55,595 nucleotides of DNA from NCBI GenBank assembly GCA_944358265.1, contig CALVQR010000004.1:1-55595 (forward strand), written 5' to 3'. This DNA comes from an uncultured Bacilli bacterium (GTDB lineage Bacteria; Bacillota_I; Bacilli_A; RF39; UBA660). This document shows, piece by piece, positions 1 to 55,595 of the stretch; the first letter of the stretch is position 1, and every line of letters begins with the position of its first letter. The translations under genes and the position numbers were made by a program. A model generated the notes under the pieces. It searched no databases and was not told where the DNA came from. It saw only the letters and a program-made list of their open reading frames with translations.

Positions 1-1433
1 AAATATTTTTTAAATTCTTTTATTGAATTTATTTCTTTTATTTTTTCAGCATAAGTTTTATTTTCAGTATTTTGTTCTTTGTCTGTAATATTTTTCATTA
101 ACTCAATTTGTTCATCTATAGTTTTATTTTTTAGTACATCTTTAGTTATCGCCATTCTATATACATTATAATCGTAGTTACAGTCTTTTAATGTTCCCAT
201 TAACTTAACTTGTTCTTCTATACTTCTGTTTTCTAATACATCTCTATCTACTGCTATAAAATATGCATATTTATTATATTTACATTCTTTTAATGTTTCC
301 ATTAGCTTAATTTGTTCTTCTATACTTCTTTTTTCTAATACATCTTCATTTACTTCTATAAGATATGCATATTTATTATATTTACATTCTTTTAATGTTT
401 TCATTAACTCAATTTGTTCTTCTGCACTTCTATTTTCTAATACATCCCTATCCGTTGCTATTTTATATGCATATTCATGATATTCACATTCTTTTAATGT
501 TCCTATTAAATTAATTTGCTCTTCTATACTTCTTTTTTCTAATACATTTCTATTTATTGCTATTTTATATGCATCTCCATGATATTCACATTCTTTTAAT
601 GATTCCATTAACTTAATTTGTTCATCTATACTTCTTTTTTCTAATACATCTTCATTTACTGCTATTTTATATGCATTTATATTATAACCACATTCTTTTA
701 ATGCTTCCATTAACTTTATTTGCTCGTCTATACTTCTTTTTCCTAATACATATCTATTTACTGCTGTTTTATATGCATATTCATTATATTTACATTTTTT
801 TAATGTTTTCATTAACTTAATTTGCTCTTCTATACTTCTTTTTTCTAGTACATCTTTATTTACTGCTATTTTATATGCACTTTCATTATATTTGTATTCT
901 TTTAATGTTTCAATTAATTTAATTTGTTCTTTTATACTTCTGTTTTCTAATACATTTTTATTTACTGCTATTTTATATGCACTTTCATTATATTTGTATT
1001 CTTTTAATGTTTTCATTAACTTAATTTGTTCTTCTATACTTCTTTTTTCTAATACATCTTCATCTACTGCTATTTTATATGCATTTATATTATAACCACA
1101 TTCTTTTAATGCTTCCATTAACTTTATTTGCTCTTCTATACTTCTTTTTTCTAATACAATAGGATCTATTGCTATTTTATATGCATATTCATTATATTTA
1201 CATTTTTTTAATGTTTTCATTAACTTAATTTGCTCTTCTATACTTCTTTTTTCTAGTACATCTTTATTTACTATTATTTTGTAAACATTTTCATTATATT
1301 TACATTCTTTTAAAATATTCATTATTGAGTCTATATCTTCTTTTGAATATGAATCTAATGTTATTATTAATTTTTTTAATAAATCTATGTCTTTACTATT
1401 ATTTGCTAATACATTCATTACATCTATTTGCAT
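1..1433 (-). CDS. 34-residue tandem-repeat protein A, 3' end cut by window
   Basis: No known family recognised. The frame is open from ATG at 1433 (SD GAGGTGA, six bases upstream of the start) to the window edge. After an N-cap of about 58 residues beginning MQIDVMNVLANN come eleven complete 34-residue repeats and a twelfth, degenerate one. Each unit starts VLEKRSIEEQIKLM, followed by a variable LKECxYNEYAYKIA half, which suggests a pair of helices and hence an alpha-solenoid. The last visible residues (IKEINSIKEFKKYF) match the start of the C-cap seen in the two neighbouring paralogues, so only some 30 codons should be missing. No signal peptide or membrane segment is visible. The next gene upstream (B) ends inside this gene's SD, so the two are probably translationally coupled. 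Function unknown; a protein-binding scaffold is an inference from the architecture. Confidence 0.85.
   Translation of the reverse strand, partial: MQIDVMNVLANNSKDIDLLKKLIITLDSYSKEDIDSIMNILKECKYNENVYKIIVNKDVLEKRSIEEQIKLMKTLKKCKYNEYAYKIAIDPIVLEKRSIEEQIKLMEALKECGYNINAYKIAVDEDVLEKRSIEEQIKLMKTLKEYKYNESAYKIAVNKNVLENRSIKEQIKLIETLKEYKYNESAYKIAVNKDVLEKRSIEEQIKLMKTLKKCKYNEYAYKTAVNRYVLGKRSIDEQIKLMEALKECGYNINAYKIAVNEDVLEKRSIDEQIKLMESLKECEYHGDAYKIAINRNVLEKRSIEEQINLIGTLKECEYHEYAYKIATDRDVLENRSAEEQIELMKTLKECKYNKYAYLIEVNEDVLEKRSIEEQIKLMETLKECKYNKYAYFIAVDRDVLENRSIEEQVKLMGTLKDCNYDYNVYRMAITKDVLKNKTIDEQIELMKNITDKEQNTENKTYAEKIKEINSIKEFKKY
138..1259 (-). repeat. eleven complete 102-nt coding repeats in gene A
   Basis: Unit boundaries fall exactly every 102 nt (first codon of each unit at 1259, 1157, 1055 and so on down to 239). 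Units 1–2 (1056–1259) and units 5–6 (648–851) are almost identical, and units 3 and 4 resemble each other. This points to higher-order block duplication. The period is a multiple of three and every unit is open in one frame, so this is protein repeat coding, not CRISPR. Confidence 0.9.
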
Positions 1434-1438
1434 TCTAC

Positions 1439-2701
1439 TCACCTCTTGTCTTTTTTATTGCTTGGCTTATAAGACAAATCTTTTTTATATAAATCTATAT
1501 CTGCATCTGTTCCATATTTTTTTTCTAGTTCTTTTAAATATTGTTTTAATTTTGTTAATGTTTGAATATTTTTAATAACAGAAATATAAGTATCTAATTG
1601 AATATTTTTCTCATCTTGTTCTTTTTCTACTTTATTATTCATTATGTCTATCTGTTGTCTTCGAGACTTTTTCATCAACTCAATTTGCTCTTCTATACCT
1701 TTTCTTAGTTCATAAGAATTTACTGCTATAAAATATGCACACAAATTATGTTTACATTCTTGTAATGTTTCTATTAACTTAATTTGTTCTTTTGCACTTC
1801 TTTTTTCTAATACATCACTATCTACTGCTATAAGATATGCATAGTCATTATGATCACATTCTTTTAATAGTTCCATTAACTTAATTTGCTCGTCTATACT
1901 TCTTTTTTCTAATACATTTCTATCTATTGCTATTTTATATGCATATTCATGATATTTACATTCTTTTAATGTTTCTATTAACTTAATTTGTTCATTTATA
2001 CTTCTTTTTTCTAATACATTTCTATCTATTGCTATTTTATATGTATAGTAATTATAATCATAATCTTTTAATGTTTCTATTAACTTAATTTGTTCTTTTG
2101 CACTTCTTTTTTCTAATACATCGTTATTTACTGCTATTTCATATACATAGTAATTATAATCATAATCTTTTAGTGTTTTCATTAATTCAATTTGTTCTTT
2201 TGCATTTCTTTTTTCTAATACATCTCTATCTACTGCTATAAGATATGCATCTTCTTGATATTTACAGTCTTTTAATGTTTCTATTAACTTAATTTGTTCA
2301 TCTATACTTCTTTTTCCTAATACATCGTTATTTACTGCTATTTCATATACATATTCATTATATTCACTTTCTTTTAATATTTCCATTAAATTAATTTGTT
2401 CATCTATACTTCTTTTTCCTAATACATCGTTATTTATTGCTATTTCATATACATATTCATTATATTCACTTTCTTTTAATATTTCCATTAAATTAATTTG
2501 CTCTTCTATACTTCTTTTTTCTAGTACATCTTTATTTACTATCAATTTGCAAATATTTTCATTATAATTACAGTCTTTTAAAACGTTCATTAATGATTCT
2601 ATATCTTCTTTTGAATATGAATTTAATATATCTAGAAGTTTTTTTAATAATTCTATATTTTTAATATTATTTGCAAGTACATTCATTACATCTATTTTCA
2701 C
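1439..2701 (-). CDS. 34-residue tandem-repeat protein B
   Basis: Paralogue of gene A, about 420 residues. The start chosen is the GTG at 2701, giving MKIDVMNVLANN: it sits six bases after AGGTG, exactly the geometry of gene A. A longer reading from GTG 2710 would begin inside that SD. N-cap (residues 1–58), eight exact 34-residue repeats, then a more diverged stretch rich in E, K and Q, and a C-cap (LKQYLKELEKKYG, ADIDLY, LSYK, ending NKKDKR) shared with gene C. No transmembrane segment or catalytic motif is visible. Variation within units is concentrated around positions 19–27 and 30–34, while the VLEKRS..EQI.LM half is nearly constant. Its stop TGA lies within the SD of gene A. Function unknown. 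Confidence 0.88.
   Translation of the reverse strand: MKIDVMNVLANNIKNIELLKKLLDILNSYSKEDIESLMNVLKDCNYNENICKLIVNKDVLEKRSIEEQINLMEILKESEYNEYVYEIAINNDVLGKRSIDEQINLMEILKESEYNEYVYEIAVNNDVLGKRSIDEQIKLIETLKDCKYQEDAYLIAVDRDVLEKRNAKEQIELMKTLKDYDYNYYVYEIAVNNDVLEKRSAKEQIKLIETLKDYDYNYYTYKIAIDRNVLEKRSINEQIKLIETLKECKYHEYAYKIAIDRNVLEKRSIDEQIKLMELLKECDHNDYAYLIAVDSDVLEKRSAKEQIKLIETLQECKHNLCAYFIAVNSYELRKGIEEQIELMKKSRRQQIDIMNNKVEKEQDEKNIQLDTYISVIKNIQTLTKLKQYLKELEKKYGTDADIDLYKKDLSYKPSNKKDKR
1712..2527 (-). repeat. eight 102-nt coding repeats in gene B
   Basis: Eight contiguous 102-nt units with first codons at 2527, 2425, 2323, 2221, 2119, 2017, 1915 and 1813. Units 1 and 2 are nearly identical at the DNA level, indicating recent duplication. 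The consensus is the same as in gene A. Confidence 0.88.
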
Positions 2702-2758
2702 TATATTCACCTCTTGTTTTTATTATATTTATTAAATACAAAAAAAGCAAGAAAATTT

Positions 2759-3625
2759 TTATTTCTTGTCTTTTTTTTTGTTTGCTTTATAATTAAGAAC
2801 TTTGGTATCTAACTTTATATCTGCTTTTGACCCATGATTTTCTTCAAGTTTATCAAAATACTTTTGTAATTCTGTTATTGAATTAATTTTATTTATATTA
2901 TTAATATGAGTACTTTTTTCATTAGCTTGTTCTTTTTTTAATGAATCTATTAATATTAATTGTTCGCTGAAAGTTTTTGTTTCTAATATTTCAGCGTCAA
3001 TTTCTGTTTCAGAAACTTCTTTACTATAGTTATTTTCTTTTAATTTTTGCATTAATATAACTTGCTCATCTACTGTTCTATTTTCCAGCATATATTCATC
3101 TACTACTATTTGATATGCACAATAATTACAATCACAATTCTTAAATGCATGTATTAATCTTATTATATCATCTAAGCTTCTTTTCTCTCTAACTTTTGAA
3201 TTAAATATTATTTTATATACATATTCATTATAATTGCATTCATCCAATATTTCCATAAATTTTATTTTATAATAAGCAAACTTATTACTACCAGACTTAT
3301 TTGATAATTTAATTAACTTTATTTTTTCATCTAATGACATATTATCAAACATTTGTGCATCCATTATTATTTGATATTCATATTTATTATAGTTATATTT
3401 TTTAAATTCTTTTATTAATTCTATCTTATCATTTAAATTTATTGTATCATCATAACATTCAGCAAATATTCTACATACATCCTCATTAAAATTACATTCT
3501 TTTAATATATTAATTATTAAATTTAAATCATCATTACTATATAATTCTGATATTTTAATTAAATTTTTTAACAGTTCTATGTCTTTAATATTATGAGACA
3601 ATAATTTCATTAATTCTATTTTCAT
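2759..3625 (-). CDS. 34-residue repeat protein C (diverged paralogue)
   Basis: First gene of the three-gene unit, 288 residues, ATG at 3625 after a GGGGG SD and a good sigma-A promoter. The N-cap (MKIELMKLLSHNIKDIELL) aligns with those of A and B. The central part has about four or five eroded units, for example REKRSLDDIIRLIHAFKN and ENRTVDEQVILMQKLKEN. The C-terminus (LQKYFDKLEENHGSKADI, then LNYKANKKKDKK) is the same cap as in gene B. It looks like the older, non-expanded member. Gene B follows after about 57 nt with its own SD, so an operon C-B-A is likely. Function unknown; no membrane or signal sequence. Confidence 0.85.
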   Translation of the reverse strand: MKIELMKLLSHNIKDIELLKNLIKISELYSNDDLNLIINILKECNFNEDVCRIFAECYDDTINLNDKIELIKEFKKYNYNKYEYQIIMDAQMFDNMSLDEKIKLIKLSNKSGSNKFAYYKIKFMEILDECNYNEYVYKIIFNSKVREKRSLDDIIRLIHAFKNCDCNYCAYQIVVDEYMLENRTVDEQVILMQKLKENNYSKEVSETEIDAEILETKTFSEQLILIDSLKKEQANEKSTHINNINKINSITELQKYFDKLEENHGSKADIKLDTKVLNYKANKKKDKK

Positions 3626-3658
3626 ACAACCCCCACTTTTCTTTAAATATCGAGCAAT

Positions 3659-3687
3659 ATACTATCATAATTTATTTTTTTTGTCAA
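3659..3687 (-). promoter_or_regulatory. sigma-A promoter of the repeat-protein operon
   Basis: TTGACA (3687–3682), a 17-nt spacer, TAGTAT (3664–3659) on the minus strand. It lies 34 nt upstream of gene C's start, with only an SD in between. Confidence 0.75.
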
Positions 3688-3789
3688 AATTATTTCGAAA
3701 TGTTAATTTAAATTTGAAATAAAGTATATATGCAATAAAAAAAGACATAAGAATAATTTATAATAGTTATTTACAGAAAGCATAAATTT

Positions 3790-5556
3790 CTAATTATTTT
3801 CTTTTAAATATTCTCTTAAAGTTATAATTACATTTTTTGGTAATATTTCTTCTAATTCTTCATCTTTTGCTAACTTTATACCATTTAATGATTTAAATCT
3901 TTTTAACAAATTTCTTCTTCTTTTTTCTCCTATACCAGGTATATTATCTAAAACAGAAGATAGTGATCCTTTACTTCTAATATCTTTATGATAATTAATA
4001 GTAAATCTATGTACTTCTTCACTTATTTTTTCTAAATAATGAAACAAATCGCTATTTTTTTCTATCTGTATTTCTATTGTTCCATCTACTAAAGCACATA
4101 TTCTATGTTTATCATTTTTTTTCATGCCATATACTGGTATATCTAAGCATAAATTATCTAATACTTCTTTTGCAGCATTTATTTGAATTAATCCACCATC
4201 AACAAGAATTAAATCAGGTTTAACTAAATTATCATTTATAACTCTAGAATATCTTCTTTCTATTACTTCTTGCATTAAATGGTAATCATCTTTTGCATTT
4301 CCTACTATTTTATATTTTCTATAATCTTTTTTACTCATTTTTCCATCTACAAATACGACCATACCACTTACTGTATAATCGCCAAACAAATGTGAATTAT
4401 CAAATGATTCTATTCTATGAATATTAATATTAAGAAGTTTTGATAGCTCTTCGTTAGCGCGAACACTTCTATTTAAATCATTATTTATTAAATCAAATTT
4501 CTCATGAAGACTTACTTTAGCATTTTCATATGCCATATCTACTAATTTTTTCTTAAGCCCACGTGATATACTTAATACTTTAATATTTAATATATCTGAT
4601 AACATTTGTGTATCTATTTTATCATTTACTAATATTTCTTTGGGTTTATCAGTATTTTCTTCATAAAAAGATATAATAAAATTATTAAATAAATCAACTT
4701 CATCTTCATTAAGTTCATATATATAACTATTTCTAGATGTTAGATTCCCTCCTCTTAAATGAAGTACTTGCAGTGAAATAAACCCTTTATATACATAATA
4801 GTTAAATATATCTCTATTTACATTATCAGTTAAATCTATTTTTTGTTTTTCTAATACTTTATCTATATAGTCTAGTAATTCTTTTAGTTCTTTTGCTTTT
4901 TCAAAATTCAATTTATTAGATGCTTCAATCATATCTTTTTTTAATTTTTTGATTATATCATCATAGTTTCCATTTAAAAAAGATGTAATTTCTTTAACCA
5001 TTTCATCCATTGTTTCTTCATCTATTTTTTTTGTACAATAACCTAAACATTCTCCAATATGATAATATAAACATGGTTTATCTTGAAATGTCTTACATTT
5101 TCTAAGTGGATATATTCTGTTTAACATATTAACAATATTTTTAGCGGCATATGCACTTGGATATGGGCCAAATAATTTAGTATTTTTACCTTTTTTAGAA
5201 TTTTTTTTAGGCCTTATTACTTCAAGTTTTGGATATTTATCATAACTAAGTGATATATATGGATATGATTTATCATCTCTAAAAATAATATTATATTTTG
5301 GATCATATTTTTTTATTAAATTTATTTCTAAAAGAAATGCTTCTTTTTCTGATTCAGTTACTATATATTCAAAATCTACTATATTTGAAACAAGTGCTTT
5401 TGTTTTACCTGTTTTTTCTCCTCTAAAATAACTAGTTACTCTATTTTTAAGTATTTTAGCTTTACCTACATAAATTATAGTACCAGTTTTATCTTTCATT
5501 AAATAACAACCTGGTTTTTTAGGTAAAAGAGCAAGTTTTTGTTTTATTAAATCCAT
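3790..5556 (-). CDS. uvrC: UvrABC system protein C
   Basis: Excinuclease subunit that makes both incisions around a lesion in nucleotide excision repair, together with UvrB. The 588 residues show the expected order: a GIY-YIG nuclease at about 12–50 (GCYLM, IIYVGKAK); four cysteines at 154, 162, 170 and 174, which in this family can bind an Fe-S cluster; a UVR (UvrB-binding) helix pair near 200–235; a C-terminal RNase H-like nuclease (FDNSHLFGDYTVSG, ILVDGG); and a helix-hairpin-helix (NIPGIGEKRRR) near the end. ATG start after AGAGGTGAT. It stands alone here, without uvrA or uvrB, and no convincing terminator follows before the repeat-protein operon. Confidence 0.97.
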   Translation of the reverse strand: MDLIKQKLALLPKKPGCYLMKDKTGTIIYVGKAKILKNRVTSYFRGEKTGKTKALVSNIVDFEYIVTESEKEAFLLEINLIKKYDPKYNIIFRDDKSYPYISLSYDKYPKLEVIRPKKNSKKGKNTKLFGPYPSAYAAKNIVNMLNRIYPLRKCKTFQDKPCLYYHIGECLGYCTKKIDEETMDEMVKEITSFLNGNYDDIIKKLKKDMIEASNKLNFEKAKELKELLDYIDKVLEKQKIDLTDNVNRDIFNYYVYKGFISLQVLHLRGGNLTSRNSYIYELNEDEVDLFNNFIISFYEENTDKPKEILVNDKIDTQMLSDILNIKVLSISRGLKKKLVDMAYENAKVSLHEKFDLINNDLNRSVRANEELSKLLNINIHRIESFDNSHLFGDYTVSGMVVFVDGKMSKKDYRKYKIVGNAKDDYHLMQEVIERRYSRVINDNLVKPDLILVDGGLIQINAAKEVLDNLCLDIPVYGMKKNDKHRICALVDGTIEIQIEKNSDLFHYLEKISEEVHRFTINYHKDIRSKGSLSSVLDNIPGIGEKRRRNLLKRFKSLNGIKLAKDEELEEILPKNVIITLREYLKENN

Positions 5557-5642
5557 AATATCACCTCTAGTTATATATTATTTTATCACATTTTTCTCTC
5601 AATATAAATTATTTTATAGTATAATTATTTTAGGTGAGGTTT

Positions 5643-6029
5643 ATGTATATAATTGATAAAAATATAGAAAATGAAATAATTATTAAAAAATCCAGATTTA
5701 TTACTAAATTATACTATATAGATAATATAGATGAAGTTGATAATATTATAAATAATTTAAAAAAAGAATATAAAAAATGTACTCATATTTGTTATGCCTA
5801 TATAATTAATGGGAAAGAAAAAGCAGTAGATGATGGTGAACCTTCAGGCACTGCAGGTAGACCAATACTTAATGTTATACAAAAGAAAAGTGTTACTAAT
5901 ATTTTAGCAGTAGTTATTAGATATTTTGGAGGCATTAAGCTTGGTGCAGGTGGCCTTGTTAGAGCATACACTTCTAGCACTTCTGATGCATTTAAATTAG
6001 TAAATTTAATAGAAAAAACACAAAATTAA
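5643..6029 (+). CDS. YigZ/IMPACT-type UPF0029 protein, N-terminal domain only
   Basis: About 128 residues matching the N-terminal UPF0029 domain of YigZ/IMPACT proteins: KKSRFI near the start, THICYAY, DDGEPSGTAG and VIRYFGGIKLGAGGLVRAY are the family hallmarks. Usual members have about 200 residues with a second, ferredoxin-like DUF1949 domain. Here the frame stops just after that point, and its TAA lies in the loop of the terminator, so the domain is absent. ATG 5643 is chosen because the GTG at 5634 belongs to the SD (TTAGGTGAGG). The biochemical role of bacterial members is unsettled. It is divergent from uvrC and convergent with dnaJ. Confidence 0.9.
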   Translation: MYIIDKNIENEIIIKKSRFITKLYYIDNIDEVDNIINNLKKEYKKCTHICYAYIINGKEKAVDDGEPSGTAGRPILNVIQKKSVTNILAVVIRYFGGIKLGAGGLVRAYTSSTSDAFKLVNLIEKTQN

Positions 6030-6046
6030 TTATTTTGTGTTTTTTA
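6014..6046. terminator. bidirectional terminator between the yigZ-like gene and dnaJ
   Basis: Perfect 13-bp stem (6014–6026 with 6032–6044), five-base loop, T-runs on both sides. It can end the yigZ-like gene (+) and the dnaJ operon (-). Confidence 0.85.
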
Positions 6047-6096
6047 TAGTATAGATTTTCTTCTTGTTTACATACTTAAAGAATTTATATATCACT

Positions 6097-7239
6097 TTAT
6101 TTTTTAAAAAATTTTTTAAATCTATTTATAAAATCACTGTTATCATCTAAATTAGTTTTAGAAAGTTCGTTAAATAATTCTCTTTGTTTTCTATCTAATT
6201 TAGTTGGTATTACTACTTTAATAACTATATATAAATCACCAACTCTACTTGAGTTAACATAAGGAACGCCTTTTCCTTTTAATCTATGTTTATCTCCATT
6301 TTGAGTACCTTCTGGAATATTTAACACTACGCTTTCTCTCATAAGTGGAACATCTTTCCTACATCCAAGAGTTGCTTCTACAACATTTATAGGAAGTTCC
6401 ATATATATATCATTACCCTCTCTTTTAAATACTTGATGTTCTTCTACATAAAATTCTACATAAACATCTCCATTAGGGCCACCATTAATTCCTGCTTCCC
6501 CTTTTTCTTTTATTCTAATTTGTTGTCCTGTATCTACACCTGCAGGAACAGTAACTGATAAAGTTTTTCTTTTTTTTATTTTTCCTTTACCTTTACATTC
6601 CATACATACTTCTTTGTATACTTTTCCCTTACCTTTACATTCAGGACAAGTTGTCTTTGATACAAAAGATCCAAACATAGTTCTTTGCTCTTCTGTTACT
6701 GTTCCACTACCATGACATCTAGAACATGTCTCTTCTTTATGACCACCTTTACCATTACATTCATCACATTTTTCATAAACGTCCAATGTAATATCTTTAT
6801 TACATCCATATACTGCTTCCATAAACGATAATCTTATTTGATAAAGTGTATCTTTACCTTTTTGAGCTCTATTTGAAGTTCTTCTGGAAGATGAGCCTCC
6901 AAAATTAAAACCTCCTCCAAAAACACCAGATAAAATATCTGATAAATCTATATCATCAAATCCAAAATTAGAGAATCCACCACTAAATCCCCCAAATCCA
7001 CTTGTATCACCATTTTGATCAAATGCAGCATGACCATATTTATCATATGTTTGTCTTTTATTTGGATCAGATAATACCTCATATGCTTCTTGTACTTCTT
7101 TAAATTTTTCTGGTGCATCTTTATCTTTATTTAAATCTGGATGATATTTTTTTGCTAAACGTCTAAATGCACTTTTTATTTCTTTTTCATCTGCAGTTTT
7201 AGAAACACCTAAAACTTCATAATAATCTCTTTTTGCCAT
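6097..7239 (-). CDS. dnaJ: Chaperone protein DnaJ
   Basis: Hsp40 co-chaperone that stimulates DnaK ATPase and delivers unfolded clients. 380 residues. J domain at 1–70 with the HPD tripeptide at 33–35; Gly/Phe-rich linker about 75–120; four CxxCxGxG zinc-binding repeats ([32 protein letters not shown]); then the C-terminal substrate-binding beta domains. This is a full-length type I DnaJ. ATG at 7239 starts 13 nt after the pepF stop. Last gene of the hrcA operon, ended by the bidirectional hairpin. Confidence 0.98.
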
Positions 7240-7252
7240 TTACTTCACCATC

Positions 7253-9061
7253 CTATTTTTTGGTATCATATAGTATATTAAATTCATCAATCAAATTATC
7301 AAAATAATTAACTGCTTCATTAAATACATCTTCTTTTGATAAATCTATATCAATCATTTTTAGTTCATCTTGTGGCATCATCGAACCACCTAATTTTAAA
7401 AATTTTAAATATTTATTTAAATACTCTTTATCTCCATTTAAAATTCTTTTTGATATATAACAAGCACAAGAAATACCTATTGAATATTTATAATAATAAA
7501 ATGAAGAATAAAAATGTGGTATTTTGCTCCATCCATATTTAATATATTCATTTGATTTTACTATATTTCCATACGAATTTTTAATTATTTTTTCATATAT
7601 ATTATTAAATTCTTCTTCTGTTAAAGTTTCTCCATTATATACCTTTTGATGAACTGTTTTTTCAAATAATGAACCTACTAATAATGTATCAAAGAAGTTA
7701 CTAGAAAATATGTCTAATATATTATTTATTGCAGATAATTTTTCATTTTTATCATCTGAATTATTAATTATATAATTAGAAAATAATAATTCATTTGTTA
7801 ATGATGCAACTTCTGCGACAAATATTCTATATATTACTTGATGTGAAACATTATTTTTTAAGCTAAAATATGAATGTACTGCATGACCTAATTCATGACA
7901 TATTGAAGATACACTATTTAAATCATCATTATAATTTGCAAGTATTAAAGGATTACCTTTAAAAGAAAACGTTTCATAGTATCCACTTCTTTTCCCTTTA
8001 TTTGGATAAAAATCAATCCAATTTTCATCAAATGCTTTTTTTATTATAGTAATGTATTCTTCACCTAATACATCTAACGCTTTTATAAGAAGTTCTCTTG
8101 CTTTTTCTGGTTTATATTCTTTATTACTTTCTTCTATTAAAGGCACTGCTAAATCATATGTTTCCAAATCTTTTAATTTTAATTTATCTTTAATAGTACT
8201 ATAATATTTATATAATTTATCTTTATTTTTTTCTGCAACATTTAATAAATTATCATATATTTTCTCAGTTACACCATCTGGATATAAATACATATCTAAT
8301 GAACTTTTATATCCTCTCTTTTTAGCAATAATAGAATCTGATTTTATATTACCTTCATAATCTATTGCAAATAAACCTACATATTTTTGTATTTCTTTAT
8401 TTCTAGTAAAATATGCATCTTTTCTAACTCTTCTATCTTTTGATCTAATATATTTAGAATAATTACCATTAGTAAGAGTTACTTTATTACCAAATTCATC
8501 AAGTATAGTACCATATTCAATTATTGAATATAATGTTAAATCGAAATTGTTTTCAAATTTAGATTGTAAATCTGAAATATTTGATAATAATTCTTCCTCT
8601 GATTCATTAAGTGTATATTTTTGATATCTATATATGCACTTTAAATCAAATTCATATTCTTTTAACTTATCATTTTCTTCTATATATTTTTCTATAATAC
8701 TATAATCTGTTTTTAATAATTCTGGCATTATAAAACTAGTTTTAGAATCATACATAAAATTTATATTATTTATTTCATTATATCTTTTTTGATTTTCGGT
8801 ATTTGATATATCTTCATCTCTTTTACAACTTGCATACAAATATAAATTTGATAATATTATTTCCATTTGATTTTGTAAGTTTAAAAATTCATATAATACT
8901 TCAGACGAAGTTGTAATTTTACCTTTAAAATCTTCTGTTTCTTTTATTAATTCAATAAATTTTTCTTTATCGTTATTAAATTCTTCTTCATTTCTATATA
9001 AACTATTTAAATTCCATTTATATTTATCATCAATTTCACTTCTAGTAAGTTCTTTATTCAT
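7253..9061 (-). CDS. pepF: Oligoendopeptidase F (M3B metallopeptidase)
   Basis: Cytosolic zinc peptidase that degrades oligopeptides. 602 residues, the normal length. The zinc site HELGHAVHS lies at about residue 388, with a downstream Glu in the EVASLTNE segment, as in M3 peptidases. ATG at 9061 follows AAGGAAAT. The gene sits between dnaK and dnaJ, 13 nt from dnaJ, so it is probably heat-shock co-transcribed. A hairpin after dnaK (9092–9115) may reduce read-through. A peptidase inside the dnaK-dnaJ pair is not the usual Firmicute order. Confidence 0.96.
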   Translation of the reverse strand: MNKELTRSEIDDKYKWNLNSLYRNEEEFNNDKEKFIELIKETEDFKGKITTSSEVLYEFLNLQNQMEIILSNLYLYASCKRDEDISNTENQKRYNEINNINFMYDSKTSFIMPELLKTDYSIIEKYIEENDKLKEYEFDLKCIYRYQKYTLNESEEELLSNISDLQSKFENNFDLTLYSIIEYGTILDEFGNKVTLTNGNYSKYIRSKDRRVRKDAYFTRNKEIQKYVGLFAIDYEGNIKSDSIIAKKRGYKSSLDMYLYPDGVTEKIYDNLLNVAEKNKDKLYKYYSTIKDKLKLKDLETYDLAVPLIEESNKEYKPEKARELLIKALDVLGEEYITIIKKAFDENWIDFYPNKGKRSGYYETFSFKGNPLILANYNDDLNSVSSICHELGHAVHSYFSLKNNVSHQVIYRIFVAEVASLTNELLFSNYIINNSDDKNEKLSAINNILDIFSSNFFDTLLVGSLFEKTVHQKVYNGETLTEEEFNNIYEKIIKNSYGNIVKSNEYIKYGWSKIPHFYSSFYYYKYSIGISCACYISKRILNGDKEYLNKYLKFLKLGGSMMPQDELKMIDIDLSKEDVFNEAVNYFDNLIDEFNILYDTKK

Positions 9062-9091
9062 TTATATTTCCTTTCAAATAATACGAATAGA

Positions 9092-9115
9092 AAGTTCTAG
9101 TAAAACCTAGAACTT
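9092..9115 (-). terminator. hairpin between dnaK and pepF, weak or partial terminator
   Basis: Nine-base-pair stem AAGTTCTAG/CTAGAACTT with a six-base loop right after the dnaK stop. The following tract is only moderately T-rich (TCTATTCGTATT). It could act as a partial terminator or as an mRNA-processing or stability hairpin that lowers pepF-dnaJ relative to dnaK. Confidence 0.5.
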
Positions 9116-9119
9116 CTAA

Positions 9120-11497
<2,378 letters not shown>

Positions 11498-11509
11498 TTG
11501 TTAGCCTCC

Positions 11510-12499
11510 TTACTTTTCAATTTCTTGTTTTAGATATTCTAGTAAACTCACAACTCTATCATATTCCATTCTCTTTGGCCCTAATATTGCAAGAGTACCT
11601 TCTCTACCATCAACATTATATCTTGTTTTAATAATTGTTAAATCATCATCTATTTGACTTTCTTTTCCTATGTAAACATTAATACCTGCATCATCTTCTT
11701 TTATTTTAGAAATAATTTTTTCACTATCAAACTTACTAACCAAATCTCTAATCTTATCAGCATCTTTTGAAAATTCATCAAAACCAAGTAATTTACTTTT
11801 GCCTCTCATAGTCATATCGCTAAAATCTTTAAGATTATTAAACGCATTATAAAATGCATTATATAATATCTCATGATGTTTTACATATTGATTTATTATT
11901 GGCTTTACTTCGTATTCTAGTTTTTCTGATATTTCATCTATAGGTGTACCAACAATAAGTTTATTAATAAGTTCAACAGTTTTATTTACCTCATCTAAAT
12001 TAGAACCACCTATATTTATAATCTTATTTTCAACATGTCCTTTGTCTGTTACAAGTATTGCCGTAACATTTTCATCATTTATAGGTATTGCTTCTACTTT
12101 TTTTAACTTACTTTGTGATGCATTATCTTTTAATACAACAGCAGTATAGTTAGTCATTTCAGAAATTATTTCTAAGCTTTTAACTATAACATCAGATAAA
12201 ATTAATGAATTATTTTGAAATATAGTTTGAAGTTTTAAAACATCTTCTCCACTCATTTCTTTTGGTTTCATTAAATTATCTACATAATATCTATAGCCAT
12301 TTTCAGATGGTATTCTACCTGATGATACATGTGTTTTTTCTAAGAAACCTAACTCTTCAAGTGTTGCCATTTCACTTCTAACGGTAGCACTTGATACATT
12401 TAATAAATCACAAATAGACTTTGAACCAATTGGTTTTGGAACTTTTATATACTCTTCTACTATAATTTTAAGTATATCATTTTGTCTATTACTGAGCAT
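11510..12499 (-). CDS. hrcA: Heat-inducible transcription repressor HrcA
   Basis: Repressor of the class I heat-shock operon; it binds CIRCE and is kept active by GroE in model Firmicutes. The start is ATG 12499 (MLSNRQNDILKIIVEEYI) after AGAGGTGA; a longer frame upstream would run back through the promoter. About 329 residues: an N-terminal winged helix (KPIGSKSICDLLNVSSATVRSEMATLEELGFL), then the GAF-like dimerisation region. First gene of hrcA-grpE-dnaK-pepF-dnaJ, so it is autoregulated through the operator at 12546–12572. Confidence 0.97.
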   Translation of the reverse strand: MLSNRQNDILKIIVEEYIKVPKPIGSKSICDLLNVSSATVRSEMATLEELGFLEKTHVSSGRIPSENGYRYYVDNLMKPKEMSGEDVLKLQTIFQNNSLILSDVIVKSLEIISEMTNYTAVVLKDNASQSKLKKVEAIPINDENVTAILVTDKGHVENKIINIGGSNLDEVNKTVELINKLIVGTPIDEISEKLEYEVKPIINQYVKHHEILYNAFYNAFNNLKDFSDMTMRGKSKLLGFDEFSKDADKIRDLVSKFDSEKIISKIKEDDAGINVYIGKESQIDDDLTIIKTRYNVDGREGTLAILGPKRMEYDRVVSLLEYLKQEIEK

Positions 12500-12530
12500 A
12501 TATTCACCTCTAATCCAAGTGTACATCCTA

Positions 12531-12558
12531 ATTATACCACTTATTTTGGCAATGTCAA
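12531..12558 (-). promoter_or_regulatory. sigma-A promoter of the hrcA operon
   Basis: TTGACA (12558–12553), 16-nt spacer, TATAAT (12536–12531). The -35 box lies inside the CIRCE operator, so HrcA binding would block RNA polymerase. Confidence 0.85.
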
Positions 12559-12572
12559 GCATTGAGTGCTAA
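12546..12572 (-). promoter_or_regulatory. CIRCE operator (one perfect, one degenerate arm)
   Basis: On the minus strand: TTAGCACTC, nine bases, CATTGCCAA. The first arm equals the CIRCE consensus. The second matches GAGTGCTAA at six of nine positions. Its place over the -35 box of hrcA supports the call. Confidence 0.8.
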
Positions 12573-12578
12573 AATAAT

Positions 12579-12604
12579 AAAAAAGTAGACATTTCTACTT
12601 TTTT
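12579..12604 (-). terminator. terminator after the small membrane protein gene
   Basis: 11-bp stem (12579–12589 with 12594–12604), CATT loop and flanking T-run; it separates the hemW transcript from the hrcA promoter. Confidence 0.85.
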
Positions 12605-12622
12605 ATAAATATATTTAAATTA

Positions 12623-12889
12623 TTAATCTATTTTTATATAAGGTTCAACTAAATCATATCCAAAGAAATAAAATAAACTTGCAAATACTATTAAAAAAAT
12701 AATCATCCCAATTTGTACTTTAGTTACTATTTTTTGTCTTCTTTCTTCCTTTTGTTTTTTTTCTTCATACACATCTACTACATCATCTTCATTTAAATTA
12801 AATAGTCTATTTAATTCTATAACATTATTTTCTGATTCATTTTTTGCTTCCACAAAATCTTCATCTAATACTTCTATTTCTTCTTTCAT
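12623..12889 (-). CDS. small single-pass membrane protein, unknown
   Basis: 88 residues, not recognised. An acidic N-terminal half (EEIEVLDEDFVEAKNE; EDDVVDVYEEKK) is followed by a basic patch (KQKEERRQKIVTK) and one hydrophobic segment at about 59–79 (GMIIFLIVFASLFYFFGY), ending in a short polar tail. The positive-inside rule predicts an N-in topology. ATG after GGAGG. It lies 15 nt after hemW and before a strong terminator, so it is probably the last gene of the HerA-hemW transcript. Confidence 0.7.
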   Translation of the reverse strand: MKEEIEVLDEDFVEAKNESENNVIELNRLFNLNEDDVVDVYEEKKQKEERRQKIVTKVQIGMIIFLIVFASLFYFFGYDLVEPYIKID

Positions 12890-12904
12890 TGTAAGTTTAT
12901 CCTC

Positions 12905-13984
12905 CTATACAAAATTTACCAATATATCATTTAATACATATAAATATTTTTCTTTTACAAATATATTATCTTTATTATCTATTAAATATCCTTCACGTAT
13001 TAATTTGTTTATATTTTTAACTTCATGTATATCTATATTGTATTTATTATAAAATTCTTTTTTATTAATTCCTCTTTTTAATCTAAAACCTAATATTAAT
13101 TCATATTTCATTTTTTCTTTTTCATCTACAATTTCATTTTCTCTTTCATTTGAATTATTAATATACTTAGTTAAACTTTTAGTATTTGTATACCTAATAT
13201 TATCAATATATCCTGATGCTGAAATACCAAATCCATAGTATTCTTTATTTAGCCAATAAGTTAAGTTATGCTTTGATTCAAATCCTTTTTTAGCATAGTT
13301 ACTAATTTCATAATGCACATATTTTTCTTTTAATCTGTTATCTATGAATTTATACATTTCATAATCTAAATCTGGATCTATATTTTTTTGATTATCTATA
13401 TATAATTTTGTATTTTTTTCAATCATAAGTGAATAACATGAAATATGATTAACATCAAGTTCTAATGCATTATTTATATCATCTTCAAATTCACTAAGTG
13501 TTTGATAAGGAAGTGCATATATTAAATCTATATTAATATTATTAAAATACTTTTTCGCTAAATTAATCTTATTTTTTATTTTACTTTTTGTATAATTTCT
13601 ACCTAGATATCTTAAACATTTACTACTAAATGATTCTACTCCTATACTTAATCTATTAATTTTATTTTTCTTAAATAATTTTAATTTTTCTATTGTAATA
13701 TCTTCAATATTACATTCAATTGTAAATTCATAATCTTTTTCTAAATTAAACGTATTTGTTATTTTAAATAATTTATTTAATTCATTAATATCTAAAGAAG
13801 AAGGCGTTCCACCCCCAATATATATTGTATCTAAACATTCACCTTTATAGTTCATTTTTACTTCCAAATCCAAAGATTCAAGATATTTATATACCCAATT
13901 TTTGTTATAAAATACTTTGCAAAAGTCACAATAAGAGCAAATATTTTTACAAAAAGGAATATGAATATATACTGACTTAACCAT
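12905..13984 (-). CDS. hemW: HemW-like radical SAM protein (heme chaperone)
   Basis: Radical SAM protein of the HemN/HemW group, 359 residues. The cluster motif is C12-x3-C16-x2-C19 (CKNICSYCDFC); C22 fits the HemW form, whereas true HemN oxidases differ. IYIGGGTPSSL and LSIGVESFSS are the SAM-binding elements, and the C-terminal half carries the HemN_C fold (YEISNYAKKGFESKHNLTYW). HemW is thought to insert heme into client proteins rather than to make porphyrin. Its ATG overlaps the end of the HerA-type gene by 8 nt. In Bacillus, hemW lies just before hrcA; that linkage is kept here with one small gene between. Confidence 0.93.
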   Translation of the reverse strand: MVKSVYIHIPFCKNICSYCDFCKVFYNKNWVYKYLESLDLEVKMNYKGECLDTIYIGGGTPSSLDINELNKLFKITNTFNLEKDYEFTIECNIEDITIEKLKLFKKNKINRLSIGVESFSSKCLRYLGRNYTKSKIKNKINLAKKYFNNINIDLIYALPYQTLSEFEDDINNALELDVNHISCYSLMIEKNTKLYIDNQKNIDPDLDYEMYKFIDNRLKEKYVHYEISNYAKKGFESKHNLTYWLNKEYYGFGISASGYIDNIRYTNTKSLTKYINNSNERENEIVDEKEKMKYELILGFRLKRGINKKEFYNKYNIDIHEVKNINKLIREGYLIDNKDNIFVKEKYLYVLNDILVNFV

Positions 13985-15716
13985 TTATATTATACCAAGT
14001 ATCCTTAATACTTATATTTGCACTATTGGGTCTTGGATTTGGTAAATCAAATTTAACTACTAAAGGTACTTTAAATGCAATTCCAAACATTAATGAATAT
14101 CCAGGTTGTAACGATTTAATTTTATCAAGCATTTCTTCTGTAATATTAGGAACAATTTTTCTAATATATTCTATATCAGTTGGATTTATCATTCTAAATA
14201 CTAAATAATTTGAGCATTGAGATAATGTTGTATCACTAAGTTCAGATGGCCTTTGTGTTATTAAATTTAAAATAACACCATACTTTCTTCCTTCTTTTGC
14301 AATCTTTTCAAAGATATTATATCCAATCAAATCAACATCATTATCATTTTGAACATACCTATGTGCTTCTTCTATAAAAATATGTATTGGCTTAGAACCT
14401 CTTGGCGTCACATTAAATGAATATTGAAGGAGTAATTTTGAAATTATTTTTATTATTATTTTAGCTTGTCTATCTGTTATTGAATTTATATTAAAATTTA
14501 CTATTTGATATTCGCCATTTTTATTAAGTAAACTTATATATTCTTCTTTTGTAACAAATTTATCATATCTAAAATAGTCTCCAAATTCACCATCTATTAT
14601 AGACTTTAATCTTACTTTTATTGAATTTACTTTATCATATATTGCATCTGATTTTAATGTACCTTCTGAAATAAAGGCAAGTTCTAATGCTTCATATAAA
14701 TTTTCCAAAGTATACATCATATTCCCATCAGGTAAATTAAGTTCAAGATTATCAGCTAAATAAGTATTTAAAAATTCAGAAACCAGCTGCATTTCTTGAA
14801 TTTTTCCATCTTTGTCAAGTTGAAGACATTGTTTTAATGTTCTTGTCCACCCTGGAACGACTACCTTTGTATTTAAATTTAATGTTTTAGTTCCAAAATT
14901 AGTTAATATTGCAATTATTTGATCACGTATTTGAGCAGCAGTTTTCCCACTATAAAGTATTTCTTGAATAGCTCTTGCAATTATATCATTTTTACAAATT
15001 TCACTCTCTTTTTCTTCTTTAGAAAAGATTGTAACAACTCTAAGCATTTTATCTATTATTGGAAGTTGCATAAAATTTTCTGCTTCAAGTAAAAGAGCTA
15101 AATCTTCTGAATCTAAAAGCCATATAGGAATTTTTATTAAATCATTTATTTTGTCTTTCCTATCAGTAGTATAAGATTTATAATTTATATTACTAAATCC
15201 TGAAAGCGCAGTATGATATTCCCCAAATACATCAAAAATAAATATATTAGTTTTAGGTTTTAATTTTGATGAAAAAATATTTTGAAGCAGTCTTGCAACT
15301 GCACTTGATTTACCACTTCCAGAATTACCTACTATACAAGAATGACTTGAAAAGAAATTTTCAGGATTTAAATTAAGTGGGTAATTGGAATATAATGGTA
15401 TTTTCCCAAAATTAACTGCATATTCTAAATTACTGTTATCAGTAATTATATTTAATTCATCCCTTGTAATTATTCTTACAGTAGAGGCAAATGATGGTTT
15501 AGAATTAACTCCTGAAATGTAATTACCATCTACTATTTCTCCTAAAAGCATAATGGTCGCGTATTTTAAATCTATTGATATTATTTCACCAATAACTTTT
15601 TTACCTTGACATTCTATCGCAACATGTAAATTTAAAAGTCCTGTTTTATTACTTACATCTATTGTTAGTTCAATTTTTAATATATTCCCATCTAATGATA
15701 TTATTTTTCCAAGCAT
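13977..15716 (-). CDS. HerA-type DNA translocase/helicase ATPase
   Basis: 579 residues of the HerA/FtsK superfamily (DUF87). An N-terminal HAS-barrel-like beta region (1–85) precedes Walker A GNSGSGKSS at about 130–138, IFDVFGEYH shortly after, Walker B HIFIEEAHRYV near 450, a QRPSELSDTTLSQCSNYLVF sensor segment, and RMINPTD. These are the HerA landmarks. Archaeal HerA works with NurA nuclease in DNA end resection, and bacterial homologues pair with SIR2, NurA-like or other effectors in defence. No such partner is adjacent here; neighbours are hemW (8-nt overlap) and sigE. A housekeeping DNA-repair or translocation role is inferred. Confidence 0.88.
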   Translation of the reverse strand: MLGKIISLDGNILKIELTIDVSNKTGLLNLHVAIECQGKKVIGEIISIDLKYATIMLLGEIVDGNYISGVNSKPSFASTVRIITRDELNIITDNSNLEYAVNFGKIPLYSNYPLNLNPENFFSSHSCIVGNSGSGKSSAVARLLQNIFSSKLKPKTNIFIFDVFGEYHTALSGFSNINYKSYTTDRKDKINDLIKIPIWLLDSEDLALLLEAENFMQLPIIDKMLRVVTIFSKEEKESEICKNDIIARAIQEILYSGKTAAQIRDQIIAILTNFGTKTLNLNTKVVVPGWTRTLKQCLQLDKDGKIQEMQLVSEFLNTYLADNLELNLPDGNMMYTLENLYEALELAFISEGTLKSDAIYDKVNSIKVRLKSIIDGEFGDYFRYDKFVTKEEYISLLNKNGEYQIVNFNINSITDRQAKIIIKIISKLLLQYSFNVTPRGSKPIHIFIEEAHRYVQNDNDVDLIGYNIFEKIAKEGRKYGVILNLITQRPSELSDTTLSQCSNYLVFRMINPTDIEYIRKIVPNITEEMLDKIKSLQPGYSLMFGIAFKVPLVVKFDLPNPRPNSANISIKDTWYNING

Positions 15717-15803
15717 ATATTTCTCCTACTTTCTATTCTTTTATATATGATAACATAAAAATAGAAAATAGTTAATAGTTTATATCTAACATTTTTAATT
15801 CTA

Positions 15804-16496
15804 TTATATTTTTATAATATTACTTATTTTATTTATTACCTTTTTTTCTATTCTAGAAATATAACTTTGTGATATCCCTAAAAATTCTGCAACTTCTTTT
15901 TGAGTTAATTCTTCGTTATTATTAAGCCCATATCTAAGTACCATTATTTGTTTATCTCTCTCATTTAATTTTCCGATTTCAGTAAGCATTATCTTTCGCA
16001 TATCATTTTCTTCTAAATCTTTAGTAACAACATCTGATTCAGTTCCAAGTACATCTTCTAAATGTAATTCATTTCCCTCAGAATCATAACTAAGAGATTC
16101 GTCTAAAGACACATCCGCACGTCTTTTTTTATTTTTTCTTAGATACATTAATATTTCATTATCTATACATCTAGAAGCATATGTTGCAAGTTTTATATTC
16201 TTATCATTTTTATAAGTATTTATTCCCTTTATAAGTCCGATTGTACCAATAGATACTAAATCTTCAAGGTCTACTTTTGTATTTTCATATTTCTTAGATA
16301 AAAAAACAACTAATCTTAAATTATGTTCAATCAATTTATCTCTAGCTTTTAAATCCCCATTTTGAAATAATTCTACATATTTATCTTCTTCTTCTTTACT
16401 TAAAGGTTCTGGAAGTATATCAGTACTACCTACAAAAAACAATTCATTATATTTTGAAAATAATTTACCTAATAATAACTTTAATAATTTAATCAT
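15804..16496 (-). CDS. sigE: Sporulation sigma factor SigE (pro-sigma-E)
   Basis: Mother-cell RNA polymerase sigma factor of early sporulation. 230 residues. A short hydrophobic/basic pro-sequence (MIKLLKLLLGKLF) precedes FFVGSTDILPEPLS, the region where SpoIIGA cuts in characterised relatives. Region 2 follows (DLVSIGTIGLIKGINTYK, ATYASRCIDNEILMYLRK), then region 4 with the HTH ELTQKEVAEFLGISQSYISR. It starts 2 nt after the spoIIGA stop, so the protease and its substrate are co-expressed. It is an unequivocal marker of endospore development. Confidence 0.97.
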   Translation of the reverse strand: MIKLLKLLLGKLFSKYNELFFVGSTDILPEPLSKEEEDKYVELFQNGDLKARDKLIEHNLRLVVFLSKKYENTKVDLEDLVSIGTIGLIKGINTYKNDKNIKLATYASRCIDNEILMYLRKNKKRRADVSLDESLSYDSEGNELHLEDVLGTESDVVTKDLEENDMRKIMLTEIGKLNERDKQIMVLRYGLNNNEELTQKEVAEFLGISQSYISRIEKKVINKISNIIKI

Positions 16497-16498
16497 AT

Positions 16499-17278
16499 TT
16501 ATCCCTCCAATAATCTTTCATTTAAAATACAATCTATACCATCAAGTTTAATATTATCAGTTAATCCCACTAAACATTTTCTTTTACATAAAATCCCATC
16601 TATATATAATTTTGATATATTTATACATTTTAATATTCCTTCTCCTGATGCGGTGTAATATGGAACAAAAATTATTTTTTTCTTTAAATTTTCATTGATT
16701 ATACTATCTTTTACTAATATAATAGGTCTTCTTTTATATGGATCAACTAGCTTATTTCCAGTGTCTAAAAATGCGTTAATATTATATTTTGTTTTATCAA
16801 AAAACTCGATATTGATTTTATAATATTTATTATTATTAATTTTTAAATTTTTTATATGATTTATATAACTATATAACATTATTATTGATAATATAATAGA
16901 TATAACAACATTTAATCTTATATCATTAGTAACAAATAATACCCCTGCGTGTGATGTAGATATCTGAAGATTTATAAAATATAAAAAACCTCCTAAAATA
17001 ATACTTGTTAAATATAAATAATAAATATTTTTCAATGTGTATCTAATATTTTTATAATTAAATGTTATTAATATCATAAATATACTTACTATAAATTTAA
17101 ATATAAATAATTCTATACTATTCATTCTAATAAATAAAATTAATAATGTTAATGTTCCAAAAAATGCTCCTAATAATACTCTATATATCTTAATATTTCT
17201 TTTTAATACAAATGATACTGCAAGTAATATTATAAAATCAAACAAAAAATTAGTTATAAATATTAGATCTAAATATAC
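16499..17278 (-). CDS. spoIIGA: Sigma-E processing aspartic peptidase SpoIIGA
   Basis: Membrane aspartic protease that activates pro-SigE. It has about five hydrophobic segments in the N-terminal half and a cytoplasmic protease domain with the catalytic AFLDTGNKLVDP near residue 172, then IPYYTASGEG. The first canonical start is TTG at 17245, but the same frame continues upstream as VYLDLIFITNF, which matches the conserved SpoIIGA N-terminus (YLD.....NF). It ends at GTA 17278, directly after a TAG. Conserved coding therefore precedes any normal start: a non-standard start codon or an indel is implied. I extend the gene to 17278 and flag the start as uncertain. Immediately upstream of sigE. 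Confidence 0.9.
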   Translation of the reverse strand, partial: VYLDLIFITNFLFDFIILLAVSFVLKRNIKIYRVLLGAFFGTLTLLILFIRMNSIELFIFKFIVSIFMILITFNYKNIRYTLKNIYYLYLTSIILGGFLYFINLQISTSHAGVLFVTNDIRLNVVISIILSIIMLYSYINHIKNLKINNNKYYKINIEFFDKTKYNINAFLDTGNKLVDPYKRRPIILVKDSIINENLKKKIIFVPYYTASGEGILKCINISKLYIDGILCKRKCLVGLTDNIKLDGIDCILNERLLEG

Positions 17279-17312
17279 CTACAAATAATCACCACACCTT
17301 GCAAAATTATTA

Positions 17313-17338
17313 TAAAAAAAACAATATATAAATATTGT
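17313..17338 (-). terminator. terminator after fmt
   Basis: ACAATAT/ATATTGT seven-base-pair stem with a four-base loop followed by eight T on the minus strand. It separates fmt from spoIIGA. Confidence 0.75.
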
Positions 17339-17350
17339 CGTTTTATTTTA

Positions 17351-18301
17351 TTAATTAAATTTTTTACCTATGAGAGTTCTTTTATCTTGTATTCCATTTA
17401 GATAATCTTTTACAGATACTTTCTTTTTCCCTTCTAATTGAATACTAGTAATTAATATTTCTCCATCTATAGTTTTTACCCCTAAAGAATCTTTATATAT
17501 ATTTATTATTTCGCCAAAAGCTGCATTACAATTAACATTATTATTACTATCACCTATCTTTGACTCATATATTTTTACCTTTTTATTATCTAATACTGCA
17601 TATCCAACAGGCCATGGATTTAGTCCTCTTATTTTATTAAATACTTCTTTTGAAGTTTTATTAAAATAAATATGTTCATCTTCTCTTGTAATATTATATG
17701 CGTATGTTACATCTTTTTCATTTTGTTTAATTCTATTAATATTACCTTCAATTATATTAGGAAGCACTTTAATAATCATATTTGCCCCAAGAATACTTAA
17801 TTTATCAAAGAGTATTCCTACATTATCAGTATTTTCAATTTTAATTTCTTCTTGATAAATTATATCCCCAGAATCCATTTTTTCATCCATATACATAATA
17901 GTTACACCTGTTTTATCATAGCCTTCAATAATTGCTCTATGAATAGGAGCGCCCCCTCTTAATTTTGGAAGAAGTGATGCATGAATATTTATACAGCCAT
18001 ATTTTGGAAATTCTAATAATTTTTTTGGAATTATTTGACCATATGCACAAGTAATAATTATATCTGGATTTAATTTTATTATTTCTTCATAATCATTTTT
18101 TATTTTTTCAGGTTGTAATACTTTTATATTATTTTCAATTGCAAATTCTTTAATAGGAGAAAACTTTATTTCTTTTTTTCTACCTACTTCTTTATCGCAC
18201 TGAGTTACAACCGCAATTACATTATATTCTTTTATCAATTTTTTTAAGGGTTCTACACTAAATTCAGGAGTCCCCATATATATTATTTTTACATCTTTCA
18301 T
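17351..18301 (-). CDS. fmt: Methionyl-tRNA formyltransferase
   Basis: Transfers formyl from 10-formyl-THF to initiator Met-tRNA. 316 residues. IIYMGTPEFSVEPLKKL opens the Rossmann-type formyltransferase domain. The catalytic set is present: CINIHASLLPKLRGGAPI (Asn and His), then MDSGDII (Asp). The C-terminal OB-like domain starts around residue 205 (IRGLNPWPVGYAV). ATG after AAGGTGA. It is 9 nt from rseP in the order rnc-cdsA-rseP-fmt and has its own terminator. Confidence 0.97.
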   Translation of the reverse strand: MKDVKIIYMGTPEFSVEPLKKLIKEYNVIAVVTQCDKEVGRKKEIKFSPIKEFAIENNIKVLQPEKIKNDYEEIIKLNPDIIITCAYGQIIPKKLLEFPKYGCINIHASLLPKLRGGAPIHRAIIEGYDKTGVTIMYMDEKMDSGDIIYQEEIKIENTDNVGILFDKLSILGANMIIKVLPNIIEGNINRIKQNEKDVTYAYNITREDEHIYFNKTSKEVFNKIRGLNPWPVGYAVLDNKKVKIYESKIGDSNNNVNCNAAFGEIINIYKDSLGVKTIDGEILITSIQLEGKKKVSVKDYLNGIQDKRTLIGKKFN

Positions 18302-18310
18302 ATTATCACC

Positions 18311-19348
18311 TTAAAACAAATTAGTTACATCTTTTATTGTTACTACAATCATAAGAATCATTAAAAGCATAAATCCTATACTATTAACAATTGCTTCTGT
18401 TTTTGGACTAATTTTAGATCCTTTTATTTTCTCTATAATTAAGAATAATACTCTGCCTCCATCAAATGCTGGAAAAGGTATTAAATTCATAAATCCAATA
18501 TTAATAGATAAATATGCAGTTAAATACAAAATCATTTGAATAGAATTTCTTGCCATATCCACTACACTATATATCCCAACAGGTCCAGATAAACTTTCTA
18601 TTCCTAAAACTCCAGTAAATAAACTTTTTATAACTATTAACATAGATTTATATATTGATACGAATTTATCAATCGCATATTTAAGTGCAGGGACAAATCC
18701 TTTTTCTGATTCAACTTTAACACTTATTCCATAATAATATTTACCATCTTCATCTTTTATTGGTTCTACATTTAAATTTTTTTCTTTACCATTATTATCT
18801 TCAATAGTAACACTTATTTCATCACCTTCTTCTACAAGTGCTAAATAAGTTTGTATATCATCATAATTTCTAGTTTTTTTACCATTTATTTCTACTACTT
18901 TATCTCCATCTCTTGCACCTTGTAAATAAAGATTATAATTTTTTGGGATTCCTTCAAGTACATTACTTGCGCTCTGTGTTCCATATATAAGTCCCATTAT
19001 AAAAAGAAGTACAATTCCTAAAATAAAGTTATTCATAGCACCTGCGATCATTACCCAAAATCTTTGCCACCATGTTTTATTATATAATTTTCTATCCTCA
19101 GGGATCTTAAGTTTGTCATCTTCAAGTAAATCTTCTTCTCCTGCCATTGCAACATATCCTCCAAGAGGAATTAATCTAATCATATATTTTGTTTCATCAT
19201 TTTTTCTTGAAAAAGAAAACAATTTAGGTCCAAATCCAATTGAAAATTCATAAACATATATTCCCGCTTTTTTAGCGAAGATAAAATGTCCTAATTCATG
19301 AATAAAAACTATTACTCCTAGTATAATCAAAAATAATATTATTGTCAT
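18311..19348 (-). CDS. rseP: RseP/RasP-type site-2 zinc metalloprotease
   Basis: Intramembrane protease that cleaves transmembrane substrates such as anti-sigma factors and signal peptides. 345 residues. HELGH at 17–21 in the first membrane helix; a PDZ domain around 120–210 (ARDGDKVVEINGKKTRNYDD); FPAFDGGRVLF near the end supplies the third zinc ligand (Asp). Four hydrophobic segments, as in RseP/RasP. ATG after GGAG. It lies between cdsA and fmt; the dxr gene that often sits next to cdsA/rseP is absent here. Confidence 0.96.
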   Translation of the reverse strand: MTIILFLIILGVIVFIHELGHFIFAKKAGIYVYEFSIGFGPKLFSFSRKNDETKYMIRLIPLGGYVAMAGEEDLLEDDKLKIPEDRKLYNKTWWQRFWVMIAGAMNNFILGIVLLFIMGLIYGTQSASNVLEGIPKNYNLYLQGARDGDKVVEINGKKTRNYDDIQTYLALVEEGDEISVTIEDNNGKEKNLNVEPIKDEDGKYYYGISVKVESEKGFVPALKYAIDKFVSIYKSMLIVIKSLFTGVLGIESLSGPVGIYSVVDMARNSIQMILYLTAYLSINIGFMNLIPFPAFDGGRVLFLIIEKIKGSKISPKTEAIVNSIGFMLLMILMIVVTIKDVTNLF

Positions 19349-19361
19349 TTTCAGATCTCCT

Positions 19362-20123
19362 TTATATAAAATTTATTATTACTATATAGCCTATAACTAC
19401 AAATATAATACTATCAAATCTATCAAGAATTCCTCCATGCCCAGGCATTATATTAGAAAAATCTTTTATTTTATAATAACGTTTTATTGAGCTAAATACT
19501 AAATCACCAAATTGACCAATTATTGATAAAATTAAAACCATAAGTACAGTTAATGATATACTTGCACCTGGATCAATCATATAAATATAAAATATACTAG
19601 GAATAATTGTGCCAAACAAACTTCCTATTACTGATCCTTCAATTGTTTTATTTGGTGAAACTTTTTCTATTAATTTATGTTTACCAAATAATTTACCACC
19701 AATATAAGCAAATGTATCAGTTAATATAGTTATCAATAATAAAAATATTAATATATTAATATCTGCATTTCTTATTACACATACATAAGAAAAAACTAAC
19801 CCTAACAAAATAATAAAACTACTCAAATATGTACAAAGTTCAATATTATATTTTTCTTTATCGTAAAATATAATTGGTATAAATAAAACAAATAAAGTTA
19901 TAAATATTTTCATTATTGAATTTAGTGATGCAAATGTCATTAATATCATCAAAAGATAAGATACTACAATTATAAACTTAGGTATTTGTTTCAATTTTAA
20001 TATTTCATATATCGAGATTAATGATATTAATGTAATTCCAATTTTAAACCATATCCCACCAAGTATTAAAATTGGAATTAAAATTATAAATGCAATTAAC
20101 GCACTAATTAGTCTCTGTTTCAT
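19362..20123 (-). CDS. cdsA: Phosphatidate cytidylyltransferase
   Basis: Integral membrane enzyme making CDP-diacylglycerol from phosphatidate and CTP, the branch point of phospholipid synthesis. 253 residues with about eight hydrophobic segments. The C-terminal signature is intact: GDLVFSSIKRYYKIKDFS, then MPGHGGILDRFDS. ATG after GGAGG. It follows rnc by 27 nt and precedes rseP by 13 nt. Confidence 0.96.
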   Translation of the reverse strand: MKQRLISALIAFIILIPILILGGIWFKIGITLISLISIYEILKLKQIPKFIIVVSYLLMILMTFASLNSIMKIFITLFVLFIPIIFYDKEKYNIELCTYLSSFIILLGLVFSYVCVIRNADINILIFLLLITILTDTFAYIGGKLFGKHKLIEKVSPNKTIEGSVIGSLFGTIIPSIFYIYMIDPGASISLTVLMVLILSIIGQFGDLVFSSIKRYYKIKDFSNIMPGHGGILDRFDSIIFVVIGYIVIINFI

Positions 20124-20150
20124 AAATCCTCCATTATTATTATATAATTA

Positions 20151-20825
20151 TTATTTTAAATTATTAACCATAGCTTGTTTACTAAGTGCATCTTTCGCAG
20201 CTTCTTGTTCAGATTCTTTTTTACTATTAGAAACTCCTCTACCTAATATTACACCATCTATTTTTACAACAGATGTAAATATTTTATTATGAGATGGTCC
20301 TTCTTCATTTTCTAAAACATATTCTACACCTTTTTTGTCAGCTTGAAGTAGTTCTTGAAGAATAGATTTATAATCATGAAGAAAATAATCTTCTTTATTT
20401 TCAATTGCTTTAATGACTACATCGTATACTACTTCTTTAGCTTTGCTTAATCCATAAGTTAAATAAGTGGCGGCTAAAAATGCTTCAAATACATCTGCAA
20501 GAATTGCTTTTTTATCTCTTCCACCAGATGCTTCTTCTCCTTTACCAAGTCTTAAATATTTACCAAAATTTAATTTTTTAGAATATTGATATAAAGCATT
20601 TTCACATACATAACTTGCACGTATTTTAGTCATTTCTCCTTCTTTTAAATGCTCGGATACATATAAATATTCACTTACTAAAAAATCTAATATTTTATCT
20701 CCTAAGAATTCTAATCTTTCATAATCTTCACCTTTTTTTGTTTCATTAACATAAGATGAATGAGTAAAAGCTCTTTTTATTAAATTATTTTTTAAATCTA
20801 TTCCATATTCTTCTATAGTTTTCAT
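20151..20825 (-). CDS. rnc: Ribonuclease III
   Basis: Double-strand-specific endoribonuclease for rRNA and mRNA processing. 224 residues. The signature ERLEFLGDKILDFLVSEYL lies near residue 38; the acidic site residues of the second motif are in KAILADVFEAFLAATYL. The dsRNA-binding domain occupies about 150–222 (YKSILQELLQADKKGVEY; SKKESEQEAAKDAL). ATG 20825 is chosen because the upstream GTG 20834 is part of the SD AGGTG. First gene of rnc-cdsA-rseP-fmt. Confidence 0.97.
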   Translation of the reverse strand: MKTIEEYGIDLKNNLIKRAFTHSSYVNETKKGEDYERLEFLGDKILDFLVSEYLYVSEHLKEGEMTKIRASYVCENALYQYSKKLNFGKYLRLGKGEEASGGRDKKAILADVFEAFLAATYLTYGLSKAKEVVYDVVIKAIENKEDYFLHDYKSILQELLQADKKGVEYVLENEEGPSHNKIFTSVVKIDGVILGRGVSNSKKESEQEAAKDALSKQAMVNNLK

Positions 20826-21187
20826 ATAAATCACCTATTTAATTTTATCATATTTATATATAAAATTAAAGATAAAAAGAATTAAAATAAAATTTGATCA
20901 CCAAGTACTTCATGGTTGTTTTCTTATGAAAAGATATAGTTAAAAATAAAAATGTTAAAATAAATTTTTAATGACTGGCAAATAAATTTCTTGGGACATA
21001 ACCTATTTTAATTACTATTATCCTACAATTTTTACAAAACATAAGTAACTTTTCTATATTATAAATTAGTATCATAAGATAATTTTATATTATTATCTTT
21101 TATTGATAAAAGTTTTACAATAATTTTAATATATATCTATTTTTATATTTAAATTTATGCTAAAATTAATTATAGGTGGTGATAAAT
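20826..21187. other. long divergent intergenic region, rnc / yidD
   Basis: About 360 nt between divergent genes, almost wholly A/T. I see no convincing ORF, RNA gene or hairpin terminator. A -10-like TGCTAAAAT at 21158–21166 lies just upstream of the yidD SD but lacks a clear -35. The minus-strand promoter for rnc cannot be pinned down. Confidence 0.4.
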
Positions 21188-21430
21188 ATAAAGCATATAA
21201 TGATTCATATAATTAAGTTATATCAAAAATTACCACTTCAAATGCATGATGCGTGTAGGTTTGTACCAACGTGTTCTAATTACGCAATTGAAGCTTATGA
21301 AAAACATGGATTTTTTTATGGAACTTATTTATCAATAAAGAGAATTTTAAAATGTAGACCTTTTGGTAAATTTGGATATGATCCTGTTCCTAAAAGTAAA
21401 AATGGAGGAAATTATGAAAAAATTAATTAA
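21188..21430 (+). CDS. yidD: Membrane protein insertion efficiency factor YidD
   Basis: Small membrane-associated protein that assists YidC-dependent insertion. Hallmarks are [45 protein letters not shown]. The start is unclear. The SD AGGTGG (21175–21180) swallows the two upstream GTG codons, and the first ATG (21200) lies about 19 nt after it. The codon with ideal spacing is ATA at 21188, which would give [14 protein letters not shown], like other YidD N-termini. An AUA start is therefore proposed. The 3' end overlaps the following lipoprotein by 17 nt. yidC and rnpA, frequent neighbours, are not nearby. Confidence 0.85.
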
Positions 21431-22289
21431 AAAATTATCTATTTTAACTATTATAACAATGTTGTGTGGAGTATGCGGAGGTTGTACAAATAAAGATACT
21501 ATGGAAGATATTAGCGTTTATACAAGTGTATATCCCATTGAATTTATAGCAAAAACTTTATATGGAAACCATTCAAATATTATAAGTTTTTACCCTGCGG
21601 ATGTTAATCCTTATGAATACAAATTAACAAATAAACAAATAAAAGATTATAGTGAATCTGATTTAATTATATATAATGGACTAGATGTAGAAAAGAATTA
21701 TATTGTGGATATGATAAATAGAAATAAAAAATTAAAAATAATTGATTCTACAGCAAAAATTGAATATACAAATAGTATGGATGAAATATGGATAAATCCA
21801 TCAAATATGCTTACAATCGCACAAAATGTAAGAAATGGTTTAAAAGAATATATAAATAGTAGTTATTTAGAAAAAGAAATAGATGAAAATTATGATGAAT
21901 TAAAATTAAAATTATCAATTTTAGATGCAGACTTAAAAGAAACTGTTAATAACGCTAAAAACAATAATATAATTGTTGCATCAGATGATTTAAAGATACT
22001 ATCAAAATATGGACTTAATATTATTTCTGTAGATGAAAAAAATATGACGGATAAAAATTTAGCTGATGCTAAAGACTTAATATCAAATAAAACCGTACAA
22101 TATATATTTGTTAAAAATGGTTTTACTGAAACAGAAACTTTAAAAGATTTAAAAAATACATATAATATTAACTATTTAGAAATTGATACATTAAATAATA
22201 TATCTACTGCAGATAAAAATGAAAATAAAGACTACATAACTATTATGAATGAAAATATTGATAAATTAAAAGAGGAACTTTATAATTAA
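21414..22289 (+). CDS. TroA/ZnuA-like substrate-binding lipoprotein with altered metal site
   Basis: 291 residues of the cluster A-I (ZnuA/TroA/MntA) solute-binding fold: [66 protein letters not shown] signal peptide ends at a probable lipidation Cys24 (GVCGGC). In metal-binding members the ligands are three His and one Asp or Glu. Here the His positions appear as Tyr67 (NPYEY), Glu124 (DEIWINP) and Asp191 (ASDDLK); only Asp258 remains. No ABC permease or ATPase is adjacent. ATG 21414 after GGAGG, overlapping yidD. It may bind another ligand or have a non-transport role. Confidence 0.8.
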
Positions 22290-22300
22290 GTTCCTTTTTT
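22271..22300. terminator. terminator shared by the TroA-like gene and the CPBP gene
   Basis: AGGAACTT/AAGTTCCT stem (22273–22280 with 22288–22295) followed by TTTTTT on the plus strand; the two genes converge here. Confidence 0.8.
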
Positions 22301-23297
22301 ATACCATAAATTTAAGTAATATCATGCCTATTACACCAAGAGCATTCTGCATAAAGTGAAATGATATATTTGTAAATAAATTATTAGTATTATAATAAAG
22401 TGATGCCATATACATACCTAATGATGAATAAACTAATACATATGAAAATTCTGCAAGTGTTTTTGAATCATCAATTACATGCATAAGTCCAAATATTACT
22501 CCACTTATTATAATAAATAGCTTTTTATTATTTATAAATTTTCTAAATACTCCTCTAAACATTAATTCTTCTGCGATTGGGGCATATATAACTGTCAATA
22601 AAGAAATTAAAATAGGTACAGCATTAAACATCTCTTGAAGATTTTGCTGATTATTAGAATTTTGAGTATTTGTTAAAATTTGAATTGATAAACTTAGTAA
22701 CATCATAACTACTAATGATTTTAACCATACTTTAAATGTTAGTGAAATATATTCTCTAAAATACTCTTTAAATATTTTAAAATCATGAATTAATTGTTTT
22801 CTAAATACTACTAACAATATAACCATTATTGAAATATACATCAATATCATTTGAATAATACTATTTATATAATTTGATAAATAAAACATTATAAACATAC
22901 ATATTAAGAATGCAATCAAACAAATATATTTATTTGTAAATTCTTTATACTCAATTATAGGCAACTCTCTTTTTTCTTTCTTTTTACCCTTTTTATCTAA
23001 ATTTGAATATATATTAAATCCAATTATACCAGATATAATATTACAAATAAAGAAAATTATTGAACATATAAGAATCCCTTTATAATGCTTATTTATATCT
23101 ATATTTTTATTAAAAGCTAATATTAAAAAATATAAGATACTTATTATTGATAGTATTAAAAATAATAAATTGATAATATTATCTAACACGTTTTTTGATA
23201 TCACTTGATTTGTACAAATCATATAAACTAATTCTATAGATATATATATTATCATAAATATTACAGCTAAAATTAAATTTCTTTTTACTTTTTCCAT
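22299..23297 (-). CDS. CPBP-family intramembrane glutamic protease
   Basis: About 332 residues, eight or so hydrophobic segments. The C-terminal ABI/CPBP motifs are present: EELMFRGVFRKF (Glu-Glu-x3-Arg), GVIFGLMHVI (the His motif) and NISFHFMQNALG. This family includes the Rce1-type proteases and bacteriocin self-immunity proteins; the substrate cannot be told. A charged KKGKKKEKRE stretch splits an N-terminal four-helix region from the protease domain. Of two adjacent ATG codons, 23297 (MEKVKR) has the better spacing to GGAGG. It lies downstream of ymxH. Confidence 0.85.
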   Translation of the reverse strand: MEKVKRNLILAVIFMIIYISIELVYMICTNQVISKNVLDNIINLLFLILSIISILYFLILAFNKNIDINKHYKGILICSIIFFICNIISGIIGFNIYSNLDKKGKKKEKRELPIIEYKEFTNKYICLIAFLICMFIMFYLSNYINSIIQMILMYISIMVILLVVFRKQLIHDFKIFKEYFREYISLTFKVWLKSLVVMMLLSLSIQILTNTQNSNNQQNLQEMFNAVPILISLLTVIYAPIAEELMFRGVFRKFINNKKLFIIISGVIFGLMHVIDDSKTLAEFSYVLVYSSLGMYMASLYYNTNNLFTNISFHFMQNALGVIGMILLKFMV

Positions 23298-23331
23298 CAT
23301 TGTCCTCCATTCTTTCAAACATATTATATCA

Positions 23332-23565
23332 TTAAATAGTTAAACTTTCCACTAAAATTACATCTTCTCCAATCTTATTTATTTGATTCCAGTATATTTC
23401 AATTTCATCCGCATTTGAAAAAATTGATGAAAATTTTCTTTTTTCTAATATAATTGATTCTATTTTACCAGTTTCACTATTTACTTTAACATCAATTATA
23501 TTTCCTATTTTTATACCTGTATTAATATTAATAACATCTTTATTTTGTATTTCTGATAAACGCAT
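23332..23565 (-). CDS. ymxH: YlmC/YmxH-family PRC-barrel protein
   Basis: 77-residue PRC-barrel protein (MRLSEIQNKDVININTG; IGNIIDVKVNSETGKIESI; IYWNQINKIGEDVILVE). The YlmC/YmxH family is confined to spore-formers and often lies next to sigG or sporulation genes; its molecular role is not settled. ATG after AGGTGG. Here it follows the interrupted lysozyme-like gene and, further up, sigG, which keeps the typical sigG–ylmC neighbourhood. Confidence 0.9.
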   Translation of the reverse strand: MRLSEIQNKDVININTGIKIGNIIDVKVNSETGKIESIILEKRKFSSIFSNADEIEIYWNQINKIGEDVILVESLTI

Positions 23566-23601
23566 AAAACCACCTAGTTAATTATATTTTATAAAATGAA
23601 A

Positions 23602-23634
23602 AAAATAAATAAAACTATTAATTTTATTTATTTT
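23602..23634 (-). terminator. all-AT terminator after the lysozyme-like gene
   Basis: 13-bp perfect stem (23602–23614 with 23622–23634), seven-base loop, T-run on the minus side. Its 5' arm overlaps the stop codon. Confidence 0.65.
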
Positions 23635-24497
23635 AAAACAAGTTCTACATTTCTTTCATCATAAAGTTTTCTCCCATTTTCAAGTTCATATCGGCAACCA
23701 TATACTAAATTTATCCAATGATTTGGATCAGGAGGGCAATATCTTTTCGCCATTGATGTAATATTTAATGATGGATAATTTTTATATAAATTTATTAATC
23801 CTTCTGAAGTGCCTAAATATATATTATCAAAATGTCTAAATCCATTTGATGAATTAAGTGCGAAAGGATTGTTTTTATTAGTTGCTATTTTGGCATCAAA
23901 ATAATGTGATTCAGCACATGCTATTGCAAGCGCAGTATCTTTATCTATACCTAAGATTTCGGATGTTTCATAAACATAATCTCTAATAGTCATATTAGAA
24001 ATTTCATCTGTATTTGTTTTACATCTTACGTCATCATATTCATATCCAAAATTATATGGTTTTGAATATAAATCATGTACTAATAATAGTACTTGTAAAT
24101 CAAAATTATCATATGTACCCCCTGTTGCAAAAATATCTTTATTATATTGAAATTCAAAAGATGAAAATTATTCAGTATATTCTTTAATTATATTAATTAC
24201 TATATCTTTTTTTATCCCATATATATTAGAATATTTTTCTACTACTTTCTCACATTCATATCTTTTTATAGATGCATAATCTTCAACTTTTAAGTTTGCA
24301 CCATTCTCTGGTAATATTTCTACATCTGTTTGTATAGATACATTAAAGTCTGGTTTTAAATTTTCACTATCAATATAATTTTTAATCTCATTTTTTGATA
24401 CAATTAATGCAATTGATAATAAATATAATTTTATAACTTTAAGTATATTTTTACTAGTTTTATCTAGTTCAATTATATTCTTAATTTTTTCATTCAT
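23628..24497 (-). pseudogene. membrane-anchored lysozyme/glucosaminidase-like gene with an in-frame TAA
   Basis: One reading frame of 290 codons interrupted only by TAA at 24168–24170. The first part (109 residues) has one hydrophobic segment at about 20–35 (LYLLSIALIVS) and an extracytoplasmic stretch. After the TAA, 58 codons lead without another stop into MTIRDYVYETSEILGIDKD, then AIACAESHYFDAK and NNPFAL, and end near YCPPDPNHWINLV. The latter resemble the glucosaminidase/lysozyme-like fold, with Glu in ACAES a possible catalytic residue. A sigma-A promoter and SD precede ATG 24497. Either a recent nonsense mutation, a sequencing error, or read-through. Spore-wall remodelling is a guess from the sigG/ymxH neighbours. 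Confidence 0.75.
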
Positions 24498-24533
24498 AAC
24501 TATAATCCCCCTATTTTTTCACAAACGAGGGTT

Positions 24534-24562
24534 ATTATATCACAATTTTTTATATTTCGCAA
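24534..24562 (-). promoter_or_regulatory. promoter of the lysozyme-like gene
   Basis: TTGCGA (24562–24557), 17-nt spacer, TATAAT (24539–24534) on the minus strand, then AGGGGG SD and ATG. Confidence 0.6.
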
Positions 24563-24565
24563 ACA

Positions 24566-25342
24566 CTATCTTATTAATTTTTTTACATTATTAATAGCAT
24601 TTTTTTCTATTCTAGAAACTTGTGCCTGACTTATACCTAATTCATCACTTATTTCCATTTGAGTCTTTCCCATTAAATATCTTTGATACATTATAAATTG
24701 TTCTTTTGTTTTTAATTTGTTTATTGCATCTGATAAGCTTATTTTTAAATCCCAATTATTGCTTGATTCTGCTTTGTTTTCTATTTGATCAAATAAATAT
24801 ATTGTTTCTCCTCCATCATTATAAATAGGTTCAAACATACTTACTGTTGACTTAGTTGCCTCTAAAGCACATATTATATCCATAGTTTCTACACCAATTA
24901 TTTTTGATATTTCATCTACATTAGGTTCTCTTCCATTTTCTATCATAAATTCTTCTTTTGCTTTTAGTGCCTTATATGCAATATCCTTAACACTTCTAGA
25001 TATTCTAATCATACTATCATCTCTTAAATATCTTCTAACTTCTCCAAGTATTAATGGTACAGCATAAGTTGAAAATTTAACATTATAACTCAAATTAAAA
25101 TTATCTACAGCTTTTGTAAGTCCAATGCATCCTATTTGAAATAAGTCATCCATGTCATCAGATCTATTTAAAAATTTTCTAAGAATACTAAGTACCAACT
25201 TAAAATTCCCTTCAATTAATTTTTCTCTTGCATTTTTATCGTTATTTTTCATTTTTTTAAAAAGGTCTAATTGTTCTTCACTTGTTAATGTTTTAAGTTC
25301 ACTTGTTTTTATTCCTGTGATTTCTACTTTGTTTCTTGACAT
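24566..25342 (-). CDS. sigG: Sporulation sigma factor SigG
   Basis: Late forespore sigma factor. 258 residues beginning MSRNKVEITGIKTSELKTL, almost the textbook SigG start. Region 2 (DLFQIGCIGLTKAVDNFN, VKFSTYAVPLILGEVRRYL), region 3, and region 4 with the HTH KTQMEISDELGISQAQVSR. The N-terminal motif separates it from SigF. ATG after GAAAGGAG. In Bacillus it directly follows spoIIGA-sigE; here it lies about 8 kb away, still followed by ymxH after one gene. Confidence 0.95.
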   Translation of the reverse strand: MSRNKVEITGIKTSELKTLTSEEQLDLFKKMKNNDKNAREKLIEGNFKLVLSILRKFLNRSDDMDDLFQIGCIGLTKAVDNFNLSYNVKFSTYAVPLILGEVRRYLRDDSMIRISRSVKDIAYKALKAKEEFMIENGREPNVDEISKIIGVETMDIICALEATKSTVSMFEPIYNDGGETIYLFDQIENKAESSNNWDLKISLSDAINKLKTKEQFIMYQRYLMGKTQMEISDELGISQAQVSRIEKNAINNVKKLIR

Positions 25343-25390
25343 AAAAATCTCCTTTCAAATAACTTTTGATTAGAAATGAAATTTTTATAC

Positions 25391-25418
25391 AAAAAAAGAA
25401 AAAATATCTAAATATCTT
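25391..25418 (-). terminator. terminator after the ABC ATPase-permease gene
   Basis: Seven-base-pair stem AAGATAT/ATATTTT (one G-T) with a TTAG loop, then TTCTTTTTTT on the minus strand. Confidence 0.55.
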
Positions 25419-25429
25419 TTCTATATGTT

Positions 25430-27721
25430 TTATTCTACTCTAAGAGATTTAACTGGATCTTTCTTACTAGCCATTTTAGCAGGAATAAATCCTCCAATCA
25501 TTGTTAATATTACACTTATTATAATCAATATAACTGCATGAACAACATTTAATTGAGCTACATTAGGTAAGTTAGATAAATTCTCTATGACATTATTAAT
25601 AGGTATAGTAAGTAAATTTGCTGATACTATTCCTATTATTCCTGATGCTAATCCTATTATGAATGTTTCAGCATTAAATACTCTTGTAATATCTTTTTTT
25701 CTTGCACCAATTGCTCTAAGTATGCCTATTTCTTTAGTTCTTTCAAGAACAGAAATGTATATTATTATACCTATCATTATAGTTGATACTATAAGTGATA
25801 TAGCTGAAAATGCAACTAAAACTATAGTTATCGCATCCATTATTGATGATGACATACTTGTTATAAGTTCTGCCTGATCAATATAAAGTATTTTATCGTC
25901 TTCAATTTTATTTTTATTATAATCATCTAAATATTTTACTATTTCATCTTTTGAATCAAAATCATTTGGATAAATTTGTATAACTGATGGTGCTATATCA
26001 TCCCCAAGATATGATAGTATAATATTTTTTCCCTTTATTTCATCACTAGTACTCATATCAAATTTCTGCATAGTTAATACATTATAATCACTTTTTCTTT
26101 GTGCATTTACTATTTTTGAATCTTTATTTATATTAATTACATAATCCATTAATGATTTATTATATATTAAACCATTACCTGATAACTTTGCAAAATCACT
26201 ACCTTTTTTGCCTCTTATTATTCCACTTATTTTAAGAGTAATTGCATTTTTATTATTATATAAAGTTTCATAATTAGAATTAATAGAAAAATATGCACCA
26301 TTATCAGTATAATAATCATCATTTAATATTATTTTAAATTCTTTTCCAATAAATTCATCAAAACTTATTTTATCATTATCTTCATAGCCTAAAACTTTTA
26401 ATATATTTTCACTTACTCTATTTTTTGTATCAACTAAAAGTAATAAATCTTCTTTATTATCAGTAATTTCTCCTTCAATTACTTCAAAATTATCATTACT
26501 TACTTTTGATATACTTCCATCTATTTTACTAGGCATAGGAAATAAAATACTATTTGAATCAATATATTTTACTTTACCATTTACTTTAGTAAGCAAATTT
26601 AAATTAGTAGCTCTTTGATAAGATATCCCACTAAGTAAATCTTCATTTATATTTTCTAAATAATCAATATAATCGTCTGTAATATTATTGATATGAACAT
26701 TACTTTCTATCGTATTTTTAAAATATATTTCTTTTTTATTTGTATAATCTTCTAATTTTTCTTCATCATTATTCAAAATATCAGTACTCATATTCATAGT
26801 TTCTTCACTAATTATAATTGGTGCTTGTGACAATGTATCTTTTTCAAATTTATCTATTTGAAGTTTAAAACCATTAGATAATGAAAGAATAAGTGCAATT
26901 CCCATTATACCTATACTTGATGCGAATGATGTTAAAATTGTTCTTCCTTTTTTAGTTAATATATTATTAAATGATAATTTTAGTGCAGTAAAAAACCCCA
27001 TTGAAGTTTTATTTAATCTATATATCTTCATTTCTTTTTCTTCTGTAAATGGATTAGTATCATTTTCTATTTCTCCATCTTTTATTGTAATTATTCTACT
27101 TGAATATTCTAAAGCAAGTTCTGGATTATGAGTTACCATAATAACAAGTTTATCTTTTGCAATTTCTTTTATAAGTTCCATTATTTGCTTGCTAGTTTTA
27201 GAATCAAGTGCTCCTGTAGGCTCGTCAGCAAGTATTATATCAGGATTATTAACAAGTGCTCTTGCAATTGCAACTCTTTGCATTTGACCACCTGAAAGTT
27301 CATTTGGTCTTTTATTAATATGATCTTTTAAACCAACTTTAATAAGTGCTTCTTTAGCTCTTCTTTTTCTTTCTCTTGCTTTTACTCCACTTAAAGTTAA
27401 ACATAACTCTACATTACTTAATATACTCATATGTGATATTAAATTATAACTTTGAAATATAAAACCAATACTATTATTTCTATATGCATCAAGTTCTTTA
27501 TTTTTAAAATTTTTTGTTGATTTACCATTTATTATAAGATCTCCTGAATCATATTTATCAAGTCCGCCTATAATATTTAAAAGTGTAGTTTTACCACTAC
27601 CAGATGGTCCTAATATAGAAACAAATTCATTATTTCTAAAATTTACACTAATATTTTTTAATACTTTTTGTTTAAATGAGTTAGTACTATAACTCTTACT
27701 AATATTTTTTAATTTTAACAT
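25430..27721 (-). CDS. ABC transporter, fused ATPase and FtsX-like permease (MacB type)
   Basis: 763 residues. The N-terminal ATPase has Walker A GPSGSGKTT (about 38–46), signature LSGGQMQR (about 142), Walker B IILADEPTGALDS and the switch VMVTHNPE. A first membrane helix follows near 265 (TSFASSIGIMGIALILSL), then a long extracytoplasmic domain of some 330 residues. Three more helices in the FtsX region follow (about 635–750, with RTKEIGILRAIGARKKDI), ending MASKKDPVKSLRVE. This layout matches MacB-like mechanotransmission exporters and peptide-resistance transporters. ATG after AAAGGAA. It is the only gene in its transcript; substrate unknown. Confidence 0.9.
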   Translation of the reverse strand: MLKLKNISKSYSTNSFKQKVLKNISVNFRNNEFVSILGPSGSGKTTLLNIIGGLDKYDSGDLIINGKSTKNFKNKELDAYRNNSIGFIFQSYNLISHMSILSNVELCLTLSGVKARERKRRAKEALIKVGLKDHINKRPNELSGGQMQRVAIARALVNNPDIILADEPTGALDSKTSKQIMELIKEIAKDKLVIMVTHNPELALEYSSRIITIKDGEIENDTNPFTEEKEMKIYRLNKTSMGFFTALKLSFNNILTKKGRTILTSFASSIGIMGIALILSLSNGFKLQIDKFEKDTLSQAPIIISEETMNMSTDILNNDEEKLEDYTNKKEIYFKNTIESNVHINNITDDYIDYLENINEDLLSGISYQRATNLNLLTKVNGKVKYIDSNSILFPMPSKIDGSISKVSNDNFEVIEGEITDNKEDLLLLVDTKNRVSENILKVLGYEDNDKISFDEFIGKEFKIILNDDYYTDNGAYFSINSNYETLYNNKNAITLKISGIIRGKKGSDFAKLSGNGLIYNKSLMDYVININKDSKIVNAQRKSDYNVLTMQKFDMSTSDEIKGKNIILSYLGDDIAPSVIQIYPNDFDSKDEIVKYLDDYNKNKIEDDKILYIDQAELITSMSSSIMDAITIVLVAFSAISLIVSTIMIGIIIYISVLERTKEIGILRAIGARKKDITRVFNAETFIIGLASGIIGIVSANLLTIPINNVIENLSNLPNVAQLNVVHAVILIIISVILTMIGGFIPAKMASKKDPVKSLRVE

Positions 27722-27817
27722 ATTATTTTCCTTTCATATAAATTATACTCTATTTACTTAGTAAATTCCACTAAGAAATTAATATTTTTATTTATTATAC
27801 AATTATTAATAAAACAA

Positions 27818-27836
27818 AAAGATCATGTAGATCTTT
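27818..27836 (-). terminator. terminator after the 195-residue protein gene
   Basis: AAAGATC/GATCTTT stem with a five-base loop and TTGTTTT tail on the minus strand. Confidence 0.65.
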
Positions 27837-27837
27837 A

Positions 27838-28425
27838 TTAATTTTTTACCATGTCAATTATAAAACTTTCTACTTCTCTTGCTTTACTTATACTTTTCGA
27901 TATTTTATTGTATTTATAATTCCAATATGATAATTTATCTATCATAAAATCTTTATTATTGCATCTAAATTCTTCTATTTTATTTTCTGAAACAGAATTT
28001 ATTGCCTCTGCAAGACGTGTTAAATCAATATTATTTAAATTATATTTAAATATAGAGTTTTTTATTTCTTCCATAGTACTATTATTTATTATTTCAAAAA
28101 TTAAATCATCGTATAATAAATCTTGTTTTTTTTGTTTTTCATATATTTTATTTATACTTTTTTCATATTCATCTTTAGTTATGATATTTTGACTAAATTT
28201 AAAATCAAGTTCATTTTTATCACTTTTAATTTGCATTTTTTTTATATCTCTTTCAGAAGCTAAAGAATATATATCTTTTTTAGTACCATCTACATTATAC
28301 TCAATTTCAAGTATTGGATATTTTTTGATAAATTCAGGATTATTCAAAATAATATTATTAACATACTTATTTATACTTTCATTTATTTTTTCTTTATATA
28401 AATCTTCTTTTATATCTTTATTCAT
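27838..28425 (-). CDS. unknown 195-residue helical protein
   Basis: Not recognised. Highly charged, mostly helical by composition, with no signal peptide or membrane helix. Visible landmarks are PEFIKKYPILEIEYNVDG, a Lys-rich predicted coiled coil around residues 60–110 (YEKSINKIYEKQKKQDLLYD) and a C-terminal WNYKYNKISKSISKAREVE. Its ATG overlaps the end of the 53-codon ORF upstream (ATGAATAA), a sign of translational coupling. It lies downstream of pyk and ends at a terminator. Probably cytoplasmic. Confidence 0.7.
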   Translation of the reverse strand: MNKDIKEDLYKEKINESINKYVNNIILNNPEFIKKYPILEIEYNVDGTKKDIYSLASERDIKKMQIKSDKNELDFKFSQNIITKDEYEKSINKIYEKQKKQDLLYDDLIFEIINNSTMEEIKNSIFKYNLNNIDLTRLAEAINSVSENKIEEFRCNNKDFMIDKLSYWNYKYNKISKSISKAREVESFIIDMVKN

Positions 28426-28579
28426 CTATTTCCATTTCCTCTTTTTTATCAAAATCACTTAATATTTTTGATATTTCATCTTCAATTTTATTAATAATAT
28501 TATTTTTTTCCTCTTTTGTTATTTTACTTTCAAATATTTCTTTTTTTACTTGTTTTAAATTATCTATAGTTATTTCCAA
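28418..28579 (-). CDS. unknown 53-residue protein
   Basis: A short ORF between pyk and the 195-residue gene. TTG start at 28579 after AAGGA, which lies inside the end of pyk. The product runs MEITIDNLKQVKKEIFES, a Lys/Glu-rich middle, then KILSDFDKKEEMEIDE: a small charged helical protein. Its stop overlaps the ATG of the next gene by 8 nt. The tight packing on both sides supports it as real, although the start codon is weak. Function unknown. Confidence 0.6.
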   Translation of the reverse strand: MEITIDNLKQVKKEIFESKITKEEKNNIINKIEDEISKILSDFDKKEEMEIDE

Positions 28580-28585
28580 AATTAA

Positions 28586-30007
28586 TCATTCCTTTATTTC
28601 TTCTATTCTTATAAAATTAGTATAACTAACAGTTTCTAAAGGGAAACTTCCTACTACAACTACTCTATCTTTTTCTTTTAGTTTAAAAACATCTTTCGCA
28701 GTTTTAACTGATACTCTAATTATTTCATCAGTAGAATCAAGCATAGGTACTTTAACAGGAATAATTCCATAATTTATTGTTAAACTACTAACTGTTTTTT
28801 CATCTGGTGATATTGCGATTACTGATGCACTAGGTCTACAATTACTAATTTTTTTAGCAGTTTTACCTGATAAAGTTGAACATACTATTACACTTGCATT
28901 TACTCTATTTGCACAATCCACAGCAGAATAAGATATTGCATCAGGTATTGCTAATTTTTCTTTTCTATTGTATTCCAATAACAACGAATTATAATCTATT
29001 TCCTTTTCAATTTCATTTATTATATTATTTATAGTAACAACTGTTTCAATAGGATATTTACCTACTGCAGTTTCACTAGATAACATAACTGCATCGGTAC
29101 CATCTAATACCGCATTAGCTACATCAGACACTTCTGCTCTTGTAGGTCTTGGACTATCTTGCATACTAGAAAGCATCTCAGTTGCAATTATACATATTTT
29201 TCCTGATTCTTTTGCCATATTAGCTATTTTCTTTTGAACACTAGGTATTTTAGCAAGTTCGATATCTATTCCTAAATCTCCTCTTGCTATCATTACTCCA
29301 TCACTAACTTTTAATATATTTTTTATTTCATCAATTGCATTTTTATTTTCTATTTTAGATATTATTTGAATATGATCATCAGATAATTCTATTAATAGAT
29401 CATTTATATCAAGTACATCCATTTGATCTTTTACATGAGAAAGTGCAACATAATCGACTCCCATCATTACTGCAAATTTAATTGTTTCTCTATCAAATTC
29501 TGATAAAAATCTTAAATTAAAATCAGCATCTGGAATATTTACACTACAAAAACTTTTTATATATCCATCATTTTTTATTTCACATATTAATGTATCTGAT
29601 GTTTTAGATAATACATTAAGTTCTATACTACCATCATTTATTACTAATCTTTCTCCCATTTTTATATAATCAATTACATCAGGAAGTGTAAGCGATACTA
29701 TTTCAGAATTTCCTACTACATTATTTTTTACAATTCTAATTGTATTACCTGCCTCTAATTTAATTTTATTTTTTTCTAGATTAGTAAGTCTAATTTCTGG
29801 TCCTTTTATATCTATCATTATTCCAGTAACATTATTTAATTCTCTATTAATTTCTCTTACCTTTAAAATTACATCTTTCGCATCATCAAACGATGAATGA
29901 GACATATTAATTCTTATTACATCTACACCTTCAGTAATCATATTTTTTATTACCTCTTTTGATTTTGATGATGGTCCTATAGTAGCAATTATTTTAGTCT
30001 TATTCAT
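28586..30007 (-). CDS. pyk: Pyruvate kinase
   Basis: Last step of glycolysis (PEP + ADP to pyruvate + ATP). 473 residues, the usual length without the extra C-terminal PEP-utiliser domain of Bacillus enzymes. Motifs: TKIIATIGPSS at the start, IRINMSHSS, IMIDIKGPEIR, the active-site IISKIENKNAIDEI and VMIARGDLGIDI, then ATEMLSSMQDSPRPTRAE and DAVMLSSETAVGKYP. ATG after AGGGTGAAG; a TATAAT at 30034–30029 is the likely -10. A perfect inverted repeat lies about 165 nt upstream. Confidence 0.98.
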   Translation of the reverse strand: MNKTKIIATIGPSSKSKEVIKNMITEGVDVIRINMSHSSFDDAKDVILKVREINRELNNVTGIMIDIKGPEIRLTNLEKNKIKLEAGNTIRIVKNNVVGNSEIVSLTLPDVIDYIKMGERLVINDGSIELNVLSKTSDTLICEIKNDGYIKSFCSVNIPDADFNLRFLSEFDRETIKFAVMMGVDYVALSHVKDQMDVLDINDLLIELSDDHIQIISKIENKNAIDEIKNILKVSDGVMIARGDLGIDIELAKIPSVQKKIANMAKESGKICIIATEMLSSMQDSPRPTRAEVSDVANAVLDGTDAVMLSSETAVGKYPIETVVTINNIINEIEKEIDYNSLLLEYNRKEKLAIPDAISYSAVDCANRVNASVIVCSTLSGKTAKKISNCRPSASVIAISPDEKTVSSLTINYGIIPVKVPMLDSTDEIIRVSVKTAKDVFKLKEKDRVVVVGSFPLETVSYTNFIRIEEIKE

Positions 30008-30172
30008 ATATACTTCACCCTATTATCAATTATACAATAAATAATAAAAAATTAAAATATTAAATAATTTATTTTACATAATTATAATTTTACTTTATCG
30101 ATAATAACAAATATATTATTATTTTTATAATGCTTGTAAATTTATTATATAAATGTTAAAAAATTAAAATAT

Positions 30173-30216
30173 AATCGATTTTATAAATAACAGAGTAAAC
30201 GTTTATAAAATCGATT
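30173..30216. repeat. perfect 15-bp inverted repeat upstream of pyk
   Basis: AATCGATTTTATAAA at 30173–30187 and its exact complement TTTATAAAATCGATT at 30202–30216, separated by 14 nt. It lies between the lipoprotein terminator and the pyk promoter and is not followed by a T-run, so it is more like an operator or structured element than a terminator. Confidence 0.75.
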
Positions 30217-30238
30217 TTATCTTAAATAATGTATTGAA

Positions 30239-30272
30239 AAAAGTAGACAATTTATACATAATGTCTACTTTT
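30239..30272 (-). terminator. terminator after the lipoprotein gene
   Basis: 11-bp stem AAAAGTAGACA/TGTCTACTTTT, 12-nt loop, T-run on the minus side. Confidence 0.8.
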
Positions 30273-30279
30273 ATTATAA

Positions 30280-30864
30280 TTAACTACCAAATCCAGAAAA
30301 AAATGTACAATTTCCTGAATCAACACTAAATGATGCACTTACATATCCACCATTTTCTGTAACCCATACATACTTATTAGAAAGAGTTGACTTTTCATAC
30401 AAAGTTCCATCTACTCCACCAACAGCTTCCTTAAATTGTTCATATGTAATGCCATCATTTATCTTTCCTTTTAATTCAGTTAAATTTTTTAATGTTACTT
30501 TTTTATTTTTAAGATCGTCTTTATCATAATCAACTGATATTGTTGGTTTATCACTTGAATAAAATTTTAAAATTATTTTTTTATCATTTCCAAAATCATA
30601 CTCATAAAAATTATACTTTTCATCAGTTAATACTCCATCAATACCTATTATTTTATTGGCTTCTTCTACTGTTGTATTTGTACTTAATTCATCAATACAT
30701 TCATAGAATTCACAATTTGCCTTCACTTTAGTTTCTGACTTGTTTTCTGTATTTGCTTTACTACTAGAATCAACGCTGCTATCTTTTGTCTTACCACATC
30801 CCGTTGTTAATGACATAGTCATCAAAATCGTTAGTAAACATAATAATAATTTGCTTTTTTTCAC
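30280..30864 (-). CDS. lipoprotein of unknown function, two SmpA-like repeats
   Basis: 194 residues from GTG 30864, which follows AGGAGG; a longer frame would run through the promoter. Signal peptide VKKSKLLLCLLTILMTMSL with a lipobox LTTGC, then a Ser/Lys-rich linker of about 25 residues. Two tandem segments each begin with a short helix and end in a beta unit: STNTTVEEANKIIGIDG... and INDGITYEQFKEAVGGVDG.... Both resemble the SmpA/BLIP-like fold (DUF3862 type) found on many Firmicute surfaces. Single-gene transcript with its own promoter and terminator. Ligand unknown. Confidence 0.8.
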   Translation of the reverse strand: MKKSKLLLCLLTILMTMSLTTGCGKTKDSSVDSSSKANTENKSETKVKANCEFYECIDELSTNTTVEEANKIIGIDGVLTDEKYNFYEYDFGNDKKIILKFYSSDKPTISVDYDKDDLKNKKVTLKNLTELKGKINDGITYEQFKEAVGGVDGTLYEKSTLSNKYVWVTENGGYVSASFSVDSGNCTFFSGFGS

Positions 30865-30885
30865 AATACTCCTCCTATACGAAAG

Positions 30886-30914
30886 ATTATATATTAATAT
30901 TATTTGTTTGTCAA
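30886..30914 (-). promoter_or_regulatory. consensus sigma-A promoter of the lipoprotein gene
   Basis: TTGACA (30914–30909), 17-nt spacer, TATAAT (30891–30886): perfect boxes at perfect spacing on the minus strand. Confidence 0.88.
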
Positions 30915-30973
30915 TTAATTTCATTAAATTGGTCTAAAAAAATTTAACTATTTTATAATTTTTTATTATATCA

Positions 30974-31249
30974 TTACTCTTTTTTACATATTACTAAACA
31001 AATAGTTTTGTTATGAAAATATTCTTTTATTTTATCATCATAATAATTTACATAAAATTCTAGCTACCCTATATCATTTATTTCTAATTTATTTATTTTT
31101 AACTCTATTAATACACATGAATTAATTTTTACATAAAAAACACTAAATCTATATATCTATATTCTCCCCTACTTTTATTTTTTTCTTTGCCGTTTTTAAT
31201 AAATTTGTTCTTCTTTGATATATTATATTATTTAGATTTTTATTCATTT
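30974..31249 (-). pseudogene. decayed PDDEXK nuclease of the YhcG/DUF1016 family
   Basis: Minus-strand reading from about 31156 gives IYRFSVFYVKINSCVLIELK, then INKLEINDIG, a TAG, LEFYVNYYDDKIKEYFHN and TICLVICKKE before TAA at 30974. This lines up with the C-terminal PDDEXK domain of YhcG-like proteins (pattern FY..L.C.V.IELK......IGQ...Y.NYYD........ILC). The TAG replaces the Gln of GQ, one base change from CAG. Upstream in another frame, 31249–31154 reads MNKNLNNIIYQRRTN and LLKTAKKKIKVGENI, possibly the N-terminal remnant. The middle is lost. The intact family is associated with restriction and mobile regions. Confidence 0.6.
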
Positions 31250-31251
31250 AA

Positions 31252-31291
31252 AAACCTCTTTTAAAGATAATATTATCCTTAAAGGAGGTTT
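31252..31291 (-). terminator. long hairpin terminator after dnaE
   Basis: AAACCTC (31252–31258) pairs with GAGGTTT (31285–31291), and inner bases also pair through to TATTATC; TTTTT follows on the minus strand. Confidence 0.75.
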
Positions 31292-31330
31292 CAACAATTT
31301 TTTATTTCATTAATTATATATAATAACTCT

Positions 31331-34228
31331 TTAAAATCTTTCAATATTATTGACTATAAGTTGATATTCATTAATTCTTTTTTCTACTTTTGATGAAACT
31401 AAAACTACTTCTCCGCGTGATAAATTATAAAATCGTTCATAAATTTTAGGAAACATAACCATATTTACCTCACCATATTCATCACTTGCTGTAATGAATG
31501 CCATTTTATCTCCTCTTTTAGTTTTTATTACTCTTATATTATCAATAAGTAAATATATATTAATTGTTTTATTAAAATAATTTTTAATAATGGCACTATT
31601 GATATTATTTTTCCTTTTACTCTGTACAGGATGATAACTTAAATAAAATCCAAACACTTCATATTCTTGTTTTATTAATTCAGAACTATCATATTCATCT
31701 ACAATTTCCATTTCTGGGACATTTATAAGTGATTCATCTAAATCTTTTACAAGATCTGCATAATTAATTGCAATTTCTATATTATTAATAAGTGTTTTAT
31801 GATTATATCCAAAGCTATCAAAACTACCTGAATAAATTAAATTTTCTATTACTCTTTTATTTATACTTTTACCATAACATCTTTTTATAAAGTCAAAGAA
31901 ATTTTTATATTTACCATTTTTTCTTTCATTTATAATTTGCATGCATGCTAAATGACCTACATTATGTATTGATTCTAAAGAAAATCTTATACTATTTCCT
32001 TCAGTTTTATATTTTGTCTCACTATCATTTATACATGGTTTTAATACAGTAATATTTTGAAATTTACATTCATTTATATATTGTTTAGTTTTAACATCAC
32101 TTCCTATTACCATAGTTAATAAATGACTCATAAAATAATTAGGATAATGTGCTTTTAAATATGCCATTTTAAAAGCGACTGTTGCATAACCTACAGAATG
32201 CGATTTATTATATCCAAAATCTGCAAATTTATATATAAGATCAAATACTTTATTACTTACATCTTTATCATACCCATTATTAATACTTCTTGATATAAAT
32301 TTTTCTTTCTCATTAAGCATAATTTCATGACTTTTCTTTCCCATCGCACGTCTTAAAATATCTGCTTCACCAAGTGAATATCCTGCCATTATATTTGCTA
32401 TTTGCATTATCTGTTCTTGATAAACAATTATACCATATGTACTTTCTAATATTGGTTTTAAATTTTCATGAATATATTCTACTTTTTCTTTTCCTTCTTT
32501 TCTTCTTATATATGAATCTATATTTTCCATAGGACCTGGTCTAAAAAGTGCAATACAAACGGCTAAATCATCAAATGATGATACATTAAATTTCCTAAGC
32601 ATATTTTTCATTCCTGATGACTCAAATTGAAATATTCCATCTGTATTTACTCTTTTAAATAAATCTATAGTAAGATTATCATCTAAAGGAATTTTATTAA
32701 AATCTACTTCTTTTATTTCATCAAGAAGTTCACTAATTAAAGTTAAATTGTCTATTGCAAGAAAATCCATTTTTAGAAGACCTAATTCCTCTAAATAATT
32801 CATTGTATAACCTGTTATATATTCATTATCGCTTATTTTAGTAATAGGAATATATCTATCTAAGTTTTTACTTGATATTATAACGCCTGCAGCATGAATA
32901 CTAGTTTGCCTTTTTAATCCTTCAATGTGCATAGCAACATCATATACTCTAGAAAGTAATATATCTTTAGATAGTTCTAAAGACACTAAATTATTTTTTT
33001 TATTATCTACTAAAGACAAATTAGAATCTATCAATTTTACAAAACTATCTACTATCTTTGTATCTATATCAAATATCCTAGATACATCTCTTATAACCTG
33101 TTTAGATTTAAGAGTTGAAAATGTAATAATTTGAGCTACATTTTTATTTCCATATTTACTTATGACATAATCAATTACTCTATTTCTTTTTGATGCATCA
33201 AAATCAACATCAATATCAGGCATAGTTACTCTCTCTGGATTTAGAAATCTCTCAAAAAATAAATTATACTTGATTGGATCTATATCTGTTATACCAAGTG
33301 AATAACTAACAAGTGATCCAGCTGCACTACCACGGCCTGGACCTACTAATATTTTATTTTGTTTTGAATATTTAATAAAATCCCATACTACAAGAAAATA
33401 ATTACAAAATCCCATCTTATTTATAATACTAAGTTCATACATTAATCTATCTGCATATTTAATGGGAACCTTATTATTAAACCTTTTTAATAACCCCTTT
33501 TTACATAATTCAGTCAAATATTTAAACTCATTAAAATTTTTATCATAATTATATTTTGGAAGTAAATCATCTTTTTTTTCTATTTGCATATTGCACATTT
33601 CATATATAACTTTATAATTTATTAAATCAGCTTTATTTATATATTTAGTTAAATCTTCAATTAAATAATTATTATCATCAAATATATATTCATCTTTATT
33701 GTTTATTTTTTTTCCATCTTTAATCATATAAAGATATTTTAAATATTCTCTATCTTCTTTTTCTAAGCATCTTATTACATTTGCAAAAACACATTTCTTG
33801 TTTTTTATATTATTTCTTTCTTCTAAATTTTTATAAGATACATAAACATCTTTAAATATATCACTTAGTTTATCATAAATTTCTAGTGATTCATAAGGAA
33901 CAATTAAAATTAAATCAGCATTATTTTTTTTTAAAATATCATACGTTTTATCATTACTAGATATGTAACATAAATTTTGATATCCATTATAGTTTTTAGC
34001 ATATAACATTATATTTTTATCATCAATAGTTATTTCAAGACCAATTATAGGTTTTATATTATTCTTAAGTGCACATTTATAAAATTCCATTACACCATAC
34101 ATATTATCATCACAAATTGCAACTGCATTTAAATTCATACTTTTACATTTTGATATTAATTTCTCAATATCAATTAAACTAGTAAGCAATGAATAATTAG
34201 TTTTTACTATTAATGGTATATAATTCAT
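31331..34228 (-). CDS. dnaE: DNA polymerase III alpha subunit, DnaE type
   Basis: C-family replicative polymerase, 965 residues, shorter than the usual 1,050–1,150. The PHP domain at 1–200 begins VKTNYSLLTSLID, where active PHP domains have His (HT.YSLLD); it is therefore probably inactive. The palm has GPGRGSAAGSLV and MPDIDVDFDASKRNRVIDYV with the catalytic acidic residues. Fingers carry RQTSIHAAGVIIS, RPGPMENIDSYIRRK and FNKSHSVGYATVAFKMAYLK. A C-terminal OB fold ends VMFPKIYERFYNL. No 3'-5' exonuclease insert is present, so it is DnaE, not PolC. Low-GC Firmicutes use DnaE beside PolC. ATG after AAGGAG. Confidence 0.96.
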   Translation of the reverse strand: MNYIPLIVKTNYSLLTSLIDIEKLISKCKSMNLNAVAICDDNMYGVMEFYKCALKNNIKPIIGLEITIDDKNIMLYAKNYNGYQNLCYISSNDKTYDILKKNNADLILIVPYESLEIYDKLSDIFKDVYVSYKNLEERNNIKNKKCVFANVIRCLEKEDREYLKYLYMIKDGKKINNKDEYIFDDNNYLIEDLTKYINKADLINYKVIYEMCNMQIEKKDDLLPKYNYDKNFNEFKYLTELCKKGLLKRFNNKVPIKYADRLMYELSIINKMGFCNYFLVVWDFIKYSKQNKILVGPGRGSAAGSLVSYSLGITDIDPIKYNLFFERFLNPERVTMPDIDVDFDASKRNRVIDYVISKYGNKNVAQIITFSTLKSKQVIRDVSRIFDIDTKIVDSFVKLIDSNLSLVDNKKNNLVSLELSKDILLSRVYDVAMHIEGLKRQTSIHAAGVIISSKNLDRYIPITKISDNEYITGYTMNYLEELGLLKMDFLAIDNLTLISELLDEIKEVDFNKIPLDDNLTIDLFKRVNTDGIFQFESSGMKNMLRKFNVSSFDDLAVCIALFRPGPMENIDSYIRRKEGKEKVEYIHENLKPILESTYGIIVYQEQIMQIANIMAGYSLGEADILRRAMGKKSHEIMLNEKEKFISRSINNGYDKDVSNKVFDLIYKFADFGYNKSHSVGYATVAFKMAYLKAHYPNYFMSHLLTMVIGSDVKTKQYINECKFQNITVLKPCINDSETKYKTEGNSIRFSLESIHNVGHLACMQIINERKNGKYKNFFDFIKRCYGKSINKRVIENLIYSGSFDSFGYNHKTLINNIEIAINYADLVKDLDESLINVPEMEIVDEYDSSELIKQEYEVFGFYLSYHPVQSKRKNNINSAIIKNYFNKTINIYLLIDNIRVIKTKRGDKMAFITASDEYGEVNMVMFPKIYERFYNLSRGEVVLVSSKVEKRINEYQLIVNNIERF

Positions 34229-34249
34229 AATTCTTCTCCTTACATAAAT

Positions 34250-34278
34250 ATTTTACACAAAACACAAAATTATTACAA
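34250..34278 (-). promoter_or_regulatory. promoter of dnaE
   Basis: TTGTAA (34278–34273), 17-nt spacer, TAAAAT with an upstream TG (34255–34250) on the minus strand. It sits back-to-back with the rpmB promoter. Confidence 0.55.
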
Positions 34279-34283
34279 TATAA

Positions 34284-34312
34284 TTGACTTAAAACAAATA
34301 ATATGTTAAAGT
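34284..34312 (+). promoter_or_regulatory. promoter of rpmB
   Basis: TTGACT (34284–34289), 17-nt spacer, TAAAGT (34307–34312), followed 18 nt later by the GAAGGAGG SD. Confidence 0.6.
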
Positions 34313-34346
34313 TATTAGGCAAGAAGTTTTTGAAGGAGGAAATAAA

Positions 34347-34520
34347 ATGGCAAGAAAAGTAACTAGTAAAAGACCAAATTCAGCTAAAAATGTATCTCAT
34401 GCGCATAATAGAACAAATAAAAGACAAAATTTAAATTTCCAATATGTAACAATAAATGGAATAAAATTTAAAACAACAGCAAGAGAAGCTAGAACACTTA
34501 GAAAATTAACGAGTAAATAA
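34347..34520 (+). CDS. rpmB: 50S ribosomal protein bL28
   Basis: 57-residue large-subunit protein: MARKVTSKRPNSAKNVSHAH, NRTNKRQNLNFQYVTINGIK and AREARTLRKLTSK match bL28 (conserved SHA..KT.R...NLQ core and the AR..RTL tail). The N-terminal and central Cys pairs of zinc-binding L28 are absent, so this is the Cys-minus form. ATG after a strong GGAGG. Monocistronic, with its own promoter and terminator, divergent from dnaE. Confidence 0.9.
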   Translation: MARKVTSKRPNSAKNVSHAHNRTNKRQNLNFQYVTINGIKFKTTAREARTLRKLTSK

Positions 34521-34526
34521 AAAATT

Positions 34527-34550
34527 GAACTTTAAAAAGTTCTTTTTTTA
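34527..34550. terminator. terminator between rpmB and dedA
   Basis: GAACTT/AAGTTC stem with a TAAA loop, flanked by A- and T-runs; it serves the converging rpmB (+) and dedA (-). Confidence 0.8.
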
Positions 34551-35171
34551 TTATTTATTTTTATCTTTTTTATTTCTTTTAAATAATTTATATACAAAAA
34601 TACAAAATACTATAAGTATTATAATTATTATTAAATATGATGCGCTATCTATTATATTTAAAATATAATCTTTTTTATCTCCTGCGAATGCTCCTACTAA
34701 AACTAAAACTGTATTCCATATTAAACTACCAAATACTGTATAAATAATAAATTTTAACATTGGCATTTCGCTCATACCAGCAGGAATACTAATTAAACTT
34801 CTAACTACAGGTATAAATCTGCAAAAGAAAACTGTTTTATTTCCTTTTTCATCAAACCATTTATCTGCTGATTCTATATCTTTCGGTTTTATTCTTAATA
34901 ACTTCCCATATTTACTTTTAACTATTTTAATTAATCTTTCTTTATTTAATATTTTACCTACATAATAAAGCACTATTGCTCCTAATAATGAACCTAATGT
35001 AGACACTATTATTACTCCTATAATTGTCATATTACTTTCTACTGTCATAAATCCACCAAATGTTAATATTAGTTCACTTGGTATAGGCGGAAATATATTT
35101 TCAATTAAAATTAATAAACAAATCCCTATATATCCATAATTATTCATTATATCTATTACTAAATTTTCCAT
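34551..35171 (-). CDS. DedA-family membrane protein
   Basis: 206 residues with about five hydrophobic segments. DedA (SNARE-associated/VTT) signatures: ENIFPPIPSELILTFGGFM near residue 25, then FFCRFIPVVRSLISIPAGMS with the conserved Arg-Phe-x-Pro-x-x-Arg. Members act as lipid scramblases or flippases, including undecaprenyl-phosphate recycling, or in proton-linked homeostasis; which applies here cannot be told. ATG after AAGGAG. Its upstream region shares a repeated promoter-like segment with the ABC exporter gene. Confidence 0.9.
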   Translation of the reverse strand: MENLVIDIMNNYGYIGICLLILIENIFPPIPSELILTFGGFMTVESNMTIIGVIIVSTLGSLLGAIVLYYVGKILNKERLIKIVKSKYGKLLRIKPKDIESADKWFDEKGNKTVFFCRFIPVVRSLISIPAGMSEMPMLKFIIYTVFGSLIWNTVLVLVGAFAGDKKDYILNIIDSASYLIIIIILIVFCIFVYKLFKRNKKDKNK

Positions 35172-35214
35172 AAAAATACTCCTTATTAAATTGCTATCTT
35201 AAATATTATATAAC

Positions 35215-35278
35215 AATTATACTATTTTTTTTTAATATAATCTACCTTTAAAGTAATTTTTTATTAATTAGGATAATC
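35215..35278. repeat. imperfect direct repeat, copy 1 (upstream of dedA)
   Basis: Begins AATTATACTATTTTTT and continues TATAATCTA...AGGAT. The first 30 nt agree with copy 2 (37368–37435) at all but two or three positions; the rest is looser. The two copies bracket the ABC exporter gene. Confidence 0.55.
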
Positions 35279-35403
35279 TATCTAAAATATTAATAAAAGT
35301 CTTATACAAAATTAAACTTTATTTCATATAAGACTAAATTATATACGTACAAAAAGTATTAATTATAGTTACCTATAATTCTCTTATAAAGATAAAACCT
35401 GTT

Positions 35404-35431
35404 AAAAAAATCAACTTCTTTTGAAGTTGAT
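35404..35431 (-). terminator. terminator after the ABC exporter gene
   Basis: ATCAACTTC/GAAGTTGAT perfect 9-bp stem, four-base loop, seven T on the minus strand, 135 nt past the stop. Confidence 0.85.
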
Positions 35432-35565
35432 ACTATATGTTTATATCTAACAAAAATTAGAATAGATTTCTTGATGGTGCCTGTAAAAAGGAAGTCAAAT
35501 AACTTTCTTGAAGCAATAATAGGTAGTAATAATTTACTAACTAATATAAGTATAGCGTAATCTTA

Positions 35566-37350
35566 CTATTTTTGTTCTAAAATGTTTTCACTTACTATAA
35601 TATTGCTTTCCATTTTTTTATGTGAACTTGAATAATTATTTGTTTGTAAGTCAATATAAAACTCATTATTTTTCATAAGTTCTTTATGAGTTCCTTGCCC
35701 TACAATTTTACCTTTATTAAGTACAATTATTTTATCAGCAATTTTCATTACATCCTTTTTGTGAGTAATAATTATAATTGTATGATCTAATTTTAAATTT
35801 TCAAAAATATCTTTTATTTTTTCTACTAACAAAGTATCTAAAGAACTAGTTACTTCATCAAATATTAATATTTCTGCTTTAGATAACAATGTTCTAGCAA
35901 TGGCTAATAATTGTCTTTGCCCACCAGAAAAATTAGTAGCATTTTCTGTTAGTATTGTATTATAACCTTTTGGTAAACTCATTATATATTCATGAATGCC
36001 AACTCTTTTACATGCTTCGACCTGATTGTCAAAATTCGAATCTATTAAACTTAAATTTTTTCTGATACTCATATTGAATATAAATGGTGATTGATTAACA
36101 CCAACTACATTTGTTGAATAAACATCTTTAGAATATTCATAGATATTTTTGTTATCAATCAATATTTCCCCACTATCAGGTTTATATTTTCTAAGAATTA
36201 AATTGATAATAGTTGTTTTACCGCTACCACTATGTCCTACCAAGGCAGTTATTTTATTAGGTTCAGCAATAAAATTAATATTTTCAATATTACCTCTATT
36301 TTTAGATTTGTAAGAAAAATTCACATTCTTAAATTCTACTATTCCATTGATATAATCATTATCATTCATTCCAAATGTAATTTGCTGTTTGCTTGAATAA
36401 TTTAAAATATTATTAATTCTTGTAATTGAAATGGACCATTCTCTTATTTGTCTTGAGTATCCCATTAACTCTTTTGTATTTGTCATAATATTTTCAAAAT
36501 AAGTAATTAACAATATCAAAATATTGACTTCAAATTTACCATTTAGTACAAGAAAAGCTAAAACTAGATATAATAATACTTTACCAAAATGAACTATAAA
36601 AGGTAATAAACTTGAACGAATATTAACATACTTTCTTTTTAACATATATTGATTAGCCCGTTTATTTGCAATGATATAAAAATTATTTTTAATTTTATCA
36701 TATATATTAAATACTTTTATTTCTCCTAATCCATTTAATATTTGAGAAAGATTATCAGTTAATTTATCCCTATACTTTTGTTGACCTCTTAAATATTTTG
36801 TACTCATAACATTGCAGTAATCAAATGATTTTAAATATAAGCATTCAAGCAATAAAACAATAAATCCAATATAAATATTTGTCTTTAAAAATATAATTAT
36901 CATTATAATTACCTTAACAAATACAACCAGGATTTCACAAACATTATCAATCATTTCTGATAAATTAGCAGTATCAGTATTTACTGTATTTAAAATTGTT
37001 CCTTTAGATAACTTATCAGAAAATTCATTATCAAAAGTAAATACCTTATCTACAATTTTTTCTCTTAGATTTTTGTAACTATATTTAAAATTATGAGAAT
37101 ATGAAACATAATTCAAATACCAAAATAAATTATATGCTATATATGTAATAGCAAGTAGTCCTATATTCATATATGTTGCATTCGTGTTACCATTAGTTAC
37201 TTCATAAATAATATTAGAAGTAAATACTGGTATTAATAAACTCGATAAATGAGCCATTATTGAACCAAAGAATAGTAAAAATATCCATTTTTTACTACCT
37301 TTAACTAATTTAAAAAAATCTCTAATTATTTTTATATTATCTTTAATCAA
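35566..37350 (-). CDS. ABC exporter, fused membrane and ATPase domains
   Basis: 594-residue half-transporter of the MsbA/LmrA type. Six-helix membrane domain at about 1–310, then an ATPase with Walker A VGHSGSGKTTIINLIL (about 375), a Q-loop region, signature FSGGQRQLLAIAR (about 475), Walker B ILIFDEVTSSLD and the His switch IITHKKDV. TTG start at 37350; the SD is weak (GGATGCGGT). Full-length and intact. Located next to a broken serine recombinase and bracketed by direct repeats, so horizontal acquisition is plausible. Substrate unknown: peptide, lipid or drug. Confidence 0.9.
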   Translation of the reverse strand: MIKDNIKIIRDFFKLVKGSKKWIFLLFFGSIMAHLSSLLIPVFTSNIIYEVTNGNTNATYMNIGLLAITYIAYNLFWYLNYVSYSHNFKYSYKNLREKIVDKVFTFDNEFSDKLSKGTILNTVNTDTANLSEMIDNVCEILVVFVKVIIMIIIFLKTNIYIGFIVLLLECLYLKSFDYCNVMSTKYLRGQQKYRDKLTDNLSQILNGLGEIKVFNIYDKIKNNFYIIANKRANQYMLKRKYVNIRSSLLPFIVHFGKVLLYLVLAFLVLNGKFEVNILILLITYFENIMTNTKELMGYSRQIREWSISITRINNILNYSSKQQITFGMNDNDYINGIVEFKNVNFSYKSKNRGNIENINFIAEPNKITALVGHSGSGKTTIINLILRKYKPDSGEILIDNKNIYEYSKDVYSTNVVGVNQSPFIFNMSIRKNLSLIDSNFDNQVEACKRVGIHEYIMSLPKGYNTILTENATNFSGGQRQLLAIARTLLSKAEILIFDEVTSSLDTLLVEKIKDIFENLKLDHTIIIITHKKDVMKIADKIIVLNKGKIVGQGTHKELMKNNEFYIDLQTNNYSSSHKKMESNIIVSENILEQK

Positions 37351-37367
37351 AGTTACCGCATCCTAGA

Positions 37368-37435
37368 ATAATTATACTATTTTTTCTTGATATAATCTAT
37401 CTATTCATAACACTTTTTAATAATTAAATAGGATC
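37368..37435. repeat. imperfect direct repeat, copy 2 (upstream of the ABC exporter)
   Basis: Counterpart of 35215–35278. It carries the same minus-strand TAGTATAAT element, about 20 nt before the exporter's TTG start, and so probably supplies its promoter. Confidence 0.55.
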
Positions 37436-37499
37436 AAAATATTATAAAATTTGATAATTTCTAAAAGAGCAAGATAAGAAAATGGCACCATAACAACAC

Positions 37500-38011
37500 G
37501 TCATTCCTTATAAAATAAGGATTTGTGTATATGCCCAGAACTGATTGCACCTGCCATGCCAAATCTTTGTTCTCTTACTACTTTTTTCTATTTCATTTTG
37601 TGTAATACTAATCATTATTCTCATTATCATTCTACCATTGGAAATAGTTGTGTTAGATTCGTCAGCATATAACCTTATCATTAACTATATCGAAAACATT
37701 TCTAGTTAATCTATCTAATTTAAACGTAACTATCACATTTATATTTTATTGATAACATCATTCATTATTTCTTGATAAGTAGGTCTTTTTTGGTTTTTAG
37801 AAATTATTCCTAAATCTTTATATATTTTATAGATGTAATATCTTTTAAAATTACAAAATTCCTTTAATTTATCTTCTTGTTCTTGTAAACTAAAATCCTC
37901 ACGACTTTGTTTCTCAGTTGTGACTCTTACATATATTCCATCAATTTTATTAATTCCATTCATAAGTCTTCCGTCTTTTGATAGACTATTACAAGCAAAT
38001 CTACATATCAT
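37500..38011 (-). pseudogene. broken serine recombinase (resolvase/invertase family)
   Basis: An N-terminal piece (37739–38011) contains GIYVRVTTEKQ, FSLQEQEDKLKEFCNFKRYY and YKDLGIISKNQKRPTYQEI, the serine-recombinase N-domain. The catalytic Ser of the RVST motif is Thr here. After its TAA a shifted frame gives VIVTFKLDRLTRNVFDIV; a further shift gives NTTISNGRMIMRIMISITQN and EIEKSSKRTK; another gives RFGMAGAISSGHIHKSLFY, ending near 37500. At least three frame changes and loss of the C-terminal DNA-binding part make it dead. It marks a former mobile element beside tRNA-Arg and the ABC exporter. Confidence 0.8.
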
Positions 38012-38094
38012 ATCTACTTTTTTCTTAATTCTTCACTTGTTATAAGTTCTTTAGTTTCTATTATCATACTTATCACTCTCACTTTCTTAAACAA

Positions 38095-38119
38095 CAAAAA
38101 AGCTAACATTTCTGTTAGC
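38095..38119 (-). terminator. terminator after tRNA-Arg
   Basis: GCTAACA/TGTTAGC stem, GAAA loop, TTTTTT on the minus strand, about 45 nt past the tRNA 3' end. Confidence 0.85.
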
Positions 38120-38162
38120 AATTTATTATTCTCAAACAAAAAGTCCGAGTTTACTATCTATA

Positions 38163-38239
<77 letters not shown>

Positions 38240-38307
38240 ACTCCTGCTTCCTTTTCAAAGGACAAATAGATTATACACCAAAAAAATCTTTTTTTCAAGT
38301 AATTTAA

Positions 38308-39231
38308 TTAAATTTCTTGATTATTTACAAAGAAGTTAATTTTACTGACCTCATAGTTATCCATTATAGAATAAGATATACTATATATTACTTCTTCAAG
38401 TACTTTTCTGTTTTCTGAATTATCAAATAAAAATTCATTAAAATTCAAATCTAACACATCTTCATTAAAACTATAATCTAATAATTTAGCATTATAATTT
38501 AAATAACTCATTAAATTACTTTCATAAGATATTTTACTAGTTAATTCATCTATTATTATTTTTATTTTATCGTCCTTACTATTAATATATTTAGTAACAG
38601 GTATATAATAAGACTCGTTATTATTAGTTTTATTTAAATAATAAATTGTTACTTTTGTAACATCTTTTAAATCTATAATATTATATATTTTATTTATACC
38701 AAAATTTCTAGTTAAAACATCAGAAAGTAATTTACCTGACTTAGGTAGTTTATTTAAATTATTACCTTCTATTTGAATCTTTATTCCATCTATATTATCA
38801 ATAGATGTCATTGTATATATAATCGATTCTATTATTTTTTCTTCCATTTCGGCTTTAGTTTCAAGTAGTTCTTTACTAAAATTTAATATTAAAATATCTC
38901 CTTCTATTTTACTATCTAATAATTTTGTATTACTTGGTAATAACGGACTAAAACCATTAGGTACTTTATCTTGATATTTTCCTTCTATTATCAATCCTTC
39001 AATTAATTCTTCAATTAATTCTTCAGTTTTAGTACTAGTAATTTGAATATTAGTTTTAGATACATATCCATTTTTGTCAATTAAAAAGATATCATGATAA
39101 TTTGTTTTTATTTCTTTTGAGACTTTTTCTAATGTATAATTTTGTTTTTCTGGAAATAAGTAAAACAAAAAGACTATTAATAAAAGTATGGTATATTTAC
39201 CAATTTGTTTAATTGATATTCTTTTTAACAT
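38308..39231 (-). CDS. GerMN-domain lipoprotein-like spore germination protein
   Basis: 307 residues with a membrane anchor at about 14–28 (YTILLLIVFLFYLFP) and two GerMN domains. The first runs about 50–170 (DIFLIDKNGYVSKTNIQI; FSPLLPSNTKLLDSKIEGD). The second runs about 190–300 (KVTIYYLNKTNNNESYYIPV; LNYNAKLLDYSFNEDVLDL). GerM in Bacillus is a sporulation and germination protein near the SpoIIQ–SpoIIIAH channel. ATG 39231 is chosen because GTG 39240 overlaps the SD AGGTG. It lies next to gerE and spoIIIAH. Unlike Bacillus GerM, no lipobox Cys is evident. Confidence 0.85.
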   Translation of the reverse strand: MLKRISIKQIGKYTILLLIVFLFYLFPEKQNYTLEKVSKEIKTNYHDIFLIDKNGYVSKTNIQITSTKTEELIEELIEGLIIEGKYQDKVPNGFSPLLPSNTKLLDSKIEGDILILNFSKELLETKAEMEEKIIESIIYTMTSIDNIDGIKIQIEGNNLNKLPKSGKLLSDVLTRNFGINKIYNIIDLKDVTKVTIYYLNKTNNNESYYIPVTKYINSKDDKIKIIIDELTSKISYESNLMSYLNYNAKLLDYSFNEDVLDLNFNEFLFDNSENRKVLEEVIYSISYSIMDNYEVSKINFFVNNQEI

Positions 39232-39280
39232 TTTCTTCACCTAAAAAATTATATGATTTATTTAAGAAAAAATGAGCTTT

Positions 39281-39487
39281 CTATAGAGAAATCTCATTTA
39301 ATTTAAGTAGTTCTACTACTGCACCACTTCTTCCTTTAACACCAAGTTTTTGCATAACATTAGATATATGATTTCTAACAGTTTTTTCACTAATATTTAA
39401 TTTATCCGCTATATCTTTAGTAGAATTATTTTTTATTAACAATTCAAATACTTCTCTTTCTCTTTTTGTTAATATTCCTTTATTCAT
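39281..39487 (-). CDS. gerE: GerE, LuxR-type sporulation regulator
   Basis: Late mother-cell transcription factor controlling coat genes. 68 residues, a stand-alone LuxR HTH: LTKREREVFELLIKNNSTKD, IADKLNISEKTVRNHISNVM, QKLGVKGRSGAVVELLKLNE. It agrees closely with Bacillus GerE across its length. ATG 39487 is chosen since GTG 39499 lies within the GAGG SD. It lies between gerM-like and spoIIIAH. It implies a late mother-cell programme, normally under SigK, which is not in this window. Confidence 0.95.
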   Translation of the reverse strand: MNKGILTKREREVFELLIKNNSTKDIADKLNISEKTVRNHISNVMQKLGVKGRSGAVVELLKLNEISL

Positions 39488-39576
39488 TTTAATCCTCACT
39501 TTCTTTCATAAGAGGTGTATATATAATTACTCATATTATCTTATGAAAAAAAAGTAATTATGTTATTAAAAAAGAA

Positions 39577-39599
39577 AAAAATAACTATATGTTATTTTT
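39577..39599 (-). terminator. terminator after spoIIIAH
   Basis: AAAAATAAC/GTTATTTTT stem with a five-base loop and a T-run on the minus strand; the spoIIIAH stop lies in its 5' arm. Confidence 0.75.
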
Positions 39600-40086
39600 G
39601 AAATTTTACTGATATATACATTTTTGAATCAAAATTATCTTGAACTAAATTCATTATTTCATTTGCAAGTTTTGTATCATGGTTATCTTTTATTATTACT
39701 ATTCTTACTTGATCATCCTTTATTTTTACAAAATTTTCTACATTATATTCACTAGTTATTTTAGCACTTATTTCATCTTCTTTACCTTTTAATATATTTA
39801 AAGCTTTTAATTCTTCATATGCATTATTTTTTTCTTCAGTAGTAGATGATTCTGTAGTAAGTATTGTTTGAAGTTCTTTTATTTTTTCTTCTCTTTCTTC
39901 TTCCTTTTCTACTTTTAAAGTAGATATTATTTCACTCTCTTTTATATTTACTACTTCTTCTTTTTCTTCGGTAACAGCATTATTAGCCGTACTTAAAAAT
40001 TCTGATGGCATTGTAATATAATACACACTAAGTACTAATATTAAACTAAATAACGTTAAAAGCCAAATACTTTGTTTATTAATCAT
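39592..40086 (-). CDS. spoIIIAH: SpoIIIAH, mother-cell channel protein
   Basis: 164 residues. The N-terminus MINKQSIWLLTLFSLILVLS followed by VYYIT is typical of SpoIIIAH. A single membrane helix (8–26) is followed by an acidic helical linker and a C-terminal YscJ/FliF-like ring domain (EDEISAKITSEYNVENFVKI; RIVIIKDNHDTKLANEIM). It forms a ring with SpoIIQ in the septal membranes that connects mother cell and forespore. In Bacillus it is the last gene of spoIIIAA–AH; here it is separated from the others, which are not in this window. ATG after GGAGGG. Confidence 0.9.
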   Translation of the reverse strand: MINKQSIWLLTLFSLILVLSVYYITMPSEFLSTANNAVTEEKEEVVNIKESEIISTLKVEKEEEREEKIKELQTILTTESSTTEEKNNAYEELKALNILKGKEDEISAKITSEYNVENFVKIKDDQVRIVIIKDNHDTKLANEIMNLVQDNFDSKMYISVKFQK

Positions 40087-40150
40087 AATATTCCCTCCAT
40101 ATATCTACTAATAAAATATATGAAAAAGATATTTTTATATTACTAATTTT

Positions 40151-40180
40151 AAAAAAAGTAGATTAAAATTAATCTACTTT
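40151..40180 (-). terminator. terminator after efp
   Basis: 11-bp stem AAAGTAGATTA/TAATCTACTTT, four-base loop, seven T on the minus strand. Confidence 0.85.
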
Positions 40181-40734
40181 CTTGATACGTATTTGCCATC
40201 TTTAGTTGATACTACTATAACATCATTTTCGTTAACAAATAATGGTACTTTTATTTCAAGTCCATTTTCTAAAGTAGCATCTTTTTGAGCACTACTTGAT
40301 GTGTTTCCTTTAACCGCATCTGTTGTATATGTTACTATATAATCAATTTTTTCAGGTAAATTTAAACCTATTAATTCAGTTTCAAAATATACAAGTTCTA
40401 CTTCTAAGTTTTCTTTTAAATATTTTTTTTCCTCTTCTATTTGACTTGCATTTAATTCAACTTGTTCATATGTATTCATATCCATGAAATAATATGTATC
40501 TGCAGCATTATATAAATATTGCATTGCTTTTTTTGTTATATTAGCTTTTTGAATTTTGATATTAGTATTGAAAGTTTTTTCTAAAGTTCCACCTGTTCTT
40601 AAATTTTTTAATTTAGTTTTCATAAAGGCTGCGCCTTTACCAGGTTTAACATGTAAAAACTCAACAATTTGATATAAGTTACCATCAATTATAACTGTCA
40701 TACCATTTTTAATATCGTTTATATCAATCATCAT
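40174..40734 (-). CDS. efp: Elongation factor P
   Basis: Relieves ribosome stalling at polyproline. 186 residues with KOW-like domain I (IDINDIKNGMTVIIDG; HVKPGKGAAFMKTKLKN, Lys33 at the loop tip) and two OB domains (AMQYLYNAADTYYFMDMNTY; TYTTDAVKGNTSSSAQKDAT). The loop Lys is modified in some phyla; in Firmicutes the modification differs and cannot be read here. Two consecutive ATG codons; the first lies nine bases after GGAGG. It lies 4 nt downstream of ldh. Confidence 0.97.
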   Translation of the reverse strand: MMIDINDIKNGMTVIIDGNLYQIVEFLHVKPGKGAAFMKTKLKNLRTGGTLEKTFNTNIKIQKANITKKAMQYLYNAADTYYFMDMNTYEQVELNASQIEEEKKYLKENLEVELVYFETELIGLNLPEKIDYIVTYTTDAVKGNTSSSAQKDATLENGLEIKVPLFVNENDVIVVSTKDGKYVSRK

Positions 40735-40738
40735 ATTA

Positions 40739-41641
40739 CTATTCCTCCAAATCTTTTATAATTTGTTTTATGATATTTTTTGATCTTTCTAATTTTTTAC
40801 TTTCTTCAGCATTAAGTTTAATTCTCATTACACCTTTAACACCATTTTTATTTATAACCGCAGGCATGCCTAAATATATTCCATCATAATATACTGATAC
40901 GGGTAAAACTTTATGTTCATCATTAAGTATAGCATTTGTTATTCTTGATATACACATTCCTATTCCATAACTAGTTTCACCTTTTAAATCAATAATTTTA
41001 TATGCTAATTTTCTTACCTTTTCCTCTAGTTCTTCTAATTCAGGTTTAGATATAATACTTTCAATATCAATAACACCTGCTTTTGCATTAGACCAAGATA
41101 TAAAACTACTATCTCCATGTTCACCTAAAACATATGCATGAATATCTTCATAACCTACTTTTAGTTTTTCAGATAACAAAAAAGCAAGTCTTGAAGTATC
41201 AAGAAGAGTTCCACTTCCTATAACTTTACTAGATGGAAATTTAGAATATTTTTTTGTCATATAAGTCATTATATCTACGGGATTTGTTGCAACTAAAAAT
41301 ATTCCACTAAAACCTGATAACACAACACTAGCAACTATATCTTTTAATATTTTATTATTTTTGTTTACAAGATCCAGTCTTGTTTCATTAGGTTTTTGGT
41401 TTAATCCTGCAGCAATTACTACTATTTTAGCATCTTTACAATCCTTGTAACTGCCTGCTTTTACTCTTATTTTAGATTTTGCAAATAAAAGTGCATGACT
41501 TAAATCCATCGCAGTACCTAATGCTTTTTTGCTATCTATATCAATAAGTATTAATTCATCTACTTTTGTATTTTGATTTAATAAAGCATATGAATAGGCA
41601 TTACCAACGTTCCCACAGCCAACCACTACCACTTTATTCAT
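40739..41641 (-). CDS. ldh: L-lactate dehydrogenase
   Basis: NAD-dependent reduction of pyruvate to lactate, regenerating NAD in fermentation. 300 residues. Rossmann motif VVVVGCGNVGNAYSYAL, Asp of IDIDSKKA for NAD, LVATNPVDIMTY, SGTLLDTSRLAFLL, and the catalytic His in VLGEHGDSSF. DTSR with GEHGDS favours lactate over malate dehydrogenase, although the active-site loop (GLNQKPNETRLDLV) keeps the Gln typical of LDH. Together with pyk it indicates lactate fermentation. ATG after GGGGG; efp follows closely. Confidence 0.93.
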   Translation of the reverse strand: MNKVVVVGCGNVGNAYSYALLNQNTKVDELILIDIDSKKALGTAMDLSHALLFAKSKIRVKAGSYKDCKDAKIVVIAAGLNQKPNETRLDLVNKNNKILKDIVASVVLSGFSGIFLVATNPVDIMTYMTKKYSKFPSSKVIGSGTLLDTSRLAFLLSEKLKVGYEDIHAYVLGEHGDSSFISWSNAKAGVIDIESIISKPELEELEEKVRKLAYKIIDLKGETSYGIGMCISRITNAILNDEHKVLPVSVYYDGIYLGMPAVINKNGVKGVMRIKLNAEESKKLERSKNIIKQIIKDLEE

Positions 41642-41663
41642 TTTTATTCCCCCAAAAAACTAA

Positions 41664-41852
41664 TTATTTCTTTTCCTTATGAACAGTATGTTTTTTACAT
41701 GTAGGACAATATTTATTAATTTCAAGACGTTCTGGTGTATTAGTTTTATTTTTTTCAACAAAATAGTTTTCTCTTGATACTCCATGTTCTGTTTTACAAA
41801 CAGTACATTCTAAAGCAACATAACTTCTTGCATCTTTTTTCGCTTTTGCCAT
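41664..41852 (-). CDS. rpmG: 50S ribosomal protein bL33
   Basis: 62 residues: [20 protein letters not shown], then [17 protein letters not shown]. Two CxxC pairs make it the zinc-binding form. ATG 41852 follows GAGGAGG; the longer frame from 41879 would include that SD. It lies between the class B PBP and ldh. Confidence 0.95.
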
Positions 41853-41894
41853 AATAACTTCCTCCTCTTTTTTAAGCATAATAATTATATCATA

Positions 41895-43922
41895 TTATTG
41901 CAAAATTTCAAATACTTTATTTGATACTCTTGCACTTATTTTGCTATTTACAGGCGAAGTATATGTAGAATTTTGACTATATCTTACATTTGGAGATAAA
42001 ACAACTATAGAAAATTTAGGATTATTACTAGGTGCATATCCTATAAATCCTTTAGATATTGTTTCTACATCTATCTTCCCATCGTTATCTGAATCATAAA
42101 AACTTTCTGCAGTACCCGTCTTACCTGCAGGGGATAAAACTTCACCCATCTGACCATATCCAAGTGTTTTCATAACAGTTTCAAACCCTAATCTTATTCT
42201 ATCTTTATATTTTTGTTCTAAATTTACTGTACCAAGTAATTTAGGTTCTATTTTAGTTTCTAATTTGCCAATATTTTCCATATTTGTTTTCTCATGAATT
42301 TCTTTTAATAAATGAAGTTGATATTTATTTCCGTTAGAAGCAAGTGTATTTATGTAACTTGCAATTTGTATAGGTGTATATGTGTCATACTGACCTATTG
42401 CTATATCTAATAAATGTCCAGGATTTGTACTTGTACCTTTAAATCCATATGATTCAACAGGTAAATCGATATTAGTTTTTTCTCCAAGTCCATATTCTAA
42501 AAATGTACTTCTATATATATTAAATGCATTTTCATTTATTACAAGCGGTCCATTATAATAGTAATTTGCACCTGCGACTTTCATTGCTATCTTATATTGA
42601 TATGAATTAGACGAATAAGCAAGTGCTTTTACATCATTTAAATATCCAAGTCCTGTTGTCCATGAACATTTTGCAGGAGTATTTCTTATCTTTACACATT
42701 CATCTAACATTGTGGTACCTATATCAATCGCACCTGTTTTATAACCGACAGTCATTGATGCACCTTTTACTATTGATCCGGGTGTAACTGGATTTGTAAG
42801 CAGTGTTGGTGTACTATCATATACTTTATATTCTCCATTTTTTTCTACTACTTGTTTTGATGCCATTGCAAGTATTTCTCCTGTATTTGGTTCAACTACA
42901 ATAACATGTGATCCACTATAATATTTAGTATTCATATTATTCTTTTTTGCATTTACTATCTCTTCTTCTAATATTTTTTCAACTTCCATTTGAATATTTA
43001 TATCTATTGTTAAAACTATTTCATGTCCTCTACTTCCTTCATCAATTATTGTATATGAATTATCATTATTTAAACTATATTTAACTTTATCTCCTTTTAA
43101 AAGCGATTCATATTGATATTCTAAATACGTAACTCCAACTCTATCATTTAAAGAATATCCTTCACTTAAATACTTATCTTTTAGTTCAAAAGGTATACCA
43201 GAAGATGATGTTGAAATATTTCCAAGTATAGTTCTAAATGTATCACCATATAAATATTTTCTTTCCCATTCTAGTTTAACATTAAATCCTTTTAATTCTG
43301 ATACATGTTCTGCAACATACGCATACTCTTTATCTGATGCATAAGTTTTTATTATTTTCTCATCATAGTAATATCCCTTATTCATTAAAAAGTAAATATA
43401 TGCTGCTTTTTTATCTATTTCATTATATTTATTTAATTCTTCATCAGTAATTCTCTCTAATTTTAAGTTATTTATATCAGTTATAGTTAGTTTTCTTTCT
43501 TTTAATTGATTTTTTTCTTTTAATGTTATCTTTTTATCACATAACTCTTTATTATTTGCTAAATAAAACTCTTTTAAATTAATTTTATCCAACTTTGAAT
43601 AATCTATATCTATATTATTTGCAAGTTTATATGAAAGATCTATTTGTTCACTAGTAGTTGTACCACTTTTTCTTTTATAATAAATCGTTTTTACTCCTAC
43701 ATTATCTACAAGTAAATTATAATTTCTATCATAAATTCTTCCTCTTGGAGTCGATGTACTATAAACTTCATCTACTTTAAGTTCATCAAGTGATTTAATA
43801 TATTTTTCCTTATTTAATATCTGTATATTAACAAGTTTTAAAGCTATTATTATAAAAAATATTAATAATATTGCTCCAAGTATAATTAATCTAATATTTG
43901 AACTTTTATTTTCTTTATTCAT
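41895..43922 (-). CDS. Class B penicillin-binding protein (PBP2-like transpeptidase)
   Basis: Peptidoglycan D,D-transpeptidase, about 675 residues from ATG 43922 (after AAGGAGG; the longer frame would include this SD). One membrane helix at 10–30; dimerisation domain (STPRGRIYDRNYNLLVDNVG); then the transpeptidase with SIVK at about 382 (TPGSIVKGASM), SSN near 437 and KTGTAES near 600. Cell-elongation PBP2 is most likely, but a SpoVD-like role cannot be ruled out since mreC/rodA or ftsL neighbours are missing. No PASTA domain at the C-terminus, which argues against a PBP2x/SpoVD type. Confidence 0.9.
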   Translation of the reverse strand: MNKENKSSNIRLIILGAILLIFFIIIALKLVNIQILNKEKYIKSLDELKVDEVYSTSTPRGRIYDRNYNLLVDNVGVKTIYYKRKSGTTTSEQIDLSYKLANNIDIDYSKLDKINLKEFYLANNKELCDKKITLKEKNQLKERKLTITDINNLKLERITDEELNKYNEIDKKAAYIYFLMNKGYYYDEKIIKTYASDKEYAYVAEHVSELKGFNVKLEWERKYLYGDTFRTILGNISTSSSGIPFELKDKYLSEGYSLNDRVGVTYLEYQYESLLKGDKVKYSLNNDNSYTIIDEGSRGHEIVLTIDINIQMEVEKILEEEIVNAKKNNMNTKYYSGSHVIVVEPNTGEILAMASKQVVEKNGEYKVYDSTPTLLTNPVTPGSIVKGASMTVGYKTGAIDIGTTMLDECVKIRNTPAKCSWTTGLGYLNDVKALAYSSNSYQYKIAMKVAGANYYYNGPLVINENAFNIYRSTFLEYGLGEKTNIDLPVESYGFKGTSTNPGHLLDIAIGQYDTYTPIQIASYINTLASNGNKYQLHLLKEIHEKTNMENIGKLETKIEPKLLGTVNLEQKYKDRIRLGFETVMKTLGYGQMGEVLSPAGKTGTAESFYDSDNDGKIDVETISKGFIGYAPSNNPKFSIVVLSPNVRYSQNSTYTSPVNSKISARVSNKVFEILQ

Positions 43923-43999
43923 ATAAACTTCCTCCTTTTTTATTTTGCAACATATATTTATTTTATATAACATATATTTATTTTAAGAGGTGAATTTTT

Positions 44000-44257
44000 T
44001 TGAATGAATTAATATTACAATCTTACATAAAAAAATTAAAAAAAGAACATATTAAAGAATATGCTAAAAATAACGATATAATATTGCAAAATAATGAAGT
44101 AGACATAATATATGAATATTTGACTAAATATTTTAAAATTTTTTATAACGGTGATCCAACTAATTTATTTTTTGAACTAAAAAATAAATTATCACCTAAT
44201 ACATATAATAAGTTAGTTAAATTATACAAAGAAGCAAAAGAAAAAATTAAGAATTAA
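44000..44257 (+). CDS. DUF2624-like small protein (YqfT type)
   Basis: 85 residues, all helical: LKKEHIKEYAKNNDIILQNN, EYLTKYFKIFYNGDPTNLF, KLVKLYKEAKEKIKN. The pattern (helix, YA...I.L, then a short second half) resembles DUF2624/YqfT of Firmicutes; function unknown. TTG start seven bases after AGAGGTG, no ATG available. Divergent from the PBP gene and convergent with gmk. Confidence 0.6.
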   Translation: MNELILQSYIKKLKKEHIKEYAKNNDIILQNNEVDIIYEYLTKYFKIFYNGDPTNLFFELKNKLSPNTYNKLVKLYKEAKEKIKN

Positions 44258-44270
44258 TCTTAATTTTTTT
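44242..44270. terminator. terminator between the DUF2624-like gene and gmk
   Basis: 11-bp stem (44242–44252 with 44258–44268), five-base loop, T-run on the plus side and an A-run for the opposite strand. Confidence 0.75.
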
Positions 44271-44820
44271 ATGCATTAACTATCAAACTAAATTTTTCTA
44301 CTGCAGAATCTATATTTCTATTTACAATTAAATAATCATATTTATTTGATTTTTCTATTTCTTCTTCTGCAATTTTAAGTCTATTTTCAATCATTTCTTT
44401 ATTATCTAAATTTCTTTTTTCTAATCTTTCTTTTAACTCTTCTATACTTGGTGGAAGAATAAATATAAGAATACTATCTTTAAATTTTTCTTTTATTTGA
44501 AGTCCTCCCTGAACCTCAATAATTAAAAACACATTTATCCCTTTATTTAAGTATTCTTCTATCTTAGATTTTGGAGTCCCATAATAACAATTATTATAAA
44601 CTGCATATTCTAAAAAATTATCTTTCTTAATCCAGTTTTCAAACACTTCTTTTGTTAGGAAATAATAATCCACACCATTTATTTCATTTTCTCTTGGACT
44701 TCTAGTTGTCGCAGATACTGATAAATGTCCATCATTTTTTTCTAAATATTTTTTTACAATAGTATCTTTTCCTACTCCACTTGGACCTGATACTACAAAT
44801 AGTTTCCCTTTTTTATTCAT
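44269..44820 (-). CDS. gmk: Guanylate kinase
   Basis: GMP + ATP to GDP + ADP, purine salvage and synthesis. 183 residues. P-loop SGPSGVGKDT at 11–20, VSATTRSPRENEINGVDYYF for GMP binding, LIIEVQGGLQIKEKF (Walker B region), and FILPPSIEELKERLEKR lid. ATG after GGAGGAG. In many Firmicutes gmk is followed by rpoZ, but here the gene ends at a terminator. Confidence 0.97.
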   Translation of the reverse strand: MNKKGKLFVVSGPSGVGKDTIVKKYLEKNDGHLSVSATTRSPRENEINGVDYYFLTKEVFENWIKKDNFLEYAVYNNCYYGTPKSKIEEYLNKGINVFLIIEVQGGLQIKEKFKDSILIFILPPSIEELKERLEKRNLDNKEMIENRLKIAEEEIEKSNKYDYLIVNRNIDSAVEKFSLIVNA

Positions 44821-44884
44821 AACTCCTCCTTTAGATGTAAATACATTTTATCAAAATAAAATTATTTATTCAATAAAAATATTA

Positions 44885-45490
44885 TTATTTTATAATAGTT
44901 TTATTTTCACGTTTCAAAGTTTTCTTCATAGAACTTATAATAGATATATTTTCTTTAGTTTTTTCTTTCATAAAATCAAATTCAAATGCAAGAAGTAACG
45001 TTGATGCTATCACACAAAAATAATCAGAAATATTATTAAATGGATTTAATAATATTTCTTTATATTCAAGTATACCTATACTTATACAATCAAAAAACAA
45101 AGCCATATTAACAATCCAAAAAATTATTTCTAATTTTTTGGATGAGTATTCATTTTTTAGATTTTCAGTAATATCACTTTCATCACGTATAAATTTTATA
45201 TATTCTAGCCATTTATTTATTTTTTTGTATTCATTTAATATTTTTTTATTTTTAATTAATTCTTCTTTTGTACTTGATTCTTTTATTTTTTGCTTTATAT
45301 CTTTCTTATTTATTTTATTAAAATTATCTACATATTGTAATAATATTTATATTTGATTTAGATAATCTTTAACTAATTCTTCTTTTGTATAATTATCATA
45401 GATATACATATTTATAATTTTTTCTAAATTTTCTTTTAACAGATCAAAATTATAATTATCATTAATTATTTTTTCATTTATTTTATTCAT
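44885..45490 (-). pseudogene. unknown membrane protein gene with an in-frame TAA
   Basis: The frame runs from ATG 45490 (SD GGGTGG) to the stop at 44885, 201 codons, interrupted only by TAA at 45347–45349 (codon 48). The N-terminal part is charged and helical (MNKINEKIINDNYNFDLLKE; NYTKEELVKDYLNQI, then TAA). The part after it carries KINKWLEYIKFIRDE and two weak hydrophobic segments (LEIIFWIVNMALFFDCISIG; YFCVIASTLLLAFEF). Not recognised. A single base change (for example CAA or GAA to TAA) would explain the break; assembly error is also possible. Confidence 0.6.
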
Positions 45491-45543
45491 AAATACCACC
45501 CACTTTTATGATGAGTATGATAACATAGCTTTATTTAAATGTC

Positions 45544-45568
45544 AAAAAAAAAACAACTATTTAGTTGC
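45544..45568 (-). terminator. terminator after rpmF
   Basis: CAACT/AGTTG short stem overlapping the last rpmF codons, followed by nine T on the minus strand. Confidence 0.6.
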
Positions 45569-45745
45569 TTCTTCTTTTTCTACTACATTTTTTCCTTTGT
45601 AAAATCCACATTCAGGGCAAACTCTATGAGATCTTATATCTGCGCCACAATTTGAACATTTTACTGTTGTGTTTGCTTCAATTTTATAATGTGTTCTTCT
45701 CATTCTACCTCTTGTTTTAGAAATTTTTCTAAAAGGTACTGCCAT
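45557..45745 (-). CDS. rpmF: 50S ribosomal protein bL32
   Basis: 62 residues: MAVPFRKISKTRGRMRRTHY, then TVKCSNCGADIRSHRVCPEC. CxxC...CxxC zinc pairs are intact. It follows yceD (DUF177) by 18 nt, the widely conserved yceD–rpmF pair. Confidence 0.97.
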   Translation of the reverse strand: MAVPFRKISKTRGRMRRTHYKIEANTTVKCSNCGADIRSHRVCPECGFYKGKNVVEKEEATK

Positions 45746-45763
45746 AAATTACACTCCTTCCCT

Positions 45764-46261
45764 TTATTCATCTAAGAATTGTTTTAATTTTTCTAATCTT
45801 GGATCAATATCTTTTTCCATTGCCTCTTCATCAGTTATAAATCTCCATCCATCACCTTTTATATTTTTAGATTTAACATCCGGACTTATAACTTTCAGAG
45901 GTACTTCCAATATAATATTTTGCCATATAATTGGAATTAAATCAATAGTATTATTAATAATTTTATTATTTTCTTCAATATCTGCTGACTCTTCATCTTC
46001 TCCAATTACTTCATTAACATCAATATTTATATCGTATTTTACATCTTTGAGTGATATACTACAAGTAAGTGTAAGTGTACATTTAATATTTAAATTTAGT
46101 TCATACTGATTTTGATATGATGTAATATCTCCTTTAACTTTTACTTTACTTATATTTTTAATATCTGTATTTTTTAAATAACTTTTATCTATTTCTACTT
46201 CATCATCAATAATTACTTTATCTGTTAATTTAGTTATTAGTTTAGTTAAATTAATAATCAT
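45764..46261 (-). CDS. yceD: YceD/DUF177 family protein
   Basis: 165 residues of DUF177: a central KCTLTLTCSISLKDVKYDIN segment, where the classic C-x-x-x-C pair of the family is partly kept, and the C-terminal IDPRLEKLKQFLDE signature. In bacteria and plants it is linked to 23S rRNA accumulation. It is always near rpmF, as here. ATG after GGAGTGA; a sigma-A promoter lies 24 nt upstream. Divergent from tmcAL, the same arrangement as in Bacillus. Confidence 0.9.
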   Translation of the reverse strand: MIINLTKLITKLTDKVIIDDEVEIDKSYLKNTDIKNISKVKVKGDITSYQNQYELNLNIKCTLTLTCSISLKDVKYDINIDVNEVIGEDEESADIEENNKIINNTIDLIPIIWQNIILEVPLKVISPDVKSKNIKGDGWRFITDEEAMEKDIDPRLEKLKQFLDE

Positions 46262-46284
46262 GATATCACTCCAAATACACTAAA

Positions 46285-46313
46285 ATTATATATTATTTTT
46301 ATAAAAAAATCAA
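46285..46313 (-). promoter_or_regulatory. promoter of yceD-rpmF
   Basis: TTGATT (46313–46308), 17-nt spacer, TATAAT (46290–46285), minus strand. Confidence 0.65.
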
Positions 46314-46324
46314 TATACTAGTAT

Positions 46325-46353
46325 TTTACATTTAACATGTATAGTGTTAAAAT
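46325..46353 (+). promoter_or_regulatory. promoter of tmcAL
   Basis: TTTACA (46325–46330), 17-nt spacer, TAAAAT (46348–46353); SD AGAGGTG and ATG follow within 25 nt. Confidence 0.65.
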
Positions 46354-46374
46354 ACTTAAAAGAGGTGTTTTTGC

Positions 46375-47484
46375 ATGAAAACAATTGGAATAATCGCAGA
46401 ATATAATCCATTTCATAATGGACATTTATATCATATAAATAAAGTAAAAGAAATGTTCCCTGAATCTACTATTGTCCTTGTTATGAGTGGTAATTTTACA
46501 CAAAGAGGTGATGCTTCAATTATAAATAAATGGGATAAAACTGAGATAGCACTTAAAAATAACATAGATTTAGTAATTGAGCTTCCATTTAAATATACTT
46601 GTGAATCGGCTGATATATTCGCAAATGGTGCATGTACTATTTTAAATCATTTAAAAGTTGATTACTTAGTATTTGGTAGTGAATCAAATGACATTGAATT
46701 AATAAAAAATATAGCAATTACTCAACTTGATGAAAACTATAATAAAAAAGTGAAAGAATATATGAATAAAGGTATAAATTACGCTACTGCACTTTCTAAA
46801 GCATTAGAAGAATTTGGATTTAATGATATTAAAAATCCTAATGATATATTAGGTATTAGTTATGTCAGAGAACTAATCAAATTAAATAGTAATATTATTC
46901 CAATAACGATAAAAAGAGAAAATAATCATAATAATAAAAAACTTACTAAATATATTACTAGTGCAACTAGTATTAGAGAAAATATAAAAAAGAAAAATAT
47001 AAAAAAATATGTACCTAGTACATCATATAAATATTTAAAAAATAAATTATATTTTATTTCAGATTATTATAATTTATTAAAATATAAAATACTAAGTGAA
47101 ATTGATAATTTAAATGTATATCAAGGCGCAGATGAAGGAATAGAGAATAAAATTAAAAAAGTTATATATGATTCAAATAGTTATGAAGAACTCATACTTA
47201 ATATTAAATCTAAAAGATATACTTATAGTAAGATAAAAAGGTTACTTTTATCAATACTTGTAGGATATACTAAAGAAGAAGCTAAAAAAAGAGATATAAA
47301 TTATATAAGAGTTCTTGGATTTAATAATAAGGGAAGAAAATATTTAAATAAAATAAAAAAAGAAATAGATATTCCTATATATACAAATTATAATAATAAA
47401 TTTGATTTTGAATTAAAAGTTACATCTATATATGATTGTAATTTAGTAAAAAAAGAGATTAATGGACTTATAAAGGTTAGTTAA
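46375..47484 (+). CDS. tmcAL: tRNA(Met) cytidine acetate ligase TmcAL (YlbM)
   Basis: Makes N4-acetylcytidine at the wobble base of elongator tRNA-Met from acetate and ATP. 369 residues. GIIAEYNPFHNGHLYHI is the nucleotidyltransferase-like HIGH motif; VLVMSGNFTQRGDASIINKW, ELPFKYTCESADIFANGA and FGSES follow. The C-terminal helical part is typical of YlbM. ATG after AGAGGTG. Divergent from yceD-rpmF, convergent with holA. Confidence 0.95.
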   Translation: MKTIGIIAEYNPFHNGHLYHINKVKEMFPESTIVLVMSGNFTQRGDASIINKWDKTEIALKNNIDLVIELPFKYTCESADIFANGACTILNHLKVDYLVFGSESNDIELIKNIAITQLDENYNKKVKEYMNKGINYATALSKALEEFGFNDIKNPNDILGISYVRELIKLNSNIIPITIKRENNHNNKKLTKYITSATSIRENIKKKNIKKYVPSTSYKYLKNKLYFISDYYNLLKYKILSEIDNLNVYQGADEGIENKIKKVIYDSNSYEELILNIKSKRYTYSKIKRLLLSILVGYTKEEAKKRDINYIRVLGFNNKGRKYLNKIKKEIDIPIYTNYNNKFDFELKVTSIYDCNLVKKEINGLIKVS

Positions 47485-47493
47485 TCTTTTTTT
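47472..47493 (+). terminator. terminator after tmcAL
   Basis: AAAGGTT/AATCTTT stem (one G-T) with AGTT loop, then TTTTTT on the plus strand; the stop codon lies in the hairpin. Confidence 0.55.
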
Positions 47494-48445
47494 AAATATT
47501 AAGTAAAAATAACTCTAAGCCAAAATTTTTATCAATGTTCCCTGATTTTATATCATAGTCTAATTTAATAAGTTTTTTCATATTTTCTATTATTTCATCT
47601 ATCATAAATTCACTAGATAATGCAAGTTTTACTCTATATGGATGTTCTGATATCACGTTTGCCATTTCTCTTTCTTTATAACCGCTTTTAAGCATTAATT
47701 TAACCTGAAGTATTAGTCTAAATTGATTTGCAATCATAACTATTAACTTTATAGGTTCTTCTCCTATCAGTATTAATTCTGTGTATATTGTCATTGATTT
47801 TTTAGAGTTTTTCTGCATTATAGCATTTGTTAGAGAAAAAATATTATCTTCTATATTATCTCTTATAACATTATCTACATCTTCTTTAGTAATATTTTTA
47901 TCATCATCTTTATAAATCATTAATTTATCACATTCATTTATTATATTTGATAAATCGTATTTTACTTTATCAATAATTAATCTAACTAGTGGCATATCTA
48001 TATTATATGAATTTTTATTAAAATATTCATATATATAATTATTTAAATTATGACTTTCTAATTTTTTACATTCAATTACTTTAGAACATTTTTTTATTTT
48101 TTTTACTATTTTTTTTTTTTTATTTAATTTCACATTTCTAACTATAAAAATTAAATAAACATCATCAAATGGATTATTTATATATTTAATAAGCGAATCT
48201 ATATCATGATTAACTTCCTTTTTATTATCTCCAGTTAAAAAATTACAACCTTCACAAATTATAACTTTTTTACTATCAAACATACTAATCATGCTTGCTT
48301 CTTCAAGTGCTAAACTTACATTTACTTCATTTAAATTATACTTAATAATATTATCATCTATTACATTTGATGTGTTTATAATATTAGTTAATTCTTTTTT
48401 TATTAAATATTCTTCATCACCATATATTAAATATAAATTAGTCAT
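47492..48445 (-). CDS. holA: DNA polymerase III delta subunit
   Basis: Clamp-loader subunit that opens the beta ring. 317 residues. MTNLYLIYGDEEYLIKKEL start, then KKVIICEGCNFLTG, VYLIFIVRNVKLNKKKKIVK, EDNIFSLTNAIMQKNSKKSM and the C-terminal collar (ANQFRLILQVKLMLKSGY; HPYRVKLALS). No intact Walker A, as expected for delta. ATG after AGGTGA. Located alone between tmcAL and rplT; in Bacillus holA (yqeN) precedes rpsT, which is not here. Confidence 0.93.
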   Translation of the reverse strand: MTNLYLIYGDEEYLIKKELTNIINTSNVIDDNIIKYNLNEVNVSLALEEASMISMFDSKKVIICEGCNFLTGDNKKEVNHDIDSLIKYINNPFDDVYLIFIVRNVKLNKKKKIVKKIKKCSKVIECKKLESHNLNNYIYEYFNKNSYNIDMPLVRLIIDKVKYDLSNIINECDKLMIYKDDDKNITKEDVDNVIRDNIEDNIFSLTNAIMQKNSKKSMTIYTELILIGEEPIKLIVMIANQFRLILQVKLMLKSGYKEREMANVISEHPYRVKLALSSEFMIDEIIENMKKLIKLDYDIKSGNIDKNFGLELFLLNI

Positions 48446-48504
48446 ACTATCACCTATATCTCTTTAATAATTATAAAATATTTTTATTTAAAAAGCTACT
48501 TAAA

Positions 48505-48534
48505 TACAAAAAAAGAAGCTTATTTTAAAGCCTC
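48505..48534 (-). terminator. terminator after rplT
   Basis: GAGGCTT/AAGCTTC stem (one G-T), six-base loop, seven T on the minus strand. Confidence 0.85.
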
Positions 48535-49041
48535 AATTAATTCTGCTTTTTTCATAGTACTTGCTCCTGTAATATTTTTTTCTTTTGCAAGTGCTTTAAG
48601 TTCAGCAACTGTCATTTTTGATAAATCAGTAGTTTCTTCCTTTTTAGTTTCAACTTTTTTCTCTTCTTTTTTTGTATCTATTTTACCATTTAATGCATCT
48701 TTAGCAGTATTTACTAATGAAGTAAATGCTTTTTTATCATTAATTGCAAGTTCAGAAAGCATTTTTCTATTTATAGCAATACCTGCTTTATTAAGTCCAT
48801 CTATAAATTTAGAATAACTAATTTCATTTTGACGACAAGCTGCATTAATACGTGTAATCCATAATTTTCTGAAATTTCTTTTATTTTGTCTTCTGTCTCT
48901 ATAAGCATATTTCCCAGAATGCATTAATTGTTCTTTTGCAGTTTTATATAATCTGTGTTTGCTACCAAAATATCCTTTAGCTTGTTTTAATATTTTTTTA
49001 TGTTTAGCTTTTGTTACTTTCCCATCTTTTACTCTTGCCAT
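48520..49041 (-). CDS. rplT: 50S ribosomal protein bL20 with a C-terminal Rho_N/SAP-like extension
   Basis: 173 residues. 1–118 are a normal bL20 ([60 protein letters not shown]). After a Lys/Glu linker ([13 protein letters not shown]) comes a 34-residue module, [20 protein letters not shown] followed by [10 protein letters not shown]. It has the TVAELK..AK...I.G...KKAELI.AL pattern of the Rho_N/SAP-like helix-extended-loop-helix fold, which binds nucleic acid. L20 also represses its own operon by binding the leader, so the extra module could strengthen RNA binding (inference). Third gene of infC-rpmI-rplT. Confidence 0.95.
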
Positions 49042-49057
49042 TTTAAATCACCTCTTA

Positions 49058-49264
49058 TTAGTTCATTCTATCTATAAGTCTTTTTAATCTTTTAGAATCG
49101 GCTTTAGATAGTTCAGAACCCTTTCTTAAATTTCTCATTCTTGCAGCACTATAACCTACTGTTTTGTGGTTTGCTCCTGGTTTTTTAAATTTAGCAGAAC
49201 CACTATTTCTAAGCATAATAGATTTTTTAGTACCTTTATGTGTTTTTTGTTTTAATTTTCCCAT
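49058..49264 (-). CDS. rpmI: 50S ribosomal protein bL35
   Basis: 68 residues: MGKLKQKTHKGTKKSIMLRN, RKGSELSKADSKRLKRLIDR match bL35. Its ATG follows one base after the infC stop, and the SD AAGGAAGG lies within infC. rplT follows 16 nt downstream. Confidence 0.96.
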   Translation of the reverse strand: MGKLKQKTHKGTKKSIMLRNSGSAKFKKPGANHKTVGYSAARMRNLRKGSELSKADSKRLKRLIDRMN

Positions 49265-49265
49265 A

Positions 49266-49799
49266 TTATTTACCTTCCTTCTTTATAGGTGCAATCATCA
49301 TATACATACTTCTCATTTCCATTGTTGGATCTTTTTCAACTACACCATATTCTTTTACCGCATCCGCAAATCTAACAAGCACATCTTTACCAAGTTCCGT
49401 ATGGGCAAGTTCTCTACCTTTAAATCTTATTGTTGCTTTTATTTTATGCCCTTTTTCTAAATATTTAATAACTTGTTTAACTCTTGTATTGAAATCATGA
49501 ATATCAATATTTACTGATAATCTAAATTCTTTCATTTCTGTACTATTTTCTCTTTGTCTTTTAGATGCTTCTTTTTGTTTCTTTTGTCTTTCATATTTGT
49601 ACTTGTTATAATCCATAAGTTTACATACAGGTTTATCTGAGTTAGAATTCATTAATACCAAATCAAACCCTGCGACACTCGCAAGTGTTAATGCATCCTC
49701 TCTACTCTTTAAACCTAATTGTTCTCCTTTTGGACCAATTACAAGAACTTCTTTAGCTCTTATTTGCTCATTAATAAGCATTTCTTTTTCTTTTGCTAT
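49266..49799 (-). CDS. infC: Translation initiation factor IF-3, apparent AUA start
   Basis: 177 residues. INEQIRAKEVLVIGPKGEQL, CKLMDYNKYKYERQKKQKEA and a C-terminal half with KEFRLSVNIDIHDFNTRVKQ and RFKGRELAH are IF-3. The frame could run back to ATG 49814, but that ATG is embedded in GGAGGTG. The codon six bases after the SD is ATA at 49799. IF-3 genes characteristically use rare starts (AUU, AUC, AUA) because IF-3 itself rejects them, giving autoregulation. I therefore place the start at AUA. An attenuator hairpin ends immediately upstream. Confidence 0.93.
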   Translation of the reverse strand: MAKEKEMLINEQIRAKEVLVIGPKGEQLGLKSREDALTLASVAGFDLVLMNSNSDKPVCKLMDYNKYKYERQKKQKEASKRQRENSTEMKEFRLSVNIDIHDFNTRVKQVIKYLEKGHKIKATIRFKGRELAHTELGKDVLVRFADAVKEYGVVEKDPTMEMRSMYMMIAPIKKEGK

Positions 49800-49814
49800 A
49801 GCAAACACCTCCAT

Positions 49815-49838
49815 AAAAAAATGAATACCAATGTATTC
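49815..49838 (-). terminator. attenuator terminator in the infC leader
   Basis: GAATAC/GTATTC stem with a four-base loop followed by a T-run that ends just before the infC SD. It is positioned to stop transcription before the operon unless an alternative fold forms. Confidence 0.7.
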
Positions 49839-49945
49839 ACCCTTATCAAAGACAATAAAATATATATATTATTTAGTGGCCTTTGACCTACCAGCTCATT
49901 TGCCAGTCAGGTGAGATATACATCTTCTTTCCTTTTTCATACTAC
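49815..49945 (-). promoter_or_regulatory. infC-rpmI-rplT leader (L20-leader type attenuation)
   Basis: About 130-nt leader between promoter and infC. It includes TCTCACCTGACTGGCAAATG, GAGCTGGTAGGTCAAAGGCC and the terminal hairpin. In Bacillus and relatives L20 binds such a leader and favours the terminator. The nucleotides GAGCTGG...CAAAGGCC are far more GC-rich than the surroundings, a sign of conserved RNA. I cannot confirm the exact match to the Rfam L20 leader without a covariance search. Confidence 0.65.
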
Positions 49946-49951
49946 AAGAAG

Positions 49952-49980
49952 ATTATATATTATAATTTATATTTTGTAAA
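49952..49980 (-). promoter_or_regulatory. promoter of infC-rpmI-rplT
   Basis: TTTACA (49980–49975), 17-nt spacer, TATAAT (49957–49952) on the minus strand, ahead of the GC-richer leader. Confidence 0.7.
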
Positions 49981-50226
49981 GTCTTTTTTTTGAAAAAAAG
50001 AATTTTTATTCAAAACTCTTTCTTTGCCTTTGCACTAAATATAATAAAATGAATTAATCTACTTTTGCAATTCATTTTGCAATACCACTTGCAGTTACTT
50101 TCAATTTTTAAATTATGTTAAGATGGAATTTTGAAGAAAAATCTCTCTAATTCTTTATAAAATAAGAATTATGGAATTTTAAATTTATAAAACTGTAAAA
50201 ATCAAGATTATAATACGAGTTATAAC
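49981..50226. other. gap between the infC promoter and rpe
   Basis: About 245 nt without a recognisable gene. A weak AT hairpin (AATTCTT/AAGAATT, 50152–50173) may end rpe transcription but has no good T-run. A minus-strand open stretch (50102–50010) encodes a Cys-rich short peptide without an SD or start; I do not call it. Confidence 0.4.
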
Positions 50227-50853
50227 TTATTTCAATAAAACATTTATTTTTTCTTGATAATTATTTGAATTAGTTACATAACTACCTGATACAATTATAT
50301 CTGCATAGCCTTTTACAAAATTAATGGTTTCATTATTAATTCCTCCATCTACTTCAATTATAAAATTATAATTATTTCTAATTTTTTTAATTTCTTTTAA
50401 TTTAGGAATAACTTCTTTAATAAATGTTTGTCCTCCTAATCCAGGCACTACACTCATTATTAAAACTAAATCTATTTTATCTAAATAAGGATCTAATATA
50501 CTAATATCAGTTTCAGGATTAAGAGCAACTCCTACTTTTATATTATTTTCTTTTATTTTATAAATATATTTTTCAATATTACCAACTTCACTATGAATAG
50601 TTATAAATTCAGGTTTTAAATTAATATAATCATCTAATATAGTATCTAGTCTTTTACTCATAATATGTACATCTAATTTCTTATTAGAAATATCATTTAT
50701 AATTTTAGCTTCATTAATATCAAAAGATGATTTTTCTGTAAAACTTCCATCCATTATATCTAAATGTAAATAATTACTACTTGTTTTATTTAATTTATTT
50801 ACTGAATCTTTATAATTATCTTTTTCACTTAATATTGAAACTGATATTTTCAT
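50227..50853 (-). CDS. rpe: Ribulose-phosphate 3-epimerase
   Basis: Interconverts ribulose-5-P and xylulose-5-P in the pentose phosphate pathway. 208 residues of a TIM barrel: LHLDIMDGSF, LDVHIMSKRLD (metal His), KVGVALNPETD, LVLIMSVVPGLGGQTFI and FIIEVDGGINNETI are all present. Directly after rsgA, 1 nt apart, in the prpC-prkC-rsgA-rpe order conserved in Firmicutes. The thiN gene that often follows is missing here. Confidence 0.95.
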   Translation of the reverse strand: MKISVSILSEKDNYKDSVNKLNKTSSNYLHLDIMDGSFTEKSSFDINEAKIINDISNKKLDVHIMSKRLDTILDDYINLKPEFITIHSEVGNIEKYIYKIKENNIKVGVALNPETDISILDPYLDKIDLVLIMSVVPGLGGQTFIKEVIPKLKEIKKIRNNYNFIIEVDGGINNETINFVKGYADIIVSGSYVTNSNNYQEKINVLLK

Positions 50854-50854
50854 A

Positions 50855-51697
50855 TTACTTCTCTCTTTCTTTTTCTAATATAAATTTAGTATAATTTTCA
50901 TATCTACTATTTAAAATAACATTTTCTTTAACTAATTTTTTTATTTCACAACAATCCTCTTTTAAATGCATACAATCTCTATACTTGCATTTATCTTTAT
51001 ATTCATTAAATTCTATAAAATTATCTCTTATATCCTCTTTAGTCATATTTATAAAACTAAGTGATGAAAAACCTGGAGTATCTGCGACAAATCCATAAAA
51101 CAAATCATATAATTCTACATGTCTTGTTGTATGTTTACCTCTACCTAATGCTTTTGATATTTCATTAGTTTCTAAATTCATAGACTTTTCTAATTTATTT
51201 ATTAAAGTAGATTTCCCTACTCCTGTTTGACCTGTCAAAATCGTTACCTTTTCTCTAAATATTTTCTTTAATTCATCTATTTGATTATTTATAAATACTT
51301 TATAACCTATTTTTTTATAATAACTTATTATTTCATCTATTTTTTTATGATCATCAAGTAAATCATATTTAGTTATTACTATTATAGGAGTTATATTATT
51401 AAATTCAATTATATTTATCATTTTATCAAGCAAATTAGATGAAAATGAAGGTTCTTTCACAGATACTACAATTAGTGCTATATCTATATTACTAACAGGT
51501 GGTCTTATTAGTTCATTTTTTCTAGGAAGAATATCTGTAATTATATTTTTTTTTAAATCAACAATAACATTATCCCCCGCAAGAGGAGTAATTTTCTTAT
51601 TTCTAAATACTCCTCTTGCTTTACATAGTGCTTTTTCCCCATTTTCAAGTCTAACTGTATAATCATTGCTTAAAACTTTTATTATTTTTCCATTCAT
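50855..51697 (-). CDS. rsgA: Ribosome small-subunit GTPase RsgA
   Basis: Circularly permuted GTPase of 30S assembly. 280 residues: OB fold (1–65), G4 ITKYDLLDD near 108, G1 TGQTGVGKSTLINKL near 155, G3 DTPGFSSLSF, and the C-terminal zinc site CKYRDCMHLKEDCC. The order G4–G1–G3 is diagnostic. The ATG overlaps the prkC stop by 1 nt (TAATG), so translation is coupled to the kinase gene; PrkC phosphorylates RsgA in Bacillus. Confidence 0.96.
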   Translation of the reverse strand: MNGKIIKVLSNDYTVRLENGEKALCKARGVFRNKKITPLAGDNVIVDLKKNIITDILPRKNELIRPPVSNIDIALIVVSVKEPSFSSNLLDKMINIIEFNNITPIIVITKYDLLDDHKKIDEIISYYKKIGYKVFINNQIDELKKIFREKVTILTGQTGVGKSTLINKLEKSMNLETNEISKALGRGKHTTRHVELYDLFYGFVADTPGFSSLSFINMTKEDIRDNFIEFNEYKDKCKYRDCMHLKEDCCEIKKLVKENVILNSRYENYTKFILEKEREK

Positions 51698-53481
51698 TAT
51701 TCTTCCTCTTCTTCATATGGCACCATTCCATTTTCATCTGCTTGCAAATTTTCATCATCATTAGTAGGAGTTTTTTTAGTTATTCTTATTGTTAAAACTG
51801 TTCTTTCTGCAATTTCGCTTCCCGCGGCTCTACTCTGATATACAATAGTTCCTTCTTCCTCTTCATCATTTATTACTTCTTCTACCTCTAAAGTAATACC
51901 ATATTCATTACAAAAATTTTGTACTTCTGATAAAGTATATTTTTCTTTTACAAAATCAGGATATTCTTTTAATATTTTAGGAAGATATAGTGTTATTGAA
52001 TCACCATTTAACAAACTGCTCCCTGCTTCTACAGATTGGCCTATTATCAAATCTTCTTTACCTTTATATTTCGATTTATCATCTACTATTTGATAATCTA
52101 TTATTACAGCGAGCCCTTTAACTTCTAGATTTGCCTGTACTTTATTATAATCTTGCCCAGTATAATCTTCTATAATAATTTTATCACTACCAAGTGATTT
52201 ATATATAGTAATAGTTGCTCCTTTTTTTACAGTTTGTCTTGCTTCAGGTTCTGTTTTAGAAACCTTTCCTTTTTCTACTTCATCTGTATAATCATCTTTT
52301 ACTTTAGTTGCGACAACTAATCCTGCTTTTTCAAGTTCATTAGTTGCTTCCCTAATAGTTAGTCCACTTACATCAGGTACTTTTACATCAGGTGTTCTAA
52401 ATATTGTAGGTATTATTACAAATATAAGTAAAATTGCAAATATTAATATAGAACATACTATAATTAAAATTTTAGTAATTTTATTTTTCTTTTTATCATT
52501 AAATTCATCATCTGTTATATCTTTAACTATTGGTTTTTCTTCTTCATCATTATTCTTATCTTTTATTTTTAATTCATCTTTTAGTGTATTTAACACTTTT
52601 GTTTCATCTAAATCATCTTCAGGATATTTAAATACTATTTTTTCTTCATTTTCTCTATCTATACTAAGCGCACTCGCTAAATCATCATGAAGTTCACGAA
52701 CATTATTATATCTATTTTTAGGATTTTTGGCTGTACATTTTAGTATTATATTTTCTACAGATTGAGGAACTTTAGGATTAACCTTTCTAATACTTGGCAT
52801 TGGATCTTTTATATGTTTAAGTGCTATTTCTACAGCAGTTTCTCCTCTAAAAGGCATTGTTCCTGCGAGCATTTCATAAAATAATATTCCTAGTGAATAA
52901 ATATCACTTTTTATAGTCGATCCTTTACCTGCGGCTTGTTCTGGTGGCAAATAATGAACTGATCCCATTACAGAATTAGTTTGAGTTAAATCTGCAGCAT
53001 TTATTGCCATTGCAATACCAAAATCTGTTATTTTTACCATACCATCTTCTAATATCATAATATTTTGAGGTTTAATATCTCTATGAATTATATATGAATC
53101 ATGTGCATGAGAAAGACCATCAGTTAATTGAAGCATTATATCTATTGCCTCAGTGACTGTTAAATGTCCTCTCTTTTTTATTAATTGTTTTAAAGTTTTA
53201 CCATCTATATATTCCATTACAATATAGAAATTACCATTATCTTCTCCAACATCATACATTTCTACTATATTTGGATGTGAAAGTGATGATGCTGAAAGTG
53301 CTTCTCTTTGAAATCTTCTAACAAATTTCTCATCATCTGCAAGATCTCCTCTTAAAACTTTAACCGCAACATTTCTCTCTAATATTGTGTCATATGCTAA
53401 ATAAACATTAGCCATTCCACCTTCTCCAATAAGTTTTATTATTTCATATCTGTCATTAATTTTTTGACCTTTAGAAAACAT
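51697..53481 (-). CDS. prkC: PASTA-domain Ser/Thr protein kinase PrkC
   Basis: Membrane Hanks-type kinase sensing peptidoglycan fragments; in spore-formers it also signals germination. 594 residues: kinase domain 1–265 (IGEGGMANVYLAYD; HRDIKPQNIMI; ITDFGIAMAINAADLTQTNS), membrane helix about 335–357, then three PASTA repeats (VPDVSGLTIREATNELEKAG; the one starting at IIIEDYTGQ; the one with KYTLSEVQNF). Acidic C-tail. It follows prpC by 2 nt. Confidence 0.97.
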   Translation of the reverse strand: MFSKGQKINDRYEIIKLIGEGGMANVYLAYDTILERNVAVKVLRGDLADDEKFVRRFQREALSASSLSHPNIVEMYDVGEDNGNFYIVMEYIDGKTLKQLIKKRGHLTVTEAIDIMLQLTDGLSHAHDSYIIHRDIKPQNIMILEDGMVKITDFGIAMAINAADLTQTNSVMGSVHYLPPEQAAGKGSTIKSDIYSLGILFYEMLAGTMPFRGETAVEIALKHIKDPMPSIRKVNPKVPQSVENIILKCTAKNPKNRYNNVRELHDDLASALSIDRENEEKIVFKYPEDDLDETKVLNTLKDELKIKDKNNDEEEKPIVKDITDDEFNDKKKNKITKILIIVCSILIFAILLIFVIIPTIFRTPDVKVPDVSGLTIREATNELEKAGLVVATKVKDDYTDEVEKGKVSKTEPEARQTVKKGATITIYKSLGSDKIIIEDYTGQDYNKVQANLEVKGLAVIIDYQIVDDKSKYKGKEDLIIGQSVEAGSSLLNGDSITLYLPKILKEYPDFVKEKYTLSEVQNFCNEYGITLEVEEVINDEEEEGTIVYQSRAAGSEIAERTVLTIRITKKTPTNDDENLQADENGMVPYEEEEE

Positions 53482-53483
53482 TA

Positions 53484-54224
53484 TTAAACACCTTCCTCAT
53501 CAGTCATTAAGCATGCGATTGATATATTATCAGTCCCACCTCGTATATTACTTTTTCTTATAAGTTTAGTTACTTTTTCTTCTAAAGTACCTGCCCCATA
53601 AAGAACTTTTTCTATTTGCATATTATTAAGCATTGTAGTAAGTCCATCACTACATAAAAGAATTCCATCTACATCTGTATCTACATCAAAAATATCTACT
53701 TCTGCTGGATTATTAGCGCCTAACGCTCTCATTAGTATATTTTTTCTTGGATGATGTTCAGCTTCTTCTTTAGTTAGTTCTCCAGAATTAACAAGTAAAT
53801 TTACTAAAGTATGATCTTTAGTTACTTTATATAGTTTTTCTCCTTTAAATACAAAACCTGAACTATCTCCTACATTACCAAAAAGTAAATAATCTTTAGT
53901 TAAAAGCGCTATAACAAAAGTTGTTCCCATACCCTTACTTTCTTCATGCACTGCAGTATAAGCAAAAATTGATTTATTTATCTCTGCAACTTCATCTCTT
54001 ATCCAATTAACCGCATCTTTTTTTTCACCTAAGGACTCTTTTTCTTTAAATTTATTTGTAATATGGTCTATTGCCATTGAAGATGCTACTTCTCCTGCTT
54101 TATGTCCACCCATACCATCTGCTACCGCAAGTAAATATTCATTATTTGAATTTTTTAGTATGATTACACTATCTTCATTATGATCTCTAACTTTACCAGT
54201 ATCTGTTAAGAAAAAAGTTTTCAT
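53484..54224 (-). CDS. prpC: PP2C-family protein phosphatase PrpC/Stp
   Basis: Metal-dependent Ser/Thr phosphatase that reverses PrkC. 246 residues. Motifs: TDTGKVRDHNEDSV, LAVADGMGGHKAGEVASSMA, GNVGDSSGFVF, TKDHTLVNLLV, DGILLCSDGLTTML and GGTDNISIACLM carry the metal-binding Asp residues. It is 3 nt downstream of rlmN and just before prkC. Confidence 0.96.
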   Translation of the reverse strand: MKTFFLTDTGKVRDHNEDSVIILKNSNNEYLLAVADGMGGHKAGEVASSMAIDHITNKFKEKESLGEKKDAVNWIRDEVAEINKSIFAYTAVHEESKGMGTTFVIALLTKDYLLFGNVGDSSGFVFKGEKLYKVTKDHTLVNLLVNSGELTKEEAEHHPRKNILMRALGANNPAEVDIFDVDTDVDGILLCSDGLTTMLNNMQIEKVLYGAGTLEEKVTKLIRKSNIRGGTDNISIACLMTDEEGV

Positions 54225-54227
54225 GTT

Positions 54228-55250
54228 TTATTCCTCCTTACTTTCAGATCTTAATTGTCCACATGCAGCAGATACTTTTGATCCAAATTCCTTTCTTATT
54301 GTTACATTTATATTATTCTCTTTTAGTATACCACAAAATTTAATTATTTGGGAAAAATCTGATCTTTTAAATCCTATATTATTCGTTTCATTATATGGTA
54401 TTACATTTACATAGCAATTAATTCCTTTTAATAATTTTGCAAGTTCTTTTGCGCAATTATCAGAATCGTTTACATCTTTAAGCATTATATATTCAAATGT
54501 AACTCTTCTATTTGTTTTATTAATATATTCTTTTACAGCATTTATAAGACTTTCTATATTATATGCTTTATTTACTTTCATTATTTTATTTCTAATTTCA
54601 TCATTTGGTGCATGAAGACTTATTGCTAAATTAACTCCAGATAATTCATCTGCAAATTGTTTTATTTTAGGTACTATTCCTGAAGTTGATACAGTAATAT
54701 GTCTTATTCCTATTGCTAAAGCATACGCATCATTTGCAATATTTATAAAATCAATAACATTATCATAATTATCAAAAGGTTCACCTATACCCATAATGAC
54801 TATATGACTTATTCTTTCTTTTATATCCTTTTGTACTTCTAAAACTTGAAGAATCATTTCATTTACAGATAAATTTCTTACCTTTTTAAGTCTGCCACTT
54901 TCACAAAAAGCACATCCCATATTACATCCTATTTGGGATGAAATACATATACTTATTCCATAATCATGATACATAACTACAGATTCTATTTTGTTTTTAT
55001 CTTCTAATTCAAATAAATATTTTTTAACAAGTTCATCTTCTTGTTTTTTAACTATTTTAATTTTATTAAAATAAAAATTTTCTTTTATTTTAGTAATAGA
55101 TTTTTTGTTTATATTAGTGATTTCATCAAATGAATTTATATTTTTCCTATATATCCACTCAAAAATTTGAGTTGCTCTAAACTTTTTATCACCATTATTT
55201 ATAAAATAATCTTCTAATTTTTTCCTAGTTATTCCATATATACTTTTCAT
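54228..55250 (-). CDS. rlmN: Dual-specificity 23S rRNA/tRNA methyltransferase RlmN
   Basis: Radical SAM enzyme that methylates C2 of A2503 in 23S rRNA and A37 of some tRNAs. 340 residues; cluster C109-x3-C113-x2-C116 (CNMGCAFCESG), HIVIMGIGEPFDNYDNVI, VSTSGIVPKI, NLAISLHAPNDEIRNKIM, and the catalytic Cys near the end (SAACGQLRSE). ATG after AGGAAG. First gene of rlmN-prpC-prkC-rsgA-rpe, the common Bacillus order. Confidence 0.97.
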   Translation of the reverse strand: MKSIYGITRKKLEDYFINNGDKKFRATQIFEWIYRKNINSFDEITNINKKSITKIKENFYFNKIKIVKKQEDELVKKYLFELEDKNKIESVVMYHDYGISICISSQIGCNMGCAFCESGRLKKVRNLSVNEMILQVLEVQKDIKERISHIVIMGIGEPFDNYDNVIDFINIANDAYALAIGIRHITVSTSGIVPKIKQFADELSGVNLAISLHAPNDEIRNKIMKVNKAYNIESLINAVKEYINKTNRRVTFEYIMLKDVNDSDNCAKELAKLLKGINCYVNVIPYNETNNIGFKRSDFSQIIKFCGILKENNINVTIRKEFGSKVSAACGQLRSESKEE

Positions 55251-55400
55251 AAAACACTTCCTATTTATAAATTATAACATTTTTTATCGCATATAAAAAG
55301 AAAAACACAATCTTTTACATTATATTTTTCTTTACTCTTTACATTTATATTACTTTTTATTTGATAACATTTTATTTTACTATTATTTATATAAAAAGAA

Positions 55401-55426
55401 AAAAATTGAGTTTTTACTCAATTTTT
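55401..55426. terminator. terminator downstream of ftsZ and the 7-codon ORF
   Basis: 11-bp stem AAAAATTGAGT/ACTCAATTTTT, four-base loop, T-run on the minus strand directly after the tiny ORF's stop. Confidence 0.85.
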
Positions 55427-55450
55427 TTAACATCCACCTTCTTTATCCAT
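55427..55450 (-). CDS. possible 7-residue microORF (MDKEGGC)
   Basis: ATG 55450 stands eight bases after a strong GGGAGG SD; the ORF reads MDKEGGC and stops at TAA, which abuts the terminator. It lies 40 nt after ftsZ. Whether it is translated as a functional peptide, acts as a translational element, or is chance cannot be seen from sequence; the SD quality is the only argument. Confidence 0.3.
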   Translation of the reverse strand: MDKEGGC

Positions 55451-55490
55451 TATATTTTCCTCCCATTCTTTTATTAATAATATTATATGC

Positions 55491-55595
55491 TTATAAGCTT
55501 CTTCTATTTCTTAAAAATTCTGGAATATCGTACATATCATCATCAGAATCAGAATCATCATCAATCATATCAATTACTTGAGTACTCATTTTAGG
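55491..55595 (-). CDS. ftsZ: Cell division protein FtsZ, C-terminal end
   Basis: Only the last 34 codons are in the window, frame open to the edge. An acidic linker (IDDDSDSDDDMYDIP) leads to DIPEFLRNRRSL, the conserved C-terminal FtsZ tail that binds FtsA, SepF and other partners. The rest lies beyond the right edge. The gene reads leftward like most others and is followed by a 7-codon ORF and a terminator. Confidence 0.85.
   Translation of the reverse strand, partial: PKMSTQVIDMIDDDSDSDDDMYDIPEFLRNRRSL

Follow-up and report, generated by a model that had tools for sequence, protein, structure and literature searches.

The closest described counterparts of the gene analysed here are, for the enzyme, the glucosaminidases of the PF01832 family, which we take to correspond to glycoside hydrolase family GH73 and which include pneumococcal LytB and the endolysin Ecd09610 of C. 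difficile, and, for the lesion, bacterial pseudogenes carrying a single nonsense codon, together with the spurious internal-stop calls that resemble them. Such pseudogenes and spurious calls likewise show one internal stop, an otherwise intact frame and unbroken homologues in the relatives. Published work (PMC11017572) attributes many internal-stop pseudogene calls in bacterial assemblies to assembly errors. Comparative work (PMC5289835) suggests that UAAU terminates translation most efficiently in bacteria. The locus described here, in a window of 55,595 nucleotides (the whole stretch of DNA analysed) from an uncultured Bacilli bacterium, is an ordinary case of this kind, a young nonsense lesion or a consensus error in a fast-evolving and probably dispensable gene.

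The gene is on the minus strand at 23628-24497, a strand that the preliminary description did not state, running from a start ATG (24497-24495) to a final TAA (23630-23628) over 290 codons, both stops included. A preliminary description, made from the letters alone, had noticed one in-frame TAA in an otherwise intact gene, and indeed the frame from 24497 to 23628 is broken only at 24168-24170 (codon 110, minus strand), where the TAA is followed by a T, giving UAAU. The part before the stop (24171-24497, minus strand) comprises 109 codons and is hydrophobic at about residues 18-34; the anchor is thus preserved as described, as far as it can be judged by eye. The part after the stop (23631-24167, minus strand) comprises 179 sense codons and contains the glucosaminidase domain. 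A Shine-Dalgarno-like AGGGGGA is retained ahead of the start ATG (24506-24512, minus strand). Further upstream lies a promoter-like TTGCGA-17-TATAAT with a TG ahead of the -10 (24534-24562, minus strand; 10 of 12), so that a promoter may be kept too, although the scan as a whole was no richer than shuffled sequence (9 sites against a shuffle mean of 11.4). In the seven same-genus homologues, the best promoter-like site within 90 bases of upstream sequence scores 8 to 11 of 12, these being raw best scores taken without a shuffle control; the distance from site to start is 33 to 42 bases in six of the seven, 52 in L009 and 36 in the window, and a TG precedes the -10 in five of the seven. The upstream neighbour (24566-25342, minus strand) encodes a sporulation sigma factor of the SigB/SigF/SigG group, whose top model is SigG with a score below its cut-off, and the downstream neighbour (23332-23565, minus strand) a sporulation protein of the YlmC/YmxH family.

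The coherent frame of about 180 codons that had been reported past the stop is borne out by shuffling, composition and homology. None of 2000 shuffles of the 537 post-stop bases remained open, the G+C at the three codon positions is 0.385/0.318/0.089 against a mean of 0.365/0.253/0.099 in 31 window frames chosen by us for comparison, and the encoded sequence is 50-51% identical to those of the two closest relatives. The open post-stop frame is therefore not due to chance; it is coding.

The post-stop part was searched in 60 genomes and matched in 12, that is, in 11 of 59 besides its own, a count that must be read with the possibility that such a search misses a fast-evolving gene. By rank, the matches cover all seven other genomes of the genus and four of 29 others of the family, the latter with weak E-values, with none among the 23 other genomes of the class that were searched. 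An initial scan of genome contigs with the single post-stop part as query found no relative. All seven same-genus homologues are single unbroken frames of 277-308 amino acids from stop to stop, and five of them occupy the same slot between sigG and ylmC as in the window; the other two (L010 and L011) adjoin neither gene within the stretches examined. The start codons of the relatives were chosen by us, the L009 row of the alignment beginning at an earlier ATG than in the synteny comparison and one L061 row a few codons upstream of its ATG; the alignments did not include the four weak matches from beyond the genus (L012 to L015). The alignment is ungapped where the stop falls, and the residue in that column differs among the relatives (D, D, L, G, N, N, P). 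The stop is thus private to this assembly among the genus genomes examined. Orthologues encoding two separate proteins, which the preliminary description had named as the case against a single gene, were sought and not found, and two separate genes are ruled out by the seven single frames. In annotation, 23628-24497 should be entered as a single interrupted glucosaminidase gene instead of two proteins.

The two parts of the gene differ in how far they can be traced. Used as a lone query, the pre-stop part matched in one of the 59 other genomes (E 9.2e-4), and it is weakly conserved, at 19-30% identity to the homologues; because of these weak values, its homology rests mainly on the common frame and place. 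Against Pfam it returned only FokI_D3 (E 0.03, below the cut-off of that model), which is not convincing, so that, unlike LytB and Ecd09610, the gene has a region ahead of its enzymatic part that resembles no known domain convincingly.

The post-stop part is predicted from sequence to form a GH73-type glucosaminidase domain. Its PF01832 match (23688-23978, minus strand) scores 29 bits, slightly below the curated cut-off of 30.2 bits; separate queries gave 28 bits for 179 amino acids and 29.4 bits for 121 amino acids. The syntenic homologue in G001 exceeds that cut-off (41.2 bits), those in G004, G005 and G007 match below it, and seven of the eight family members match the model at E values up to 0.1. 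A profile built from the window sequence and its seven homologues was compared with solved structures and matched the glucosaminidase domain of Ecd09610 (8yxk, E 2.4e-11) and LytB (7pj3, E 1.9e-6), with the Glu of 'AES' aligned to the Glu of 'LES' in LytB. The Glu at position 86 of the post-stop part is invariant in all eight sequences, and we take it to be the catalytic residue. The predicted models are of middling confidence (mean pLDDT 69.5 and 73.4) and their Foldseek matches are weak, the best E values being 1.6 in one search (with FlgJ and LytB among the rows) and 0.83 in the other (with 8yxk and LytB), with no match at E 0.001 or better in either. Placed on the model of an intact relative (281 residues), the stop falls at residue 103, within a loop that joins two helices, and the conserved Glu is residue 189. 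The gene earlier called lysozyme-like, which is predicted to encode a cell-wall-cutting enzyme, is better named a GH73-type glucosaminidase (PF01832).

We consider that the gene of a membrane-anchored GH73-type N-acetylglucosaminidase has probably been inactivated by a single nonsense mutation that is real, very recent and carried by the strain or strains sampled. Translation from 24497 would end at the UAAU after 109 residues, and the product would be an anchored fragment devoid of the catalytic domain. The catalytic part would not be made, or would appear at trace level, and then in the cytosol, from an ATG lacking a ribosome-binding site.

That ATG (23991-23993, minus strand) is the earliest possible restart past the stop, as no ATG, GTG or TTG occurs between the two in its frame. 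It lies 58 codons after the stop and, in agreement with the preliminary description, no Shine-Dalgarno-like stretch is found in the 20 bases upstream. Its position just ahead of the PF01832 match would suit a gene whose two parts function separately, one as an anchored N-terminal fragment and the other as a catalytic protein restarted at 23993. Nevertheless, besides lacking a ribosome-binding site, such a restart would lose 58 codons common to the relatives, some of them in the stretch that aligns with LytB, the restarted enzyme would presumably have no export signal, and no same-genus relative shows a split of this type. We therefore regard a working split gene as very unlikely.

A second way of keeping the enzyme would be read-through of the UAA, either programmed or physiological, yielding some full-length protein, with which the normal constraint on the post-stop frame, as if it were translated, would agree. 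Against this, none of the seven same-genus homologues has the stop and its column is variable, and the context is UAAU, the signal to which PMC5289835, cited above, ascribes the highest termination efficiency in bacteria. UAAU is also the commonest end among the 31 window frames (12 of 31). Folding revealed no stimulating RNA structure at the stop, the fold around it being weaker than most shuffles (z +1.31, with 186 of 200 shuffles equally or more stable). No anticodon reading UAA was found among the 18 tRNA genes (ARAGORN was run on 14 of 18 tRNA loci, covering all 18 genes), a weak argument against a suppressor tRNA given that the genome is 64% complete. Taken together, programmed read-through seems very unlikely, so that of the three options first offered for the stop, recent nonsense mutation and base error fit the data, and programmed read-through does not. 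We give equally little credence to a variant in which a newly arisen, species-specific UAA is partly read through or bypassed, so that a little of the enzyme would be made in full length and the anchored fragment in excess. Among the 45 window frames of at least 100 amino acids, the two frames of the interrupted gene included, 36 end in TAA, 7 in TAG and 2 in TGA; a reassigned stop codon is ruled out, as TAA ends most window frames and the position of this TAA is not conserved. An Rfam scan of the window gave one match, a tRNA.

Inactivation by a real and recent nonsense mutation is favoured because the gene evolves fast, because its slot holds another frame in G006, and because the genome has a second PF01832 gene (on G000:C38); for the same reasons, its loss would be tolerated. 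The limited spread of matches, in 11 of the 59 other genomes, is a further sign that the gene may be dispensable. The gene is conserved at 52%, the least among the matches compared along the contig other than a recombinase remnant and a probable antisense shadow. The content of the slot between sigG and ylmC is variable within the genus. In G006 (L053 2334-3323), the place is taken by a different frame of 329 codons with no match to the glucosaminidase gene.

The state of the sequence past the stop bears on the age of the lesion. In a tree of the homologues found in the sigG slot, which left out L010 and L011 and where the split placing L005 and L006 as the closest relatives had 65% support, the post-stop branch of the window is 0.41 substitutions per site, compared with 0.42 for L005 and 0.62 for L006; the corresponding sigG branches are 0.070, 0.089 and 0.076. 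Considering the sites invariant in the five closest relatives (again leaving out L010 and L011), the window keeps 30 of 34, and those relatives from 30 of 31 to 30 of 38; with all eight sequences, the figures are 16 of 18 for the window and from 16 of 16 to 16 of 18 for the rest. The same test on the pre-stop part (3 of 5 in the window, from 3 of 3 to 3 of 5 in the others) is too small to use. Since there is no excess divergence past the stop, the lesion is either very young or an assembly error, and post-stop conservation, being compatible with both alike, cannot separate the two. Near the conserved Glu, the window has an H where all seven relatives have a G, a small hint of loosened constraint, which would suit a loss of slightly greater age than the other evidence indicates.

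The earlier expectation that a decayed gene would carry more lesions holds in a simple decay model with assumed mutation rates, in which about 5.7% of substitutions make a stop. With 0.01 substitutions per site, a gene would escape any further stop with a probability of 0.74, which drops to 0.22 at 0.05 and to 0.05 at 0.1, and if indels are added at 5-10% of substitutions, the chance of no lesion falls under 1% at 0.1 substitutions per site. The frame is otherwise intact and the homologues of the relatives are unbroken, the pattern by which a recent nonsense pseudogene is recognized.

The main competitor of a real mutation is that the TAA arose in assembly or consensus calling, either as an error or as the base of a minority strain that prevailed, and that the gene is intact in the organism. 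The genome is a draft in 60 contigs, 64% complete, and consensus errors occur in such drafts; the post-stop part shows no added divergence, and the attribution of internal-stop pseudogenes to assembly errors in PMC11017572 points the same way. However, when 15807-48445 of the window was compared with the frames of relatives (from G001:C12 and G007:C37), 26 of the 29 best non-overlapping matches, totalling 8,152 aligned residues, had no stop, matches below 40% identity, with E above 1e-20 or overlapping a better match having been dropped before the count, and some of the small ones among the 29 possibly being antisense shadows. The other two interrupted matches are explained otherwise, or probably so, and this part of the contig thus does not look rich in errors. 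In addition, the sole unexplained lesion falls in the least conserved gene, which accounts for 207 of the 8,152 residues (2.5%), where random errors would seldom land, although an argument from a single case proves little. We therefore consider an error quite possible, though less probable than a real mutation.

One of those two matches, at 39261-39545 (plus strand), overlies a minus-strand frame at 39281-39499 and is probably an antisense shadow. The other, at 37483-38011 (minus strand), is the remnant of a large serine recombinase gene that retains part of the resolvase N-terminal domain and has several stops, gaps and a change of frame, and it exemplifies real decay in the window. Its homologue in G007 (L063:8135-10054) is intact, with 639 codons, and 41% identical. 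The remnant adjoins a tRNA-Arg gene (38166-38239) and may mark an old integration site.

Four of the relatives are Bacilli metagenome-assembled genomes, three with isolate names starting with 'Lapin' and one from the rectum of a water deer; the genome of the window is presumably of the same kind. The window appears repetitive or of low complexity at 209-2733 (plus strand), where numerous overlapping positions align with three small frames of G001:C12 at identities of about 26-33%, with stops.
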